Below are positions 1-64,000 of a stretch of 64,000 nucleotides of DNA, one piece after another (position 1 is the stretch's first letter; the number at the start of each line of letters is the position of its first letter). The DNA comes from Cyanobium sp. C1_MAG_00004 (GTDB lineage Bacteria > Cyanobacteriota > Cyanobacteriia > PCC-6307 > Cyanobiaceae). The stretch is from NCBI GenBank assembly GCA_027486935.1, contig JAIXOF010000028.1:1-64000 (forward strand), read 5' to 3'. The translations under genes were made by a program, and so were the position numbers. The notes under the pieces are model-generated. The model did not search any database and had not been told where the DNA came from. It was given only the letters and a program-made list of their open reading frames with translations.

Positions 1-327
1 GAAACCAAGGTGGGCGATGGCGACGACACCGAGCTGCTGGACCTGCTGGCCGGCGACGGCGAGCTGCCGGACGAACGGCTCGATGGCGAATGCCTCAAGG
101 GCGACCTGCGGGCCCTGCTCGAACAGCTGCCCGAGCTCCAGGGCCGCGTGCTCAAGATGCGTTACGGCATCGGCGCCATCGACGGAAACCTGGAAGAGCC
201 GATGAGCCTCAGCGCCATCGCCAAGCAGCTGGGCATGAGCCGCGACAAGACGCGCAACCTGGAACGCAAGGCGATCGAGGGTATTCGCTCCCATTCGTGC
301 CAGCTGGAGGGCTACCTGGCAGCCTGA
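1..327 (+). CDS. RNA polymerase sigma-70 family factor, C-terminal part (5' end outside window)
   Basis: The reading frame is open from base 1, so only the last 108 residues of a longer protein are visible. The visible part covers the end of region 3 and region 4. LPELQGRVLKMRYGI is the typical start of region 4 (core contact and -35 recognition), and MSLSAIAKQLGMSRDKTRNL is the region 4.2 helix-turn-helix followed by the ERKAIEGIR helix. The sequence is that of a cyanobacterial group 2 (non-essential, RpoD-like) sigma factor; the group cannot be fixed without regions 1 and 2. It would direct core RNA polymerase to a subset of promoters. A membrane protein gene follows 20 bases downstream on the same strand. 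Confidence 0.9.
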   Translation, partial: ETKVGDGDDTELLDLLAGDGELPDERLDGECLKGDLRALLEQLPELQGRVLKMRYGIGAIDGNLEEPMSLSAIAKQLGMSRDKTRNLERKAIEGIRSHSCQLEGYLAA

Positions 328-347
328 GCACTGCTGCAACCACAGGC

Positions 348-1022
348 ATGGCCCTTAAGCACTCCCACCAAGGTGGCGGAGCGGTTGTGGTGCTGCTGTT
401 GTTGTCGCCACTGATCAGCCTGGTGATCAACCGCGCCCTGGACCACAGCTGGCACCAACAAAACGGGCCCCGCGTTCCTGTTGTGGCTCCAGGCCACTGG
501 TTGTTCACGCTCTCGACGGTGCTGGTGGTTGTCATCGGCGCCGTTCTTGCTGTATGGCTGCTGCGGCGCAAGCGGCAACCGGGACGAAGCGCCCGGCAGC
601 TGCTCGAGCTGCTGGGGGCGATCACCACCCTGCAGGCCCTGCTCAACGGGGCTTTGGTGATGATTGCCATCAGCTTCCTCAAACTGGGCTCCGTGGAGCT
701 GCTGCTGATTGGTACGGGGCTTTACGGCGTGCTGAACTCCATCGCCCTGTTCTGGTACTGGTGCCTGGATCACCAAGGTTTCGGTAGTGGCCTGCAGCAG
801 GCCTGTGTCCGGCGAGGCACGGTCAGCTTCCCAGAAGGAGACAGCGGTGGTTCAGTCCTCGACTATCTGTATTTGACAATTCTCACAAGCAACACCCTCG
901 GCCCGCCCGAAAATCACCAGCTGTTCGGGGCGCCGACCAAACTGTTAGCCCTGGGGCAATCCAGCGTGATGCTGGCGTTGCTGGTGATCGTTGTGGCCCG
1001 GGCGATCAACACCCTGGGGTGA
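348..1022 (+). CDS. Integral membrane protein with a channel-like helix-loop-helix C-terminus
   Basis: Protein of 224 residues starting at ATG 348; the same frame stays open further upstream but there it only shadows the sigma factor. Four to five hydrophobic segments are visible: near residues 10-26, 48-68, 85-115, 120-135 and the last 20 residues. The C-terminal part has DYLYLTILTSNTLGPPE followed by a final helix. This resembles the pore-loop region of DUF1345-type and two-helix ion-channel-like proteins, but the classical potassium filter TVGYG is absent. Function unknown; a channel or small transporter in the cytoplasmic membrane is an inference. It may be co-transcribed with the sigma factor. 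Confidence 0.6.
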   Translation: MALKHSHQGGGAVVVLLLLSPLISLVINRALDHSWHQQNGPRVPVVAPGHWLFTLSTVLVVVIGAVLAVWLLRRKRQPGRSARQLLELLGAITTLQALLNGALVMIAISFLKLGSVELLLIGTGLYGVLNSIALFWYWCLDHQGFGSGLQQACVRRGTVSFPEGDSGGSVLDYLYLTILTSNTLGPPENHQLFGAPTKLLALGQSSVMLALLVIVVARAINTLG

Positions 1023-1075
1023 GCAGCCATGGCGGCGATCCATCCAGAGGGCCAGGGGAGCTGGGCGTGGGTGAA

Positions 1076-1546
1076 TCAGAAAAACTGATCGAAGTTGTCG
1101 AAATCGACCGCCTTGAAATTGCCGGCCTGAACCTGCTCCATCAACCGCTCAAGCTGAACCCACAGGGCCCCCGCCGTCGCGATTGACAAGGCAAAGGAGA
1201 CCAACAGTGCTGCTCCTGGCGCAAAGCCAAACACCTGCAGGCTGCCGCCGATGAACAGGGTCACGCCGATCACCACCCCGGTGTACGCCAGGGTCAGTTC
1301 CCAAGTGCCCAGCGGCAGCAGAGCCAGGCGGTCCTGCTTCCAGCCATCGAGCCGGTTCTGCACCATGCGGGCAAAGGTCAGACCGCACAGAATCCCGATC
1401 GCCAGTCCCAGCCCCGCCACCAGGTAGGGGGGCTGCTCGATCGGGGCGTACTCCAAAAAGATGTCGAGCGCATCGAGGTCGCCGTAATCACCCGTGGCCA
1501 GGTCCTGGGCCGCTTCGCTCAGGTTGATCGGGGCCAGGGCCATCAT
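1076..1546 (-). CDS. Conserved-looking membrane protein of unknown function
   Basis: Protein of 156 residues. Two adjacent ATG codons (1546 and 1543) could be the start. Three hydrophobic stretches lie at about residues 42-62, 85-105 and 110-130, after an acidic N-terminal part (DYGDLDALDIFLEYAP). The C-terminal tail is soluble and ends in FDNFDQFF. No catalytic motif was recognised. It converges with the membrane protein gene ending at 1022. The function is unknown; the codon use matches the GC-rich neighbours, which supports a real gene. Confidence 0.65.
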   Translation of the reverse strand: MMALAPINLSEAAQDLATGDYGDLDALDIFLEYAPIEQPPYLVAGLGLAIGILCGLTFARMVQNRLDGWKQDRLALLPLGTWELTLAYTGVVIGVTLFIGGSLQVFGFAPGAALLVSFALSIATAGALWVQLERLMEQVQAGNFKAVDFDNFDQFF

Positions 1547-1706
1547 GCGCTCTCGAGGTGGGACGACCCTAGGCGGGAAAGGGAAAGATCAGCGTTGCCA
1601 GCACCATGCCCATCGGCCAGTGCGTTCGCCCCAATCCCAGGCGCGGCGGTAGCCGCGGCCCCACAGAGCTGCAATGCCTATGGTCGGGCCAGCGATCCTG
1701 CGTTCC

Positions 1707-2936
1707 ATGACCCAGCGGCAACAACGACGCTGGAACCTGATCGCGATTGCCGCTGTCGTGATCGCCGGAATCCTGGCCATCACCGCCATCACCTGGCTTG
1801 ACAATCCCCAGGTAGCCAACCGTGACACGCTGCGTCCGATCTCCGCTTCAGAGGCGCTGATCACCCAAGCGAATCGCGTGCCAAGAAACGGTTGGAGCGG
1901 CCTGCAGAAGGAACGTCTCAGTGATGACGAACAACGGCAGCAGCAGAAGGACCTGCAAGCCGCGCCCTACCAGATTGAGGCGGGCATCTACACAACCAGC
2001 ACATCAGAACTTGACCTGAATGTGCCGAGCTTCAACGGCATTGGTTACATCTGGCTGCGCTGGCAAGAGCCATTTCAACAGTATCTTGAGCGCAACATGG
2101 CAACGATTGATGAACGGATGGTGCTGCTCAACAGGTTAATCAGCGACGCCAACCCATCACTGGAACCAATCAGCAAAAATCCCCAGAAAGAGCCAGATGG
2201 GAGCTACTACCAACTGTTTTCATTCAAAGGGCGATATTACATCAACGAGGCCAGCTTTCGTCACTATCCCTTCATGAGAGTCAGCCTTCCCATAGCCCTG
2301 GAAGCTGACGATATCGATGGCCAGCTTGACTACAGCCAACTCAGGTTCAAACCTGACACCCAGAACAGTGGCATCGGCCTCTACGCCCACATCATCGGCT
2401 GGTTGAACCACGGCTGGTCCATCGCCGAATATCGCCACCATTACGCCACCAACTTTGGCCTGAGAGGCCCAGAGAGCGATTACAGCCAGGTGCTCTACGA
2501 GATCTCATTTGGCACTTCAGCATGGGCATCATTCTGGCGCCTTCTCTTGCCGCTGGGTGTGGTGATGAGCATGGTGCTGTTGGTGTTCAAAGTGCGCTCA
2601 GACGAACAGGATGCACGCGCCAGCATCCCCGTGACGGTGCTGCTCACACTGGTCTTCCTGCAACAGAGCTACAGGGCCCAGCTTCCAGACCTGCCATTTC
2701 TCACATTCCTCGATAAGGTGTATGTGGTGGCCTACGTGGTAACCCTGGCCGCTTTTGTGCTGGTGATCTGGATTGGGCGCCGCTACAGCAGCATGGAACA
2801 CATGGCCGAGGGGTCGGCCAAGCAGATGTTGATGCAGAAACTAGAGCGTCTGGATGTGATCTGGCCGTTGCTGGTTGTGGTCTTTGGCGCCTTAGCGATC
2901 GCCATTTGCTGGTTGACACTGCCAGCCGACATCTGA
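1707..2936 (+). CDS. Pentameric ligand-gated ion channel (pLGIC)-like protein, copy 1
   Basis: Protein of 409 residues from ATG 1707 (ATG 1674 and 1680 are alternatives). 1707 is preferred because MTQRQQRRWNLIAIA then lines up with the start of the paralogue at 19151. The layout is an N-terminal membrane anchor (about 9-31), a beta-rich extracellular part, then four helices near 272-297, 305-325, 331-356 and 380-403. Family hallmarks are YPF at residues 187-189 (the place of FPFDxQ in the Cys-loop) and LPDLPFLTFLD between M2 and M3, comparable with the LPKTPYMTYT stretch of GLIC. There are no Cys-loop cysteines, as in other prokaryotic members. Its GC content is visibly lower than that of flanking genes. 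Ligand and ion are unknown. Its stop codon abuts the stop of the convergent kinase gene. Confidence 0.7.
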   Translation: MTQRQQRRWNLIAIAAVVIAGILAITAITWLDNPQVANRDTLRPISASEALITQANRVPRNGWSGLQKERLSDDEQRQQQKDLQAAPYQIEAGIYTTSTSELDLNVPSFNGIGYIWLRWQEPFQQYLERNMATIDERMVLLNRLISDANPSLEPISKNPQKEPDGSYYQLFSFKGRYYINEASFRHYPFMRVSLPIALEADDIDGQLDYSQLRFKPDTQNSGIGLYAHIIGWLNHGWSIAEYRHHYATNFGLRGPESDYSQVLYEISFGTSAWASFWRLLLPLGVVMSMVLLVFKVRSDEQDARASIPVTVLLTLVFLQQSYRAQLPDLPFLTFLDKVYVVAYVVTLAAFVLVIWIGRRYSSMEHMAEGSAKQMLMQKLERLDVIWPLLVVVFGALAIAICWLTLPADI

Positions 2937-4613
2937 TCAAGCCGCCAGCGGGTTGAGCCGCTGCAGCATGCCCCCAGCCAGGCGCCGCGGTGAAAAGGTG
3001 CGCCGCAGCAGACCCAGCAGCTGCTGCAGGTCGTCGGTGTGCAGGCGGTCATCGCGCACCAGGGTCAACAGCAGGCGCTGACGCAGGCTGGAGCCCTCGG
3101 GGCCCAGCAGCAGCCGTAGTCCAGCACCCGCCACCGGGATCAGATCGGTGGGAGCGCCATCGTTTTCGACCACCGCGAGCAGGTTCTCGAGACGCTCGAT
3201 CTGCAGCCGGCCGTGTTTGTCGAACAGCACCTCAAGCAGCTTCTCGCGCATTTCAGCGGTGTCGCCCGCCAGCAGCCGTTTGGCCACGTAGGGATAGGCC
3301 ACCCGAATGATGCGGAAGCTGGGATCGAGGCGCAGGGCAAGGCCTTCCTGGCTGACCACGGCGCGGATGATCAGCGCGAAACGGGCCGGCACCCGAAAGG
3401 GGTAGTCATACATCAACTCACTGAAGCGATCGGTGATCGCCTTGAAGTTGAACGAGCCGACGTTGTCACCCAGCGCCCCGCCCAGCACCTGCTCGAGCGC
3501 CGGCACGATCGGGGCCAGATCAGTGCGGGGATTGAGAAATCCCAGGGCCACGAAATCGAGGGCCAGAGCTTCAAAATCGCGGTTGATCAGATGGACGACC
3601 GCACCGGTGAGGGTGAGCCGGTCGCTGTCGCTGATCGAGTCCATCATCCCGAAGTCGACATAGGCCAGATGGCCCATGGGACCGGTCTTGCCCGGCAGGG
3701 CAAACAGGTTGCCGGGGTGCGGATCGGCGTGGAAGTAGCCGAACTCGAGCAACTGCTGCAGGCCCGAGATCACGCCGGTGCGGATCAGGGCCGCAGGATC
3801 GAGCCGGCGGCCCTCAAGCTCCTGGCGCTGCTGCAGCTTGGTGCCGTTGATCCAGGTGGTGGTGAGCACCCGCCGCGCCGACAGATGGCGCTCCACCGCT
3901 GGCACCGTCACCTCGGGATGGTCGGCGAACAGGCCGGCAAAGCGCTCAGCATTGTCGGCCTCGCGGCGGTAATCGATCTCCTCGAACAGGGTGCGGCCGA
4001 ACTCGTCGATGATCGTGCCCAGGCCAAAGCCCAGGTTCAGCGGCAGCAGGGGCGCAGTGGCGATCGCCAGCAGGCGGATCAGCACCAGATCCCGACGCAG
4101 CAGATAGGCCAGGTTGGGGCGCTGCACCTTGACCGCCACCCAGCGGCCATCGGCCAGGCGGGCCTTGTAAACCTGCCCCAGGCTGGCAGCGGCCACCGGG
4201 TAATCGGGAAACTCGGCAAACAGCTCGTGGGCCGGCCCGCCCAGCTCGGCCTCGATCGTCGCCAGCGCAATGGCGTGGTCGAACGACGGCAGGTCATCCT
4301 GCAGGCGGGTCAACTGATCGAGCCAGTCCCGCCGCACCAGGTCAGGACGGGTTGATAGGGCCTGGCCCACCTTGATGAAGCAGGGACCCAGATTGGTCAG
4401 GGTGCGCAGGATGCGCTCAGCAAGGCGCTGCTGCACCTTGGGATCACGGCTGTTGCCCTGCACCACCAGGGCCATCGCCAGACCCAGCAGCTGGCTCAGC
4501 ACCACCAGCAGCCGCGACAGCAGGATCCAGGGCCGCAGCAGCAACCAGCGCAGATCGCGGTTGGGGTTGTAGTCGAGAACCGGGTCGGCTGCCACTGGAT
4601 CGGTCCCGCGCAC
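2937..4613 (-). CDS. ABC1/UbiB (AarF) family atypical protein kinase
   Basis: Protein of 558 residues, a normal length for cyanobacterial and plastid ABC1K proteins. Signature motifs in order: KVGQALSTRPDL (the KxGQ motif), VAAASLGQVY (the alanine-rich replacement of the glycine loop), VAVKVQRP (ATP-binding lysine), EIDYRREADNAERF (ExD motif), FHADPHPGNLF (catalytic loop) and VDFGMMD (metal-binding DFG equivalent). Two hydrophobic helices near the C-terminus and one near residue 40 suggest membrane association. In this family the role is ATPase or kinase activity linked to prenylquinone and lipid metabolism; the exact substrate cannot be read here. It is transcribed divergently from the PLP decarboxylase-like gene, with only 47 bases between the starts. 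Confidence 0.93.
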   Translation of the reverse strand: MRGTDPVAADPVLDYNPNRDLRWLLLRPWILLSRLLVVLSQLLGLAMALVVQGNSRDPKVQQRLAERILRTLTNLGPCFIKVGQALSTRPDLVRRDWLDQLTRLQDDLPSFDHAIALATIEAELGGPAHELFAEFPDYPVAAASLGQVYKARLADGRWVAVKVQRPNLAYLLRRDLVLIRLLAIATAPLLPLNLGFGLGTIIDEFGRTLFEEIDYRREADNAERFAGLFADHPEVTVPAVERHLSARRVLTTTWINGTKLQQRQELEGRRLDPAALIRTGVISGLQQLLEFGYFHADPHPGNLFALPGKTGPMGHLAYVDFGMMDSISDSDRLTLTGAVVHLINRDFEALALDFVALGFLNPRTDLAPIVPALEQVLGGALGDNVGSFNFKAITDRFSELMYDYPFRVPARFALIIRAVVSQEGLALRLDPSFRIIRVAYPYVAKRLLAGDTAEMREKLLEVLFDKHGRLQIERLENLLAVVENDGAPTDLIPVAGAGLRLLLGPEGSSLRQRLLLTLVRDDRLHTDDLQQLLGLLRRTFSPRRLAGGMLQRLNPLAA

Positions 4614-4660
4614 AGGGCAGACTTTAGGAATGGGCGACCGCCCGCCATGGCCCCCAGCCG

Positions 4661-5992
4661 ATGAGCCTGGATCTGCACCTGCCGGCCCATGGGCGGGGCC
4701 GGGCTCTGGCGCCTGCCCTGCGTGCCCTGTTGCGGCAGAGGCCCGCCAGCTGGGACCTGCCGGAACTGCCCCAGGTCGGCGGACCGCTGCTGGCCGAGGG
4801 GGCCGTGGCCGACAGCCAACGGCACTGCGCCCGGCTGCTGGGGGCCGAGCGCTGCTGGTTTGGCGTCAACGGCGCCAGCGGCCTGCTGCAGGCTGCCCTG
4901 CTGGCGCTGGCGCCCCCCGGCAGCCGGGTGCTGCTGCCGCGCAACCTGCACCGCAGCCTGTTGCACGCCTGCGTGCTGGGCCAGCTGCAACCCCTGCTGT
5001 TTGATTTGCCGTTCGACCCGGCCACCGGCCTCTGGCAGCCCCCGAGCGCCCTGCATCTGGCGCGGGTGATCGCAGCAGCCCGCAACGGCGGGCCGGTGGC
5101 CGCTGTGGCCCTGGTGTCACCCAGCTATCAAGGCACAGCCGCCGATCTCAAGGCCCTGACGGCGGTGGTGCATGGCGCAGGCCTGCCGTTGCTGGTCGAT
5201 GGCGCCCATGGCCAGGGGCAGGGCATCGCCGCCGGGGCCGACCTCGAGGTGCTCTCCCTGCAGAAGAGCGCCGGGGGCCTGGCCCAGAGCGCCGCGCTGC
5301 TGGCCCAGGGACCACGCTTCGACGCCGCCGCCCTCGAGCGGGCATTGCTGTGGCTGCAGACCTCAAGCCCCAGCGCCCTGCTGCTGGCCAGCTGCGAAGG
5401 GGCGATCGCGGCCCTGTGCAGCACCCGGGGTGCGCGGCAACGGGCCCGGGCCGTCGCGGTGTCGGCCCGGTTGCGGCAGCGCTGCCAGGCCCTGGGGCTG
5501 CCCCTGATCAGCACCGACGACCCCCTGCGGCTGGTGCTGCACACCGGCGCCCTGGGCATCAACGGCCTGGAGGCCGACGACTGGCTGCTGGCGCGGGGGG
5601 TGATCGGCGAGCTGCCCGAACCCGCCACATTGACCTTTTGTCTGGGGCTCAGGCCGCCGCAGGGACTGGTCTGGCGGCTGCCGCGGCGGCTCATCCAGCT
5701 GCGCACGGCTCTGGCAGGGCCGCCACTGGCGCCCCAGGAACGGCCGCCTTTGCCGCTGGTCGGCAGCTTGGCGCTGCCGATCGGCCAGGCCTGGCGGGGA
5801 CCCAGCCGCCTGATCCCCCTGAGCGCAGCCGCGGGCGCCATCGCAGCCGAGCCGCTGTGCCCCTACCCCCCGGGGATTCCCCTGCTGGTGCCAGGCGAGC
5901 GCATCGATGGCGAGCGGGCCGCCTGGCTGCAGCGCCAGAGCCGGCTGTGGCCCGGCCAGATCGCTGATACGGTGAGGGTTGTGGTCGATTAG
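4661..5992 (+). CDS. Orn/Lys/Arg decarboxylase-family PLP enzyme
   Basis: Protein of 443 residues with the fold-type I aspartate-aminotransferase-like core of the Orn/Lys/Arg decarboxylase family. It lacks the N-terminal wing domain of the large inducible enzymes, as is usual for the short cyanobacterial and Firmicutes forms. VDGAHGQG carries the PLP-contacting aspartate, and the presumed Schiff-base lysine is K202 in LSLQKSAGG. AEPLCPYPPGIPLLVPGE is the conserved C-terminal substrate-side block. An oddity is that the residue before the lysine is Gln, where the family normally has His (S-x-H-K), so activity or specificity may differ. Substrate (Lys, Arg or Orn) is not predictable. cbiT follows 18 bases downstream. 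Confidence 0.85.
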   Translation: MSLDLHLPAHGRGRALAPALRALLRQRPASWDLPELPQVGGPLLAEGAVADSQRHCARLLGAERCWFGVNGASGLLQAALLALAPPGSRVLLPRNLHRSLLHACVLGQLQPLLFDLPFDPATGLWQPPSALHLARVIAAARNGGPVAAVALVSPSYQGTAADLKALTAVVHGAGLPLLVDGAHGQGQGIAAGADLEVLSLQKSAGGLAQSAALLAQGPRFDAAALERALLWLQTSSPSALLLASCEGAIAALCSTRGARQRARAVAVSARLRQRCQALGLPLISTDDPLRLVLHTGALGINGLEADDWLLARGVIGELPEPATLTFCLGLRPPQGLVWRLPRRLIQLRTALAGPPLAPQERPPLPLVGSLALPIGQAWRGPSRLIPLSAAAGAIAAEPLCPYPPGIPLLVPGERIDGERAAWLQRQSRLWPGQIADTVRVVVD

Positions 5993-6010
5993 GGGCCAGC
6001 GTCCGAGCCT

Positions 6011-6616
6011 GTGGCAGAAAGCGACGCCTACCGCTGGGACTTTGTCACCCCTGGGCTGCCCGACGGGGCCTTTCGTCGGGCCCCCGGGTTCAATCCCACG
6101 CCGATGGAATTGCGGGTGATGCTGCTGGCCCACCTGCGCCCCACCGCCAGCTCCCTGGTCTGGGATGTGGGTGGGGGGACCGGCGCCCTGGCCCTTGAGA
6201 TCGCGCGGCTGCTGCCGGCCGGCGAAGTCCACACGCTGGAGCGGGACCCCGAGGCGATCGAGCTGCTGCGCAGCAACCGCGAACGCTTCGGCACCCGCAA
6301 TCTGCACATTCATGCCGGTGCCGCGCCCGAAGGGCTGGTGCATCTGCCGCCCCATCCAGACCGGGTGCTGCTTGAGGTGGGCCGCCCCTTGGGCGATGTG
6401 CTGCGGCTGGTGTGGGAGGCCCTCAAGCCCGAAGGCCGGCTGGTGATCAGCACCGCCAGCCTCGAGGGGCTGGTCGATGCCACCGACACCCTGGCCCAGC
6501 TGCAGGCCAGGGACCTGCAGGTGGTGCAGGCCACCGTCCACCGCATGCAGCGCCGCGGCAGCCAGGCCAAACTGGCTGCTGCCGAGCCCCTGTTTGTGAT
6601 CGCGGCCGAACGCTGA
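6011..6616 (+). CDS. cbiT: Precorrin-6B methylase, CbiT type (cobalamin pathway)
   Basis: Protein of 201 residues starting at GTG 6011. It is a class I SAM methyltransferase. The SAM-binding motif I is VWDVGGGTGALALEIA and motif II is HTLERDPEAIELL; the N-terminal WDFVTPGLPDGAFRR is the CbiT-specific lead-in, with TPMELRVMLLAHL before the Rossmann core. In the pathway CbiT methylates C-15 of the corrin ring and decarboxylates the C-12 acetate side chain. Only the CbiT domain is present, so CbiE must be encoded elsewhere. Its stop overlaps the cdsA start by one base (TGATG), so the two genes are probably translationally coupled. Confidence 0.88.
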   Translation: MAESDAYRWDFVTPGLPDGAFRRAPGFNPTPMELRVMLLAHLRPTASSLVWDVGGGTGALALEIARLLPAGEVHTLERDPEAIELLRSNRERFGTRNLHIHAGAAPEGLVHLPPHPDRVLLEVGRPLGDVLRLVWEALKPEGRLVISTASLEGLVDATDTLAQLQARDLQVVQATVHRMQRRGSQAKLAAAEPLFVIAAER

Positions 6617-7500
6617 TGGCGAGCGCGCCGCCTCCCCATCCGCCCCGCAAGGCCACCTCGACCGCACGCCTGCTGAGCGGCTGGGCCGTCGGGGGCTTCG
6701 GTTTTGTGGTGGTGCTGCTGGGGGGTTGGTGGTTCACGATCGCGGTCGGTGTGATCGTGCATCTGGGGCTGCTGGAGTTCTTCCGCATGGCCCAGTTCAA
6801 GGGCATCAGGCCGGCCACCAAAACCACCCTGGTGGCTGTGCAACTGCTGTTGCTGGCCACGATGGCCGCCAGCAACAGCCCTGGGGGTGGTTGGTTCGCC
6901 CAGGACCTGGCCGCCGCCGTGCTGCCGGTGTCGGGCGCGGTGATCTGCGGTTGGCTGCTGCTGCAACCGGTGACCGGCACGATCGCCGACATCGCCGCCT
7001 CGATCTTCGGCCTGTTCTACCTGGGCTATCTGCCCAGCCACTGGATCCTGCTGCGGCAGCTGCCCGATGGCATGGGCCTGGCCCTGACCCTGACCGCCTG
7101 CTTCATGGTGGTGGGCACCGACATCGGCTCGTATGTCATCGGCCGGCGGCTGGGGAGACGATCCATGTCGCCCATCTCGCCCGGCAAAACCATTGAAGGC
7201 GCCATCGGAGGTCTGCTGACGTCGATGCTGGTGGGCGTGATCGGCGCCAGCGCCATCGCCTGGCGCACGGCCCTGCCGCTACCGCAGAGCATCGCCCTGG
7301 GGGCCGCGCTGGGGGCTGTGGTGGCGGTGATGGCCCTGGTCGGCGACCTGACCGAATCGATGATGAAACGGGATGCGGGTCTCAAAGACTCGGGCGATGT
7401 GATCCCTGGTCACGGCGGCATTCTTGATCGGATCGACAGCTTTCTGTTTGCCCCGGCGGTGGTCTACGCCCTGGTCAGCCTGGTGCTGCCGTCAGGGTGA
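6616..7500 (+). CDS. cdsA: Phosphatidate cytidylyltransferase
   Basis: Protein of 294 residues starting at ATG 6616 within the cbiT stop. It is an integral membrane enzyme with about eight hydrophobic segments. The C-terminal signature is intact: GDLTESMMKRDAGLKDSGD, then PGHGGILDRIDS, the metal- and CTP-binding block of the family. DIGSYVIGRRLGRRSMSPISPGKTIEG is the upstream conserved region, split here as DIGSYVIGRR and SPGKTIEG. It makes CDP-diacylglycerol from phosphatidic acid and CTP, the precursor of phosphatidylglycerol, which thylakoids require. The 3' end overlaps the convergent DUF2993 gene by 9 bases. Confidence 0.95.
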   Translation: MASAPPPHPPRKATSTARLLSGWAVGGFGFVVVLLGGWWFTIAVGVIVHLGLLEFFRMAQFKGIRPATKTTLVAVQLLLLATMAASNSPGGGWFAQDLAAAVLPVSGAVICGWLLLQPVTGTIADIAASIFGLFYLGYLPSHWILLRQLPDGMGLALTLTACFMVVGTDIGSYVIGRRLGRRSMSPISPGKTIEGAIGGLLTSMLVGVIGASAIAWRTALPLPQSIALGAALGAVVAVMALVGDLTESMMKRDAGLKDSGDVIPGHGGILDRIDSFLFAPAVVYALVSLVLPSG

Positions 7501-8127
7501 GACCCGGGCGCGCCCCCGAAGCTGCACCATGCCCGCCTCGATCCAGGCCTGCTCAATCGTGATGTTGGGGTCCATGGGCAACCGGCACAGAAGCTCGCCC
7601 GCAGGGCTGGTCAGCTCGATCGTGCCACCGGCGGCCCGCATCAGCACCTGCAGTTCGACCCGATCGGCCGGGGCATGGCCCTGCAACACGAACACCAACC
7701 GCCCCGCTTCAATCCGGACCATCTGCAGGGGCAGCTGACCGAGCACCTGCTCGTGCAGCAGTTCGGCCAGCTCCCGCCACCGGGGATCGCTGAACAGGGT
7801 GGTGAGCCCGCCCGTTGTGAGGCTGATCTGGCCTTCAATGGTGAAGGACTGATCCAGCTTCACGGGCTGCCCCTGCAGCAGGTTGCCCATGTGGACCGCG
7901 ATCGGCTCACTGGTCAGCTCCACCTGCTCGATCGGCAGATGGGCAAACACGGCCCGGCGGGCCAGCAGCTGCACACCCGCCAGCCGTCCCCGCAGCAGCC
8001 CCAGGGCCGATCCCCGCAGCGCGATGTCCAGGCTGTCGATGCTCTGGCACTGCTGGCGCACCCACAGCTGCAGACCGTTGGCCAGCAGTTGCATCAATGG
8101 GCCGGAGCTCGAGGGATCAGTGGTCAT
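7492..8127 (-). CDS. DUF2993-like protein
   Basis: Protein of 211 residues from ATG 8127; the frame is open further upstream, but there it only mirrors the hydrolase gene. It has the general character of DUF2993 proteins: an amphipathic N-terminal helix (LMQLLANGLQLWVRQQCQSI), then alternating beta strands (LDIALRGSALGLLRGRLAGV, LEAGRLVFVLQGH-like stretches). No catalytic motif is present. In actinobacteria a family member (LmeA) takes part in envelope lipoglycan assembly; whether that holds here is unknown. It overlaps the end of the upstream hydrolase gene by 11 bases and is likely the last gene of a three-gene leftward operon. Confidence 0.7.
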   Translation of the reverse strand: MTTDPSSSGPLMQLLANGLQLWVRQQCQSIDSLDIALRGSALGLLRGRLAGVQLLARRAVFAHLPIEQVELTSEPIAVHMGNLLQGQPVKLDQSFTIEGQISLTTGGLTTLFSDPRWRELAELLHEQVLGQLPLQMVRIEAGRLVFVLQGHAPADRVELQVLMRAAGGTIELTSPAGELLCRLPMDPNITIEQAWIEAGMVQLRGRARVSP

Positions 8128-9025
8128 CGACAGGACTTGAGCAGAGATCAGACCAGGCCTGCACCACCTGGGCAGGCTGGTCGAGGTGGGGCAGATGGCC
8201 GCAGCGCTCGAGCTCGCGCAGCCGCTCTCCCAGCAATGCCAGGGCCGCTCGCTTCTGCGGCGGGCGCAGAATGCGATCGTCGGCCCCCCACAGCACCTGA
8301 AGAGGCTGGTGGGGCAGGGGTTCACCGCAGCCCGCGAATCCACCGCTGCGGGCGAACCGGGCCAGGGCCTGGGCCCAGCCGGGGCTGGCCAGGTGCAGCG
8401 AGGCGATCTCAAGCTCGGCCGGGCCCACCGCGGCATCGGGATCAGCAAAGGCGCTGCGGCACAGACCCCGGCGTACCCCAGGCAGGGCCAGAAAACGCAC
8501 CCCCAGTCCATCGAGCAGCGGCGGCAGGGGCATCGGCCGGCCGGTCAGGCCCGCCGGGGCCAGCAACAACAGGCGGCTGATGCGCTCGGGACAACGGCGG
8601 GCCAGTTCGACCGCCACCGAGCCCCCCATGGAGGCACCGATCAGGCCGACGCGGTCAACCTGCAAACGCTCACAGGCCAGCCTGAGCACCAGCTCCAGGT
8701 GGTGCAGCACCGCCGCGGGGTTGTAGGCCGCATCGACGGCACGGGGGGTGAACCCGAAGCCGAACAGGTCGGGCACCAGCACCGTGGAGCGGGCCGCCAG
8801 CAGCGGGGCGAGGCGACGGAACTCGAGGCAAGAGCTGTCAAATCCATGCAACAGCAGGATCGGCTCTGAACCGGCGGTCCCCAGCACCGCCACGGGCCAG
8901 TCATCGCCGAGTCCGGGCAGCGACCACCACTGCACCGCCGCGGCCAACGCACGCCCCTGGGGGTCGAGCAGCTCGTGGGCAGCCCGCTCCAGCAGCTGCC
9001 GGCCGGTTGCCATGTCCTCAATCAC
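8117..9025 (-). CDS. Alpha/beta-fold hydrolase
   Basis: Protein of 302 residues. GTG 9025 is chosen as start because it forms a GTGA overlap with the stop of the preceding dehydrogenase gene; TTG 9040 and ATG 9013 are alternatives. The triad is readable: nucleophile Ser in GASMGG, acid Asp in WGADDRIL and His in GHLPHLDQP. LLLHGFDSSCLEFRRL holds the oxyanion HG motif. The architecture fits the large class of esterases and C-C hydrolases (chloroperoxidase or MhpC-like); the substrate is unknown. It lies between a GldA-like dehydrogenase and a DUF2993 gene, transcribed with both. Confidence 0.88.
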   Translation of the reverse strand: MIEDMATGRQLLERAAHELLDPQGRALAAAVQWWSLPGLGDDWPVAVLGTAGSEPILLLHGFDSSCLEFRRLAPLLAARSTVLVPDLFGFGFTPRAVDAAYNPAAVLHHLELVLRLACERLQVDRVGLIGASMGGSVAVELARRCPERISRLLLLAPAGLTGRPMPLPPLLDGLGVRFLALPGVRRGLCRSAFADPDAAVGPAELEIASLHLASPGWAQALARFARSGGFAGCGEPLPHQPLQVLWGADDRILRPPQKRAALALLGERLRELERCGHLPHLDQPAQVVQAWSDLCSSPVDDH

Positions 9026-10134
9026 ACCGGCGCGTCGCAAGTGATGCCAGCGGTCGTACTCACCAGAGCCGCCAGCAGCTCGGTGGGACGCACCGCAAAG
9101 GGCAGGTGGTGCAGATCGGAGCCCTCGCGGCAGGCAAAATCGCAGATCGACTGCAGTGCCGACAGGCTGGCGTCGCCCAGCCCCAGATCGGCCAGGGTCA
9201 GGGGCAGGCCCAGTTGGGCAAAGAACGGCACCAGTTGCCGCCGCGCCTGAGCAGCCAGCTGGCTGCCGCCCAGCACCTCTTCGAGGCGCAACTGCACCAG
9301 AATCCCGAATCCGACCTTCTCACCGTGCAGCTGGCCGTGGCAGGCCGGCAGCTGGGTCAGGCCGTTGTGGACGGCATGGGCGGCCACGGTCCTGCAACGG
9401 GCACCACCCAGGCCGCCGATGACGCCGGCGGTGAGTCCGCAGGCCTCGACCACCCGCACCCACGCTGCTTCGCCAGGGGCGGCGATCGCAGCCTCGGCAT
9501 CCAACAGCAGCTGATCGCGCAGAACCCGCGCCATCTGCACCGCCTGCTGGATCAAGCCGTCGGTGCTGGCACCACTGCTGACCGACGCCTCGTACCACTT
9601 GGCCATGGCATCGGCGATGCCACTGGCCAGGGTGCGCGGCGGAGCCTGGGCCACCAGCTGGTGGTCGAACACCAGCAGCTCGGGGCAGCGCCGCAGGGGC
9701 ACGTCGTAACTGAATGCCCCTTCAGGGGAATAGACATTGGCCAGCGCTGTCCAGCCCGCACAGGTGGCGGCACTGGTGGGCAAGGTGATGCAGGCCAGGT
9801 CCAACCGGTCGGCCAGCAGCTTGCCGGCGTCAAGAACCTTGCCGCCGCCCACGGCAATCACCCCATCGCAGCCTGCCTCCCGGGCGCGGCTGACGATGCG
9901 CTCGAGATCGCGGTCACAGCAGTCGAACTCCAACCGCTCTGGCGTCAGGACCAGGCCCGCGGCCACCAGGTCGGCAGCCAGGCCAGTGCCCAACGGGCCG
10001 CTGACGGTGGTGCGCCCCAGCCACAGGGGCCGGCGCACCAGGTCAGCGATGTCGCCGATGGCCCCGTTCCAGGCCCCCGCACCGCGCAGCACCCGGGCCG
10101 GGGCCATGGCGTGCAGGGAGAGGGGCTGGGTCAT
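9022..10134 (-). CDS. Iron-containing alcohol dehydrogenase family protein, GldA-like
   Basis: Protein of 370 residues, the usual length for glycerol-dehydrogenase-like enzymes. GVIAVGGGKVLDAGKLLAD is the NAD-binding glycine-rich stretch, TLPTSAATCAGWTALANVYS the nucleotide-side loop, ASGIADAMAKWYEAS carries the first metal ligand (Asp), and AHAVHNGLTQLP and HGEKVGFG carry the two His ligands. It therefore looks like an active NAD(H)-dependent polyol or glycerol dehydrogenase; the actual substrate in cyanobacteria is uncertain. It is the first gene of the leftward set with the hydrolase and DUF2993 genes. The PEP-CTERM-like pseudogene ends 4 bases upstream. Confidence 0.88.
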   Translation of the reverse strand: MTQPLSLHAMAPARVLRGAGAWNGAIGDIADLVRRPLWLGRTTVSGPLGTGLAADLVAAGLVLTPERLEFDCCDRDLERIVSRAREAGCDGVIAVGGGKVLDAGKLLADRLDLACITLPTSAATCAGWTALANVYSPEGAFSYDVPLRRCPELLVFDHQLVAQAPPRTLASGIADAMAKWYEASVSSGASTDGLIQQAVQMARVLRDQLLLDAEAAIAAPGEAAWVRVVEACGLTAGVIGGLGGARCRTVAAHAVHNGLTQLPACHGQLHGEKVGFGILVQLRLEEVLGGSQLAAQARRQLVPFFAQLGLPLTLADLGLGDASLSALQSICDFACREGSDLHHLPFAVRPTELLAALVSTTAGITCDAPV

Positions 10135-10138
10135 GGGG

Positions 10139-10870
10139 TCATCTTATGAAAGACACCCGGCGCCGGAGCCGCCTGGACCAGGCCAGCGCCCCGGCGGCGC
10201 CCACGATGGGCAAGGGACCGGGGACGGTTTCGGGCCCGATCGGGGCATCCACCACCCAGTACCAGTAGCGCTGCTCGGGATCCAGTTGATTGGAGGTCTG
10301 GACCGCCCAATCGCTGCCCTTTCCTTGCTTCTTCAAAAACACCGACTCACCCTTGTCGAACGCGCCAACGGGATCGCGCCAGAGGAAGTAAGCGCTCTCC
10401 ATCGGTGAATCATTCGGATTCTGGGTGGGATTGGGATTCAACAACCAGTCGGGGTCACCATTGGTTTGCCACTCGTTGGTGGCGATCAAGGCATTAGCAA
10501 AGGCCTTGGCACCATCCAATGCATTGTTTCCTGGTGCCAGGAACCAGGGTTGTTGACGCAGATCGGGATAGAGAATGTCATTCGGCGGCAGGACAGGAAA
10601 CACATCAGGCGGAACTTCCGTTGCCGATTCAGCCACGGACATGTAGACCGCACAGATCGGATAGGTGTTGCCTTGAACGGTCACCTCGATCGGCTGCTGG
10701 GGCACCGCCAGCGGAGCCGGCAGCGGCGGCACGGGCTGGGTTTCACCGAGAACAGGGCAGATTCCCTAAAAGTCTGCAGCGACTGCCCGACCGGGATCTG
10801 AAACAACGGCCATCAACAATCCAGCCGGAACAACCGTCAATGCCAGCGCAATGTTGCGTGATCGCATCAT
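10139..10870 (-). pseudogene. PEP-CTERM-like exported protein gene interrupted by an in-frame TAG
   Basis: The gene starts at ATG 10870 after a good ribosome binding site (AGGAG about 8 bases upstream). The first 34 codons encode a signal peptide (MMRSRNIALALTVVPAGLLM, then an Ala-rich cleavage region). A TAG codon at 10766-10768 follows, and the same frame then continues without another stop for about 209 codons. The downstream part is a secreted-type protein ending in VPGPLPIVGAAGALAWSRRL followed by RRRVSFIR. That ending is a VPxPxP motif, a short hydrophobic segment and an Arg-rich tail, as in PEP-CTERM-type sorting signals of picocyanobacteria. The only standard in-frame restart is GTG 10732, which would give a protein without signal peptide. 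Premature stop, sequencing error and readthrough are all possible. Base composition is lower in GC than in neighbours. Confidence 0.75.
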
Positions 10871-10890
10871 CAGAACTACTCCTACATGTG

Positions 10891-10928
10891 AAAAGACTCC
10901 AGTCAGACCGCAGTGGTCTTTCTGGAGC
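10891..10928 (-). terminator. Rho-independent-type terminator after clpC
   Basis: On the minus strand, CTCCAG and CTGGAG flank an inner AGACC-actgc-GGTCT hairpin with a two-by-two internal loop; the stem is followed by TCTTTT. It lies about 50 bases after the clpC stop and just before the ribosome binding site of the PEP-CTERM-like gene, so it separates those two transcripts. Confidence 0.75.
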
Positions 10929-10979
10929 CTATGCATCCACAACCCCTGTGGAGGTCAGGGGATCTGCAGCAGATTGTGT

Positions 10980-13541
10980 TCAGACGCTAGCCAACTGAGG
11001 CACCGCCGGCAGATCAGCCCCCTGCTTACGGATCACCACCTGTTTGTCGTCGTCGACATCGACGACGGCCGCATCACCCTCGCCGATGCGGCCGCTGAGG
11101 AACTCCTCGGCCAGCGAATCCTCGAGCAGGCGCATCACAGCACGGCGCAGCGGACGGGCGCCATAACTGGGGTTGTAGCCCTCATCAACCAAACGCTCTT
11201 TGAAGGAGTCGGTCACCGACAGGCTGATGCCCTTCTCGAGCATGCGGTTGAAGACCTCCTTGAGCATGATCTCGGAGATCTCCTTGACCTCGTCGCGGCT
11301 GAGCTGGCGGAAGACGATGATCTCGTCGAGACGGTTGAGGAACTCGGGGCGGAAGTACTGCTTGAGCTCTTCGTTGACCAGGGAGCGGATGCGGTTGTAC
11401 TGGGTCTCTTCGGCATCGCCGCCACCGAACTCGAAGCCCAGGCCGCCGCCGCCCTTCTCGATGACCTTCGAACCAATGTTCGAGGTCATGATGATCAGGG
11501 TGTTCTTGAAATCGACCGTACGCCCCTTCGAGTCGGTCAGGCGTCCGTCTTCAAGCAACTGCAGCAGCAGGTTGAAGACGTCGGGGTGGGCCTTTTCGAT
11601 CTCGTCGAACAGCACAACGGTGTAAGGCCGGCGGCGCACCGCTTCGGTCAGCTGACCACCCTCGTTGAAGCCCACGTAACCCGGAGGCGAGCCGATCAGC
11701 TTGCTGACCGTGTGGCGCTCCATGAATTCGGACATATCGAGGCGGATCATCGCCTCTTCGCTGCCGAAGAAATAGGCCGCCAGCGCCTTGGTGAGCTCGG
11801 TCTTGCCGACGCCGGTGGGGCCGCTGAAGATGAAGCTGGCGATCGGGCGGTTCGGATTCTTCAGGCCGACACGGGCCCGGCGAATGGCACGGGACACGGC
11901 CTTGACGGCTTCGTCCTGGCCGATCAGCCGCTGGTGCAGCGTCTCCTCCATGTTGAGCAGCTTCACCGATTCGCTCTCGGTGAGCTTCTGGACCGGAACG
12001 CCGGTCCAGGAGGCAACGATCTGGGCGATGTCCTCTTCGGTGACCACGGGGGCACGGTCGGCCTCGGCGCCGTCGGGCGCGGCGATGGCGGAGGCGGCAG
12101 TGGCCTCGCCAGCGCTCACCTCGGCTGGGGCTTCGGCTTCGGCCGGCTCCTCGTCCTTGCGCGATTGCAGGATCGTGCGGATCTGCTCCCGCAGCTCCAC
12201 CTCCTTGTCACGCAGTTCGCCTGCCTTGGTGAAGTCCTGCTCGCGCACCGCATCCTCTTTGTCTTTCTGCACGGCGCGCAGCTGTTTGTCGATCTCCTTG
12301 GCCGCCGGTGGCAGCTTGGAGTTGAGCAGGCGCACACGGCTGCCGGCTTCGTCGATCAGATCGATCGCCTTGTCAGGCAGGAAGCGATCCGAGATGTAGC
12401 GATCCCCCAGGGTGGCGGCCGCCACCAGGGCCTCGTCGGCGATCTTGAGACGGTGATGGGCCTCGTAGCGCTCCCGCAGACCGCGCAGGATCTCGATCGT
12501 GTCGACGACCGAGGGCTCGCCCACCATCACCGGCTGGAACCGGCGCTCGAGAGCGGCATCCCGCTCGATGTGTTTGCGGTACTCGTCGAGGGTGGTGGCA
12601 CCGATGCACTGCAGCTCGCCCCGGGCCAGGGCAGGTTTGAGAATGTTGGCGGCATCGATCGCCCCTTCGGCAGCACCGGCGCCGATCAGGGTGTGCACCT
12701 CGTCGATCACCAGGATCACGTTGCCCGCGCCCCGGATCTCTTCCATGATCTTTTTGAGGCGCTCCTCGAATTCGCCTCGATACTTGGTACCGGCCACCAG
12801 CAGGCCGATGTCGAGGGTCAGGACGCGCTTGTCCTCGAGGATGTCGGGCACATCACCGCTGTTGATGCGCTGGGCCAGACCTTCGGCAATGGCTGTTTTG
12901 CCGACGCCGGGCTCGCCGATCAGGACGGGATTGTTTTTGGTGCGGCGACCAAGAATCTGAATCACCCGCTCGATTTCGTTCTGGCGGCCCACCACCGGGT
13001 CGAGCTTGCCGTCCGAAGCCTGCTGGGTGAGGTTGCTGCCGAATTCGTCGAGGGTCGGGGTCTTGGTCGACCCCTTGCCGCCGCCGCCACCGGCCGCGAC
13101 CTCGGCGGTCTCGCCCAGCATGCGGATCACCTGGGTGCGCACCTTGGCCAGGTCGACACCCAGGTTCTCAAGCACCCGAGCAGCGACGCCTTCGCCCTCG
13201 CGGATCAGCCCCAGCAACAGGTGCTCGGTGCCGATGTAGTTATGACCCAACTGGCGCGCTTCTTCGAGCGAGAGCTCCAGCACCCGCTTGGCCCTGGGGG
13301 TGAAGGGGATCTCCACGGCCACGAAGCCCGAGCCCCGGCCGATGATCTTTTCAACCTCGACGCGGGCGTCCTTGAGGTTGACGCCCATCGATTTGAGCAC
13401 CTTGGCGGCCACACCGGTGCCCTCGCCGATCAAGCCCAGCAGAATCTGCTCGGTGCCCACGAAGTTGTGGCCAAGGCGGCGGGCCTCTTCCTGGGCCAGC
13501 ATGATCACCTTGATGGCCTTCTCGGTAAACCGCTCGAACAT
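10980..13541 (-). CDS. clpC: ATP-dependent Clp protease ATPase subunit ClpC
   Basis: Protein of 853 residues from ATG 13541 ([20 protein letters not shown], the standard ClpC start; an in-frame TTG at 13553 is less likely). Domains in order: double Clp N-domain (about 1-145), AAA module 1 with Walker A GEPGVGKT, a UVR-type middle domain ([14 protein letters not shown]), and AAA module 2 with Walker A GPTGVGKT. An LGF tripeptide in [11 protein letters not shown] is the likely ClpP-docking loop. A Glu/Ala-rich, variable linker (about residues 475-505) separates the UVR region from module 2. It is a hexameric unfoldase feeding ClpP/ClpR, essential in cyanobacteria. It is transcribed alone, with a terminator downstream and about 190 non-coding bases upstream. 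Confidence 0.98.
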
Positions 13542-13553
13542 GGGCCTGGCCAA

Positions 13554-13743
13554 CGACTAGGTGTTTCCAACCTATCAGGATTGCGGAGGCTGGTGTGGCA
13601 TGCGGCGCAAAACCGGCAGAAGCGCTGTTGCCACAAGCTTTCGCCAGAAAAAAGAAATAAACAAACCCGCCAGAATGGAGGCCTAAATCAACACAAAAGA
13701 CGGTTTTCCCTACCTCCCCCAAAGGCAGAGGTTGCGCTGCTCA
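13554..13743 (-). promoter_or_regulatory. Intergenic region upstream of clpC
   Basis: 190 bases with no supported gene between the clpC start and the end of the rimI-like gene. It holds an AT-rich patch (about 13645-13715) that is unusual for this GC-rich genome and probably contains the clpC promoter and part of its leader. No convincing -10/-35 pair could be fixed by eye. Confidence 0.4.
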
Positions 13744-14193
13744 TCAGCTCAGGCGCAGCCATTGGATCAGAGCGTCATCGCCATTGCGGTAGTAAGCGCG
13801 ACGGACACCGGCCTGGGCAAAGCCCAGGCCGGCATACAGGGCCACGGCGGCGGTGTTCGGGGCCGCGACCTCGAGGGTGGCGTGGCGGGCTCCCTCGTCC
13901 CGTGCTTGCCGCAGCAGCTCCCCCAGCACCTGCCGGCCCAGGCCCTGGCGGCGCCGCGCCGGATCCACCGCCACCAGGGTGATGTGCAGTTCGTCCACCA
14001 CCAACCAGCCGCAGGCCATGGCCTGCAGCTGTCCGTCCTGCCAAAGACCGAGACCGGGGCGACGGGGATCGGCCAGCTCGGTCTGCCACTGGGCCTCGCT
14101 CCAGAGGCCTCCGAGCGCGACCTGGTCCAGGGCCAACACGGCCTGCAGGTGTTCGGGCAACAACGGCAGGGCAGCGGGGTTCCGTACATTCAT
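13744..14193 (-). CDS. rimI: RimI-like GNAT N-acetyltransferase
   Basis: Protein of 149 residues from ATG 14193 (MNVRNPAALPLLPEHL); ATG 14223 would add ten residues but would overlap the lysA start. It is a GNAT fold: the acetyl-CoA pyrophosphate loop is VDPARRRQGLGRQVLGELL (R/Q-x-x-G-x-G/A), preceded by ELHITLVAVD (beta 4) and followed by ATLEVAAPNTAAVALYAGLG, the region typical of RimI with the L-E-V and N-x-x-A-x-x-L-Y elements. The known role is N-terminal acetylation of ribosomal protein S18 in enteric bacteria; in cyanobacteria the substrate is unproven. Divergent from lysA. Confidence 0.82.
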   Translation of the reverse strand: MNVRNPAALPLLPEHLQAVLALDQVALGGLWSEAQWQTELADPRRPGLGLWQDGQLQAMACGWLVVDELHITLVAVDPARRRQGLGRQVLGELLRQARDEGARHATLEVAAPNTAAVALYAGLGFAQAGVRRAYYRNGDDALIQWLRLS

Positions 14194-14221
14194 CGGTCTG
14201 CCGTCCCGGTCTGCCCCAGCC

Positions 14222-15610
14222 ATGGTGATCTCCAGCCACCCCGTGGTGCAGTCAGCACCGTATGAACAGAACCAGGACCTCACCAGCCCGAATCGCAATC
14301 TGACGCCCCTGGGCACCGCCCTCGACGACCACCATCGGTTGGTGGTCGGCGGTTGCACCCTGAGTGAGCTGGCCCGCACCTACGGCACACCGTTGTATGT
14401 GCTGGATGAGGCCACCCTGCGCGGCACCTGCCGGGCCTATCGCCAGGCCCTTGCCGAGCACTACCCCGGCCCTTCGCTGGCGGTCTATGCCTCGAAAGCC
14501 AACAGCTCTGTCGCCCTCAGCGCCCTGGTGGCCAGTGAAGGCCTGGGGCTGGATGCGGTCTCGGCCGGGGAGCTGCTGACCGCCCTGCGGGGCGGCATGC
14601 CGGCCGAGCGGATCGTGCTGCACGGCAACAACAAGTCCAAGGACGAGCTGGCCCTGGCCGCCGGCCATGGGGTCACGGTCGTGGCCGACAACTGGCGCGA
14701 CCTCGAGCTGCTGGCCGAGCTGGCCCCCGGGCTGGAGGGGCCGGTCAATCTGATGCTGCGCTTCACCCCCGGCATCGAGTGCCACACCCACGAGTACATC
14801 CGCACCGGTCACCTCGACAGCAAGTTCGGCTTTGACCCCGACCAACTTGAGACCGTGCTGCGTCACCTGCAGAGCTGCAGCTGGGCCCGGCTGACGGGCC
14901 TGCACGCCCACATCGGTTCCCAGATCTTCGAGCTGCAGCCCCACCGCGACCTGGCCGGAGTCATGGCCGATGCCCTGGCCCTGGCCCGCAGCCTGGGCCA
15001 TCCCGTCAGCGACCTCAACGTCGGTGGCGGCCTGGGGATCCGCTACGTGGCCAGCGACGATCCCCCGAGCATTCAGCAGTGGGTGCAGACGGTCGCCGAG
15101 GCCGTGGTCGAGGCCTGCGCTGCCCGTGGCCTGGAGCTGCCGCGCCTGCTGTGTGAACCCGGTCGCTCGTTGGTGGCCACCGCCGGGGTCACCCTGTACA
15201 CGGTGGGGAGCTGCAAGCCGATTCCCGGCATCCGCACCTATCTGTCGGTGGACGGGGGCATGAGCGACAACCCGCGCCCGATCACCTATCAGTCGCAGTA
15301 CACGGCCGTGCTGGCCGACCGGCCCACTGCCGCCGCCACCGACACGGTGACCGTGGCGGGCAAGCACTGCGAATCAGGGGACGTGCTGCTCAAGGACGTC
15401 ACGCTGCCGCCGGCGGTCCCTGGCGATGTGCTGGCGGTGTTCGCCACCGGGGCCTACAACGCCTCGATGGGGTCGAACTACAACCGCATCCCCCGCCCGG
15501 CGGCGGTGCTCGTCGGCGGGGGCGTCGCCGAACTGGTGCAGCGCCGCGAGCAGCCGGAGGAGCTACTGCGCTACGACGTGCTGCCAGCCCACCTGGCCCC
15601 GATAACCTGA
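14222..15610 (+). CDS. lysA: Diaminopimelate decarboxylase
   Basis: Protein of 462 residues if started at ATG 14222; nearby GTG codons are alternatives, and the conserved part begins around NLTPLGTALDD. It is a fold-type III PLP enzyme: the Schiff-base lysine is in VYASKANSS, the glycine-rich phosphate-binding stretch is LNVGGGLGIRY, the substrate-side block is EPGRSLVATAG, and the cysteine motif GKHCESGDVL contributes to the dimer-interface active site. It catalyses the last step of lysine synthesis, from meso-diaminopimelate. It heads a rightward chain with dacA, uppS, bioB and trhO. Confidence 0.96.
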   Translation: MVISSHPVVQSAPYEQNQDLTSPNRNLTPLGTALDDHHRLVVGGCTLSELARTYGTPLYVLDEATLRGTCRAYRQALAEHYPGPSLAVYASKANSSVALSALVASEGLGLDAVSAGELLTALRGGMPAERIVLHGNNKSKDELALAAGHGVTVVADNWRDLELLAELAPGLEGPVNLMLRFTPGIECHTHEYIRTGHLDSKFGFDPDQLETVLRHLQSCSWARLTGLHAHIGSQIFELQPHRDLAGVMADALALARSLGHPVSDLNVGGGLGIRYVASDDPPSIQQWVQTVAEAVVEACAARGLELPRLLCEPGRSLVATAGVTLYTVGSCKPIPGIRTYLSVDGGMSDNPRPITYQSQYTAVLADRPTAAATDTVTVAGKHCESGDVLLKDVTLPPAVPGDVLAVFATGAYNASMGSNYNRIPRPAAVLVGGGVAELVQRREQPEELLRYDVLPAHLAPIT

Positions 15611-15665
15611 GGGTCATTGTTGCTGTGGCCGGCGCCCTGCGGGCACCGGCGATCGAACCATCGAC

Positions 15666-16454
15666 CTGCGTCTGCTGCTCGACCTTCTCTGCGCCTTCGG
15701 GCTGGGGGTCCTGCTGCTTGGACGGGTCAGCGAGGCCCGCACCCTGTGGCTGTTGCGCGGCTACCTGATGTTGGTGGCGCTGGCCTGGGTGGTCCAGCGC
15801 TTCGCCAACCTGCCCCTGACCAGCAAGCTGGTCGATGCACTGGTGCTGGCCTGCAGCCTGGCCCTGGCCATCCTCTGGCAGGGGGAGCTCAGGCGCTTGA
15901 TGGAGCTTTTGGGCACGGGCCGGCTGCGGGTGCTGGTGGGCGACCGGGGCCGCGATCAACTGGCGTCGGGTTCGGTGGCGACCCTGAGCGAAGCGGCGGG
16001 CCGGCTCTCCCAACTGCGCCGCGGCGCCCTGGTCGTCGTCGATCTGGGCAGTGACCTGCGGCCCGAGGACTTTCTCAATCCCGGCATCAGCATCGATGGC
16101 CAGCTGTCGGTGGAGCTGCTGCTCAACCTGTTCGCCAGTGAAACCCCGTTGCATGACGGGGCGGTGCTGGTCAAGGGAAATCGCATCCTGGCGGCGGGGG
16201 TGATCCTGCCGCTGTCCCGGCAGGGCATCAACCGCTACGGCACCCGCCACCTGGCGGCCCTGGGGCTGACCGAACGGTTCGACCGCTGCCTGGCGATCGT
16301 GGTCTCTGAGGAGACCGGCACCCTGTCTCTGGCCAGCCAGGGACGGCTGGAGCGACCGATCACCAGCAGCCGGCTGCACGACCTGCTGAGCGCAGCACTG
16401 GCGTTGCCAGGGGGGCGTAGCGTATCCAAGGACACGCCGGAACCCCGCGGATGA
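15666..16454 (+). CDS. dacA: Diadenylate cyclase, DacA/CdaA type
   Basis: Makes cyclic di-AMP from two ATP. Three N-terminal membrane helices ([53 protein letters not shown]) precede the DAC domain with its catalytic motifs, [11 protein letters not shown] (DGA) and [15 protein letters not shown] (RHR-like, here RHL). The start is uncertain: the first helix lies upstream of the first standard in-frame start (TTG 15753), and no ATG, GTG or TTG exists in frame between the lysA stop and that helix. CTG 15666 is used here as a best guess. The DAC domain and both other helices are intact. The stop overlaps the uppS start by ATGA, the same pairing known for c-di-AMP and cell-wall genes. Confidence 0.88.
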
Positions 16455-17236
16455 GTCGCGCCCTGGCGACCGCCAGCTCCCGTACCCAGCCCGTGCTGCC
16501 CGTCGGGCTCGACGCGGCCCGGCTGCCGGCCCATGTGGCCGTGATCATGGATGGCAACGGCCGCTGGGCCCGCCGCCGCGGCCTGCCGCGGGTGATGGGC
16601 CATCGCGAAGGCGTCGAAGCGCTCAAACGCACCCTGCGGCTCTGCAGCGATTGGGGTATCGGAGCCCTGACCGCCTATGCCTTTTCGACCGAGAACTGGA
16701 ACCGTCCCGGCGAAGAGGTCAGTTTCCTGATGACCCTGTTTGAGCGGGTGTTGGCCCGTGAGCTGGAAGGCCTGGAGCGCGAACAGGTCCGCATCCGCTT
16801 TTTGGGCGACCTAGAGCCCCTGCCCCCCGGACTGCGGGAGCTGATCGCCAACGCCACCGCCCGCACCGCGGCCAACAGCGGCATTCACTTCAACGTCTGC
16901 ACCAACTACGGCGGCAGGGCCGAACTGGTCCATGCGGCCCGCCGGCTGGCGGAGCAGGCGGCCCGCGGCGAGCTCGATCCAGCCCGGATCGACGAGGAGC
17001 TGTTCGCCGCCCAGCTGCACACCGCCGGCGAGCCGGATCCCGATCTGTTGATCCGCACCAGCGGTGAGCAGCGCATCAGCAACTTTCTGCTGTGGCAACT
17101 GGCCTACGCCGAGCTGCACATCACCGACGTGCTGTGGCCCGACTTCAACGAAGCCGCCCTGACCACCGCCCTGCTCGACTACCAGAATCGCCAACGCCGC
17201 TTCGGCGGCGTTGCGCCCACCCCCCACCAGCCTTGA
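16451..17236 (+). CDS. uppS: Isoprenyl (undecaprenyl) diphosphate synthase
   Basis: Protein of 261 residues, ATGA overlap with dacA. Cis-prenyltransferase signatures: [20 protein letters not shown] (catalytic Asp and P-loop-like region), [11 protein letters not shown], and the C-terminal [20 protein letters not shown] with Arg residues binding the IPP diphosphate, plus the ending block [12 protein letters not shown]. It condenses IPP units on farnesyl diphosphate to form the lipid carrier of peptidoglycan precursors. The length is normal. The stop codon overlaps the TTG start of bioB (TTGA). Confidence 0.96.
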
Positions 17237-18222
17237 CGATCTCCCAACCCCGGCCCGCCGACCCGATCCAGGCCGCGTCACGCCACGACTGGACCCTGGA
17301 CGAGATCCTGGCCCTGCTCGAGCTGCCGCTGGTGGACCTGCTGTGGCAGGCCCAGGCGGTCCACCGCACAGCCAACCCCGGCTACCGGGTGCAGCTGGCC
17401 TCGCTGCTGAGCGTCAAGACCGGCGGCTGCGAAGAGGACTGCGCCTACTGCCCCCAGTCGATGCACCACAGCAGCGATGTGAGCGGCAGGCCCGAGCTCG
17501 CCGTCGAGCCGGTGCTCGAGCGGGCCCGCGCTGCCAAGGCCGCCGGGGCCCATCGCTTCTGCATGGGCTGGGCCTGGCGCGAGATCCGCGACGGAGCGCC
17601 ATTTGAGGCCATGCTGGCGATGGTGCAGGGTGTGCGCGAACTGGGGCTCGAGGCCTGCGTCACCGCCGGGATGCTGACCGACAGCCAGGCCCAGCGATTG
17701 GCCGAAGCGGGACTGACCTCCTACAACCACAACCTCGACACCAGCCCCGAGCACTACGACCGAATCATCAGCACCCGCACCTACCAGGAACGGCTCGAAA
17801 CCCTGCAGCGGGTGCGCCAGGCCGGGATCTCGATGTGCTGCGGCGGCATCATCGGCATGGGCGAAAGCCTGCAGGACCGGGCCTCGCTGCTGCAGGTGCT
17901 GGCCGGCCTGAACCCCCACCCCGAAAGCGTGCCGATCAATGCGCTGGTGGCGGTCGAAGGGACCCCCCTCGAAGCGCAGGAACCGGTGGATCCGCTCGAG
18001 CTGGTGCGCATGGTGGCCACCGCCCGCATCCTGATGCCCACCAGCCGCGTACGCCTGAGCGCCGGCCGCGAGCAGCTCAGCCGCGAAGCCCAGATTCTGT
18101 GCCTGCTGGCGGGGGCCGATTCGATCTTCTATGGCGACACCCTGCTGACCACCGGCAACCCCGCCGCCGAGGCCGACCGGGAGCTGCTGGCCGCCGCCGG
18201 CGTTACCCCCTGGCAGGGATGA
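17233..18222 (+). CDS. bioB: Biotin synthase
   Basis: Protein of 329 residues from TTG 17233; the frame is open upstream but only mirrors uppS. It is a radical-SAM enzyme with the cluster motif [11 protein letters not shown] (CxxxCxxC), followed by [15 protein letters not shown] and [10 protein letters not shown], and the [2Fe-2S] sulfur-donor ligands further on, including the Arg in RLSAGREQ. It inserts sulfur into dethiobiotin. It sits inside the cell-wall/lysine chain, which is a packing feature rather than a pathway link. It ends in an ATGA overlap with trhO. Confidence 0.97.
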
Positions 18223-19154
18223 GCCCCGTCCTGGTAGCGGCCTTTTACCGCTTCAGCGCCATGGACCCAGGCGGGCTGCCGGCACTGCGCAGCGACCTGC
18301 TGACCATGGCGGCAGGATCAGGGGTGCGGGGCACCATCCTGCTGGCGGGCGAGGGGGTCAACGGCACCATCAGCGGCCCCGAGGCCGCGGTGCGGCAGGT
18401 GTTGGGCCGGCTTCGGCAGGTCAGCGGGCTCGAACCGCTCGAAGCCAAGTTCAGCTGGGCCAGTGGGCAGACCTTTGCCCGGCTCAAGGTCCGGCTCAAG
18501 CGTGAGATCGTGACCATGGGCTGCCCCACGGTCAGACCGGCTGATCAGGTGGGCACCTACGTGCCGCCGGCCCAGTGGGACGACCTGATCAACGACCCGG
18601 ACACCCTGGTGATCGACACCCGCAACAGCTACGAGGTGGCCGTGGGCACGTTCACCGGCGCCATCGACCCAGAAACAGACAGCTTTCGCGCCTTTCCCGA
18701 CTGGGTCGAGCGCGAGCTGCTGCCTTTGGTGCAGCAGCGCCAACCCAAAGCCCTGGCCCTGTTCTGCACCGGCGGCATCCGCTGCGAAAAGGCCACCGCC
18801 TATCTGCTGCAGCAGGGGTTTGAAGGGGTGCACCACTTGCAGGGGGGCATCCTGCGCTACCTCGAGGAGATCCCCGAGGAGCGCAGCAGCTGGCAGGGCG
18901 AATGCTTCGTGTTCGACCAGCGCGTGACGGTCAACCACCGGCTCGAGCCCGGCAGCCACAGCCTGTGCTTTGCCTGCGGCCTGCCCCTGGCACCCGAAGA
19001 GCTGCAGCACCCCGCTTACTGCGAGGGGATCAGCTGCCACCACTGCATCGACCGTTTCAGCGACAGCGACCGGGCCCGCTTTGCCGAACGCCAGCGGCAA
19101 CTCGTCGGCAGGCGCAGCGCCAGAGTTGGCGCAGACGCCACGACAAGCCAGTGA
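18219..19154 (+). CDS. trhO: tRNA uridine-34 hydroxylase, rhodanese-domain (UPF0176)
   Basis: Protein of 311 residues. The N-terminal acylphosphatase-like domain contains [16 protein letters not shown], then the rhodanese domain [20 protein letters not shown] with the active-site loop [15 protein letters not shown] (Cys in CTGGIRC). A C-terminal cysteine-rich, zinc-like region follows ([21 protein letters not shown]). TrhO proteins form 5-hydroxyuridine at the wobble position of tRNAs in an oxygen-dependent way. The GTGA overlap with the next gene, a channel-like protein, suggests co-transcription. Confidence 0.93.
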
Positions 19155-20335
19155 CAGCCCGTCGGTTGCAACGCCGCCAACGCTGGCTGGCCACCGGCCT
19201 TGCGGTGGTCGTGGGCCTGGCGCTGGCACTCACGGTGTGGCACCATCACGGCAGCCAGCGGCGAGAGCAGCCCGACGCGGAACTGCTGAACGCCACCAAT
19301 CGCTTTGAACAGGTCCGCTCGTTTGAGCGCGCAGCCGCTGGCGCAGGCATCAGCACAACAAGGCCGCAAGAAATCAAAGTCGGCATTGAAATCGCCAACA
19401 TCTATAACGTTTCATTGGCCAATCAGACGTTCATGGCCAATGGCTATTTCTGGCTGCAGTGGCCTGAAACCGTGCAGACGTGGATGGATGAACGCGACAT
19501 CGAACCGCAACAGCTGATCGAATTTCCCAACAACATTGTCTCCTACGATTTTCTGATCGAGCCGACACAGAATGCACCCAAAATCCTGCCAAATGGCGCC
19601 CGTGAACAGGCCTACCGCTTCTCAGGACACTTCTGGACCGAAGAGCTAGATTTCAAGCATTTTCCGTTTCAGAGACTTGAGATTCCGATCCGACTTGAGA
19701 TCGCATCAGATGATTTTTCCCTCAACGGTTCGACTCCAGTGAGCCTGGTGGCAGACCCTAGACAGCCGGATATGTTGGGCAGCCTGATTGAAATCCCAGG
19801 CCTTGACCTTATAGGTGGCAAATTAGAACCTTTTTTACATTATTTTTCAGACGACAGCACCTTCGCCACGGGCAACACAGCCAAAACATTCGCTCAGGTC
19901 CGCATCCTGGCTGTGTTCAGCACCCATCCAATGGCCGCCGTTGGCCAATGGCTCGTGCCGATCCTGATCGTCATGATCACGGTGTTTGTCGCACCGACTG
20001 TGACCGGGCGCCTGAGTGACGTGAGAATTGCGATTCCATCAGCCGCCCTACTGACGCTAGTGGTGATGCAGCAAACGTACGAGATCACAATCCCACAGCT
20101 GAGCTATCTGACGTTTCTCGATTACATCTACTTGTGGTGCTACGCCGTCACGGTGGCATTGTTTGTCCTGTTTGTGTGGAGTGCCAATCAATGCGCTGAG
20201 ATCGATATCAACAGCGCTGATCATGAACAACAGGTGGCCAGAATCACGGCGCGAATCCAACGCATCGATCATCGCTTCCAACTGGGAAGCCTGGTGGGCA
20301 CAGTTGTTTTCGTTCTGTGGGCCTTTCTGCGCTGA
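19151..20335 (+). CDS. Pentameric ligand-gated ion channel (pLGIC)-like protein, copy 2
   Basis: Protein of 394 residues from GTG 19151 (GTGA overlap with trhO). It has the same plan as the protein at 1707-2936: an N-terminal anchor (about 14-34), an extracellular beta-rich part, and four helices near 262-283, 292-312, 318-343 and 374-394. FPF occurs at residues 171-173 in DFKHFPFQRLEIPIRLEI. The M2-M3 region ALLTLVVMQQTY, then IPQLSYLTFLDYIY, is nearly identical in pattern to the first copy. No Cys-loop cysteine pair is present. The extracellular part is strikingly AT-rich (for example 19640-19860) compared with trhO and the GST gene on either side, which suggests separate ancestry or relaxed codon use. 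The ligand is unknown. Confidence 0.7.
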   Translation: MTARRLQRRQRWLATGLAVVVGLALALTVWHHHGSQRREQPDAELLNATNRFEQVRSFERAAAGAGISTTRPQEIKVGIEIANIYNVSLANQTFMANGYFWLQWPETVQTWMDERDIEPQQLIEFPNNIVSYDFLIEPTQNAPKILPNGAREQAYRFSGHFWTEELDFKHFPFQRLEIPIRLEIASDDFSLNGSTPVSLVADPRQPDMLGSLIEIPGLDLIGGKLEPFLHYFSDDSTFATGNTAKTFAQVRILAVFSTHPMAAVGQWLVPILIVMITVFVAPTVTGRLSDVRIAIPSAALLTLVVMQQTYEITIPQLSYLTFLDYIYLWCYAVTVALFVLFVWSANQCAEIDINSADHEQQVARITARIQRIDHRFQLGSLVGTVVFVLWAFLR

Positions 20336-20341
20336 GCGCCC

Positions 20342-21355
20342 ATGCGGCCCGTTCTCTACAGCTTCAGGCGGTGTCCGTATGCGATCCGGGCGCGGCTGGC
20401 GCTGGCGGCCAGCGGCCTGCAACCTGAAACCGACCTCGAGCTGCGCGAGGTGGTCCTCAAGGCCAAGCCCCCCGAACTGCTGACAGCCTCGCCCCACGCC
20501 ACGGTGCCGGCGCTGGTGCTGAGCGGTGCAGGCGATGGCACCAAGGCCCACCCCACGGTGCTGACGGCAAGCCTGGCGGTGATGCAGTGGGCCCTCGAGA
20601 GCCGGGATCCAGGGGGCTGGTGGCAGGGCCGATCCACCGCCGACCGCACCGCCATGCACGCCCTGGTCGCGCAGAACGACGGCCCCTTCAAGCACCATCT
20701 CGATCGCTTCAAATACGCGGGCCGCTTTGGCGAGCAAGGCGTGCGCGACCAGCAGCTCCATCGCCAGGCGGCCCTGGCGATCCTGCGGGACTGGAACCAA
20801 CGCCTGGAGCCGGGCGGCTGGCTGCTGGGGGATCAGCCCTCGCTGGCTGACTGGGCCCTGCTGCCGTTTGTGCGCCAGTTCCGCCTGGCCGATCCGCTCG
20901 GCTTTGACGACGAAACTGGCCTGATTGCCCTGCAGACCTGGCTGCAGCATTTTCTGACCAGCCCCGAGCTGGCGGCGGTGATGGCACCACCCTGGACAGC
21001 GCGCAGCCCCTGGCCATCCCCCAGCTGGCTGTATCACCTGGCCCTGAGTGGCGACTGGCAGGCAGCCCGCAGCGCAGACGCTGACTACTGCATCTCGACC
21101 CGCGGCCGCACGCTTGCGGAGGTGGGCTTCATCCACCTAAGCCAGGTGGACCAGGTGGCCGCCACCGCCGGGCGCTTCTATGGCGATCTGCCTGCCGGCA
21201 CCGTCAAGCTGCTGTGCATCGACCCGGCGCGGCTGCAGAAGGCTGGATTGAGCGTGCGGCACGAACCGGCCCCGGGCACGGGCGAACTGTTTCCGCACCT
21301 CTACGGCCCGTTGCCACTGGAGGCCGTGGTCCACAGCGAGGTCTGGACGCCATGA
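20342..21355 (+). CDS. Glutathione S-transferase fused to a DUF952 domain
   Basis: Protein of 337 residues with two parts. Residues 1-215 form a GST-like thioredoxin domain (LYSFRRCPYAIRARLAL, a Cys-Pro-Tyr active-site-like motif) and a helical C-terminal domain (WLLGDQPSLADWALLPFVRQ, the N-capping box region). Residues about 225-337 form a DUF952 domain (EVGFIHLSQVDQV, then LLCIDPARL and FPHLYGPLPLEAVV). DUF952 proteins are normally stand-alone and of unknown function, so this is a fusion. Substrate unknown; glutathione-dependent reduction or conjugation is the general role of the first domain. It ends in an ATGA overlap with the next gene. Confidence 0.85.
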   Translation: MRPVLYSFRRCPYAIRARLALAASGLQPETDLELREVVLKAKPPELLTASPHATVPALVLSGAGDGTKAHPTVLTASLAVMQWALESRDPGGWWQGRSTADRTAMHALVAQNDGPFKHHLDRFKYAGRFGEQGVRDQQLHRQAALAILRDWNQRLEPGGWLLGDQPSLADWALLPFVRQFRLADPLGFDDETGLIALQTWLQHFLTSPELAAVMAPPWTARSPWPSPSWLYHLALSGDWQAARSADADYCISTRGRTLAEVGFIHLSQVDQVAATAGRFYGDLPAGTVKLLCIDPARLQKAGLSVRHEPAPGTGELFPHLYGPLPLEAVVHSEVWTP

Positions 21356-21870
21356 CGCCACCAAGAAGCCTTGCCGACCTGGAAGCCGAAGCCAGCCGCC
21401 GCGGCCTGCTGCTGCGCCTGCAGGTCGCGAGCCGGGGGCCGCTCACCACCCTGCGGGTTGGGGTGGCGCGGCGCAGCGAGCAAGCGCTGCTGCTGCTGGG
21501 GGAGCTCAAGGGTTGGGCCCTGCCCACCGCCGATGGCCTGCGGCTCGACACCATGCGGGTGCAGGGCGGCGGCGCAGCCGGGTCAACCGCTGGGGTAGGC
21601 CCCTTGATCTGGGCCGCCACCTTTGCTTGGGCGCTCGAGGCCACCCCCTGTCGCCAGGCCACGCTGCTGGCGATTCGCGACAACGAGGCGCAGCACCGGC
21701 GACTGGTGCGTTATTTCAGTCGCCTGGGCTTTGAGCCGTTGCGCGAGCTGGGGGCCGGCCCGCTCGATCTGGCACCACGGCTGGTCTGGGGCGGGTCAGG
21801 CCTGCTGATGCGCTGCAACTGCACTGAGGGGCTGGCGCGGGCGGCGCTGCAGCTTCACCCCCCCGCGTGA
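21352..21870 (+). CDS. GNAT-like protein of unknown substrate
   Basis: Protein of 172 residues starting at ATG 21352 in the stop of the GST gene. [21 protein letters not shown] resembles the last helix and strand of GNAT acetyltransferases (N-x-x-x-x-x-L-x-x-Y-x-x-L-G-F). The acetyl-CoA P-loop R/Q-x-x-G-x-G/A is not clearly present, so catalytic activity is doubtful. Its 3' end overlaps the convergent lipA gene by 16 bases. The confidence concerns the gene; the fold assignment is weaker. Confidence 0.7.
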
Positions 21871-22763
21871 TAGCTGCTGCGAACCAATGGCCCTGAGCGC
21901 ACCTCGACAAAGCCCAGCTGGCGGGCGATGGATCCCAGCTCGTCGAACTCTTCGGGGCTCCAGTAGCGCGCCACCGGGATGTGGGCCAACGAGGGCCGCA
22001 GGTACTGGCCCAGGGTGAGGCGCTGGCAATCGACAGAACGCAGATCGCGCATGGCGGCGATCACTTCTTCGCGCGTCTCGCCCAGGCCCAGCATCAACCC
22101 GCTTTTGGTGGGAATGGGGGGCGCCAGCTCGCGGGCCGCCGCCAGCAGCCCCAGCGAACGCAGATAGGTGGCGCCGCGGCGCACCTCGCCCTGCAGGCGC
22201 TCAACGGTTTCGAGGTTGTGGTTGAAGCAGGCCGGCTGGGCCGCCAACACGGCTCCCAACCGTTGGCGTTGGGCCGCCAACGCCTCGGCTTCATCGCGAC
22301 AGCCGCCCCAGAAGTCGGGGGTCAGCACCTCAATGGCGACCCCAGGGCTGCGCTGGCGGATCGCCGCCATGGCGCTGGTGAAGAGGGCGGCGCCGTGGTC
22401 GGCCAGATCGTCGCGGGCCACCGCCGTCAGCACCACGTACGACAACCCCAGGGCTGCGACGGCCTCGGCCACCCGTTCGGCCTCGGCCCTATCCACGGGT
22501 TCTGGTGCCTGGCCCTTGTCGACCTGGCAAAAGGCGCAGCTGCGGGTGCAGATCGAGCCGCCCAGCAAAAAGGTGGCGGTGCCGGCGGCGTAGCACTCGG
22601 CCCGGTTGGGGCAGCGCCCCTCCTCGCAGATGGTGTGCAGCCGCTGCTGCTTCACCACCCCCTGCACCCGTGCCAGCTCGCTGGCGTTGCCCACCGGCGA
22701 GCGGATCCAGCTGGGCAGACGCTCCGCCGGCGCGATGGCGCTGTAGCGCGTGGTCCTGGTCAT
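21855..22763 (-). CDS. lipA: Lipoyl synthase
   Basis: Protein of 302 residues from ATG 22763 (GTG 22766 is also possible). Two iron-sulfur motifs are intact: the auxiliary cluster [12 protein letters not shown] and the radical-SAM cluster [10 protein letters not shown]. The RSS motif near the C-terminus, needed for the auxiliary cluster, reads [19 protein letters not shown] and GLMLGLGET are also typical. It inserts two sulfurs into octanoyl-carrier proteins. Cyanobacteria often carry two lipoyl synthases; only this one is visible here. The TGATG junction with recR implies coupling. Confidence 0.95.
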
Positions 22764-23425
22764 CACTCGACGGCGCGGCGGCCCTCAAAGGCCCGCGCCA
22801 GGGTCACTTCATCGGCGTATTCGAGCTCGCTGCCCATGGGCAGGCCATAGGCGATGCGGCTGACGGTGGTGAACGGTTTGAGCAATCGGGCCAGGTACAG
22901 GCTGGTGGTGTCGCCCTCGACGCTGGGGGTCAGGGCCAGAATCACTTCGCTGATCGGTGGGTCCAGGGCCCCATTGCTGGTCTGCGCCGTGACCTGGTCA
23001 GTGGCCCTGTCAGTGGCCTTGTCAGTGGCCGCATCAGCGCCTGCCCCGGCGACCCGCCGCACCAGGGGCTGGATGTGAAGCGCCTCTGGGCCGATGCCAT
23101 CCATGGGGGAGATCAGTCCGCCCAGCACGTGGTACCGCCCCTGAAACTCGCGGGTGCGCTCGAGCGCCAGCAGGTCGCGCGAATCGGCCACCACGCACAG
23201 CTGGCCATTGCGGCGCTCGGGGTTGCGGCAGATCTCGCAGAGCGGCTCAGCCGACAGGTGAAAGCAGCAGCGGCACTGGCCCACCTGGCTGCGGGCCGCC
23301 AACAGGGCATCGGCAAAGGCGCGGATCTGCTCTTCGGGCTGGCGCAACAGGTGCAATGCCAGACGCTGGGCGGTGCGCGGACCGATGCCCGGCAGCCGCT
23401 CGAACTGGTCGATCAACCGGGCCAA
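22763..23425 (-). CDS. recR: Recombination mediator RecR
   Basis: Protein of 220 residues from TTG 23425; the frame stays open upstream and encodes GFTRP before LARLID, so a CTG at 23446 may be the real start. It has a helix-hairpin-helix ([17 protein letters not shown]), a zinc finger ([16 protein letters not shown]), a Toprim domain ([14 protein letters not shown]) and the C-terminal [19 protein letters not shown]. RecR acts with RecF/RecO to load RecA at gaps. An insertion of about 25 residues in the Toprim region is built from near-identical repeats ([12 protein letters not shown]), encoded by three 12-base units around 22995-23035; this region looks expandable. Confidence 0.95.
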
Positions 23426-23539
23426 CGGGCGCGTGAAGCCGCTCAGGTTTCCGCCGCAAGTGGGTCGAATCTAAGGAGAAAGACCACAGAGTCCAGAATG
23501 GGGGTCGGCCCTGCCCCCTGCCCCCTGCCCGCTGCCCCG

Positions 23540-24121
23540 ATGGGACTGTCTGACGCTCTGAACCGACTGCTGCATTGGCGCGCAGGCCTGCGCACAGCCC
23601 TCGTGGCCCTGCTGGGGGCGGTGTTGCTGGCCGGCTGCAGCGCCGCCGCCGCCGGTCTCAACAGCTTTCAGAGCCCGGATGGGCGCTACGCCTTTCTGTA
23701 CCCGACCGGCTGGACCCGGGTGCAGGTGAGCGGCGGCCCCCAGGTGGTGTTTCACGACCTGATCAACAGCGATGAGACCCTCAGCCTGGTGATCTCCCAG
23801 GTCGATGCCGACGATGACCTGAACCAGCTGGGCAGCGCCGTCGCCGTGGGTGAGCGGCTGCGGCGCAGCGCCATCGCCCCCGAGGGCAGCGGCCGGGTCG
23901 CCACCCTGATCGAGGCCCGCGAACGGGAAGAGGCGGGCCACACCTTTTATGACCTCGAGTACAGCGTTCACCTCAGCGACCGCGACCGCCACGAGCTGGC
24001 AACGGTGGTGGTTGACCGCGGCAGGCTTTACACCCTGGCCGCCAGCACCAACGAGGTCCGCTGGCCCAAGGTCAAGGGTCTGTTTGACCAGGTGATCCGC
24101 TCGTTCACCCTGCTGGTTTGA
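23540..24121 (+). CDS. PsbP-domain lipoprotein (CyanoP-like)
   Basis: Protein of 193 residues from ATG 23540 (an open frame upstream only mirrors recR). A lipoprotein signal peptide with lipobox LLAGC places Cys about residue 35, so the mature protein is lipid-anchored on the lumenal or periplasmic side. FQSPDGRYAFLYPTGWTRVQV is the characteristic PsbP start, and the end FDQVIRSFTL matches the last PsbP helix. CyanoP is associated with photosystem II assembly. It is followed with a TTGA overlap by an FAD oxidoreductase gene. Confidence 0.92.
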   Translation: MGLSDALNRLLHWRAGLRTALVALLGAVLLAGCSAAAAGLNSFQSPDGRYAFLYPTGWTRVQVSGGPQVVFHDLINSDETLSLVISQVDADDDLNQLGSAVAVGERLRRSAIAPEGSGRVATLIEAREREEAGHTFYDLEYSVHLSDRDRHELATVVVDRGRLYTLAASTNEVRWPKVKGLFDQVIRSFTLLV

Positions 24122-25017
24122 TCACCGTCGTCGGGTCCGGCCTGGCCGGCAGCGTGCTGGCCCTGGAATTGGCCCAGCGCGGACTGACGGTCAGCTTGAT
24201 CGACCCCGGCAGCGGCGCCACCCCCAATGCCACCGCCCTGAGCTATGGCCTGCTGCCGCCACCGGCCGCCGCTGGCTGGCGACGGTTGCAACGGCGCCAT
24301 GGCGATCTGGGCCTGAGACGACGCTGGTTGCAGCTGGGTCCACGGGGCCTGCCCCTGCCGGCCCTGCAGGTGGATCCGCGGCGGTTTGCCGCCGCCGCCG
24401 CCGCCGCGCTGCAGCGCTGTGGGGTCGAACGTCTGACCCGGCCGCTGCTCCAGCCCGAGGCGCTCGCGCCGCTGCACGAGCGGGGTCCTGTTGTGCTGGC
24501 CTGCGGCGCCGGCTGCCGCAGCCTGGCGCCCGGGATTGATCGGCGGTTGCGTTGCAGCTGGGCCGGGATTCTGGAGCTGCCGCCAGGCAGCAGCCCTGTC
24601 TGGCCGCGGGGCATCGCACGCCTGCCGGCGCGGTTTGCGCGCCAGCAGCTCGAGCAGGAGGCTGCTGCACTGCAACAGGAGCGCTGGATCGTCGATGCGG
24701 GGCTGGTGCCCTGCGGCGACCGCCTGCTGGCCGGCCAGATCACCCTGGTGCGGCCCCAGCTGGAACCGGGCCCGGCTCCCGACCCCGCCGTGATGGAGGA
24801 GCGGTTGCGCACCGCCCTGGCCCCTCGATGGCCCCAGCTGGCGTCAGCGCCCGGCCACTACCAGCAGGCAGCAGTCAGCTTCTGCAGCGATGGAGCTCCC
24901 CTGGTGGGACCGGCGGGCGAGGGGCTGTGGGTGCTGGCGGGGTTCAGCGGTGCCTTTGCCCAACTGCCCGCTGCAGCAGCGGCCCTGGCGGTGCAGCTGG
25001 CGAGCAGCTCTGGCTGA
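24118..25017 (+). CDS. FAD-dependent oxidoreductase, DAO-like
   Basis: Protein of 299 residues from TTG 24118. The N-terminal Rossmann motif is ITVVGSGLAGSVLALELAQRG, followed by an acidic residue after the second strand (LIDPGSG), typical of FAD-binding D-amino-acid-oxidase-like proteins. The C-terminal block APLVGPAGEGLWVLAGFSGA, with the Gly-Phe-Ser-Gly end, also fits this family. It is shorter than most (299 against about 370 residues), mainly in the middle substrate part. No substrate can be given. Confidence 0.8.
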   Translation: MITVVGSGLAGSVLALELAQRGLTVSLIDPGSGATPNATALSYGLLPPPAAAGWRRLQRRHGDLGLRRRWLQLGPRGLPLPALQVDPRRFAAAAAAALQRCGVERLTRPLLQPEALAPLHERGPVVLACGAGCRSLAPGIDRRLRCSWAGILELPPGSSPVWPRGIARLPARFARQQLEQEAAALQQERWIVDAGLVPCGDRLLAGQITLVRPQLEPGPAPDPAVMEERLRTALAPRWPQLASAPGHYQQAAVSFCSDGAPLVGPAGEGLWVLAGFSGAFAQLPAAAAALAVQLASSSG

Positions 25018-25049
25018 CAACCGCGGCCAGCTGAGGGAAGATAGTCGCC

Positions 25050-26399
25050 ATGACGACAGGCCTCTCCAGCGATCCAGCACCCCGGCCCCAGGGTCTCAAG
25101 GGACGCCTGCACGACCTGCAGCGCCGCTGGAGTGGGCTCAGTGACCACGACCAGGTGGGGGCCTGCTTGGCCGGCATGGGCGGCGCCGTGGTGCTATGGG
25201 CCCTGTTCTGGCCAGTGCCCACCGAAGTGGTGGGCATGGGGGTCCTGATCTACCCCGACAACGCCGGGGTGCTGAACGCCCGCTCGGGAGGCCAGGTCAA
25301 GACCATCGCTGTGCACACGGGCGATCGGGTGCGCCAAGGCCAGGTGCTCATGCGCCTGTACCTGCCCGTTCTGGAAAAGGAACTGGCCCAGCAGCGGGGC
25401 AACCTGGCCCAGCTCGAACGGCACAACCGGGAGCTGGATCTGCGCGACCAGCTGCGGCTGAGCAGTGAAAAAACGGCCGTCGACACCGCCCTTGCCAAGC
25501 TGCGCGATGACGCCCGGCGCTACCGGGCCCTCCAGAGCACCTACAGCACCCAGTTGCGCAACCTCGATTGGCTGGCCCGACGCGAGGTTGTGGCCCCGTT
25601 GTCGAGCAACGTGGTGGGCGCCCAGCAGAACCTCACCAGCACCAGCGTCAGCCTCGACGACACCAAGACCCAGGAAAAGAACCTGCTGACCAACTTCCAG
25701 CAGGTCAAGCTCACCATCGAGACCCAGGCCCTGCAGCGCCGCTATCAGATCGACGACCTCAAACGCCAGATCAGGGTCACCGAAGCCAAGATCGCCTACG
25801 ACGGCAATGTCACCGCCGAGCGCGACGGCACGGTTCTCGACCTGCAGGTGATCCCCGGTCAGACCGTCGGCACGGGCCAGCGCCTGGGCACGATCGGCCG
25901 TTCGTCCCAACCCACCTCTGGCGAGCAGCCGCTCAAGGCGGTTGCCTACTTTGCGCCTGCCGATGCCCGGCGGTTGCCGCAGGGGCTCGAGGTGGAGGTG
26001 GTGCCGGGCTGGAAGCAGCGGGGCCGGTTCGGCGGCATCGTCGGCCGGGTCACCCAGGTGCTCACCCTGCCGGCCACCTCGGACGACATCTCAACCACCG
26101 TCGGCAATCCGCAGCTGGCCCAGGAACTGACCAAGAACGGCCCGGTGATGCGGGCTGAAGTCGAACTGGCCCGCAGCCATCGCGGCGACGACGGCTACCG
26201 CTGGACCCTGTCGGGTGGCAGTGGCGTGTTTCCGGTGCGCGACGGCCTGACGGTCTCAACCCATGCCTACATCGAATGGCGCACGCCGATCACCTACGTC
26301 ATCCCCGGTCTGCGCTCGCTCACCGGCGGCTACCGCAGCCTGCGGATCGACCGGCTTTGGGACCAACCCTTCCTCAGGCAACCCGACACCCTTCGCTGA
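25050..26399 (+). CDS. HlyD-family membrane fusion (adaptor) protein
   Basis: Protein of 449 residues. It has one N-terminal membrane helix (about 39-58: ACLAGMGGAVVLWALFW), a split biotinyl-lipoyl domain (GVLNARSGGQVKTIAVHTGD and DGTVLDLQVIPGQTVGTG), a long helical hairpin (about 105-255, heptad-like with many Gln/Leu), then a beta-barrel part with PAGL-like geometry (LPQGLEVEVVPGW). It matches HlyD/NHLM-type secretion adaptors rather than RND-type adaptors. It would link an inner-membrane pump with an outer-membrane channel. No ABC peptide exporter lies next to it; instead four FUSC genes and a TolC-type gene follow on the opposite strand. Confidence 0.88.
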   Translation: MTTGLSSDPAPRPQGLKGRLHDLQRRWSGLSDHDQVGACLAGMGGAVVLWALFWPVPTEVVGMGVLIYPDNAGVLNARSGGQVKTIAVHTGDRVRQGQVLMRLYLPVLEKELAQQRGNLAQLERHNRELDLRDQLRLSSEKTAVDTALAKLRDDARRYRALQSTYSTQLRNLDWLARREVVAPLSSNVVGAQQNLTSTSVSLDDTKTQEKNLLTNFQQVKLTIETQALQRRYQIDDLKRQIRVTEAKIAYDGNVTAERDGTVLDLQVIPGQTVGTGQRLGTIGRSSQPTSGEQPLKAVAYFAPADARRLPQGLEVEVVPGWKQRGRFGGIVGRVTQVLTLPATSDDISTTVGNPQLAQELTKNGPVMRAEVELARSHRGDDGYRWTLSGGSGVFPVRDGLTVSTHAYIEWRTPITYVIPGLRSLTGGYRSLRIDRLWDQPFLRQPDTLR

Positions 26400-26408
26400 C
26401 GCCGACCC

Positions 26409-26594
26409 ATGCCCCGCCTGCCCGCAATTCGCAACCCGCTGCTGCGCCAGGAACTGCCCTGGCTGATCGGCCAGGGGGTGCTGCTGCTGATCCTGTTCAA
26501 CGCCAACGCCCCGGAGCTGTGGTTCTGGTTGGTGGTGCTGCTGGTGATCCTGGGCTACCGGGTCGAGCGGTGGTCGTCCTCACGCTCGCGTTAG
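26409..26594 (+). CDS. Small membrane protein downstream of the adaptor
   Basis: Protein of 61 residues (ATG 26409) with one or two hydrophobic stretches (LPWLIGQGVLLLILFNA and LWFWLVVLLVILGYRV) and a basic, Ser/Arg-rich tail. It starts 9 bases after the HlyD stop, so it probably belongs to the same transcript. The 3' end overlaps the convergent FUSC gene by 15 bases. The role is unknown; a small accessory subunit of the transporter is plausible, by analogy with AaeX next to AaeA/AaeB in Escherichia coli, but this is inference. Confidence 0.5.
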   Translation: MPRLPAIRNPLLRQELPWLIGQGVLLLILFNANAPELWFWLVVLLVILGYRVERWSSSRSR

Positions 26595-27623
26595 GGCCTG
26601 CTGCCAGCGCAGTTCGGTCTCGTGCAGGCTGCGCTCCAGCTGGTTGAGCAGCATCAGGCGGGTGGCCAGCTTCTGCAATTCGGCTGTGGACAGTGCCTGC
26701 TGACTGGGACCATCGACCCAGTTGGTCAGATTCTCTGGCGTCCACAGTGGCAGCGGTGGATCGGGAAGGCCCTGAGGCTGACGCAGCAACTGCTCGCGCC
26801 AGCCTGTCATTTGCTGCTGCATCGCCATCACGCGGTCGCTGAGGCGCGCAGCCAGGCCGCGCAGTGACGGCTGGTTCCAGGCAACAGGGCCCAGGCGTTG
26901 AAACCCATCGAGCACCAGGATCAGGGTCTCGGTATGGGCATCAAACGCGGCCCACATCTGGGCCACGGGATGCTCGCCGGCGCCGCTGCCAAGCTCCCGC
27001 AGCGCCCCAACCCGTTGGCTCCGCAGGCTCAGCATCTGATCACGCAGCTCGCGCAGCAGGGGATCACCACCACGCCGCGGCGATGGCCGCAGGAGATGCT
27101 CGACGAGCACCCCACCCAGGCGATCGAGCAGATCCAGCAGACCCTGGCGCTGGGCAAGGCGCGCCCGGGATGGCCAGAACAAACGAATCGACAACAGCGC
27201 CATGCACACACCCAAGGCCGTCCAGACCAGGCGCAACGGCAGCCAACTGTCGAGCTGGCTGTCATGGGCCAGCCAGCCGACCACCACCACAAACAGGCAG
27301 ACGGTGTAGCCCACCTTGAGCCGCAGTCCGGCCGCCAGCAGCTGGGCCAGCAGCATGGCCAGTGGCAGGCCCACCACCAGCGGCAGCCCCTTGAGGGCTG
27401 GGTAGGCAATCAGAATGATCACAGCGCCCAGGGCCGTACCGAGCAGGCGTTGGCGCCCCAGCTCAAGGGTGTCGCCATAGCTGCCGACGCTGACGCTCAG
27501 CACAGCCAGAGAGGCGTAATAGCCATCGGCCAAGCCCGTGACATGGGTGAGGCCCTGCACCACGGCCACGGTCAGCACCAGGCGCAGGGTCGACTGAAGC
27601 GGCGTGGTGGATGGCGGCGTCAT
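26580..27623 (-). CDS. Half-size FUSC-family membrane protein, type B copy 2
   Basis: Protein of 347 residues from ATG 27623 (TGATG overlap with the upstream gene). About six membrane helices occupy the first 155 residues, ending in LLSIRLFWP, followed by a cytoplasmic helical part of about 190 residues. It is one FUSC unit; full-length pumps such as AaeB or YccS have two such units in one chain. Strong likeness to the protein at 30397-31443: both share ELGRQR(L/V)LGT-like and GWLxHxxQLxxWLPLRLxWT stretches. It probably works together with the type A protein encoded just upstream (27623-28585). Confidence 0.75.
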   Translation of the reverse strand: MTPPSTTPLQSTLRLVLTVAVVQGLTHVTGLADGYYASLAVLSVSVGSYGDTLELGRQRLLGTALGAVIILIAYPALKGLPLVVGLPLAMLLAQLLAAGLRLKVGYTVCLFVVVVGWLAHDSQLDSWLPLRLVWTALGVCMALLSIRLFWPSRARLAQRQGLLDLLDRLGGVLVEHLLRPSPRRGGDPLLRELRDQMLSLRSQRVGALRELGSGAGEHPVAQMWAAFDAHTETLILVLDGFQRLGPVAWNQPSLRGLAARLSDRVMAMQQQMTGWREQLLRQPQGLPDPPLPLWTPENLTNWVDGPSQQALSTAELQKLATRLMLLNQLERSLHETELRWQQALTRA

Positions 27624-28585
27624 CACAACTGGCGCAGCAACGCTGCACGCAACAGGCCCTGGCTCCGAAGCAGACTGTGCAGGTGCTCCAGCTGCAGACC
27701 GATGGCCAGGGGTACCAGTTGGGGAGTATCGCTGGCCTGGCTCCAGGCCAGCCACTGCTGGGGCCCGCCGACCGGCCAGGGCTGGGCTGGGCTGGAGCGA
27801 TCCGCACTGGCCAGTAACTGCAGACGATCCAGCAGCTGCTGCTGCAACGGCGTGCCGGGCCGCGGGGGCAAGCTACGGATCTGGGCCTCAAGCAGGATCC
27901 ACTGGCGCAGCACCTGACGCCAAAGCAAGGCCAACTGACCCCATCGGCGCAGAGGACCACGGGCCAGTTGCTGCAGATCCTGAATCGGAGGCAACACCTC
28001 ACTGGTGTGCAGCAGCTCCGGTGGGTTGGCTCCGGTCTCGAGCCAGAGCTGCAGACCCTGCAGCTGAACCTGCAGACGGGCACTGAGACGTTGATCGAGC
28101 TGGTGCGCCTGCATCTGCGGCTGGGGAGGCCACACCACCCAGGTGGCGAACACCGCTGCTGCGGTGCCGATCAAACCGGGAACGATGTAGTTGACCAGCA
28201 GCCGCACCTCGAAGCGGTCGCATTGGCAGAAGGTCAGCATCTCCCAGCAGGCCAGGTTGGCCAGGCCGATGCCGCCGGCCATGCCCAGCCCCTGCGCCGC
28301 CAGCCCCGCACAAAGAAGGGCAATGCTGAGCATGAACCAGCCGTTTGAAAAGGGATAGAGCACCAGCGCCACGACCACACCGATCACAATCCCGCCGACC
28401 TGCTGCAGCAGCTGGCGGCCCGGCCGGTTCTGACGGTCGTTGACAAACATCACCGCCGCCAGCATCCCGTAGGTGAGGGTGCTGCCCCGTCCGCTCCAGT
28501 TGGTGGCGGCAATGGTCAGGGCTGAAGCCAGCGCCACCCGCAGGGCATTGCGGACGGCCGGGTTCAATGGTTGAAACACTTGCAT
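27623..28585 (-). CDS. Half-size FUSC-family membrane protein, type A copy 2
   Basis: Protein of 320 residues from ATG 28585, 10 bases after the TolC stop. TM region: VRNALRVALASALTIAATNW to ATWVVWPPQPQ, about six helices, then a soluble helical part. It aligns in pattern with the protein at 31440-32390 (RKCVKLTVAAFLTAAAASYF; both end the TM block in a W-P motif and share a dividing G-x-x-x-G-x-V segment after the second helix). It forms an overlapping pair with the type B gene downstream. Confidence 0.72.
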   Translation of the reverse strand: MQVFQPLNPAVRNALRVALASALTIAATNWSGRGSTLTYGMLAAVMFVNDRQNRPGRQLLQQVGGIVIGVVVALVLYPFSNGWFMLSIALLCAGLAAQGLGMAGGIGLANLACWEMLTFCQCDRFEVRLLVNYIVPGLIGTAAAVFATWVVWPPQPQMQAHQLDQRLSARLQVQLQGLQLWLETGANPPELLHTSEVLPPIQDLQQLARGPLRRWGQLALLWRQVLRQWILLEAQIRSLPPRPGTPLQQQLLDRLQLLASADRSSPAQPWPVGGPQQWLAWSQASDTPQLVPLAIGLQLEHLHSLLRSQGLLRAALLRQL

Positions 28586-28595
28586 CAACTCCGCC

Positions 28596-30341
28596 TCAGG
28601 GGAGCTGGCCTGGATCAAGCTGCAGCAGGGGCTTGAGGGGCGCCGCCGGATCGCGGGGGACCGGAAGCAGCTCCCGCAGCAGCTGGGCGTAGCTGATGTT
28701 GACCCCGACGGTGGCGTTGAGGCGGCTGACCAGGGCACCGATCAGGCGCTCCTGGGTGTTGGACAGGTCCAGCTCGCTCGACAGCCCAGTCTGGTAGCGA
28801 AGGCGCACATCGCGAAACGCCTCGAGGGCCGCCGCCAGACCCCGGCGGGCCGAGGCCAGTTTGGCCAGGCTCGCCTCGTGGTTGAAGAACGCCTGCTCGA
28901 GCCGCAGGCGAATGGCATCGCGCTGCTCGGCGTACTGCTGGGCGGTGGCATCCGCCTGGCGGGCCAGGGCGCGGGCCTGCCCGGCGGTGGTGCCGCCATC
29001 AAACAGCAACCAGCGCAGGGTGAGCCCCAGCGACCAGGCGTAGCCGTTGCTGTTCTGCACCGGGACCAAGGTGGCACCGCAGCAGCCCCCGTTGCTAACC
29101 GTGGCATCGAACTGGTTGGTGTTGCCTGCGCTGCCGCCGGCGTTGGCGAACAGCGACAGCTTGGGCAACAGGCCAGCTGCGGTTGCGGTGCTGTTCTTGG
29201 CCAGGGCTTCGCGGGTGGCCAGGATCGCCTCCAGCTCGGGGTTGCCGCGGTAGGCCGCCAGCAGTGACGTTTCGAGATCGAGGGGCCAGCGCGGCTGGAC
29301 CGCAATCGGATCGCTGGCGGCGGGCGTGAGCTGGGGGGGCAGGTTCAGCAGCACCGCCAGCTGGCGACGGGCCACGGCCCGGTCGGCCAGGGACTGGATC
29401 AGCTGCTCCTGATCACTGGCTTCGATCGACCGGCGCCGCAGCACATCGAGCCGGGGCACCAGACCGGCCCGTTTGAGGTCCTCCGTATCCCGCAGGATCA
29501 GCAGGTCATTGCGCACGGCGGCATCGCGGATGCGCACGGTCTGGTCAGCCTGCTGCAGGCGGTAATAGGCCTCGCTGACCTTGAGCTGCAGGCTGCGCAG
29601 GTTGGCGGCATAGGTGTTGCGGGCATTGCGCAACTGGGCCCGGACCGACTGGATCTTGGGGGTGCGGGCAAAGTCGATCAGGGTGTAGTCGAGCTCGAGA
29701 CCTGCCTGGCCCTGGGTCTGGGATTCGTTGAGATAGGCGCCGCCGCCGCTAGGCACATAAAAAGCACCGCCGGGCGAAAACTGCGGCCCAAAGCCCAGGT
29801 TGCCGTTGCCCACCGGCGCGTTGAACCAAGTGCCGCTCTGGCCGCTGCCGCCGCTGGCCACGGCGCTGATGCGCGGCCACCAGGTGCCCAGGGCCGCTTG
29901 CAGGCTGGCCAGGGACGCTGCCACCTGCTCGCGCAGGGCCTGCAAGCTGGCGCTGGAGGCAAAGGCGATGGCCAGGGCCTGCTCCAGACTGAGGCCCTGG
30001 ACGCCGCTGCCCTGCAGCTGGGTGGCTGTCGGCAAGTCCAGGGGCGGTACCGGGATCGCCTGGTCAGGCCTCAGGGCACCACTGGGAGCCTGGTTGGCCT
30101 TGATCAGGTTGGCCGGCAGCGGCGGGATCGCGCTGTCCCCGGCCGGCAGACCCTGCAGGTCGTTGGGCAGCAGCGCATCGAGGGCGCGCAGCTGCTGATC
30201 CAGCTGGCGCCAGCTGCTATCGAGTTGTCGAACCGCTGTATCGCTGCTCAGGGGCCGGGACTGGGCCGCCGTTCGGGGCTGCGATGCAACCAGCAGCGGC
30301 AACAACAGCACCGCAGAGACCCGGCGCCAACGACTCTTCAT
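28596..30341 (-). CDS. TolC-type outer-membrane efflux channel
   Basis: Protein of 581 residues from ATG 30341 with a signal peptide (RRVSAVLLLPLLVASQPRTA). It has two homologous outer-membrane efflux protein halves: GLSLEQALAIAFASSASLQA starts the first and PLDLETSLLAAYRGNPELEA the second. Each half holds long helices and two short beta strands, as expected for the trimeric barrel-tunnel. An extra N-terminal stretch of about 80 residues, Pro/Gln/Leu-rich, precedes the first half. It is the exit duct of a tripartite system, and its genes are sandwiched between two pairs of FUSC genes. It is the only outer-membrane channel of this type in the window. Confidence 0.92.
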   Translation of the reverse strand: MKSRWRRVSAVLLLPLLVASQPRTAAQSRPLSSDTAVRQLDSSWRQLDQQLRALDALLPNDLQGLPAGDSAIPPLPANLIKANQAPSGALRPDQAIPVPPLDLPTATQLQGSGVQGLSLEQALAIAFASSASLQALREQVAASLASLQAALGTWWPRISAVASGGSGQSGTWFNAPVGNGNLGFGPQFSPGGAFYVPSGGGAYLNESQTQGQAGLELDYTLIDFARTPKIQSVRAQLRNARNTYAANLRSLQLKVSEAYYRLQQADQTVRIRDAAVRNDLLILRDTEDLKRAGLVPRLDVLRRRSIEASDQEQLIQSLADRAVARRQLAVLLNLPPQLTPAASDPIAVQPRWPLDLETSLLAAYRGNPELEAILATREALAKNSTATAAGLLPKLSLFANAGGSAGNTNQFDATVSNGGCCGATLVPVQNSNGYAWSLGLTLRWLLFDGGTTAGQARALARQADATAQQYAEQRDAIRLRLEQAFFNHEASLAKLASARRGLAAALEAFRDVRLRYQTGLSSELDLSNTQERLIGALVSRLNATVGVNISYAQLLRELLPVPRDPAAPLKPLLQLDPGQLP

Positions 30342-30396
30342 CTGAAGGGCGATCCAACGGGACCCGGCGCAGCCCAGTATCCATGACCTGCCGGCA

Positions 30397-31443
30397 TCAC
30401 GACAGGGGGGCACCGCGCTCCAGCCAAAGCCGCTCGGTGCGCTGCACCGCTGCAATCGCCTGACGGCACAGCTGGTGCCGGGCCGCCAGGTGCTGCAGCC
30501 GCACCAGCGCCATGCGGTTGATCGCGGGGTCCTCGAGCAGGGCCTCGCTGGCCAGCCAACGGGGCGGCGGTTCAAACGGCTGAACCTGCAGCCCCCGGGG
30601 GCTGGCAAGGGCCTGGCCCCACTGCTCCATGCGCCGCGCCAGCGAGGCCAGCAGTTCGGCCTCGGCCAGGTGCAGGGTCTGCATGTCGCCGGTGAAGTCC
30701 TGCGGCAGGCGGCGCTGGACGCCCTGCACCAGCCCCAGCAGCCGCGAACAGCATTCGTCGATCGCCGCAAGCAGGTCCAGGGCCGGGTGGGGGCGCGAGG
30801 CTCCCCCCAGCTCATCGCGCAGGGCCGGAAGGGCGGCGCGCAGGCCCATCAGCTCCCGCCGCGCCGCAGCCAGGGCCGGCATCATCACCGGCATGCCGGG
30901 CCGGCTGACGGCGGCGGCGGCCCCATCCAGCAGCGGCGCCAGTGACCGCAACAACGCTCCCCAGCCCTCCTGGCTGCGGGCGACGGCGGTGGCCGGCCAC
31001 AGCAGCCGCAGGCTGAGCAGGGCCACGATCACGCCGAACACCGTCCAGGCCAGGCGCAGGGGCAACCACTGCGCCAGCTGGTCGTTGTGCACCAACCAGC
31101 CCATCACGATCACCATGCCGCCCACCTTGTAGCCCGCCTTCCAGCCGAACAGCCCCCCCAACAGCCGCTGCAGGCCCAGGGCCAGGGCAATCCCCACAGG
31201 AAACGGCAGCCCCGCCAGGCCGTCATAAAAGGTGATGACGATCAGGCCACCGACGATGGTGCCCAGCACCCGCTGGCGGCCCAGCGCCAGGCTGCCGCCG
31301 TAGGTGTCAGCCATCACGGCGATCACCGCCATGGTCGCGTAGTAACCGAATGGCATGCCGCTGATCCAGGCAAAGCCGTTGGTGAGTCCCGCCACCAGGG
31401 CCAGCCGCAGCTCAGCGCGGCGCCACAACCCCGGCCGTGTCAT
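30397..31443 (-). CDS. Half-size FUSC-family membrane protein, type B copy 1
   Basis: Protein of 348 residues, ATGA overlap with the upstream type A gene. The TM block runs from RAELRLALVAGLTNGFAWIS to LLSLRLLWPATAV with about six helices; the rest is a helical cytoplasmic domain. Shared features with 26580-27623 are LALGRQRVLGTIVGG, GWLVHNDQLAQWLPLRLAWT and a GYYA motif in the second helix. It is probably the second half of a two-chain pump with the protein at 31440-32390. Confidence 0.75.
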   Translation of the reverse strand: MTRPGLWRRAELRLALVAGLTNGFAWISGMPFGYYATMAVIAVMADTYGGSLALGRQRVLGTIVGGLIVITFYDGLAGLPFPVGIALALGLQRLLGGLFGWKAGYKVGGMVIVMGWLVHNDQLAQWLPLRLAWTVFGVIVALLSLRLLWPATAVARSQEGWGALLRSLAPLLDGAAAAVSRPGMPVMMPALAAARRELMGLRAALPALRDELGGASRPHPALDLLAAIDECCSRLLGLVQGVQRRLPQDFTGDMQTLHLAEAELLASLARRMEQWGQALASPRGLQVQPFEPPPRWLASEALLEDPAINRMALVRLQHLAARHQLCRQAIAAVQRTERLWLERGAPLS

Positions 31444-32390
31444 CGGCGCCCGCCCTGCTGCAGGCGGGCCAGGGTGGTCAGGCCCGCCTGCAGGGGATCA
31501 AGCTCCTCGGCCACCGCCAGCAGCGGCAACGGCCGCGCGGCGCTGGTGGCCAGCTCGCGCCAGAGCGAGGCCACAGGCGGCTGCCGCGGCGGCCCGGCGG
31601 GGCTGGTCAGCAACTGCTCGAGCCCATCGAGCGAATGGGCCAACTCCGGCACGGGGGCCACGGCCCCCAGCAGCCGCTCCCACTGGATCCAGTGGTGTTG
31701 CACCTGGTTCCAGAGCAGCAGGCGCTGGCGCCAGCGCCCACAGTGCAGCTGCGAACGCCGGGGGCCCAGGCGCTCAAGCGCCACCCAGGACTCCATCCGT
31801 TGCAGGGCGCCGGTTAAACCGGCCGGCGCCAGGGGCCGGGGCCGGGGCTGGTCCAGCTCCAGCCAGGCGCGGTAAGCCCGCAGCTGGGCGGTCAACTGGC
31901 GGCAAAGGTCCGTTTCGGTGCGCTCCAGCAGATCCAGGCGGTTGCGCGGCCACAGGGCAAGGCCCACCAGCAAGGCGATCGCACAGCCGAAACTGGTGTC
32001 GACGGCGCGGTTGAACACATAGAACCAGTCCAGCTCGGCGTGGGAGGGGATCATCAGGAACATCACGCTCACCAGCACCGCCGTGCTGAGTCCCGACTGC
32101 CAACCCAGGATCCGCAGCACGGGCAGGATCAGCACCATGGACACCAGCACACCGATCCAGCCCGAAAGGATGGTGTGCACCAGAAAGGTCACCAGTCCAC
32201 CGGCGATCGTGCCAAGAATCCGCGAACGGGCCGCCGCGATCGTCTGTTCGTCGTTGTCATCAACGACGATGACCACCGCCAGCAGGGGATACCAGACGTA
32301 GGCGATGCGTTCGAAATAGCTCGCCGCCGCCGCCGTCAGAAAGGCCGCCACCGTCAGCTTGACGCACTTGCGCAGCAGCTCTGGATTCAT
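31440..32390 (-). CDS. Half-size FUSC-family membrane protein, type A copy 1
   Basis: Protein of 316 residues, ATG 32390. TM block: VKLTVAAFLTAAAASYFERI to LLVGLALWPRNRL, with a DDNDEQT acidic loop after the second helix and RSRILGTIAGGLVTFLVHTI. A soluble C-terminal helical part of about 165 residues follows. It is the first gene of a leftward five-gene set (type A, type B, TolC, type A, type B). FUSC pumps of plants and enterobacteria export aromatic carboxylic acids, but the substrate here is unknown. The divergent mgtC-like gene starts 86 bases away. Confidence 0.75.
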   Translation of the reverse strand: MNPELLRKCVKLTVAAFLTAAAASYFERIAYVWYPLLAVVIVVDDNDEQTIAAARSRILGTIAGGLVTFLVHTILSGWIGVLVSMVLILPVLRILGWQSGLSTAVLVSVMFLMIPSHAELDWFYVFNRAVDTSFGCAIALLVGLALWPRNRLDLLERTETDLCRQLTAQLRAYRAWLELDQPRPRPLAPAGLTGALQRMESWVALERLGPRRSQLHCGRWRQRLLLWNQVQHHWIQWERLLGAVAPVPELAHSLDGLEQLLTSPAGPPRQPPVASLWRELATSAARPLPLLAVAEELDPLQAGLTTLARLQQGGRR

Positions 32391-32476
32391 GGCGACGGGT
32401 CCAGGCCAGCCGTCGCCAGAGTATGGCGGGATCGATGCTGCGGGCCAATCATGGGGAGACCTCGTGGCCCTCGCCC

Positions 32477-32926
32477 ATGTCCCTGATGCCGGCGGTGATC
32501 GACAGCAATCTCGATGCCATCCTGCGCATGGGTCTGGCGGTGCTGTGCGGCCTGGCCGTGGGGCTCAACCGGGCCCACCATGGCGGCACCATGCATCCCA
32601 ACCGGCTGCGGGTGCACGGGCTGGTGGCGCTCAGCGCCTGCCTGATGGTGCTGGCCGCCGGCGATCACCCCGATGCCCGCAGCCGCACCATTCAGGGGGT
32701 GGCCACCGGCGTGGGTTTTCTGGGGGCCGGCGAAATCATGGGACCCGGACGCGGCGGCGAACTGGCGACCCCCGAGGTGCGGGGACTCACCAGTGCCGCC
32801 TCGATCTGGTTTTCGGCCGCCCTCGGAGTGACCGTGGCGGCATCAACGCCGGTGCTGGCGGGGGTCGCGCTGGTGCTGGCGCTGATCACCCTGACCAAAC
32901 GCAACAGCAACAACCATGGTCAGTAA
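32477..32926 (+). CDS. MgtC/SapB-family membrane protein
   Basis: Protein of 149 residues from ATG 32477 (an earlier ATG at 32423 would add a non-hydrophobic extension). MgtC signatures: MGLAVLCGLAVGLNRA (helix 1 and the R motif), LRVHGLVALSACLMVL, and the central GVGFLGAGEIM followed by VRGLTSAASIWFSAALGVTV. It is a normal short form with four or five helices and no C-terminal ACT-like domain. Family members affect Mg2+ limitation survival and ATP synthase activity in pathogens; in cyanobacteria the function is unknown. It overlaps the convergent LCP gene by 7 bases. Confidence 0.88.
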   Translation: MSLMPAVIDSNLDAILRMGLAVLCGLAVGLNRAHHGGTMHPNRLRVHGLVALSACLMVLAAGDHPDARSRTIQGVATGVGFLGAGEIMGPGRGGELATPEVRGLTSAASIWFSAALGVTVAASTPVLAGVALVLALITLTKRNSNNHGQ

Positions 32927-33861
32927 AGAAAGCGGTAGCGGTCCTCGCCCCCGTCGCCCGAGCCGACACCGGCGGTGGGCTGGGGCCATTCGGCATCCCA
33001 GTAACTGATGCCGTTGCGCATGAACGGACGCCCGGCCAGCCGTTTGGTGTCGAGCTGGGTGGTGCCCATGGCGGTGATCAGACCGCCCAGCTCCATCGGT
33101 CCCAGATCGGTCCTGAGGTCCTTGCCGGCCGCCGACAGCAGGGCCGGCAGGCGCACCAGGTGCTCGGGCCGGGTCAGCTTGCGGAACAGGGCCTGCCAGG
33201 CCAGCTGCTGTCGCTCGAGCCGGCCGATGTCGCCGAGCTCGTCATGGCGGAAGCGCAGAAAACCCTCAAGGTCCCGGCCCTTGAGGTTCTGCAGACCGGG
33301 TTGCAGGTCGATCGCCAGCCCCTGGCTGCGGTCTGTGTAATAAAGCCGCTTGGGCACATTGACCTCGATGCCACCGATGGCGTCGGCCATGCGGCGGATG
33401 GCGCCCAGATTGACCATCACGTGATGGCTGATCGGCCGGCCCAGCTTGCGCGAGAGCTCCCGCTTGAGCAGATCGATGCCGCCAAGGGCGTAAAGGGCAT
33501 TGATCTTGTTGGGTCCGTAGCCCTCAGCCTCGATGTAGGAATCGCGCGGCACCTGGATGATGCGGGTGACGCCCCCGTCGACCCGCAGGGCTGCGATCAC
33601 ATCGGTGTTGCCACCTCCCACATCGGTGCCCACCAACAGGATGTCCTGGTCCCCGACCCCGCTCCAGGCGGCAAAGGGATTGGTGATGGCCGGGTTCTCG
33701 ACCCTGCCTGTGCTGAGCATCTGGGTCAGGGGCACCGCCAGCAGCAGGCCCCCCGTCAGACCGACCAGCATGGCCGCCAGAACCTTGCCGACGCGGCCGC
33801 GCCTGCGGGGCCGCACGCTGGGGGTCGATGGCTGGCGGCGCACCGCCGCAGAGCGTTTCAT
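32920..33861 (-). CDS. LytR-CpsA-Psr (LCP) family phosphotransferase
   Basis: Protein of 313 residues. It has an Arg-rich cytoplasmic N-terminus, one membrane helix (about 27-47) and an external LCP domain. Family motifs are ILLVGTDVGGGNTDVIAALR (with D-x-x-x-x-x-T-D), IIQVPRDSYIE (pyrophosphate-binding Arg/Asp), KINALYALGGID, and FLRFRHDELGDIGRLERQQL (R-x-D and R-x-x-R-Q). It transfers glycopolymers from lipid carrier to the cell wall or envelope. The head groups used by cyanobacteria are unproven. An ABC exporter gene follows upstream on the same strand. Confidence 0.93.
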   Translation of the reverse strand: MKRSAAVRRQPSTPSVRPRRRGRVGKVLAAMLVGLTGGLLLAVPLTQMLSTGRVENPAITNPFAAWSGVGDQDILLVGTDVGGGNTDVIAALRVDGGVTRIIQVPRDSYIEAEGYGPNKINALYALGGIDLLKRELSRKLGRPISHHVMVNLGAIRRMADAIGGIEVNVPKRLYYTDRSQGLAIDLQPGLQNLKGRDLEGFLRFRHDELGDIGRLERQQLAWQALFRKLTRPEHLVRLPALLSAAGKDLRTDLGPMELGGLITAMGTTQLDTKRLAGRPFMRNGISYWDAEWPQPTAGVGSGDGGEDRYRFLY

Positions 33862-33895
33862 TCCCGAAAAGCTATTGCAAGGGCGTGCCGGTCCC

Positions 33896-35683
33896 TCACA
33901 GGCTCAGGGCCTCGTCGGGCCGCAGACCGACCTGCACCCGCCACAGGTTGGCGTAAGCACCCCCACGGGCCATCAGGGCATCGTGGCGTCCGCTTTCGAC
34001 CAGCCGTCCCTGTTCGAGCACCACGATGCGATCGGCGTGGCGCACCGTCGACAGGCGGTGGGCGATCACCAGGGTGGTCCGATCGGCCGTGAGCCGGTCA
34101 AGGGAGCGCTGAATCGCCGCCTCGGTCTCGTTGTCGACTGCAGCGGTCGCTTCATCAAGAATCAGCACCGGCGGATCCTTGAGGATCGCCCGGGCCAGGG
34201 CGATGCGCTGACGCTGCCCCCCCGACAGGCGCTGACCCCGCTCGCCGACCAGGGTGTCGTAGCCCTGGGGCAGATCCTCGATGAAACCGGCGGCCTCGGC
34301 CAGGGCCGCCGCCCGCGCAATCGCCTGACGGGTAGCCCCAAAGCTGCCATAGGCGATGTTGTCGGCCACGCTGCCGTGAAAGAGGAACACCTCCTGGGAC
34401 ACCAGACCGATGGCCTTGCGCAGGTCATCGAGCCGCAGCTGATCGATCGGGATGCCATCGAGCAGGATCCTGCCCCCCTGCAGGCCATAGAGCCGCAACA
34501 GCAGCTTGACCAGGGTGCTTTTGCCCGAACCGGTGGATCCGACAATGCCGATCGTGCTGCCGGCCGGAATCGTCAGATCAAAGTTCTCGAGCAGGGGGTC
34601 GCGCCCCCCGTAAGCAAAGCTGACAGCTTCAAAGCGGATCTCGCCTTCGACCATGCCCAGCGGCAGAGGCGTCGAACCACCGGCCAGGGCGACCGGCGTG
34701 TCGAGCAGATCGAGGACCCGGTTGGTCGAGGCCATGGCCCGCTGGTAGTCATCGAGGGTGCGGCCCAGGGTGGTCAGGGGCCACAACAACCGCTGGGTGA
34801 TGAACACCAAAAAGGAATAGGTGCCCACAGCAATCGCACCGCGCCAGGCCTGCAGGCCGCCGATCAGCAGAATCGCCAGAAACGCAAACAGAATCGCAAA
34901 GCGAATCAAGGGAATGAAGGCTGCCGACAGCCTGATCGCCCGCCGGTTGGCGGCCCGATAGTCCTCGCTGTCGCTGCGCAGCCGCTCCAGCTCCCAGCCT
35001 TCGGCGGTGTAACTCTTGATCGTCAGCATGCCGCCCAGGTTGTTGGCCAGGCGACTGGCGAGATCGCCCGCTTTTTCGCGCACCTGGCTGTATCGCGGTG
35101 CCAGACGCTTCTGGAAACGCAACGAACCCCAGAGGATCAGCGGAATCGGCAGAAACGAGACCCCAGCCACGGTCGGCGAGAGATAGAGCATCGCCCCACC
35201 AACGGCCAGAACCGTGGTGATCAGCTGCAGGATCTCGTTGGCGCCGTGATCGAGAAAACGCTCCAGTTGGTTGATGTCGTCATTGAGGATGGTCAGCAAC
35301 CTGCCGCTGCTGCCTGTCTCAAAAAAGGCCATCTCGAGCTGCTGCAGGTGGCCATAGGCCTCCAGCCTCAGCTCGTGCTGCACGGTCTGGGCCAGGTTGC
35401 GCCAGAGGAGTCCATAGAGGTACTCGAACAGCGACTCGGCGCTCCAGATGACGAACGACAGCACCGCCAGCACAGCCAGTTGGCCAGGCACCGTTGCGAC
35501 CCCGAAAGCGGCCAGCCAGGCATTGTCCTGACGCACCACCACATCGACAGCCAGGCCGATCAGCACCGGCGGCGCCAGGTCGAACAGCTTGTTGAGCACC
35601 GAACAGAGGCTGGCCAGCTGCAGCTGTCGGCGATGGGGGCCCAGGCTGAGCAGCAGACGATGCAACGGGGCAACAGTTGGCAT
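33896..35683 (-). CDS. ABC transporter, fused permease and ATPase (MsbA-like exporter)
   Basis: Protein of 595 residues from ATG 35683. It is a half-transporter with six N-terminal membrane helices (about 15-310) and a C-terminal nucleotide-binding domain: Walker [12 protein letters not shown]-loop around LVSQEVFL, signature [14 protein letters not shown], Walker [12 protein letters not shown], and H-loop VIAHRLSTV. It works as a homodimer. The type is shared by lipid flippases and multidrug exporters, so the substrate is open. Confidence 0.95.
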
Positions 35684-35728
35684 CAACGGCAGCCCTGATT
35701 AGCAGTGGGGTAGCGCATTCTTCAAACC

Positions 35729-36061
35729 ATGGCTTATTGCCGAACCCAACTGCCGGTGTCCGTGCCGATTAGGGATCTTGATGGCCTGATCGCAGAGCTG
35801 ATCCGCGGAATCGGCATGCAGGTGGAACGGCAACCCGATCACCGGGACTGGCTGATCGGAACAGAGCCGCCCCAGCCTGCACTCAGGGCAAATGAGCATG
35901 TGACCCTGCTGTGCGACTGGAGCAACCTGCGCAATACAGGAGAACTCACCATCGAAACCCGCAGCGGTGAATCGATGGCCCATGCGTGCACCAGGGCTCA
36001 ATTGTTGTTTCAGCAGTTCTGCGGAACCGTGCTGGGCCCGCTGGGTGGGAGTGGGGACTGA
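35729..36061 (+). CDS. Hypothetical protein, 110 residues
   Basis: A small, mildly acidic soluble protein (MAYCRTQLPVSVPIRDL start) without membrane segment or recognised motif. LLCDWSNLRNTGELTIETRSGESMA is a beta-hairpin-like stretch followed by a helix. Similar small proteins occur in picocyanobacteria, but no family name can be supported. Starts 45 bases from the divergent ABC exporter gene. Confidence 0.6.
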   Translation: MAYCRTQLPVSVPIRDLDGLIAELIRGIGMQVERQPDHRDWLIGTEPPQPALRANEHVTLLCDWSNLRNTGELTIETRSGESMAHACTRAQLLFQQFCGTVLGPLGGSGD

Positions 36062-36085
36062 CCCCTCTGGACGTGAATCCAGGGG
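36062..36085. terminator. Hairpin between converging genes
   Basis: CCC-t-CTGGA, loop cgtgaa, TCCAG-GGG: a stem of about eight pairs with one bulged T, between the stop of the small gene at 36061 and the stop of the RNA-binding protein gene at 36102. No T-run follows; it may serve both directions. Confidence 0.5.
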
Positions 36086-36101
36086 ATCAGCCCCAGGGGG
36101 A

Positions 36102-36479
36102 TCACCAGCGGTTGCCGCCGCCGCCGCCGTAGCCGCCGCCGCCGCCACCACCGCCGTAGCCACCGCCGCCGCCACGGTTGCCACCGCCGCCGCCGCCGTA
36201 ACCACCGCGGCCGCCACCACCACCGCCACCGCCGCCCTCACGGGGGGTGGCTTTGTTGACGCGGATCATGCGGCCCATCCACTCGACGTCCTGAAGGTCA
36301 TCGATGGCCTTTTGTTCGGCGGCGTCGTCAGCAAGCTCCACGAACGCGAAACCGCGTTTGCGACCGGTTTCCCGATCAAGGGGCAGGCTGCACTGACGGA
36401 CTTCGCCGTACTGGCTGAACAGATCAAGCAAGTCCTCACGTTCTGCTTGGAACGAGAGATTGCCGACGTAAATAGTCAT
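36102..36479 (-). CDS. RRM glycine-rich RNA-binding protein (Rbp family)
   Basis: Protein of 125 residues from ATG 36479 (MTIYVGNLSFQAEREDLLDL). It has a single RNA-recognition motif: RNP2 is IYVGNL and RNP1 is KRGFAFVEL (residues about 43-51). The C-terminal 45 residues are almost only Gly with Tyr, Arg and Asn. Such cyanobacterial Rbp proteins bind RNA, are often cold-induced, and affect thylakoid mRNA localisation. About 240 bases without a gene lie upstream, consistent with the long leaders of cold-regulated rbp genes. It lies next to a DEAD-box helicase gene, a functionally related partner. Confidence 0.95.
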   Translation of the reverse strand: MTIYVGNLSFQAEREDLLDLFSQYGEVRQCSLPLDRETGRKRGFAFVELADDAAEQKAIDDLQDVEWMGRMIRVNKATPREGGGGGGGGGRGGYGGGGGGNRGGGGGYGGGGGGGGYGGGGGNRW

Positions 36480-36720
36480 GAGAATGGACTGGAACAAATC
36501 CTGGAACTGATCCGTGTGCTGCCGGGTTCCGAAGGATTGCCAGTGAAGTGCTGGCCGAGCCGATGGAGCCTGTACGCCGTAGGAATCTCAAACACCTTAC
36601 TGCGGCGCCTGAAGAGGAAGGTCCATGGAGAAGCGTGAAGCAGAACCGAAGCAATTCTTTGGTTGCGGCTGCGCTCCCCGCTAGCGTCCCATTGTCAGCG
36701 AATCCTGATCCAACTCGCCC
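36480..36720 (-). promoter_or_regulatory. Gene-free region upstream of the Rbp gene
   Basis: About 240 bases contain no supported coding sequence. Some overlapping frames are open there but lack start signals and family content. The stretch probably holds the leader and promoter of the Rbp gene on the minus strand, and the promoter of the small gene at 36724 on the plus strand. No clear promoter elements could be fixed by eye. Confidence 0.35.
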
Positions 36721-36723
36721 GTG

Positions 36724-36924
36724 ATGCCGGCCCCCGTTCCCTGGAGCCTCGCCTGGAGCGAGGACGGCGAACTCGCCCCCCAGGACCGCTTTGACCTGCT
36801 GCAGACACTGGTCTGCTGTGAAACGACCGATGTCCAGGGGGCCCTGGTGGCCGCCGTCGAGCGGCTCACCAGTGTGGAGCTGACCACGCTTGCGAGCCCG
36901 GATGTGACCGGGCTGTGCGCCTGA
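36724..36924 (+). CDS. Small hypothetical protein, 66 residues
   Basis: Starts at ATG 36724 (GTG 36721 also possible). The sequence PWSLAWSEDGELAPQDRFDL looks structured, followed by an amphipathic helix (LVAAVERLTSVELTTL). No recognised domain. It ends 28 bases before the stop of the convergent helicase gene, with a strong hairpin between them. The length and codon use make it plausible but not certain. Confidence 0.5.
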   Translation: MPAPVPWSLAWSEDGELAPQDRFDLLQTLVCCETTDVQGALVAAVERLTSVELTTLASPDVTGLCA

Positions 36925-36931
36925 GGCCAGC

Positions 36932-36952
36932 GGCCTGAGCCCAGCTAACGGC

Positions 36953-36959
<7 letters not shown>
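36932..36959. terminator. Perfect 10-bp inverted repeat at convergent gene ends
   Basis: GGCCTGAGCC and GGCTCAGGCC are separated by an 8-base loop (cagctaac). It lies at the end of the small gene (stop 36924) and includes the stop codon of the helicase gene (36953-36955). There is no T-run, so it is a candidate bidirectional terminator or RNA-stabilising hairpin. Confidence 0.6.
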
Positions 36960-38743
<1,784 letters not shown>

Positions 38744-38855
38744 GGGTCAAACGGGCCTGAAGAGTCCTTCAACGCAGGCCCGGCAGCAACCCCTGGGATC
38801 TTCTGTCACGCACATCAGGTGGCGCGTGGAAGTCCGAATCGGCTGCCCTGCCCTT

Positions 38856-38881
38856 GATAAAGGTTGAGTTGAAACTTTATC
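38856..38881. promoter_or_regulatory. AT-rich inverted repeat upstream of deaD
   Basis: GATAAAGGTT, loop gagttg, AAACTTTATC: a 10-bp stem with one mismatch in an otherwise GC-rich context, between the cupin gene stop and the helicase start on the minus strand. No T-run follows in either direction, so it may be an operator or a promoter-associated element of deaD rather than a terminator. Confidence 0.45.
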
Positions 38882-38891
38882 ACTCACCGGC

Positions 38892-39224
38892 TCAGCGCCC
38901 GTAATCATCAGCGAGTCGCTCGATGTCGTCCTCGCTCAACCACTCTCCGCGTTGCACCTCGATGATCTCGAGATCCTGGTGCTGGGCCATGGCGCGATGA
39001 ACCGCCCCCAGCGGAATCGTCAGCTGACTGCCGGGCTCGAGCGGCAGCTGCTGGTCATCGAGGGTCAGCACACCGCGGCCAGCCGCCACCAGCCAATGCT
39101 CGCTGCGGTAGCGGTGACGCTGCAGGCTGATGCGGCGGCCACTGCTGATCAACAGCCGCTTGACCCGGTAGCCCTGGCCCTCGGCCAGGGTTTCAAACCA
39201 CCCCCAGGGGCGCTGGGTGCGCAC
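38892..39224 (-). CDS. Cupin, mannose-6-phosphate isomerase (type II)-like
   Basis: Protein of 110 residues from GTG 39224 (M/V-RTQRPWGWFETLAEG). TTG 39245 would overlap recD by 17 bases and is less likely. A single cupin barrel: ISLQRHRYRSEHWLVAAGRG carries metal-binding His residues, TIPLGAVHRAMAQ the second His motif, and IEVQRGEWLSEDDIERL the end. Such short forms correspond to the C-terminal half of bifunctional mannose-6-phosphate isomerase / GDP-mannose pyrophosphorylase. It may isomerise phosphosugars for envelope polysaccharides. Confidence 0.85.
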   Translation of the reverse strand: MRTQRPWGWFETLAEGQGYRVKRLLISSGRRISLQRHRYRSEHWLVAAGRGVLTLDDQQLPLEPGSQLTIPLGAVHRAMAQHQDLEIIEVQRGEWLSEDDIERLADDYGR

Positions 39225-39228
39225 CGAT

Positions 39229-40818
39229 TCAGCTGGCAGGGTCAAGACTCAAGGTGGCAGCTGGCTCCAGTGTGGGCAGCGCAGCGGTGATCAGCCAGGC
39301 CCGCTGGCGGGCCCGCGTCAGGGCGGTGTACAACAACGGCCGCGCCTGGCGCACAGCCTCAGGCAGCAGCACCCAGACCTCGTCGGCTTCGCTGCCCTGG
39401 GCCTTGTGCACGGTCAGGGCCAGGGCGGGCTGGACACCGGGCAGCAGGGCCGGATGAACCCACAATGGGTCGGAGCTGCCCGCCGGCGCAAACAGCAGCA
39501 GGCACCGGCCTTCGCGGGCGACCAACACCCCCAGATCACCGTTGGCCAGGCCCAGATCGTCGCGGTTGACGGGGCACAGGACCGGCGTTCCCAGGGGCCA
39601 GAGCTGGGGACTGGCCAGGAACCCATCCCCCAGCAGAGCCCGGTGAATGGCATCCACCCCCCAGCGGCCCCGCCGCAGGGGGGTGAGCACCAGAAAGCGC
39701 TCCAGCTGGTCCAGCAAGCGGGCCGCAGCCATCGGCGACGCCGGATCGGTGCCGGCCGCCAGGGTCTGCAGCTGCTGTTGCTGCTGGCGCAGGCGCGCCA
39801 GCAGCACCTGGGGCAACCGCGCCGGTGGCTGCTGCAGCCACTGCAGGTTGGCCTGAGGCGGCAGCGGCGCCAGCAGGGGCTCCAGTTCCTGGGCCCCGGC
39901 CCGCAGGGCCGCCGCCACGGCGGCCAGGGCACCGTTGTTGCGGTAGACCCGCGTCAGCTCCACCGCTCCTGGCCCCAGGGCGCTCCGCAGGGCGGGGCTC
40001 TGCAGGTCCTGCAACACCGAACCGGGACCGACCGGCGGCAGCTGGGCCCGGTCGCCCACCAGCACCAGACGGCAGGCCGGGGGCAACGCGTCGAGCAGGG
40101 CCTGCATCAACGGCACATCGACCATCGAGACCTCGTCGATCACCAGCAGGTCCAGGGCCAGCGGCTGGTGGCGGTTGCGGGCAAAGCCCTCTCCACGGCT
40201 CTGCAGCAGCCGGTGCAGGGTGCTGCAGGGCCAGTTGCTCTGCCCCTGGGAGGCCCGCAGACGCGCCGCCGCCTTGCCGGTGGGTGCGGCGAGCTGCACC
40301 CGGCAACCGGGCTGCTGGGCGAGCACGGCCGCCAGCATGCGGCTGACGGTGCTGGTTTTGCCGGTGCCGGGCCCGCCCTCGAGCAGCACCAGCGGGCGGC
40401 TCAGGACCGCCGCCACGGCGGCCTGCTGGCGGGGGTCAAGACCGTCGCCATGGGCGGCCACCAGGGCCAGAACCCGTTCGGCGGCACCGGGTTCGGCCAG
40501 GGACGGCAGCGGCTGCTGGGCCTGCTGCCTTAGGGCCAGCAGCACCCCCTGGCGCTGCTGGTGCCACAGCCGCCACTGCAGCTGGTCCCCCTCGAGCACC
40601 AGGGGTCCAGCGGCGTCACGCAGCAGGGGCGAGGCCAGCAGCGCCCGGCGATGGGCCGGCGACGGCAGGGTGATCTCCAGGCGCCCCTCGGCCAGGGCCG
40701 CGGTCAGATCGCCGATCAGTTCCTCGACCAGGGGGTCGGACTGGCAGCCGTGCAGCCGCGGCAGGGCCTCCTGCAAGCCAGCGACCAGGGCCGTCAACCA
40801 TCGGGGCTGGTCCGGCAT
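39229..40818 (-). CDS. recD: RecBCD subunit RecD (5'-3' helicase)
   Basis: Protein of 529 residues from ATG 40818 (TGATG overlap with recB). Superfamily 1B helicase: motif I GGPGTGKTSTVSRMLAAVL, motif II DLLVIDEVSMVD, motif III LVLVGDRAQLPPVG, and near the C-terminus LTVHKAQGSEADEV and LYTALTRARQ (motifs V and VI). The N-terminal part of about 130 residues, which contacts RecC, is shorter than in Escherichia coli RecD (608 residues). Last gene of the recC-recB-recD operon. Confidence 0.95.
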   Translation of the reverse strand: MPDQPRWLTALVAGLQEALPRLHGCQSDPLVEELIGDLTAALAEGRLEITLPSPAHRRALLASPLLRDAAGPLVLEGDQLQWRLWHQQRQGVLLALRQQAQQPLPSLAEPGAAERVLALVAAHGDGLDPRQQAAVAAVLSRPLVLLEGGPGTGKTSTVSRMLAAVLAQQPGCRVQLAAPTGKAAARLRASQGQSNWPCSTLHRLLQSRGEGFARNRHQPLALDLLVIDEVSMVDVPLMQALLDALPPACRLVLVGDRAQLPPVGPGSVLQDLQSPALRSALGPGAVELTRVYRNNGALAAVAAALRAGAQELEPLLAPLPPQANLQWLQQPPARLPQVLLARLRQQQQQLQTLAAGTDPASPMAAARLLDQLERFLVLTPLRRGRWGVDAIHRALLGDGFLASPQLWPLGTPVLCPVNRDDLGLANGDLGVLVAREGRCLLLFAPAGSSDPLWVHPALLPGVQPALALTVHKAQGSEADEVWVLLPEAVRQARPLLYTALTRARQRAWLITAALPTLEPAATLSLDPAS

Positions 40819-43800
40819 CAACCCCGGCCCTCCAGCACCCGATCGAGGCCCAACAGCCGCGGCAATGGCGGCTGCTCAATGAACACCCCCGGTACCGAAT
40901 CGGCTTCGCTCGGGCCTGGGACGCCCCGCAGAAACACGTAGACGTATCCCCCCAGATGGCGGGCCGGGTCATAGCCCGGCAAGCGCCAGCGCAGGTACCG
41001 ATGCAGGGCCACCAGATACAGATGGGCCTGCAGGGGGTAATGGTTGGCTTCCATCAGCGCCGCCATCGCTGCCGGGGTGTAGTCGGCGGGGCCGCAATGG
41101 AGCGGCTGCCCCTGACCATCGCGGACCCCCAGCCAGTTGCTTTTCCAGTCGAGCACCCACCAGCGCTGACCGTGCCTGAAGACCAGATCGATCGAGCCGG
41201 TCAGAAAGCCGCGGCTGGCGATCGGCAACTGGGCCAGGCTGGCCCCGTAGGGCCCCTCGAACACCTGGGCCAGATCGGCGGCCCGGACGCGCCCCAGGGG
41301 CAGATCGAACGCCATCTCGTGCAGGCGCTCGCCGGGGAGCAGTTGGTCCAGACAGAGCCGCTGCAACGGTCCCCCCAGGGGGGTGTGACGCAGCCGCTCG
41401 AGCCCCTGCAGCACCGGTTCCAGCTGATCGGCGGCAATGCCCGAGCGCACCAGTTCGCGGGCCACCAGCACCGTCTGCTGGTCGGCGGGCAGCTGGTAGT
41501 CGAGCTGCTCCAGGATGCGGTGCAGGCAATCGCCGGCCTGGGCCCCCCTGGGGAAGGCCGCCAGCGGACCGTCGCGCTCGGCTGTCTCGGGGACGGGGTC
41601 CGGCTCCAGCGCCGGCTCGTTGACCAGAGCGTCGGTCTCACGGCCCTCTTCAAGGGCCGCCGGGGCCGCCCCATGGCTGCCGCGGGTCCAGCTGGTGTAG
41701 CTGTTGCGCCCCCAGCTGCCATCGAGCGTCCGGCTGGGCAACGGCCCCAGCGCCAGGGTGCGGGCCGCGTCCACAGGGGCGGGGTGCCAGCGCGGCGGCT
41801 GGCCCTCGTCGGCGACCGGGGAGCCCAGCACCAGCTCGATCGGCAGCTGGCGGGTCTCGATCTGCTGCTGCAACCCCTGCAGCCAATCGGCATCGCTGCG
41901 CTCGCCATAGGGGTCGTGGTCGGGATCCGGCGGCGGTGCATCGGCGAACAACCAGGGGTGCAGGGGGTTGCCCTGCTGCCCTGCCGCCGGGCCCCAGACC
42001 AGCACCAGCTGCCGGCAGGCCCGGGTGAGCGCCACGTAGGCCAGCCGTTCCCGTTCGGCCAGTTCGGCCAGCCGCTGCTGCTGCCGGGCCCGCCGGCCCT
42101 GGCCCCAATGAGGATTGAGGTGCAGATCGAAATGGGGATCACCGCCCTCGCGGGGATGCCAACGCACCCCCGGGCGCACGGCACCCCGGTCCTGGCCCGG
42201 GGCCTGCCACAGATAGGGGCAGATCACGACCGGGTACTCGAGGCCTTTGCTGCGGTGCACAGTCACCACGGCCACGGCGGCATCGACCGCATCGCTGTGG
42301 GGCTGGTGCGCCTCGGGCACCATGCGTTCGGGCTCGAGCCGCAGGCGCCGCAACCAGTCGGCAGCGGCCGCAGGGCCCAGTTGATCGGCATGGATGCGCT
42401 CTTGCAGCAGGGCCGCGCATTGCTGCAGATCGGCCAGCAGCCGCCCGCCCAGGGCCAGCCGGGCCAGGCCCCGGTCCTCGAGCAGGTCCGCCAGCACCGC
42501 CAGCAATCCCAGGCGCGGCAACTGAACGGCCAGCTGGGCCAGCCGTCCCGCCAGGGCGCTCCACTGCTGGGGCGTGGCCTCAGCCAGCTGCTGGGCAGTC
42601 CAGCCCAGCAGGGGGGACGCCGCCAACAGACGCAGACGACCGCTGCGGCCCGGATCGGCCAGGGCATCCAGCAGCCGCTGCAGGGCAGCGGCTGCTGCGC
42701 TCTCGAACACATCGCCGCGGCTGACCAGGCGACTGGCGACGCCACAGCGCTCGAGCTCGCGGCGCAGGCCCTCGGCCTGGGCGTGGGTGCTCACCAGCAG
42801 GCAGAGATCGCCGGCGGCCACACCCTGCTGCAGCAGGCCGACGGTGTGGGCAGCCACCCGGACTGCCACCAGCGGCTCAAGGGTGCTGCGGCTGGGGGGA
42901 CGGGTGCCGGCCGGGCGGGTGCCGCCCAGCCACAGCAGCTGCAGCGCAGTCGGCAGGGGCCCTGTTCCGTCCTGAGCAGCCCCGGGCGCGACCGGCGGCA
43001 CCGCCAGGCGCGACCGCCTGAGGCCCGGGGCCATCAGGCGATTGAGGCCGCTCAGCAGGTCGGGGGTTGAGCGGTAATTGACCCCCAGTTGGCTGATGCC
43101 ACCGGTGGCCCCGGCCTGGTCCCGGGCCCGCTGATAGGTCTCGAGCTCGCCGCCCCTGAAGCGGTAGATCGCCTGCTTGGGATCGCCCACCAGCACCAAC
43201 CGATGCCGGTCCGGGTCAAAGGCCGCCAGCAGGATCCGCCACTGGATCGGGTCGGTGTCCTGGAACTCGTCCACCAGCACGGCGCCGTAGCGGTTGGCGA
43301 CGCTCTGCAGCACAGCAGCCCGGCCTGGATCCAGGGGGTCCAGGGCCGCCAGCAGCTGGCCAAAGCCCAGCCGGCCGGCCTGGCGGCGCCGGCGTTGCAG
43401 CTCGGCCAAGCCCCAGTGGCAGCCATGCAGCAGCACCAGCTCGGCGGGCCCCTCGCGCAAGCGGGCGATCGCCTCAAGCAGGGGGCGCTGGGGCAGCGAG
43501 GGATCGGCGCTGACCTCGCAGCTGCGGGCCACCTTGGCGAACGCACCCGGATGGAAGTAGTCGGCCAGCAGCGGCTGGCTGACCACGGCGCCGTGATCGC
43601 CGCCGGGGGGTTGGGCGGCGATCCAGCTGTCGAGATCGCCGCAACGGTCCCGTCGCGGCTTGGCGCTGTACGGGGTGGTCGCCCCGGCGCCCAGGGCCTT
43701 CCACTGGGCGGCAGCGGCGCACAGGTCGGACTCCAGGGCCCGGCCCCGATCGCTCCAAAGCTGGACAAAGGCCTGCCAGCGCTCGCCCCACAGCGCCTGC

Positions 43801-44450
43801 AACTGGAGGGCCAGCGGGGTCTCGGCCCCGAGGCCGTCCGGCAGGGGGTCGAGCTGCAGGGCCGGGTCGCCATCGAGGGCCAGCAGCAGCGGTTCGAGCG
43901 CCGCCGGCCCCTTGAGCTGCTGCTGCACGCCGGTCAGCAGGTGCAGGGGCAGGGGCAGCACCTGCTGCTGCCAGTGGTCGTGGGCGACCTGGCGCACCAG
44001 GGCAGCCGGATCAGCATCCAGCTGCAGCTCAGGGGGCTGGCCCGCCTCGAGGGCCTGGCGCTGCAGGGTGCGCCGGCAGAACCCGTGCAGGGTGGTGATG
44101 TCGGCGGTGTCGAGCTCCTCGAGGGCCAGCAGCAGCGGCGCCCGCAGGTGGTCCGCCCGGGGCCTGGCGCGCTCCAGCCAGGCCGCCAGGGTGGGGTCAG
44201 GGGAGGGCCGGGCCGCGTCTTCGAGGCAGGCCAAGGCCTGCTGCAACCGCCGGCCGATGCGGTCGCGCAGCTCGGCGGCGGCGGCCTCGGTGAAGGTGAC
44301 CACCAGCAGCTGGCGCAGGCTCAGCTCGGTTTCACTGAGCAGCCGCAGCACCAACTGGGCCAGGGCAAAGGTCTTGCCGGTGCCGGCACTGGCCTCGAGC
44401 AGCCGCAGCCCCGGCGTCAAGGCAAAGCTGTTGGCCTCAAATGGCTCCAT
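40818..44450 (-). CDS. recB: RecBCD subunit RecB (3'-5' helicase and nuclease)
   Basis: Protein of 1210 residues, close to the normal 1180. UvrD-type helicase motifs: I EASAGTGKTFALAQLVLRLL, II VDEFQDTD, III LVGDPKQAIYRFRGGE, motif V/VI TVHRSKGLEYPV and YVALTRACRQLVLVW. The C-terminal nuclease domain has GDCLHRILEQLDY, the acidic residue in GSIDLVF and the catalytic VLDWKSNW (D-x-K). It unwinds and degrades double-strand DNA ends and loads RecA after Chi. TGATG overlaps on both sides couple translation with recC and recD. Confidence 0.97.
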   Translation of the reverse strand: MEPFEANSFALTPGLRLLEASAGTGKTFALAQLVLRLLSETELSLRQLLVVTFTEAAAAELRDRIGRRLQQALACLEDAARPSPDPTLAAWLERARPRADHLRAPLLLALEELDTADITTLHGFCRRTLQRQALEAGQPPELQLDADPAALVRQVAHDHWQQQVLPLPLHLLTGVQQQLKGPAALEPLLLALDGDPALQLDPLPDGLGAETPLALQLQALWGERWQAFVQLWSDRGRALESDLCAAAAQWKALGAGATTPYSAKPRRDRCGDLDSWIAAQPPGGDHGAVVSQPLLADYFHPGAFAKVARSCEVSADPSLPQRPLLEAIARLREGPAELVLLHGCHWGLAELQRRRRQAGRLGFGQLLAALDPLDPGRAAVLQSVANRYGAVLVDEFQDTDPIQWRILLAAFDPDRHRLVLVGDPKQAIYRFRGGELETYQRARDQAGATGGISQLGVNYRSTPDLLSGLNRLMAPGLRRSRLAVPPVAPGAAQDGTGPLPTALQLLWLGGTRPAGTRPPSRSTLEPLVAVRVAAHTVGLLQQGVAAGDLCLLVSTHAQAEGLRRELERCGVASRLVSRGDVFESAAAAALQRLLDALADPGRSGRLRLLAASPLLGWTAQQLAEATPQQWSALAGRLAQLAVQLPRLGLLAVLADLLEDRGLARLALGGRLLADLQQCAALLQERIHADQLGPAAAADWLRRLRLEPERMVPEAHQPHSDAVDAAVAVVTVHRSKGLEYPVVICPYLWQAPGQDRGAVRPGVRWHPREGGDPHFDLHLNPHWGQGRRARQQQRLAELAERERLAYVALTRACRQLVLVWGPAAGQQGNPLHPWLFADAPPPDPDHDPYGERSDADWLQGLQQQIETRQLPIELVLGSPVADEGQPPRWHPAPVDAARTLALGPLPSRTLDGSWGRNSYTSWTRGSHGAAPAALEEGRETDALVNEPALEPDPVPETAERDGPLAAFPRGAQAGDCLHRILEQLDYQLPADQQTVLVARELVRSGIAADQLEPVLQGLERLRHTPLGGPLQRLCLDQLLPGERLHEMAFDLPLGRVRAADLAQVFEGPYGASLAQLPIASRGFLTGSIDLVFRHGQRWWVLDWKSNWLGVRDGQGQPLHCGPADYTPAAMAALMEANHYPLQAHLYLVALHRYLRWRLPGYDPARHLGGYVYVFLRGVPGPSEADSVPGVFIEQPPLPRLLGLDRVLEGRG

Positions 44451-47400
44451 CAGCGCACCTGCTCCAGCAGGGGTGCGAGCAATGCGGCCGCCAGCTCGGT
44501 GCGCTCGCGGCCGGCCTCGGCAGCGAGCAGCTCGCTGCCGTTGAGGTCAGCACCAAAGCAGAGGGCCTGTTCCGGTTCGGCCCGCTCACCCGGCTGCTGG
44601 GGGCTGCCCTCCCAGGTGGTGATCGCCTTGGCCTCGCCAGCTGTGACCAGGGCCCAGCCCGTTTCGGGCGGCACCGGCCAGCAGCGGCCATGCCACTGCT
44701 GCTGCAACCCACCCAGCCGCTCGAGCTCGGCCTGGGCAGCCGCCTCGGCCGGGGGGGCCAGGGCCAGCTGCACGCCAAACCCCTTGGCGCCGCGGGCCAG
44801 CAGCACCGCACCCTGGGGCTGTTGGCCCGCAGCCGCGGCCAGCAGCAGCTGCAGCCACAGCGCCAGGCGGTGGCGGCTGCGGTCGCGGGCATGGTGCACC
44901 AGCACCACCGTCTGACCGCGCCAGTGCAGCCGCTGCTGCCATGGACCCCAGTTGGCCTGGCACCACTGGGGTACCCCAAGGCTTTCGAGCTGCTGCTGCA
45001 CGGTGCACCAGCGCTGGGCCAGGGTGGCGGCTTCGAGGACGCCGCCCCCCAGGGGGGGCAGCAGGGCCCGGCCCCGCCAGCGCCGCAACCAACCGTCGGG
45101 TTCGGCCAGCTCGAACGCCGCAGCAGGGTCAGAGTCGTCAGGATCCAGGAGCTCGTCGAGCGCCGGGCGCAGCAGGGCGGCCCGCTGCTGTTCGGCCAGC
45201 GCCAGCGCATCGAGATCGTCGATCAGCTCGGCCCATTCGCGCGGGGCCAGCCCCAGCCCCCGCAGCCACTGCCGCTGGGGGGCGACCAGCCAGTCCCGCA
45301 GGCGCTCGTAGGGTTCGGCCTCAACCGGAGCCGACTGCAGCGCCGCCACCGGTTCGATCCGGGGCCCGGCCAACGGGAGTAGGGGCGGCACCGCCGCCGG
45401 ATTGTCCAGCAGCCGGCGCGCCCGCAGCAGCCGGCGGTCGCAGCTGGAGGGAGGCCGCTCGCTTGCCGGCTCAAAGTTGCTGCGGTCGAGGGAGCTGGCC
45501 GCGTGCTGAACCACCAGACCAGTGCCGCCGCAGGGCAGCTGGGACTGCAACCACTCGAGCCATTGGCGCACCGGGGTGGCCGGCGGCAGCGGCTCACCGG
45601 TGCGCTCATCACGGCTGCTCCAGCAGATCAGCAGGTGGTCGCGGGCCGAGAGCAGGGCCTCGAGCAGCACATAGCGGTCCTGATCGGCGGGGTTGGGGTC
45701 CCCCAGGCGGCGCTGCTGTTCGAGCAGGTGAAAGCCGGGCCGCTGACGCTGCCGCGGAAACACGCCCGCATCCAGACCCAGCAGCACGATCACCCGGTGC
45801 GGGATCGCCCGCATCGGTTCAAGGGCGCTGACGGTCAGCGCACCACTGCGGTGGCCGAAGCGGCCCGAATCGGCGCTCAGGCGCTCGTCGAGCACGGCCG
45901 CCACCACCGCGGCTGTGAGCTCGAGCTCACAGCCGGCCGCCACCTGCTGCCAGTCATCGATGGCGGCCAGCAGCTGGGGCAGCTCCCAGGCCTGGTCGCT
46001 GACGGCTGAGCCCCCCTCACCGAACAGATCCCGCAGCATGGCGCCCAGCAGCTCGGCCCAGGCCGCACTGGTGCGGGGCCGGCGCAGCTGGCCGAGCCAA
46101 TGGCGCAACCGCCCCAACAGGTGAAGCCAGCGGCCCAGCAGCTCGAGCTCCAGGCCAAGGGGCTGGGGGGCGGTGTCACCCGGGGCCAGCCCGGGCTGGG
46201 CGGGCAGCACCAATCCCAGCAGCAGACGGTCGCAGGCCCAGGCCAGGCTGCCGCTGGCGCACCCACCCCGCTCGCGGGCGTCGAGACCCCAGCGAAATCC
46301 GAGTTGCTGCAACTGCTGGTTGAGGGCCTGGATCTGGTCGCGCTCAAGTCCAAAAGCCTGCCCCAGGCAGGGACGCTCGAGCAGCTGCTCAAGGGCCGAA
46401 GCCGTGAACCGCTCTCCGGCCAGCTGCAAAAGCTGCAGCAGGGTGCGGCTCAGGTCGGCTTCGCTCTGTTGGCTGCGGTCGGTGAGCCGCCAGGGCAAGG
46501 GCACACCGGTGGCGTCCTGGTCAGCAAAAACCGAGGCCAGCAGCGGCGCCAGGGCATCGACCTCGGGCGTCATCACCAGCACGTCACGGGGCTCGAGCGT
46601 GGGATCGGCCGCCAGCAGCTGCAGCACCCGGTCGCGCACGATCTGCACCTGGCGCAGCCGACCCGGGCAAGGGTGAAATTCGAGCGAGGCATCGCCGCGG
46701 CCCCGTTCCAACACCAGGGATTGATCGGGGTCGGCCAGCTGCTGTTGCAGCTGGGCCAGCAGGGGCGCCGGCCCCTCACCCCGGTGAACCGCTGCGGCGG
46801 CAAAGAACAGATCGTGTTCGCGGCTGACACCCAGCTGGCTCTCGCCAGTGCCCTCGAGCAGCTGCTGAAACTCGGCCCCCAGACGACCGAAACGGGCATC
46901 CAGTCCGGGGGCCGCCAACAACCAGTCGCCGGCCAGCGGCTGCTGCAGGGCCACGGCGTCACTGAGCTGGCGCCGCCGGTCGGTGCAGCGCTGCCACAGG
47001 TCGCGGCAGGGGGTCAGCAGATAGAGATCCACCGGCAGATGGGCACTGAGGGCCTGCAGCAGCTGCACCTGCACCGGCGCCATGGCGCTCAGACCAAACA
47101 GGCGCAGCCGCTGGGGCAACACGCCAGCCGGCAGCTGCCCCCGGCGCAGGCGGGCGATGGCCCGTTGCACCCGCAGGCCAAAGGGCTCCACCCCGAGCCG
47201 CTGACGCAACAGGGTCAGCAGCAGGGGCTGCCAGCCTTGCTGGTGGTCCTGGTCTTGATCCTGTCCTTGGCCTTGGCCTTGGTCTTGGCCCTGCCACCAC
47301 AGGGCGAGCTGATCAGGCCTGTACAGGGCGTAATCATCCAGGGCATCGGCGATGGCACGACCCAGTTGCCAGCGGGCCAGATCCAGCTGGCCGGGCGCTT

Positions 47401-47761
47401 CGCCCCGATGCTGCAACCAGTGGCGCAGGGGGGCCGCCTGGGGCTGCTCCACCAGTTGAGGCAGCAGCTCCAGCACCGGCCAGACCAACGCACTGGCGCG
47501 CCAGGGGTCTGCGGCATCGGATGGCTCGTCCAGCAGGGCCGCCACCAACCGCCGCAGCTGGGCCCCCGGAAATGGAAAGCGAATGTTGGCGGCAATGCCG
47601 CCCAGCCCGACGGCCAGCTGCTCGCCCAACCAACGACTGGTGGGCCAGGTGTTGACCACCACCTCGATCTGTTCGAACGGGTCCGGGGGCTCCAGCCGCA
47701 ACTGGGTGGCCAGCAGCTCGGCCAGCAGCTCGGCCCGGTTGCCCCGATAGACGGTTAACAA
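44450..47761 (-). CDS. recC: RecBCD subunit RecC (Chi recognition)
   Basis: Protein of 1103 residues from TTG 47761. RecC start features: YRGNRAELLAELLA and EQIEVVVNTWPTSRWLGEQLAVGLGGIAANIRFPFPG (here given in parts: VVVNTWPTSRWL, AANIRFPFP). It has inactive helicase-like domains and a nuclease-like C-terminal fold. The Chi-recognising channel cannot be checked from sequence alone. Near residue 155-175 there is a low-complexity stretch of Gly/Gln/Asp (WWQGQDQGQGQG, then QDQDQDHQQ) coded by hexamer-like repeats around 47240-47295. First gene of the operon. Confidence 0.95.
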   Translation of the reverse strand: MLTVYRGNRAELLAELLATQLRLEPPDPFEQIEVVVNTWPTSRWLGEQLAVGLGGIAANIRFPFPGAQLRRLVAALLDEPSDAADPWRASALVWPVLELLPQLVEQPQAAPLRHWLQHRGEAPGQLDLARWQLGRAIADALDDYALYRPDQLALWWQGQDQGQGQGQDQDQDHQQGWQPLLLTLLRQRLGVEPFGLRVQRAIARLRRGQLPAGVLPQRLRLFGLSAMAPVQVQLLQALSAHLPVDLYLLTPCRDLWQRCTDRRRQLSDAVALQQPLAGDWLLAAPGLDARFGRLGAEFQQLLEGTGESQLGVSREHDLFFAAAAVHRGEGPAPLLAQLQQQLADPDQSLVLERGRGDASLEFHPCPGRLRQVQIVRDRVLQLLAADPTLEPRDVLVMTPEVDALAPLLASVFADQDATGVPLPWRLTDRSQQSEADLSRTLLQLLQLAGERFTASALEQLLERPCLGQAFGLERDQIQALNQQLQQLGFRWGLDARERGGCASGSLAWACDRLLLGLVLPAQPGLAPGDTAPQPLGLELELLGRWLHLLGRLRHWLGQLRRPRTSAAWAELLGAMLRDLFGEGGSAVSDQAWELPQLLAAIDDWQQVAAGCELELTAAVVAAVLDERLSADSGRFGHRSGALTVSALEPMRAIPHRVIVLLGLDAGVFPRQRQRPGFHLLEQQRRLGDPNPADQDRYVLLEALLSARDHLLICWSSRDERTGEPLPPATPVRQWLEWLQSQLPCGGTGLVVQHAASSLDRSNFEPASERPPSSCDRRLLRARRLLDNPAAVPPLLPLAGPRIEPVAALQSAPVEAEPYERLRDWLVAPQRQWLRGLGLAPREWAELIDDLDALALAEQQRAALLRPALDELLDPDDSDPAAAFELAEPDGWLRRWRGRALLPPLGGGVLEAATLAQRWCTVQQQLESLGVPQWCQANWGPWQQRLHWRGQTVVLVHHARDRSRHRLALWLQLLLAAAAGQQPQGAVLLARGAKGFGVQLALAPPAEAAAQAELERLGGLQQQWHGRCWPVPPETGWALVTAGEAKAITTWEGSPQQPGERAEPEQALCFGADLNGSELLAAEAGRERTELAAALLAPLLEQVR

Positions 47762-47786
47762 GGAAGGGCGACCGGCAACACGGTGC

Positions 47787-48452
47787 TCAGCCAGCCGAGC
47801 TGGTGGACGCCGAACGGGGCCGGTCGATGTTGGCCGTCCAGGGGCGCAGCCCGGGCACCTGACGCACCGCAGCTGTCTCGGGGCAGTAGGCGCTCAGCTC
47901 ACCGCCATAACAGGCACCGGTGTCGACCATGACGATGTGATGCAGGCGACGCACGGCCGAACCAGGCGTGTGACCGATGACCGCCGTACCGAAGCGACCG
48001 TCATAGGCCTGCCAGAACGGCAGACGAATGCTCAGATGGGGCTGCCAGCTGAGGGGGTCAAAGCCCGCATGGGTGGCAACCCAGCCGTCACCCCAGTAGG
48101 CCAACGGCAGGCTTTCGAGCCGTTCCAGCCAGCTGCGGCAGAGGCGTTCACCCAGCTGCCGGTAGGTGTCACAACCAGCCAGACCGCTCTGACCGCGCCA
48201 ATGGCCTCGGCGCAGAGCCTGAATCAGATCGGCCTCGTGGTTGCCCTGCAACCAGACACAACGGCCGCTGCTGACCAGATCCCAGGCCAGGTCCATCGTC
48301 TCGGCGATACGGGGACCGCGGTTGATGACATCGCCGCAGAGGACCAATCTGTCGCCACGGGGCAGCCTGTCGACAAGCTCTGACAGGGATTGGGCGCAAC
48401 CATGCACATCTCCGATGACCCAGTGGCGCTGGGTTGGACTGACGGGCGTCAT
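47787..48452 (-). CDS. PPP-family serine/threonine protein phosphatase
   Basis: Protein of 221 residues. PPP metal motifs are complete: WVIGDVHGCAQSL (GDxHG), LCGDVINRGPRI (GDxxDRG, with Asn instead of Asp) and WLQGNHEADLI (GNHE). ATHAGFDPLS and VIGHTPGS give the later His ligands. It is shorter than eukaryotic PPP enzymes and resembles PrpA/PphA of enterobacteria. The D-to-N change in the second motif is notable, since that Asp bridges the two metal ions. Separated from recC by 25 bases; could be part of the same transcript as its first gene. Confidence 0.9.
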   Translation of the reverse strand: MTPVSPTQRHWVIGDVHGCAQSLSELVDRLPRGDRLVLCGDVINRGPRIAETMDLAWDLVSSGRCVWLQGNHEADLIQALRRGHWRGQSGLAGCDTYRQLGERLCRSWLERLESLPLAYWGDGWVATHAGFDPLSWQPHLSIRLPFWQAYDGRFGTAVIGHTPGSAVRRLHHIVMVDTGACYGGELSAYCPETAAVRQVPGLRPWTANIDRPRSASTSSAG

Positions 48453-48591
48453 CAGAGAGATGCGTTATCTGAAGTTTGCCTGCGGCCCCCCCGACCTGTC
48501 ATCCCCCTGAAGCAGTGTGTGGAGGACAACACAACGCTGGTGTCCAGGGTTACGGTCGATGGCCTGACAAAGGTCCGATGGGGCCAGCCTG

Positions 48592-48957
48592 ATGAGCCCG
48601 GCAGAGCCCACTTCAGATCCACGCCAGCTACCTGTCGGCCAGCGGGTGAGCCTGCTGGTGAAGGCCCTGGACGGCGCCCAGCGCACCAATGAGGCCCTGG
48701 CCCGCTGCAGTGATGGCGAGGCGATGCTCGATGTTCTGCTTGATGCCTCGTCCAAGCTCGGCCTGGGTCTGAGCCGGCGGGACCTGGCCGACACGCCGCC
48801 GATCCGCGATTGGATCTGGTGGAAGAACAAGCAGGCCCTGCTCACCATCGGCGACGACAAGCCCCGCTACCAGCAGGACGGTGGCCAGGGCCAAGACTCA
48901 GCACGGGCTGACGCGGGCCCGAACACGCCGCGCAAACGATTCCTCGGCCTGTTCTGA
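48592..48957 (+). CDS. Hypothetical cyanobacterial protein, Nif11-like central helix region
   Basis: Protein of 121 residues. DGEAMLDVLLDASSKLGLGLSRRDLADTP resembles the helical Nif11-type leader domain (a fragment of 'helix, then G-x-x-L-S-x-x-D-L'), and WIWWKNKQALLTI follows. The C-terminal tail is charged, Gly/Gln/Asp-rich. No double-Gly cleavage site for peptide maturation is visible, so it is not a typical RiPP precursor. The function is unknown. Divergent from the phosphatase gene, with 139 bases between the starts. Confidence 0.55.
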   Translation: MSPAEPTSDPRQLPVGQRVSLLVKALDGAQRTNEALARCSDGEAMLDVLLDASSKLGLGLSRRDLADTPPIRDWIWWKNKQALLTIGDDKPRYQQDGGQGQDSARADAGPNTPRKRFLGLF

Positions 48958-49080
48958 AGCTCACGACGACGCGAACCGTCTCCCGTTCGCCCCGCACCCG
49001 GCAAAGCGGGGGGAGGGGCTGGGGTCCGACGCGGTGTCTAGACATTGTCGATACACCATCCGCAGGAGTCAGAGGCCCCC

Positions 49081-49160
49081 TAGCGGTGACTCGCTCTACC
49101 GGTCACTCGCTCTAGCGGTCACTCGCTCTAGCGGTCACTCGCTCTAGCGGTCACTTGCCC
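49081..49160. repeat. Five tandem copies of a 16-bp unit
   Basis: The unit is TAGCGGTCACTCGCTC; copies 3 and 4 are exact, copy 1 has G for C, copy 2 has TACC, copy 5 ends CTTGCCC. Each unit holds AGCG-gtcact-CGCT, a small hairpin. The array lies in the 228-base gene-free stretch between the hypothetical gene ending at 48957 and the ycf54 stop at 49186. The period of 16 is not a multiple of 3. It may act as a terminator for ycf54 or as a slippage-prone repeat. Confidence 0.9.
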
Positions 49161-49185
49161 TGCCGCTCAGTCGGCCTCCTGCAGC

Positions 49186-49512
49186 TCAGTGCACCTCGGC
49201 GCTGGCCAGGGGGTCGGAAATGGCGGAACTGGGGGCCTCGAAACGGCCCTGCACCACGAACTCGAGGCGCAGCTTGAGAAAGGTGATGAATTTTTCGTCA
49301 GTCGACACCACCGCAGCGGCGGGCCTGGGCACAGAGGCCACCTGGGTCGCCAGTTCGGGGGCAGCGAGAAAGGCCGGACGCTTCACCAACCAGAAGTCGA
49401 TCGTCTTGCCCTGCTCGCCGTAGTTGCGCACCCGCTCGCGCAGCACCTCATCGAGGGGCTCTTCCTCGATCAGAAAGGCCTCGCTGGCCGCAACAAAGTA
49501 ATAGGTGCTCAT
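49186..49512 (-). CDS. ycf54: Ycf54 protein (Mg-protoporphyrin ester cyclase partner)
   Basis: Protein of 108 residues with the conserved Ycf54 plan: [40 protein letters not shown], the [11 protein letters not shown] segment, and [20 protein letters not shown]. Ycf54 is needed for the oxygen-dependent cyclase making the isocyclic ring of chlorophyll, with AcsF. The start overlaps the pdxJ stop by ATGA. Confidence 0.92.
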
Positions 49513-50258
49513 GGCTGGCTGCTGCCGAACAGGGGTTCCCGGCGGGGATTCTGGACCAGAGCCTTCATCTCGCTGACCGCCTGCTGCAACCCCACAGCCA
49601 GGGCCCTGGCCACGATCGTGTGGCCGATGTTGAGCTCTTCCATCCCCTCGATCGCCGCCACCGGCTCGACGTTCTGATAGGTGAGGCCGTGGCCGGCGTT
49701 GACCCGCAGGCCCAGGCTGCGAGCCACAAAAGCCCCCTCACACAGGCGCGCCAGCTGGCGGGGCTGGTCGCTCCAGCCGGCTTCGGCATAACCGCCGGTG
49801 TGCAGCTCCACCCAACGGGCACCGCTGGCGGCACAGGCTTCCAGCTGGGCCGGATCGGCGTCGACAAACAGGCTGACGCCGATTCCCCCGTCCTGCAGGC
49901 GACCCACCAGCCCCTGCATCGACTGCAGCTGGGCGGCCACATTCAGTCCACCCTCGGTGGTGACCTCCTGCCGGCGCTCGGGCACCAAGGTGACCATGTC
50001 GGGCCTGATGGCCAGGGCGATGGCCTCCATCTCGGCCGTAGCCGCCATCTCCAGATTGAGGCGGCTGCGCACCGTCTGGCGCAGCAGCTCGACGTCGCGG
50101 TCCTGGATGTGGCGGCGGTCTTCACGCAGGTGAACGGTGATGCCGTCGGCGCCCCCCAGCTCGGCCAGTAGGGCATAGGTGACCGGGTCCGGCTCCACCG
50201 TGCGGCGCGCCTGGCGCACGGTGGCGATGTGATCGATGTTGACGCCCAGGCTGGCCAT
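49509..50258 (-). CDS. pdxJ: Pyridoxine 5'-phosphate synthase
   Basis: Protein of 249 residues, normal length. TIM-barrel signatures: [66 protein letters not shown] and [13 protein letters not shown], then [13 protein letters not shown]. It condenses 1-deoxyxylulose 5-phosphate with 3-amino-2-oxopropyl phosphate in the vitamin B6 pathway. The translation start is ATG 50258. Co-transcribed with ycf54. Confidence 0.96.
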
Positions 50259-50345
50259 GCGATTGCCCCCGTTGTGGCGATCCTATGGATGGCCCCAGCG
50301 ATGGCCACCCCAGCGACCGCCACCCTTAGGTTCGAGTTTTGGTCG

Positions 50346-51071
50346 ATGCAAGCCATGGCCTTGCTGCCGCGGGAGCAGCAGCTCTGCAACGGCATCAGCC
50401 CCTGGCTGTCGCCGCTGGCCATGGTGCTCACCCAGGATCTGGTGCTGCCGGCCTTCTTTTCCGGGCTGACTGTGCTGGATGGGGACAACCTGCCCGGCAG
50501 CGGGCCTGTCCTGCTGGCCCCCACCCACCGCTCGCGCTGGGATGCCCTGCTGCTGCCCCATGCCGCAGGCCGACGGGTTAGCGGCCGCGACTGCCGCTTC
50601 ATGGTCACCCTCGACGAAATGCAGGGGCTGCAGGGATGGGTCCTGCGGCGTCTGGGGTGCTTTGCGGTCAACCAAAGCCAGCCGTCCCTCTCCACCCTGC
50701 GCTATGCCGTTGATCTGCTCAAGGCAGGTCAGCAGCTGGTGGTCTTTCCTGAGGGGCGGATCAAGCGCGACGAGCAGACCCCGATCGCCCCGCAGCAGGG
50801 CCTGGCCCGCCTGGCCAGCCTGGCCAGCAGCCAGGGGGTGCAGGTGCCGGTCGTGCCGGTGGGCCTGGCCTATGGCCACCGGCCGGCCCGCTGGCGGGAC
50901 CGGGCCGCGGTCTGCTTTGGCCCCGCCCTGCGGGTGAACGGACAGGGCCGCGATGGCGCCCAGGCCTTCAACCGCGATCTGGCCGCAGCGATGGAACGGG
51001 CCGAGCGACGTGCCTGCAGTTCGATCGGGGCCCGTCCAGCGCTGGCCGGAGTACCCGCCGGCGCCACTTAA
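50346..51071 (+). CDS. plsC: 1-acylglycerol-3-phosphate O-acyltransferase
   Basis: Protein of 241 residues from ATG 50346; the frame is open to 50229 without a convincing start there. PlsC motifs: HRSRWD (HxxxxD catalytic block I), motif with LVVFPEGRIKRD (FPEG, block III) and VPVVPVGLAYGH (block IV). A hydrophobic stretch near the N-terminus suggests membrane contact. It acylates lysophosphatidic acid, feeding the same lipid pathway as cdsA at 6616. Divergent from pdxJ. Confidence 0.93.
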   Translation: MQAMALLPREQQLCNGISPWLSPLAMVLTQDLVLPAFFSGLTVLDGDNLPGSGPVLLAPTHRSRWDALLLPHAAGRRVSGRDCRFMVTLDEMQGLQGWVLRRLGCFAVNQSQPSLSTLRYAVDLLKAGQQLVVFPEGRIKRDEQTPIAPQQGLARLASLASSQGVQVPVVPVGLAYGHRPARWRDRAAVCFGPALRVNGQGRDGAQAFNRDLAAAMERAERRACSSIGARPALAGVPAGAT

Positions 51072-51098
51072 ACTCTGGCGATTCTTGAACCGGTTCCG

Positions 51099-51644
51099 GT
51101 GCCCCGCTTTCTTGGACTTCGTGCCACGGCCCTGGCCGGTCTGCTGAGCCTCGCCCCTGGCGCCGCGCTGCTGCTGCAGGCCCCAGACGCCCTGGCCCAG
51201 GCCGAGCCCACCAAAGCGCTCGAGGGTGCCGGCAGCCCGTTCAGCCTCAGCGCGATCAACACCCTGCTGCTGCGCGGGGATGCGGCGGCAGCCAGCGGCA
51301 ACCTCAACGAAGCCCGCCGCATTTACGACCAGGCCCGCGACGCCACCCGCCGGCTGCTGGGCTTCTACAGGGATCTGAGCGGCTCCTTCAGGGGCCTGGA
51401 TGCCCGCATTCCCCGCGAAATGGACAACAAGGGCCGCGAAGCCCTCGAGACCATGGCCAAGGCCAACCTGCGTCTTGCAGCCGTGTTCCGCCGCCAGAAC
51501 CAGCCCGAGGTGGCCGTGCCGCTGCTGGTCGAAGTGGTCAAGGTGATGACCCCCGCCAGCGAAGACGGCCGCAAGGCCTACCAGCAGCTGGTCGAGCTCG
51601 GATTTGCCGCCACGCCCTACGCGGCACCGACCAGCGGCAGCTGA
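51099..51644 (+). CDS. Exported protein of unknown function
   Basis: Protein of 181 residues from GTG 51099. A signal peptide (LRATALAGLLSLAPGAALLL, then Ala-Leu-Ala cleavage region) is followed by a helical, TPR-like body: LLLRGDAAAASGNLNEARRIYDQARDAT. No catalytic motif. Predicted in the periplasm or lumen. It starts 27 bases after plsC and could be co-transcribed with it. Confidence 0.75.
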   Translation: MPRFLGLRATALAGLLSLAPGAALLLQAPDALAQAEPTKALEGAGSPFSLSAINTLLLRGDAAAASGNLNEARRIYDQARDATRRLLGFYRDLSGSFRGLDARIPREMDNKGREALETMAKANLRLAAVFRRQNQPEVAVPLLVEVVKVMTPASEDGRKAYQQLVELGFAATPYAAPTSGS

Positions 51645-51680
51645 TCAGCTTTTAGATTCAGCCCCGAACGTCAGAGCCGC

Positions 51681-51914
51681 ATGGTTCAGCCCGACCAGGT
51701 CCGGCAGGCAATTCAGAACGCCCTGCCCGATGCCACCGTCGATGTCGAGGACCTCACCGGCGGTGGTGATCACCTGCAGGTGAAGGTTGTCTCCACTGCC
51801 TTTGCAGGCCGCAGCAGGGTTCAGCAGCACCAGATGGTCTATCGCGCCCTCAAGCTGGAACTGGCCAGCGAAGCGATCCACGCCCTGGCCCTGCAGACCA
51901 CCACCCCGGCCTGA
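51681..51914 (+). CDS. bolA: BolA-family protein
   Basis: Protein of 77 residues, the short BolA form. Typical segments: [20 protein letters not shown], and the conserved [12 protein letters not shown] with the H-x-x-V-Y motif. BolA proteins form [2Fe-2S]-bridged complexes with monothiol glutaredoxins, and the gene for such a partner starts 25 bases downstream (51940). The pair is expected to serve iron-sulfur trafficking or iron sensing. Confidence 0.93.
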
Positions 51915-51939
51915 CCCCCCTACCCACCAGTCGTCGACC

Positions 51940-52263
51940 ATGGATTCCCAGATTCAGCAACGCATCGAAGGACTGATTGCCAGCAGCCCGGTGTTCGTGT
52001 TCATGAAGGGCACCAAGCTGATGCCGCAATGCGGTTTTTCGAACAATGTCGTGCAGATCCTGCATGCCGTTGGGGTGCCGTTCGAGACATTCGATGTGCT
52101 GTCGGACATGGAAGTCCGCCAGGGCATCAAGGATTTTTCCGATTGGCCGACGATCCCTCAGGTCTACGTCAAGGGTGAGTTCCTGGGGGGCAGCGACATC
52201 CTGATCGAGATGTACAACTCGGGTGAGCTGCGCGAAAAGCTGGAGATCGCCCTGGCCTCCTGA
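51940..52263 (+). CDS. grxD: Monothiol glutaredoxin (Grx4/Grx3 type)
   Basis: Protein of 107 residues from ATG 51940. The active site is MPQCGFSNN (CGFS). VFVFMKGTKL is the first strand with the glutathione-binding Lys, WPTIPQVYVKGEFLGGSDIL the TVP-like cis-Pro and glycine region. It transfers [2Fe-2S] clusters. The adjacent upstream bolA supports a functional pair. Confidence 0.96.
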   Translation: MDSQIQQRIEGLIASSPVFVFMKGTKLMPQCGFSNNVVQILHAVGVPFETFDVLSDMEVRQGIKDFSDWPTIPQVYVKGEFLGGSDILIEMYNSGELREKLEIALAS

Positions 52264-52284
52264 GCCACGGCGACCCTGATCAGG

Positions 52285-52563
52285 TCAGTACCTCCCGGTC
52301 TCGAACCCGGTTTCGTAAAGACTGCGGGGATCGCCATCGGGCCCCACAAAGCTGGAAGGATCAAGAATCCAACGGTCGATCAGCTCCTCAAGACGCCGCT
52401 GGGACAACGGATCCAGAACGGCCGTGCGCCGCAGGGCATGCAGGTAGCCGTCGGCGTACAGACGCAGCTCAGCCGGGCTGTGGTAGCGCTGAGCCAGGTC
52501 CTGACAGGCGTCACAGAGCGACTGGAAATGTCTGATCGCGTCGGGATGCTGCAGTGCGGTCAT
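52285..52563 (-). CDS. DUF6761-like small protein
   Basis: Protein of 92 residues from ATG 52563 (ATG 52587 would add eight residues). Helical, without membrane segment: HFQSLCDACQDLAQRYHSPA, LRLYADGYLHALRRTAVLDP, RRLEELIDRWILDPSSF. The pattern R-L-Y-x-D-G-Y-L-x-A-L-R is what is seen in small cyanobacterial proteins of the DUF6761 type, from memory; the family name is thus an inference. Function unknown. Confidence 0.7.
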   Translation of the reverse strand: MTALQHPDAIRHFQSLCDACQDLAQRYHSPAELRLYADGYLHALRRTAVLDPLSQRRLEELIDRWILDPSSFVGPDGDPRSLYETGFETGRY

Positions 52564-52721
52564 GCCGGGGCTGAACCCTGACCCCATTGTGGTCGATCGG
52601 TGCCCCTGTGGGGAGACGCGGTGCCACGTGCCAGATCGAAAGGCATCGCCTGATACCGGAATCGTCTGGAATTGCCCGTTAGCGTGGACCAATCGACAGG
52701 ACCCTGCGGTTCATCCCACCC

Positions 52722-53498
52722 ATGGATCAGCCGCTTGCCAGCGCACCCGGCCTCAACCAACCCAAACGGGTGCTAGTGGTCGATCCCCACGCCACCCTGC
52801 GCACCGTGCTGGCCCAGCGCCTGCGGCAGGACGGTCTCCTGGCTGCCGCTGTTGGCAGTGCCCGCGAGGCTCTCGAGGTCTGCCAAGACCAGTCACCCGA
52901 CCTACTGGTCGCTGCTGAACTGCTCGAAGAAACCTCGGCCCTGCGCCTGGCCGCCCAGCTGCGCACCCCGGTGATGGTGTTAACCGCCCGCTCGGGCACC
53001 GAACCGGTGGTCACCCTGCTGGATGCCGGTGCCGACGACGTGCTGCGCAAGCCTTTTGGCCTCGAAGAGCTGGCGGCCCGCTGCCGCACCCTGCTGCGCC
53101 GCAGCCGCACGGGTCTGCAGGAACGGGTCTGCGTGGGCCCGCTGGTGGTGCACGTGCTGCTGCGTCAGGTGACCCTGCGCGAGCAACCGGTCGAGCTGAG
53201 TCCGCGCGAATTTGCCCTGCTGTGCGCCCTGCTGATGCCGCCAGGGGTGGTGCGCAGTCGCCAGGAACTGCTGCGCATGGCATGGCCCCCGTTTAGCGGT
53301 GGCCCCCGATCGGTCGACACCCAGGTGCTCACCCTGCGCCGCAAGCTTGAGCAGGCCGGCCTGGGCGAGGGGGGCGGCATCGAGACGATGCGTCAGCAGG
53401 GCTACCGCTTCAGCCTGGAGACCCTGCCGACCGAAGCAGGCCAAGACGCTGATGCCAGCCAGGGCAGCAACACCTCACTGGCCGTGCCCCTGTCCTGA
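52722..53498 (+). CDS. OmpR-family response regulator with a degenerate receiver domain
   Basis: Protein of 258 residues. The receiver (about 15-125) keeps the first acidic residue D21, a Thr in MVLTARSG and K110 in LRKPF, but the phospho-acceptor Asp is replaced: SPDLLVAAELLE has Ala65 where the usual pattern is D/L-L-D. The second acidic pocket residue is Pro22. The winged-helix output domain (about 135-235) has ELSPREFALLCALL, SVDTQVLTLRRKLE and GYRF, so DNA binding should be intact. It therefore probably works without phosphorylation, as described for NblR-like atypical regulators. Its stop overlaps the next gene (TGATG). Confidence 0.9.
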   Translation: MDQPLASAPGLNQPKRVLVVDPHATLRTVLAQRLRQDGLLAAAVGSAREALEVCQDQSPDLLVAAELLEETSALRLAAQLRTPVMVLTARSGTEPVVTLLDAGADDVLRKPFGLEELAARCRTLLRRSRTGLQERVCVGPLVVHVLLRQVTLREQPVELSPREFALLCALLMPPGVVRSRQELLRMAWPPFSGGPRSVDTQVLTLRRKLEQAGLGEGGGIETMRQQGYRFSLETLPTEAGQDADASQGSNTSLAVPLS

Positions 53499-54106
53499 TG
53501 GATCCTGGCCTGCTTGGCGTGCTGGTGGCCCAGACCATCGCGTCTGGAGGCAACGGTCAATTTCTGCTCAACGGGGTACCGCTGCAACAGGTCACAGCCC
53601 AGCTGGTGACCTTTGTCGGGGATTGTCCGGGCGATGGCCAGGATCTGATCAACGGCACCTCCTTTCTGACCCCGGTGGCACCGGCGCCCTACCAGCGCAT
53701 CGTGATCACCAACACCGGGACGGGGGGGTACACCGACCGTGAATACGACGAACGCAGACCCAGCGCCGAACCGTTCAGCATGGGCCTGGCCAACGGACAT
53801 CACGGCAGTTTTCTGAGCCTGAGCGAGGGGCCCAACGCGTTCACCTACGTGGTACGCAACCGGATCAGCAACACCGAGCTGGGCCAGGGCACCGCCGCAC
53901 TGATGGTCACGGTCAACCGCAGCATCCGCAACCGCAGCTTCAGCCAGATCAAGGAGGAGCGTTACTGCCTGGGTGATCGCAGCAGCCGCTACGGCAAGCT
54001 CGACCAGTGCAGCGATGGTCTGATTACCGTCGAGCGCATCGGCGTGTGCCCGAATGGCGCCAGCCGCACCCTGTCGCTTGAAACGGTGCGGCTGCGGCGC
54101 TCCTGA
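53498..54106 (+). CDS. Hypothetical protein, 202 residues, possibly co-transcribed with the regulator
   Basis: Starts at ATG 53498 within the regulator stop. Mostly beta-rich with Gly and Asn; two Cys-containing segments (VTFVGDCPGDGQD; ERYCLGDRSS, DQCSDG and VCPNG) could make disulfides or bind metal. No clear signal peptide. No family recognised. Its 3' end lies 8 bases from the stop of a convergent gene. The tight coupling to the atypical regulator suggests a related role, which is inference. Confidence 0.65.
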   Translation: MDPGLLGVLVAQTIASGGNGQFLLNGVPLQQVTAQLVTFVGDCPGDGQDLINGTSFLTPVAPAPYQRIVITNTGTGGYTDREYDERRPSAEPFSMGLANGHHGSFLSLSEGPNAFTYVVRNRISNTELGQGTAALMVTVNRSIRNRSFSQIKEERYCLGDRSSRYGKLDQCSDGLITVERIGVCPNGASRTLSLETVRLRRS

Positions 54107-54113
54107 ACGGGGC

Positions 54114-54656
54114 TCAACCCTGCCGCGGCAACACCACCAGAGCCACCAGCTCACCCACCAACAGCAGGCCACTGAGCAGGGCCAACAGCTGATAGGTCCA
54201 GGCAGGGGTCAACCGGTCCACGGCCCCGGTGTCGACACCGGTGGCCGAGCCGAAACGCACCAGGAAATCGTCGAAACGCACGATCCGCTGCGGCAACAGG
54301 AAGGCTCCACCGGCACCCTGCTGGCGCACGTAGAACACCCGACCGCCCTGGCTGGTGGCCACCGGGGTCAAACCGCCGACCTGGTCGAGGCGCAGGCTCC
54401 AGCCGCGCCGCAGCAACCAGCTGCACCAACGGGGATAACCGACGCTGATCACTTCAGCATCCAACCGCACAATCTCACTGGTGAGTGCCACGACCAACAC
54501 CAGCCCCAGGACCAGGGCGATCACCAGGATCAGGGTCAGACCAGGGGGCGCCAGCAGCGGCAGCGGCAGCACCAGGGCCAGGTACAGGGTGATGAGGGTC
54601 AGACGGATCAGTGGCGCCATCCCGTAGGTGGCGGCCGCAGCGGCGGTCGGGTTCAA
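54114..54656 (-). CDS. Membrane protein of unknown function
   Basis: Protein of 180 residues from TTG 54656 (TTGA overlap with the upstream gene; ATG 54620 is an alternative). Two helices at the N-terminus (LIRLTLITLYLALVLPLPLL, LILVIALVLGLVLVVALTSE), a soluble beta-rich middle part (LDAEVISVGYPRWCSWLLRR, FDDFLVRFG), and one C-terminal helix (LLALLSGLLLVGELVALVVL). The middle part is PH-like in pattern, but the assignment is weak. Function unknown. Confidence 0.6.
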   Translation of the reverse strand: MNPTAAAAATYGMAPLIRLTLITLYLALVLPLPLLAPPGLTLILVIALVLGLVLVVALTSEIVRLDAEVISVGYPRWCSWLLRRGWSLRLDQVGGLTPVATSQGGRVFYVRQQGAGGAFLLPQRIVRFDDFLVRFGSATGVDTGAVDRLTPAWTYQLLALLSGLLLVGELVALVVLPRQG

Positions 54657-54946
54657 CGGTCGTCCGGCGAACCGGGCAGGGGCTCGACCAGGCTGGGGGG
54701 GGTGTAGCGACCGCTGAACACCTCCTGCTCCCGACCCTTCCAGAACTCTCCCAGACGCATCAGGTCTGCATGCGCCTCGGCCAGACGGGCCACGTACTCG
54801 CACGGATCCATGGTGTCCTTGGCCTCCTTGAGCTTGGTCAGCCGCAGCATCTGCAACATCCACGGCTTGCTCAGCTCGCCCCGCTGCTCGAGATAGCGGG
54901 CCAGCTCGGCGGCGCTGGGGGTGGAGGGACCCGGGGCTGAACCCAT
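54653..54946 (-). CDS. Small hypothetical protein
   Basis: Protein of 97 residues from ATG 54946 (TTG 54955 also possible). Helical and charged: AAELARYLEQRGELSKPWML, LRLTKLKEAKDTMDPCEYVA, RLAEAHADLMRLGEFWKG, then a Pro-rich tail. No known domain or membrane segment. It overlaps the next gene by TTGA; 86 bases separate it from the divergent EF-hand/ERV gene. Confidence 0.65.
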   Translation of the reverse strand: MGSAPGPSTPSAAELARYLEQRGELSKPWMLQMLRLTKLKEAKDTMDPCEYVARLAEAHADLMRLGEFWKGREQEVFSGRYTPPSLVEPLPGSPDDR

Positions 54947-55032
54947 GGTGATCAAGCGTTCAAAGACCAGCCTATGGAGAGCTGTCCTCCCGCCGTGAAA
55001 CCCCGGTACGATCCGGTCAGAGACAGGGTTCC

Positions 55033-57345
55033 ATGGCGCAGCTTCAAGATCGGCAGCAGCTGGTGACGATCTGGAACCGCATCGCAGGTCAGGACGACAC
55101 CAGCATCCACAACCTGGCCGCCCGCCTGGCCGCCACCTGCAGCGCCGAAGGGGTGAACGTCTGCGAGGCCGAAGCCAAGACCCTGATCCACAGCCTGCAG
55201 CTGCGGGCGATGCCCTCGAGCGGCCAGGGCCGGTTGCTGCTGACTGCCCTGGCGGGCGATCAGACCCTGCGCTGCGCCGAGGCCTATGGCCTGCTGGCCC
55301 AGGCCTGCCCTGAAGGGGTCAACGTCGCAGTGCTGCAGAAACTGCTGCAGATCTTTGAGCTGGAGCCCAGCCAAGCCAACGAGATCGCGGTCGCGATCGA
55401 CCGCGACGGCGGCGGACTGATCACCCGCGACGACTTTCTGGCCTATCTGCCGGAGCACTTCTGCCGGCATCCGCGCAGCTACCACGCCTCCCACACCGGC
55501 TACCGCAGGGGCAGGGCAGCAGCCCCCGGCAAGCCTGAGACCAGCAGAGCGGCAACACCGCCAGCGGTCGCCAAGGCATCCGGCAACGCCAACCCCAGCC
55601 TGCAGGCTGGGGGCACATCTCCCCTGCAGCTCCAGATCGGTCTGTTCCGGCTGTTGCAGGGTGCGGCCTACCGCAGTTTCAGGGCCAGCTACTCGGCCAA
55701 CTCAGAAACGCACTTGCGGGCCTACGACCTGCCCTACACGATCGAGAACTTCGGCCGCTTTGTCGAGGCCGCCGTCGACCTGTACAGCGCCCTGGGGGTG
55801 GTCGATGCCGATGCCCGCCAGCCGCTCGAAGACCTGCGCAGCTCGGTGCAGACCGCCCTGTCCGATCTGCACCAGCGCATGGAGTCGTGGCCGACCCTCG
55901 AGCTCAGCGACGCCATGCGCGAAGCCGAAGGCCAGATCGAGTCCGAACTGGAGGTCCTCGACCACGCCCATCAGCTGTTTGCGGCCCTGATCGAGGTGCT
56001 GCTAGTGGCAGGGCTGCAGGGCCATGACCCCCTGCAACTGAGCACCGAAGACCTGCATCACCACGAGCTGAACCGGCTGCGCCACCTCGAAGACCACCGC
56101 GAGCTGAGCGACCACCGCCACAGGGTTGCGGACGAGGGCGCCAACCAGAGGCCCTTTCTGGAGACCTGGCAACGGGTAATCGTCGACGAGAGCGACACCC
56201 GCTACGCCGGCGCGATCATGCCGACCCGCTACTGGTATGAGGACTTCATGCCGAAACTGCTGCGGGCCTGCTCGGTGCGCAGCGTTGACGACATCGCCGC
56301 CCTCGACACAGAAACCGAAGCCGAGCTGGACGCCTGGTTCATCGCCGCCCGCGATGCCGGCGAGTTCGACCGCTATGCCCCTGCGATGCGCCAGCACTTT
56401 CTGGAATGCCCGCACTGGGTCAAGCAGGAACTGCGCCTGGCCTGGCGCCTGACCCGCCATTACCTCAATGGTGTGCAGAAGCGCCGCGAACGGGAAGAGT
56501 TTGGCCGGGGAGACGGCTACATCACCGAGTATGTGGCCTTTTTGGATGTCTATCTGGGTCGCAGCGACATTGCCGACTCAGAGATGCGGCTCAGCTTCCC
56601 CTATTACCTGGGGCCAGCCACCTGGCGGTTGCTGCACACCAGCGCCGAGCTCATTGCCGAGCGTCCCGAGGCTGAACAGGGACATCTGGTGGAGCTGTTC
56701 AAGCGCTTCTTCGCCGCGATGGCGACGATGTACCCCTGCCCGTATTGCCGCTTCCACCTCAACCGCTATGTGGTGCGCAACAAGGAAGTGCACCTCTACC
56801 CGATCGAGTACCTGCTGCTGGGTCCCCAGGACAGCGGGCAACCTCAGATCGAGGTGACGGTCGACCAGAAGCTGAGCGTCATCCACGACGGGGCCAGCCT
56901 GCGGCTGTTCGTGTGGAAGCTGCACAACACCGTCTCGGCCTCGATCGCCCGCAGCGAACCCTGGTTCCACCGCGACGACCACGCCCATTACACGACCCGC
57001 TACTGGCCCAGCCTCGATTCCGAGCTGGCCCGGGCCCAGGCCCTGGCACAGCAGGCGATCGAGACCGAGCGCATCAGCCGCATCTATGGGGTGCTCAAGC
57101 ATGCGGCTCACCTGGGCGTGTTACGGGACGAGCTGCAGATGGCCCTGCACCGGCCCGGCTCAGACGAGCTGCGTCTGGTCTGGGAGCGGGCCGAGGCGAT
57201 CGTCGCCGCCGCCGAGCAGGCGGTGCTGAGCTCGCGCTTTCTGCAGCAGAGCTACCACTACAACCCGGCGCTGGAGCTCGAAGACCCTCACTTCACCCCC
57301 GAAGAGGAAGCCCTGGCCCGCAGCGGTTTCTTTGTCGAAACCTGA
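55033..57345 (+). CDS. Large protein with EF-hand and ERV/ALR-like sulfhydryl oxidase domain
   Basis: Protein of 770 residues without signal peptide or membrane helix. Around residues 123-134, DRDGGGLITRDD fits an EF-hand loop (D-x-D-x-G-x-x-I-x-x-D/E). The region 520-650 resembles an ERV/ALR flavin-linked sulfhydryl oxidase: GPATWRLLHTSA (527-538), MYPCPYCRFHL with CPYC at 569-572, and WKLHNTVSASIAR with HN at 631-632. These match the order and spacing of family motifs GxxxWxxLH, YPCxxC and HNxVN. A second, distal shuttle cysteine pair and the C-terminal structural pair were not found. The rest, including a helical N-terminal region and a Glu/His-rich stretch (LSTEDLHHHELNRLRHLEDH), has no recognised domain. 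A possible Ca2+-responsive disulfide former is an inference. Unusual for a bacterium. Confidence 0.7.
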   Translation: MAQLQDRQQLVTIWNRIAGQDDTSIHNLAARLAATCSAEGVNVCEAEAKTLIHSLQLRAMPSSGQGRLLLTALAGDQTLRCAEAYGLLAQACPEGVNVAVLQKLLQIFELEPSQANEIAVAIDRDGGGLITRDDFLAYLPEHFCRHPRSYHASHTGYRRGRAAAPGKPETSRAATPPAVAKASGNANPSLQAGGTSPLQLQIGLFRLLQGAAYRSFRASYSANSETHLRAYDLPYTIENFGRFVEAAVDLYSALGVVDADARQPLEDLRSSVQTALSDLHQRMESWPTLELSDAMREAEGQIESELEVLDHAHQLFAALIEVLLVAGLQGHDPLQLSTEDLHHHELNRLRHLEDHRELSDHRHRVADEGANQRPFLETWQRVIVDESDTRYAGAIMPTRYWYEDFMPKLLRACSVRSVDDIAALDTETEAELDAWFIAARDAGEFDRYAPAMRQHFLECPHWVKQELRLAWRLTRHYLNGVQKRREREEFGRGDGYITEYVAFLDVYLGRSDIADSEMRLSFPYYLGPATWRLLHTSAELIAERPEAEQGHLVELFKRFFAAMATMYPCPYCRFHLNRYVVRNKEVHLYPIEYLLLGPQDSGQPQIEVTVDQKLSVIHDGASLRLFVWKLHNTVSASIARSEPWFHRDDHAHYTTRYWPSLDSELARAQALAQQAIETERISRIYGVLKHAAHLGVLRDELQMALHRPGSDELRLVWERAEAIVAAAEQAVLSSRFLQQSYHYNPALELEDPHFTPEEEALARSGFFVET

Positions 57346-57359
57346 GCCAGGCGGCCGAC

Positions 57360-58934
57360 TCAGGCCGGCAGCGCCCAGGGGTTCAGGCCCAGGTCGGCAC
57401 CGATGCGGTGGGCGCAGGCAAAACCACTGAAGGCCACGGCGTTAAGCCCTTGGCCCGGAAAGCAGCTGTCACCGACGCAGTACAGGCCGCGCAACCCCGT
57501 GCGGTTGAACGGCATCGGCAGCAGCCCCGGCAGGCGCAAGGCCGGAATCGGCCCATAGCTTCCGCCCATGCGCCCCAGAAAGCGACGGTGGCTGCGGGGG
57601 GTGCCCACCTCCTGGTGGTGAATGGCCCCGCCCAGCCCCGGCAGGATCGCCTCGAGCCGGGAGATCAGCCGTGCCGCATCAGCCTCCTTTTTGGCTTTGT
57701 AGGCAGCCGGCCCCAGGCCCTGCCACTGCTCTATGGCACTGGGGGTAAAGGTGTGCACGATGTGGCGCCCCCCCGGCGCCAGCGACGGGTCGAGCAGGGT
57801 CGGCATCGACACGAAAATGACGCCTTGCTCGGCCTCCATGGCCGCCCAGTCTTCGAGCAGCAGGTGGTGGCAGTGGAAGCCCTCGGGCACCACAGCTGCA
57901 TCGATGCCCAGGTGCAGTGACAAAAACGACGGCGACGGCTTGTAGCGGCGCCGCCAGGTGGTCTCGGCTTTGGGAGTCTGCGCCAGGTCAACCAGGGGCT
58001 TTTCCATGGCCCCTTCGCTGCCCGGCTGCCCCCCAAAGGTGTCCCAACGGGTGGCGTTGCTCACCACAAGGCCCGCCCTGATCTGCTCGCCGCTGGCCAG
58101 CTGCACCCCCACGGCGCGGGCCGCTGCGCCTTCGCCTTCAAGCAACACCTTGGTGACGCGGCTGCGGTAGCGAATGGCGCCGCCGTGGCGCTCCAGACCC
58201 GCCACCAGCTTGCGTGCGATGACGCCAACGCCCCCCTTGGGGTAGTTGATGCCGCCGGCATGGCGATCGGAGAACACCATCCCCGCATTGATCATCGGCG
58301 TCAGGTCGGCCGGCATCACCGACCAGCAGAAGCACTCCATGTCGATGAAGCGCAGCAGTTGCTCGTCTTTGATGTGGGCGCGGGCCACATCACCCACGTT
58401 GACCGGCAGCCAGCGGGCCAGGCCCAGACAGGCCAACGGCGCCCTGAAGAACACCTTGGCCAGGTAGGCGGGGTCCTCGAGCGAAAGCAGGGGCATCGCG
58501 TCGAGGCAGTTGAACACCTGCCAGCAGGTGTCATAAAAAGCGCGAATCCCCTTGGCCTCGTGGGGAAACAGGGCGCTCAGCCGCGCCACGAAGCTGTCGT
58601 AGTCGCGATCGACCGCCACCTCAAGGCCACCGGGCAGGTGGTATTCGAGCTGGGCCGGGTCGGGCACGGTCTCACAGTGCTCGCCCACATCGGCAAGGGC
58701 CCGGGTCAGAAGGTTGGTGTGACCCCGCTCGCCGAAGCCAAAGATCATCGAGGCGCCCACATCAAAGGTGTAACCAGCGCGCTCAAAACTGCCGCCCGAG
58801 CCCCCCGGGATCAGATACCGCTCGAGCACCAGGGTGCGGGCCCCCTTGACCGCCAGCTGGCTGGCGGTCACCAGACCGCCGATGCCGCTACCGATCACGA
58901 TGACATCCCAGTCAGCAGAAGGGCTGGCGCTCAC
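57360..58934 (-). CDS. crtH: Carotenoid isomerase CrtH-like (CRTISO) flavoprotein
   Basis: Protein of 524 residues from GTG 58934 (TTG 58949 also possible). Rossmann motif WDVIVIGSGIGGLVTASQLA with the ending VLERYLIPGGSGGSFERAGY; GASMIFGFGERGH; INYPKGGVGVIARKLVAGLE; and the C-terminal GLYCVGDSCFPGQGLNAVAFSG match CRTISO-type proteins. They isomerise poly-cis lycopene to all-trans in a redox-dependent way, needed for carotenoids in the dark. Convergent with the ERV gene at only 14 bases. Confidence 0.9.
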   Translation of the reverse strand: MSASPSADWDVIVIGSGIGGLVTASQLAVKGARTLVLERYLIPGGSGGSFERAGYTFDVGASMIFGFGERGHTNLLTRALADVGEHCETVPDPAQLEYHLPGGLEVAVDRDYDSFVARLSALFPHEAKGIRAFYDTCWQVFNCLDAMPLLSLEDPAYLAKVFFRAPLACLGLARWLPVNVGDVARAHIKDEQLLRFIDMECFCWSVMPADLTPMINAGMVFSDRHAGGINYPKGGVGVIARKLVAGLERHGGAIRYRSRVTKVLLEGEGAAARAVGVQLASGEQIRAGLVVSNATRWDTFGGQPGSEGAMEKPLVDLAQTPKAETTWRRRYKPSPSFLSLHLGIDAAVVPEGFHCHHLLLEDWAAMEAEQGVIFVSMPTLLDPSLAPGGRHIVHTFTPSAIEQWQGLGPAAYKAKKEADAARLISRLEAILPGLGGAIHHQEVGTPRSHRRFLGRMGGSYGPIPALRLPGLLPMPFNRTGLRGLYCVGDSCFPGQGLNAVAFSGFACAHRIGADLGLNPWALPA

Positions 58935-58978
58935 CGTTGGGCCTTGCAAGATGAGCCGACCCTAGGTGCCAGCCAACC

Positions 58979-59941
58979 TCACTCGTACAGACCCGAGCCC
59001 ACCACCAGCGTCTCGCCCTGGGGAGTCTTGACCTCGCGCACATAGGTGAGCTTGGTCACCGCCTTGCCGGGATCACTGGGTCGGGGCCACTGGTAGCGCA
59101 CCCACCCCGAGCCGTCTCTGGTGGCCAGGCGGATGTAGTCGCGCACAAAAAACTGGCCGGCGCTGTCCCGGTTGGCCGAAAGGTTCTTGCCTTCGAGCGC
59201 TGGGAACGCCGGGTTCACCAGCTCAATGCCGGCGGTGTCATTCACAAAGACGTAGGTGTCGTGAAAGATGAAACGACCATTGGCATCGCGCAGCTGGCCA
59301 AAGGCCTTGCGCCCTTCTTGGGCGATCAGCGCTGCGGCAGCCTCCACCTCATCGACGGCAAAGGCCTTCTCCATGCGCGAGTCATAGGCCCCACTGCCCA
59401 CCACGTACACCTGGTTATTGGGCGCCACAAAGCGCTCCACATAGGTCGACTTCCACTGGGGGCTCTGCTGTCCAGGACGGGCAATGCGGTAATGGACCCA
59501 ACCACAGCCCCGTCGCGTGTTGGCCGCCGCCAGAAAACGCAAGCCCGTGCGCCGGCCTTCAGGGGTCTGCAGCGCGTTCTGCTCGGGGGTCATGTTGCTC
59601 GCCTCCAACCCCGGGTTTGGCGGGTACACCAAAATCTGGCCGGCCGGATTAAGCACAAACACGTAGCGATCGCCCTGGAACCAGCGACTGCCCTTGACCC
59701 GAAACTCAGCCAACGCGGCGGCGCCCTTCTGGCGAATCTCGGCCCCGGCCGCGTCGACCAGCTGGACCGCGGCACGGTTATCGCTCTGGTCATAGACCGT
59801 GGGCCCGCAGAGCTGATCGCTCAGGGGCAGCGGCGGCGGGGTGCTCGGAGCAGCGGCCTGCAAAGCCGCAACGGGGGCAACGGCCAGGCTCAGGGCCGCC
59901 ATGGAGACAACGAAGGACGGGCGCAGAGGCAAGAAACGCAC
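58979..59941 (-). CDS. Exported protein with two Cache-type sensor repeats
   Basis: Protein of 320 residues from GTG 59941, giving a signal peptide (LPLRPSFVVSMAALSLAVAP then AALQAAA); GTG 59992 would add 17 residues. Two related units follow: YVFVLNPAGQILVYPPNPGL to YVVGSGAYD, and YVFVNDTAGIELVNPAFPAL to LVVGSGLYE. Each has the Y-V-F-V-x-x-x-G and G-W-V-x-Y core of Cache domains. There is no membrane helix or histidine-kinase or methyl-acceptor output after them, so it is a free periplasmic sensor or binding protein. The gene lies between crtH and trmFO. Confidence 0.8.
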   Translation of the reverse strand: MRFLPLRPSFVVSMAALSLAVAPVAALQAAAPSTPPPLPLSDQLCGPTVYDQSDNRAAVQLVDAAGAEIRQKGAAALAEFRVKGSRWFQGDRYVFVLNPAGQILVYPPNPGLEASNMTPEQNALQTPEGRRTGLRFLAAANTRRGCGWVHYRIARPGQQSPQWKSTYVERFVAPNNQVYVVGSGAYDSRMEKAFAVDEVEAAAALIAQEGRKAFGQLRDANGRFIFHDTYVFVNDTAGIELVNPAFPALEGKNLSANRDSAGQFFVRDYIRLATRDGSGWVRYQWPRPSDPGKAVTKLTYVREVKTPQGETLVVGSGLYE

Positions 59942-59998
59942 AGACAAAACCGATCGTGTGGGGAGGTTAAAGGCCCTGAACCGTTGCCGCACGCCCGC

Positions 59999-61348
59999 TC
60001 AGGCGCAGAACGGCGCCAGCGCGGCCAGGGCACGATCGCGGTAGGCGCCGTAGCGGCGGCGCTTGTCGCGAATGCGCTCGGCCAGCTCGGGCAGCAGACC
60101 AAAGTTCGGGGGCATGGGCTGGAACTGGCCCCGTTTGCCGCCGCCGCCGCTGGGGGCCTCGGCCACAAAGTGGGTCAGCGCGCCGATCATCGTGGTGGGC
60201 GGCAACTGCAAGGGCTCCTGGCCCAGGGCCAGCCGCGCCGCATTGGTCCCCGCCAGCCAACCCCCGGCCACAGCCGCCGCATAGCCCTCGGTGCCGGTCA
60301 GCTGGCCGGCCGCCAGCAGGGTGGGCCGGGTCCTGAACTGCAGCGTGGGTTCCAGCAGTTGGGGCGACTCGAGAAAGGTATTGCGGTGCATCACGCCAAA
60401 GCGCACGAATGCGGCGTTCTCAAGCCCGGGGATCAGCCGCAGCACCCGTTGCTGCTCGCCCCATTTGAGGTTGGTCTGGAACCCCACCAGGTTCCAGAGG
60501 CGGCCGTCCTTGTCTTCTTGGCGCAGCTGCACCACCGCATAGGCCCGGTTGGCGCGGCGCACGTCGGCATCGTTGACATCGCCCCAGCGCGGATCCCACA
60601 GGCCGATCGGCTTAAGGGGGCCGTAACGCATGGTGTCTTCACCGCGGCGAGCCAGCTCTTCGATCGGCAGGCAGCCCTCAAAGAAGCTGGCGCTCTCCTT
60701 GTCGAAATCCTTGAGCTCGGCTTGCTCGGCCGCCAGCAATGCCTCGCGAAAGGCGAGGAACTGCCCCTTGTCCATGGGGCAGTTGATGTAATCGGCGTCG
60801 CCCTTGTCGTAGCGGGACGCCCGAAAGGCCACCGACAGGTCGATGCTCTCGCCCTCGACGATCGGGCTGGCGGCGTCAAAGAAATGGCAGTCGTCACGGC
60901 CGGTGAAGGCGCGCAGCTGTTCGGCCAGGGGCTCGCTGGTCAGGGGTCCGGTGGCCAGCACCGCAATCGCGCCGGGGTCAGGCAGCTCGGTGTGCTCGCG
61001 CCGCTCCACGGTCACCAGCGGATGCTGCTCTAGGGCGGCGGTCAGGGCCGCGCTGTAACGACCCCGATCCACGGCCAGGGCCCCGCCGGCAGGCACCGCA
61101 TGGTGGTCGGCGGTACTGATCACCAACGAACCCAGGCGCCTGAGCTCCTCCTGGAGCAAACCAGCGGCCCGGTCACTGCTCAGGGCGCCAAAACTGTTGC
61201 TGCAGACCAGCTCGGCAAACTCACCGCTGTGGTGAGCCGGAGAGCGCCGCACAGGCCGCATCTCCACCAGGGTGACGGGCACCCCGGCGCGGGCGATCTG
61301 CCAGGCGGCTTCGGTACCGGCCAGGCCGGCGCCGACGACCAACACCAT
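59999..61348 (-). CDS. trmFO: Methylenetetrahydrofolate-tRNA-(uracil-5-)-methyltransferase
   Basis: Protein of 449 residues. FAD-binding [44 protein letters not shown] (Cys-Ser-Asn), SQSxxG-like NCPMDKGQF, and [21 protein letters not shown] ending are as in TrmFO (folate-dependent m5U54 methylation of tRNA). [13 protein letters not shown] is also typical. It starts with a TGATG overlap in the psbY stop, so psbY and trmFO may be read together. Confidence 0.95.
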
Positions 61349-61473
61349 CAGGCGGCCCGGCCGCGCTTGATGAACAGCTGCAGCTGACCCACGGCGGCGC
61401 GACCGATGTGGAACACGGCCCAGCTGGCAGCCAACACGATCGGAGCAGCCACCAAGATCAGCCGAGCGTCCAT
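61348..61473 (-). CDS. psbY: Photosystem II protein PsbY
   Basis: Protein of 41 residues from ATG 61473: a short, basic N-terminus, one membrane helix ([20 protein letters not shown]) and a basic C-terminal tail (FIKRGRAA). The pattern matches cyanobacterial PsbY, a peripheral single-helix subunit of photosystem II near cytochrome b559. Stop codon shares bases with the trmFO ATG (TGATG). Confidence 0.9.
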
Positions 61474-61547
61474 GGAAATGCGCAAATCAGTGCGGCGATC
61501 TTAAGGACTGCAGGCGCCTAGCGCCCGATCCGCACGGCAGAAGGCAA

Positions 61548-62066
61548 TCAACTGAAGCCAAGATCCATGCTGCGGCCGGCATGGGCCATGGCCAGCTGGC
61601 GGTACCGGCGGGCGTGGTCGCGCTGCTCGGTCATCGCCTCGGGGCTTTGTTCACGCTTGATCGCAGCCGGCGCCCCCATCACCACCGCTGCGGGGGGCAC
61701 ATCCCGGGTGACCACCGCCCCGGCAGCCACCAGGGCCCCTGCACCGATGGTGACGCCGTTGAGCACGATGGCGCCGATCCCGATCAGGCAGCCGTCTTCA
61801 AGCGTTGCCCCGTGCACCACCGCCCGGTGGCCAATGGTCACATCGGCGCCGATCGTCACGGGATAGCCCGGATCGCCATGCAGCACCGCCCCGTCCTGGA
61901 CGTTGCTGCCCGTCCCGATCACGATCGGGCAGACATCACCGCGGGCCACGGCCGTGGGCCACAGGCTGGCGCCGGCCGCCAGCTGCACGTTGCCGATGAC
62001 CACAGCGGTCTGGGCGACCCAGGCGTCAGGGTGGATCTGCGGCTGGGGCCAGGGATGGGTGCTCAT
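61548..62066 (-). CDS. Gamma-carbonic-anhydrase-like (left-handed beta-helix) protein
   Basis: Protein of 172 residues from ATG 62066 (frame open upstream to 62168 without good start). Left-handed beta-helix hexapeptides repeat through GNVQLAAGASLWPTAVARGD, GTGSNVQDGAVLHGDPGYPV and GADVTIGHRAVVHGATLEDG. Zn-ligand-like histidines are in VLHGD and IGHRAVVHG, which matches the short CamH/YrdA type. Whether it has carbonic anhydrase activity is not determined. Possible other role: carnitine operon CaiE/PaaY-type transferase. Divergent from tRNA-Lys. Confidence 0.88.
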   Translation of the reverse strand: MSTHPWPQPQIHPDAWVAQTAVVIGNVQLAAGASLWPTAVARGDVCPIVIGTGSNVQDGAVLHGDPGYPVTIGADVTIGHRAVVHGATLEDGCLIGIGAIVLNGVTIGAGALVAAGAVVTRDVPPAAVVMGAPAAIKREQSPEAMTEQRDHARRYRQLAMAHAGRSMDLGFS

Positions 62067-62172
62067 GGAGGGGGCGGGCAGGCGCGCAGGGGACCATTTT
62101 CGCCGGGGCCTGCCGGGTGATACGTTCACAAGGTGGCCAACCGCGCCACACCCCTGCGTTCTGCGCACGGGC

Positions 62173-62244
62173 GGGTCGTTAGCTCAGCGGTAGAGCACTC
62201 GGCTTTTAACCGATTGGTCCTGAGTTCGAATCTCAGACGACCCA
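62173..62244 (+). tRNA. tRNA-Lys (UUU)
   Basis: Acceptor stem GGGTCGT pairs with ACGACCC, D-loop AGCTCAGCGGTAGAGC, anticodon stem-loop with TTT (anticodon UUU) in CGGCTTTTAACCG, and T-loop GTTCGAATC. Discriminator base A; CCA is not encoded. TTTTT follows and may help termination. Confidence 0.96.
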
Positions 62245-62372
62245 TTTTTCAGACTAGATTGATCGTCTCCTGTTCGTTGAACAGGTTCCAGTAGGCCTCG
62301 GGTTCTGTCGCCCAGTCAGAGTCAAAGCACCTGGGGCTTCAGAAGTCACCAGTTGATCCACTCGATCATGGA
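62245..62372. other. Gap between tRNA-Lys and a small gene, with a possible gene remnant
   Basis: About 130 bases without a supported gene. On the minus strand a frame reads DSDWATEPEAYWNLFNEQET, then INLV and a stop (62250-62330). It looks like real protein sequence, but no start codon precedes it and its family was not recognised. It may be the 3' remnant of a lost accessory gene. Confidence 0.3.
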
Positions 62373-62579
62373 ATGACCGATTCCGCCCCCGACCTCAGCC
62401 CTGATGATTGGCGCCGCATCAGCGACGCGCTGCGCTACCTCGGCCGGGACCTGCATCACCGCTCCTTTGCCGTGACGGCTGAGCGGCGAAAATTGCTATG
62501 GGAGGAGATGGACCGCTGCCTGGCGTTAGCGGATCGGCTCAGCGAGCGAAGGGTCGATCCAGTTGATCAGGTGTTTTGA
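62373..62579 (+). CDS. Small hypothetical protein, 68 residues
   Basis: Starts at ATG 62373. The sequence DDWRRISDALRYLGRDLHH suggests amphipathic helices and a charged tail. No domain was recognised. Its 3' end overlaps the vapC remnant on the opposite strand by 13 bases, so one or both may not be functional. Confidence 0.45.
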   Translation: MTDSAPDLSPDDWRRISDALRYLGRDLHHRSFAVTAERRKLLWEEMDRCLALADRLSERRVDPVDQVF

Positions 62580-62814
62580 ACCCAGTTCTCCAGGCTGAGA
62601 CCCGGAACCCTGGCAAATTCACGCGTGTTGTTGATGACGAGCATGCTGTTCTGACTGAGCGCGTGTGCCGCAATCATCGTGTCCAGCGCTCCGATCAGAA
62701 TTTCCTTGCGTACCAGCTCGGCCCGCACAGATCGCCATAGGCGAGCTCTGCAGCCTTAACACTGCAAACCCCGATCTCGCCCATGCGGAACTGACGGAAT
62801 CGCTCGCTGGTCAA
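62567..62814 (-). pseudogene. VapC-type PIN toxin remnant, frameshifted and N-terminally truncated
   Basis: On the minus strand the C-terminal PIN-domain part is clear: VRAELVRKEILIGALDTMIA followed by AHALSQNSMLVINNTREFAR and VPGLSLENW (stop 62567-62569). Upstream in another frame, MGEIGVCSVKAAELAYGD continues the same family in the usual order, so two extra bases (TG doubled near 62735-62745) break the frame. The N-terminal part with the first catalytic Asp is missing, since the AraC gene ends at 62811. No vapB antitoxin gene is visible. Evidence for a decayed toxin-antitoxin locus near a tRNA gene. Confidence 0.75.
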
Positions 62815-63815
62815 CCGAGACCAGGATCCACTGCCCCACGCGCCTCGCGCAGCAGCACCGAGGGCTTGACGTGGAACCGCTGCTGAAAATCGATGCTGAA
62901 CAGCCCCATGGCGTGATAACCGCAGGCCTGGGCAATGCTGCTGACGGTGTCGCCGGGGGCAGCGGCCAGCAGGCGGCTGCGGGCCAGGTCCAGGCGCTGG
63001 GCCCTGATCCACTGGGTTGCCGTGCATCCCAGGCGCTCGCGAAAGGCGTACTGCAGGGCGCGGCGCGAATAGTGGCTGCGGTTCTGCAACACCGTCAGGT
63101 TGAGCGGTTGATCCAGGTTGTCCTTGATGTAGCTGATCAGATCGTCGATTGCATCAAGGGCACTGCCGTGGGGACGCAGCAACGGATCGCCGCCACCGGC
63201 ATCGGCGCCGTCATCGGCCCCGTCCGACAACGCCAGCACGCCCATCAACCGCAACAGGTGCTGATCCAGGGCCAGGCTGTTCAACACGGCCCCGTGGACA
63301 GCAGGCAAGGCCGCAATGGTGCGCAGGCTGACGGTCAGCATCTCCAGCAGGGAGGCCTGCAACGATCCCTGGCTGGGGTGCAGCCGCTGCAACAACAGCG
63401 GTCCCATGCCTTCAAGCTCCTGCTGCGGCGCCGTCAGGCACAGGGCATTGAAATTCGAACTCTGCCAGTGCAGCGGCTGGGGCGGCACCAGAAACCATTC
63501 GCCGGCAGCAGCCACAGCGGCACTGTTGCGCTGCTGCAAATGCACCTCGCCTTCGGCGATAAACAGCAGAGAGACCCCATCCCGGCCTGGCAAGCCCACT
63601 GTGATTGCCGAACCAGCATTGGCCACCAACTGCAGCGCGTTGAGTTCCTGATGGAAGGCACGACCATGGCACTCGGCCTGAACCTCCAACGTGCGCCAGC
63701 AGGACAACGGCAATGGCGCCTCTAGGGCGATGGCAGACAGGGCACAATCGGGCCAGGACAACAAATGCTCTTCAAAGGGATTGGCATGGATCAACGTAGT
63801 GTTCCATGCCTCCAT
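62811..63815 (-). CDS. AraC-family transcriptional regulator
   Basis: Protein of 334 residues. The C-terminal DNA-binding part (about 230-325) has two helix-turn-helix units: LNLTVLQNRSHYSRRALQYA and DTVSSIAQACGYHAMGLFSI, with the conserved FQQRFHVKPSVLLREAR end. The N-terminal part of about 170 residues, cupin-like in composition (LFIAEGEVHLQQRNSAAVAA), could bind a small ligand. No adjacent target operon is obvious. The first M is ATG 63815. Confidence 0.92.
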   Translation of the reverse strand: MEAWNTTLIHANPFEEHLLSWPDCALSAIALEAPLPLSCWRTLEVQAECHGRAFHQELNALQLVANAGSAITVGLPGRDGVSLLFIAEGEVHLQQRNSAAVAAAGEWFLVPPQPLHWQSSNFNALCLTAPQQELEGMGPLLLQRLHPSQGSLQASLLEMLTVSLRTIAALPAVHGAVLNSLALDQHLLRLMGVLALSDGADDGADAGGGDPLLRPHGSALDAIDDLISYIKDNLDQPLNLTVLQNRSHYSRRALQYAFRERLGCTATQWIRAQRLDLARSRLLAAAPGDTVSSIAQACGYHAMGLFSIDFQQRFHVKPSVLLREARGAVDPGLG

Positions 63816-63844
63816 CGCATCGCCCTGAATGACATAGGAAAAGC

Positions 63845-64000
63845 CTAGTCCTTGGCCTTGACCAACGACACTTCCAGCAGGTAGGCCGCGAGGTTGGACA
63901 ACGATCGACCCTGCTCACCACTGCGCCGCTCCAGCTCCCGGTAGGCAACATTCGCCAGCGTGACCGAGATTCTGACGGGCTTGCGAAACAGCAGCGAAGC
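63845..64000 (-). CDS. Ribbon-helix-helix (CopG-like) protein, partial at window end
   Basis: The last 51 codons of a gene whose 5' end is beyond base 64000. RKPVRISVTLANVAYRELER followed by GRSLSNLAAYLLEVSLVKAK fits the beta strand (R-x-S-V-T-L) and two helices of RHH DNA-binding proteins, a common small antitoxin or repressor type in picocyanobacteria. Context: upstream of AraC and near the vapC remnant. Confidence 0.75.
   Translation of the reverse strand, partial: ASLLFRKPVRISVTLANVAYRELERRSGEQGRSLSNLAAYLLEVSLVKAKD

Follow-up and report, generated by a model that had tools for sequence, protein, structure and literature searches.

A Cyanobium member of a bacterial protein family that joins an ERV/ALR-type sulfhydryl oxidase domain to a calmodulin-like domain, here eroded

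To our knowledge, clear effectors of Ca2+ signals are scarce in bacteria. ERV/ALR flavin oxidases, which make disulfides, are best known from mitochondria, eukaryotes and large viruses. In a 64,000-nucleotide stretch of Cyanobium sp. C1_MAG_00004 (contig JAIXOF010000028.1, positions 1 to 64,000; hereafter, the window), one open reading frame was originally predicted to combine an EF-hand with an ERV/ALR domain in a possible, undescribed Ca2+-linked thiol-oxidation system. The locus raises the question of whether this protein is indeed a sulfhydryl oxidase and whether it is linked to Ca2+.

A conserved gene with an ERV/ALR domain

The 770-aa ORF, which begins with ATG in the ORF list, is genuine, conserved and under selection. 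Dozens of homologues could be aligned with almost the whole protein, and the nearest same-genus copy showed 74.8% aa identity. Codon-position identities with this copy were 0.831, 0.857 and 0.592; the third position is clearly more diverged than the first and second, indicating that the gene is under selection. The window protein represents, in eroded form, a bacterial family whose intact members combine a calmodulin-like sensor, a middle domain and an ERV oxidase; the gene has the following features (L, G and C in labels below denote locus, genome and contig, respectively).

55033..57345, + strand: whole gene, calmodulin-like/ERV family protein of the eroded EF-hand type, 770 aa (ORF list and full-length homologues)
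55033..55464, + strand: eroded calmodulin-like domain, residues 1-144 (alignment with relatives having 2-4 canonical loops; model)
55399..55434, + strand: remnant fourth EF-hand loop DRDGGGLITRDD, residues 123-134 (4/6 key positions)
55465..55605, + strand: linker, residues 145-191, low-confidence, probably disordered (pLDDT, alignment)
55606..56592, + strand: mostly helical middle domain, residues 192-520, no known family (Pfam and PDB searches, co-occurrence)
56608..56979, + strand: ERV/ALR-type FAD sulfhydryl oxidase domain, residues 526-649 (Pfam PF04777, PDB profile matches, Foldseek)
56737..56748, + strand: CPYC, residues 569-572, predicted FAD-proximal redox disulfide (cysteine counts, model)
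56914..56934, + strand: WKLHNTV, residues 628-634, predicted FAD-contacting helix 4 motif (invariance, Arabidopsis Erv1 counterpart)
56980..57342, + strand: C-terminal helical region, residues 650-770, conserved, no known family (alignment, model)

The ERV motif series of the window protein (GPATWRLLH 527-535, YPCPYC 567-572 and HNTV 631-634) did not recur in any of 200,000 shuffled versions of the protein. PF04777 (Evr1_Alr) was the one Pfam family above cut-off (35.7 bits versus 27.6 bits, E 1.1e-8, residues 529-584) and was present in all 60 relatives of a 60-sequence alignment. Across this alignment, C569, C572, H631 and N632 were invariant, as were W628, K629, L630 and V634, and the HNTV of the window protein has an HNTV counterpart in Arabidopsis Erv1. 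The motif order that had been predicted was thus borne out, whereas the claim of correct spacing was not entirely: CPYC and HN lie 61 residues apart in most relatives, a stretch longer by some 30 residues than its counterpart in the aligned Arabidopsis Erv1. This longer stretch and the usual replacement of the closing Asn of HNxVN by Ser or Ala are departures from the textbook ERV.

Searches beyond Pfam led to the same proteins. The best PDB matches of a family profile covering residues 505-668 were Arabidopsis Erv1, yeast Erv1 and Erv2, and ALR (E from 8.8e-6). Because the full-length model yielded no informative matches in a fold search, the ERV segment was modelled by AF2 in isolation, with moderate confidence (pLDDT 65, pTM 0.64). 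Helices predicted at 528-542, 546-566, 570-577, 620-640 and 643-647 match the ERV order (alpha1-alpha4, then alpha5), and CPYC lies at the N-terminus of alpha3 in this moderate-confidence model. The top six Foldseek matches in the PDB were all ALR or Erv2, and the top ten also included Erv1 and mimivirus R596 (TM-score up to 0.55 of target); with a moderate model and weak E-values (best 0.39), the ranking agrees with an ERV fold but is short of conclusive.

It is very improbable that the resemblance is merely a short helical CxxC similarity in a domain with another function. The PF04777 match spans only about 54 of 93 Pfam positions in the window protein, which, like the weak Foldseek E-values, would fit such a reading. 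However, that match is above cut-off, the family recurs in every relative aligned and nearly full-length in some (positions 2-82 of 93 in two members of the same family from complete genomes), profile and fold searches both rank Erv/ALR first, and the HNTV helix sits at the expected place. The ERV domain is therefore genuine, although not new to bacteria in itself, PF04777 having already been recorded in Nostocales, Oscillatoriophycideae, Rhizobiales and Rhodobacterales (PMC10598087).

CPYC is the sole Cys pair invariant in the family; the remaining cysteines are all variable among the 60 sequences, and no further invariant cysteine for a second (shuttle) disulfide was found among them. Many ERV/ALR members have a second shuttle disulfide, but not all do, and it is not defining. 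C261 and C459, each a Cys in 49 of the 60 sequences, were considered as a conserved shuttle pair and rejected because the two positions do not co-vary; residue 261 is Ala in the window protein. Given the lack of an invariant second pair, access of substrate thiols to CPYC is probably direct or mediated by a partner.

The missing second pair could also be taken, together with the extra stretch ahead of helix 4 and the rarity and stand-alone nature of the gene, to point to an FAD- or redox-sensing regulatory protein in which the ERV fold and CPYC are retained for sensing and there is little oxidase turnover. The catalytic and flavin motifs remain recognisable and invariant over three phyla, however, and no output domain was recognised, and we regard this reading as improbable compared with a working sulfhydryl oxidase.

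Between the N-terminal and ERV domains, residues 146-190 had pLDDT below 50 and were unconserved in the alignment. The middle domain that follows (~330 aa) is strongly conserved, with invariant YWYxDFMPKLL and NGxQKRRER stretches. It had no Pfam match in the window protein, only weak, scattered matches in relatives, and a best E of 0.26 against PDB sequences; its assignment to a known family was therefore rejected. Two overlapping sets of cyanobacterial genomes gave 13 genomes with the middle domain, all of them among the 15 with PF04777, suggesting that this domain is tied to the ERV protein. In one of the other two PF04777 genomes (L097, G172), the whole middle domain is deleted, the EF-hand region joins the ERV domain almost directly, and a stop precedes the C-terminal region. 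This is apparently a decaying copy, indicating that the gene is dispensable in places.

The calmodulin-like domain and its erosion

Most relatives from cyanobacteria and Nannocystis open with a calmodulin-like four-EF-hand domain, and EF-hand Pfam families match up to 50 of the 60 relatives. Identity to calmodulin is about 45-55% in most copies from Nostocales, Oscillatoriales and Nannocystis, with a peak of 55% to vertebrate calmodulin in Nostoc foliaceum (L017); the N-terminal 153 residues of L031 match calmodulin with an E of about 1e-39. The four loops are canonical or nearly so in many cyanobacterial and Nannocystis members, and some (e.g., L017, L032, L033, L060 and L069) have four full canonical loops in the calmodulin arrangement.

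By comparison, residues 1-144 of the window protein are only 22% identical to calmodulin; the model shows them as paired helices (block pLDDT about 79-92). Canonical paired EF-hand loops were not found: one loop has 4 of 6 key positions, and the EF1-EF3 loops of relatives are unrecognisable in the alignment. The remaining loop, DRDGGGLITRDD, had been noted as EF-hand-like at 123-134. By itself it falls below the Pfam cut-off (EF-hand_7, E = 0.11), and its position 5 is Gly and its position 12 Asp rather than Glu; a loose EF-loop pattern arose in 10 of 20,000 shuffles of the protein, a rate that is rare, yet unremarkable across a whole genome. What stands is its homology, as the same alignment columns hold the fourth calmodulin loop of relatives (DHDGDGSIDFEE and similar), which identifies DRDGGGLITRDD as a true EF-hand remnant. 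A same-genus copy (L084) carries DRDGAGQISRDD at this site. The loop is probably a weak Ca2+ site or none.

The loops retained vary among lineages. EF3 is kept in L086, L087 and L098 (complete genomes, same family), EF4 in the genus of the window, and both EF3 and EF4 in L022 and L039, while copies from Rhodobacterales and Rhizobium have no usable EF loop. That different loops are kept in each lineage fits the expectation of independent erosion. A stand-in EF-hand-pair protein replacing the lost domain was also considered, but none was found elsewhere in the genome at E 0.001. With three loops lost, the fourth marginal and the Rhodobacterales and Rhizobium sisters lacking any usable loop, the suggestion that the window protein itself is Ca2+-linked is not supported.

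Distribution, genome context and location

A scan of genome contigs identified 80 loci encoding relatives, most nearly whole length, in Nostocales, Oscillatoriales, Synechococcus/Cyanobium, Alphaproteobacteria, other proteobacterial bins and Nannocystis. As several of the source genomes are finished or nearly finished, the family is not a binning artefact. PF04777 was found in 15 of 386 cyanobacterial genomes, in all 15 as the calmodulin-like/ERV family protein. Within the window's genus, 3 of 6 genomes carry it; in the class to which Pararhizobium belongs, it was confined to 1 genome of 385 (Pararhizobium itself), and in the Nannocystis phylum to 2 of 237, one of these being a different protein. 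The gene is thus rare, stand-alone and patchy over three phyla.

In the tree, the window protein grouped with a Cyanobium relative (support 100/99), followed by other Synechococcus and a clade of Rhodobacterales/Rhizobiaceae (support 100/100), and this group lies on a long branch apart from the EF-rich members. Cyanobacteria and Pseudomonadota are each split, suggesting horizontal transfer of the gene, with some uncertainty given the bins and paralogues in the tree. As the tree is without a known root, we infer rather than observe that the four-EF-hand form is ancestral. A viral origin was rejected because no relative was found in phage records or viral contigs, and a plasmid gene because there was a single plasmid record, from Gemmobacter, whose homologue is already annotated as 'ERV1/ALR-related protein'.

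Two loci were unusual. The member on a contig titled Klebsiella pneumoniae MAG (L064) groups with uncultured proteobacterial bins, and this contig is probably mislabelled or from a mixed bin. A minus-strand ORF of 284 aa (L101, G425) has a sulfotransferase-like N-terminus and an ERV-like C-terminal stretch (WTALHVWARSLP ... LHDQVNEALGKPLWC) without CxxC, perhaps a dead ERV domain reused for another purpose.

An operon or partner-gene reading was rejected because neighbours are not conserved across the family. The window gene is followed by a convergent gene of the FAD-dependent amine-oxidase type, carotenoid isomerase-like (57360-58949, - strand); such a gene also follows the family gene in L002, indicating local synteny only among close relatives. 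In five proteobacterial bins (L058, L061, L064, L067 and L071), the ERV gene lies near a conserved gene that has HDxHH and CxxCH motifs and no Pfam match, accompanied in three of the five loci by a gene for a SLAC1-type anion channel. The HDxHH neighbour is limited to this proteobacterial subgroup.

No hydrophobic N-terminus or segment of transmembrane strength was found in the window protein (top 19-residue Kyte-Doolittle mean 1.54, at residue 308). The absence of a segment fit for a signal peptide or transmembrane helix makes a cytosolic site likely, in line with the earlier proposal of a protein without signal peptide and with a possible cytoplasmic role. A thiol oxidase in the reducing cytosol is unusual. 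The same genome encodes two VKOR-thioredoxin fusions (G000 C178:6236-6628 and C141:9807-10205; L082 and L083), both with C-terminal thioredoxin-like segments carrying WCPHC. The ERV oxidase is therefore an addition to VKOR; its replacement of VKOR was rejected, and the implied alternative to a VKOR-DsbA system is not supported.

Proposed function and comparison with known systems

Taken together, we consider it fairly probable that the family protein acts in the cytosol as an FAD-dependent sulfhydryl oxidase with an ERV/ALR fold, that it was ancestrally Ca2+-gated, and that the gate has eroded in picocyanobacterial and alphaproteobacterial copies. The four-helix bundle of the ERV domain is the predicted seat of FAD, and electrons would pass from substrate thiols to the CPYC disulfide, FAD and then O2, yielding a disulfide and H2O2. 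The middle domain likely serves in substrate recognition or regulation. In the putative ancestral form, which would persist in Nostocales, Oscillatoriales and Nannocystis, the N-terminal domain would gate the oxidase with Ca2+, in the manner of the EF-hands of NOX5 or calredoxin. Such gating is a good hypothesis for intact members; it is unlikely in the window copy, which, with the gate eroded in its lineage, is probably Ca2+-independent or weakly Ca2+-responsive.

A more specific version, which we hold tentatively and at somewhat less than even chances, is that of a soluble, calmodulin-type Ca2+-gated sulfhydryl oxidase family in which a calcium signal in the cytosol of cyanobacteria triggers disulfide formation or H2O2 release, the gate being secondarily lost in picocyanobacteria and some Alphaproteobacteria. 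The protein could instead be mainly a regulated H2O2 source, with a generic reductant as thiol substrate and peroxide as the signal, like EF-hand NADPH oxidases. The calmodulin-like gate of relatives and the lack of invariant shuttle cysteines to serve a dedicated disulfide relay favor this, as does the frequent fusion of bacterial calmodulin-like EF-hands to redox domains, including NADPH oxidase (PMC7016017). But the large conserved middle domain points to a specific partner and copies without usable EF loops persist, which makes a primary role as peroxide source unlikely.

If Ca2+-gated thiol oxidation is correct, a single protein would directly couple oxidative thiol chemistry to Ca2+ signalling in bacteria. 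With calmodulin-like sensor and oxidase domain in the same chain, the family opens Ca2+-to-redox signalling in cyanobacteria to direct testing, and the series from intact to eroded EF-hands offers natural material for testing gate function. The family also places an ERV-type oxidase, probably in the cytosol, in bacteria that contain VKOR. No description of a calmodulin-ERV fusion was found in the open-access literature; the predicted novelty of a Ca2+-sensor and thiol-oxidase combination thus survives for relatives with a complete calmodulin-like domain, but a Ca2+ link of the window protein itself is not supported.

The family shares with the ERV/ALR proteins Erv1, Erv2, ALR and mimivirus R596 the G-W-H of helix 1, a YPCxxC that opens helix 3, HNxV in helix 4, the predicted helix order, and profile and fold matches (the latter with weak E-values). 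It differs in some 30 additional residues between CxxC and HN and in having one invariant cysteine pair; the window protein is also longer by some 520 residues N-terminally and about 120 C-terminally, and no targeting segment was found in it. QSOX proteins, which are thioredoxin-ERV fusions known chiefly in eukaryotes, likewise carry the ERV domain behind accessory domains in a single chain. However, none of the 60 members matched a thioredoxin family in Pfam, and the N-terminal domain is calmodulin-like. Cyanobacterial VKOR-thioredoxin proteins also make disulfides, but are membrane, quinone-linked enzymes that act outside the cytosol.

Cyanobacterial fusions of calmodulin-like EF-hands listed in PMC7016017 include 7TM, Tic110-like, NOS, NADPH oxidase and other partners, with no ERV in the passages covered; the same paper infers that calmodulin came from cyanobacteria or actinobacteria. 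EF-hand NADPH oxidases of the NOX5 type, which have bacterial counterparts (PMC7016017), similarly combine calmodulin-like EF-hands with an O2-using flavin redox enzyme, but one that is a membrane haem/NADPH enzyme without the ERV fold or CxxC chemistry. Calredoxin of Chlamydomonas, in which Ca2+ controls redox activity (PMC4911631), unites, like the EF-rich relatives, four calmodulin-type EF-hands and a thiol-redox domain in a single chain; its thioredoxin is reductive, whereas the ERV domain of the family would be oxidative, and the EF-hands of the window copy are eroded.
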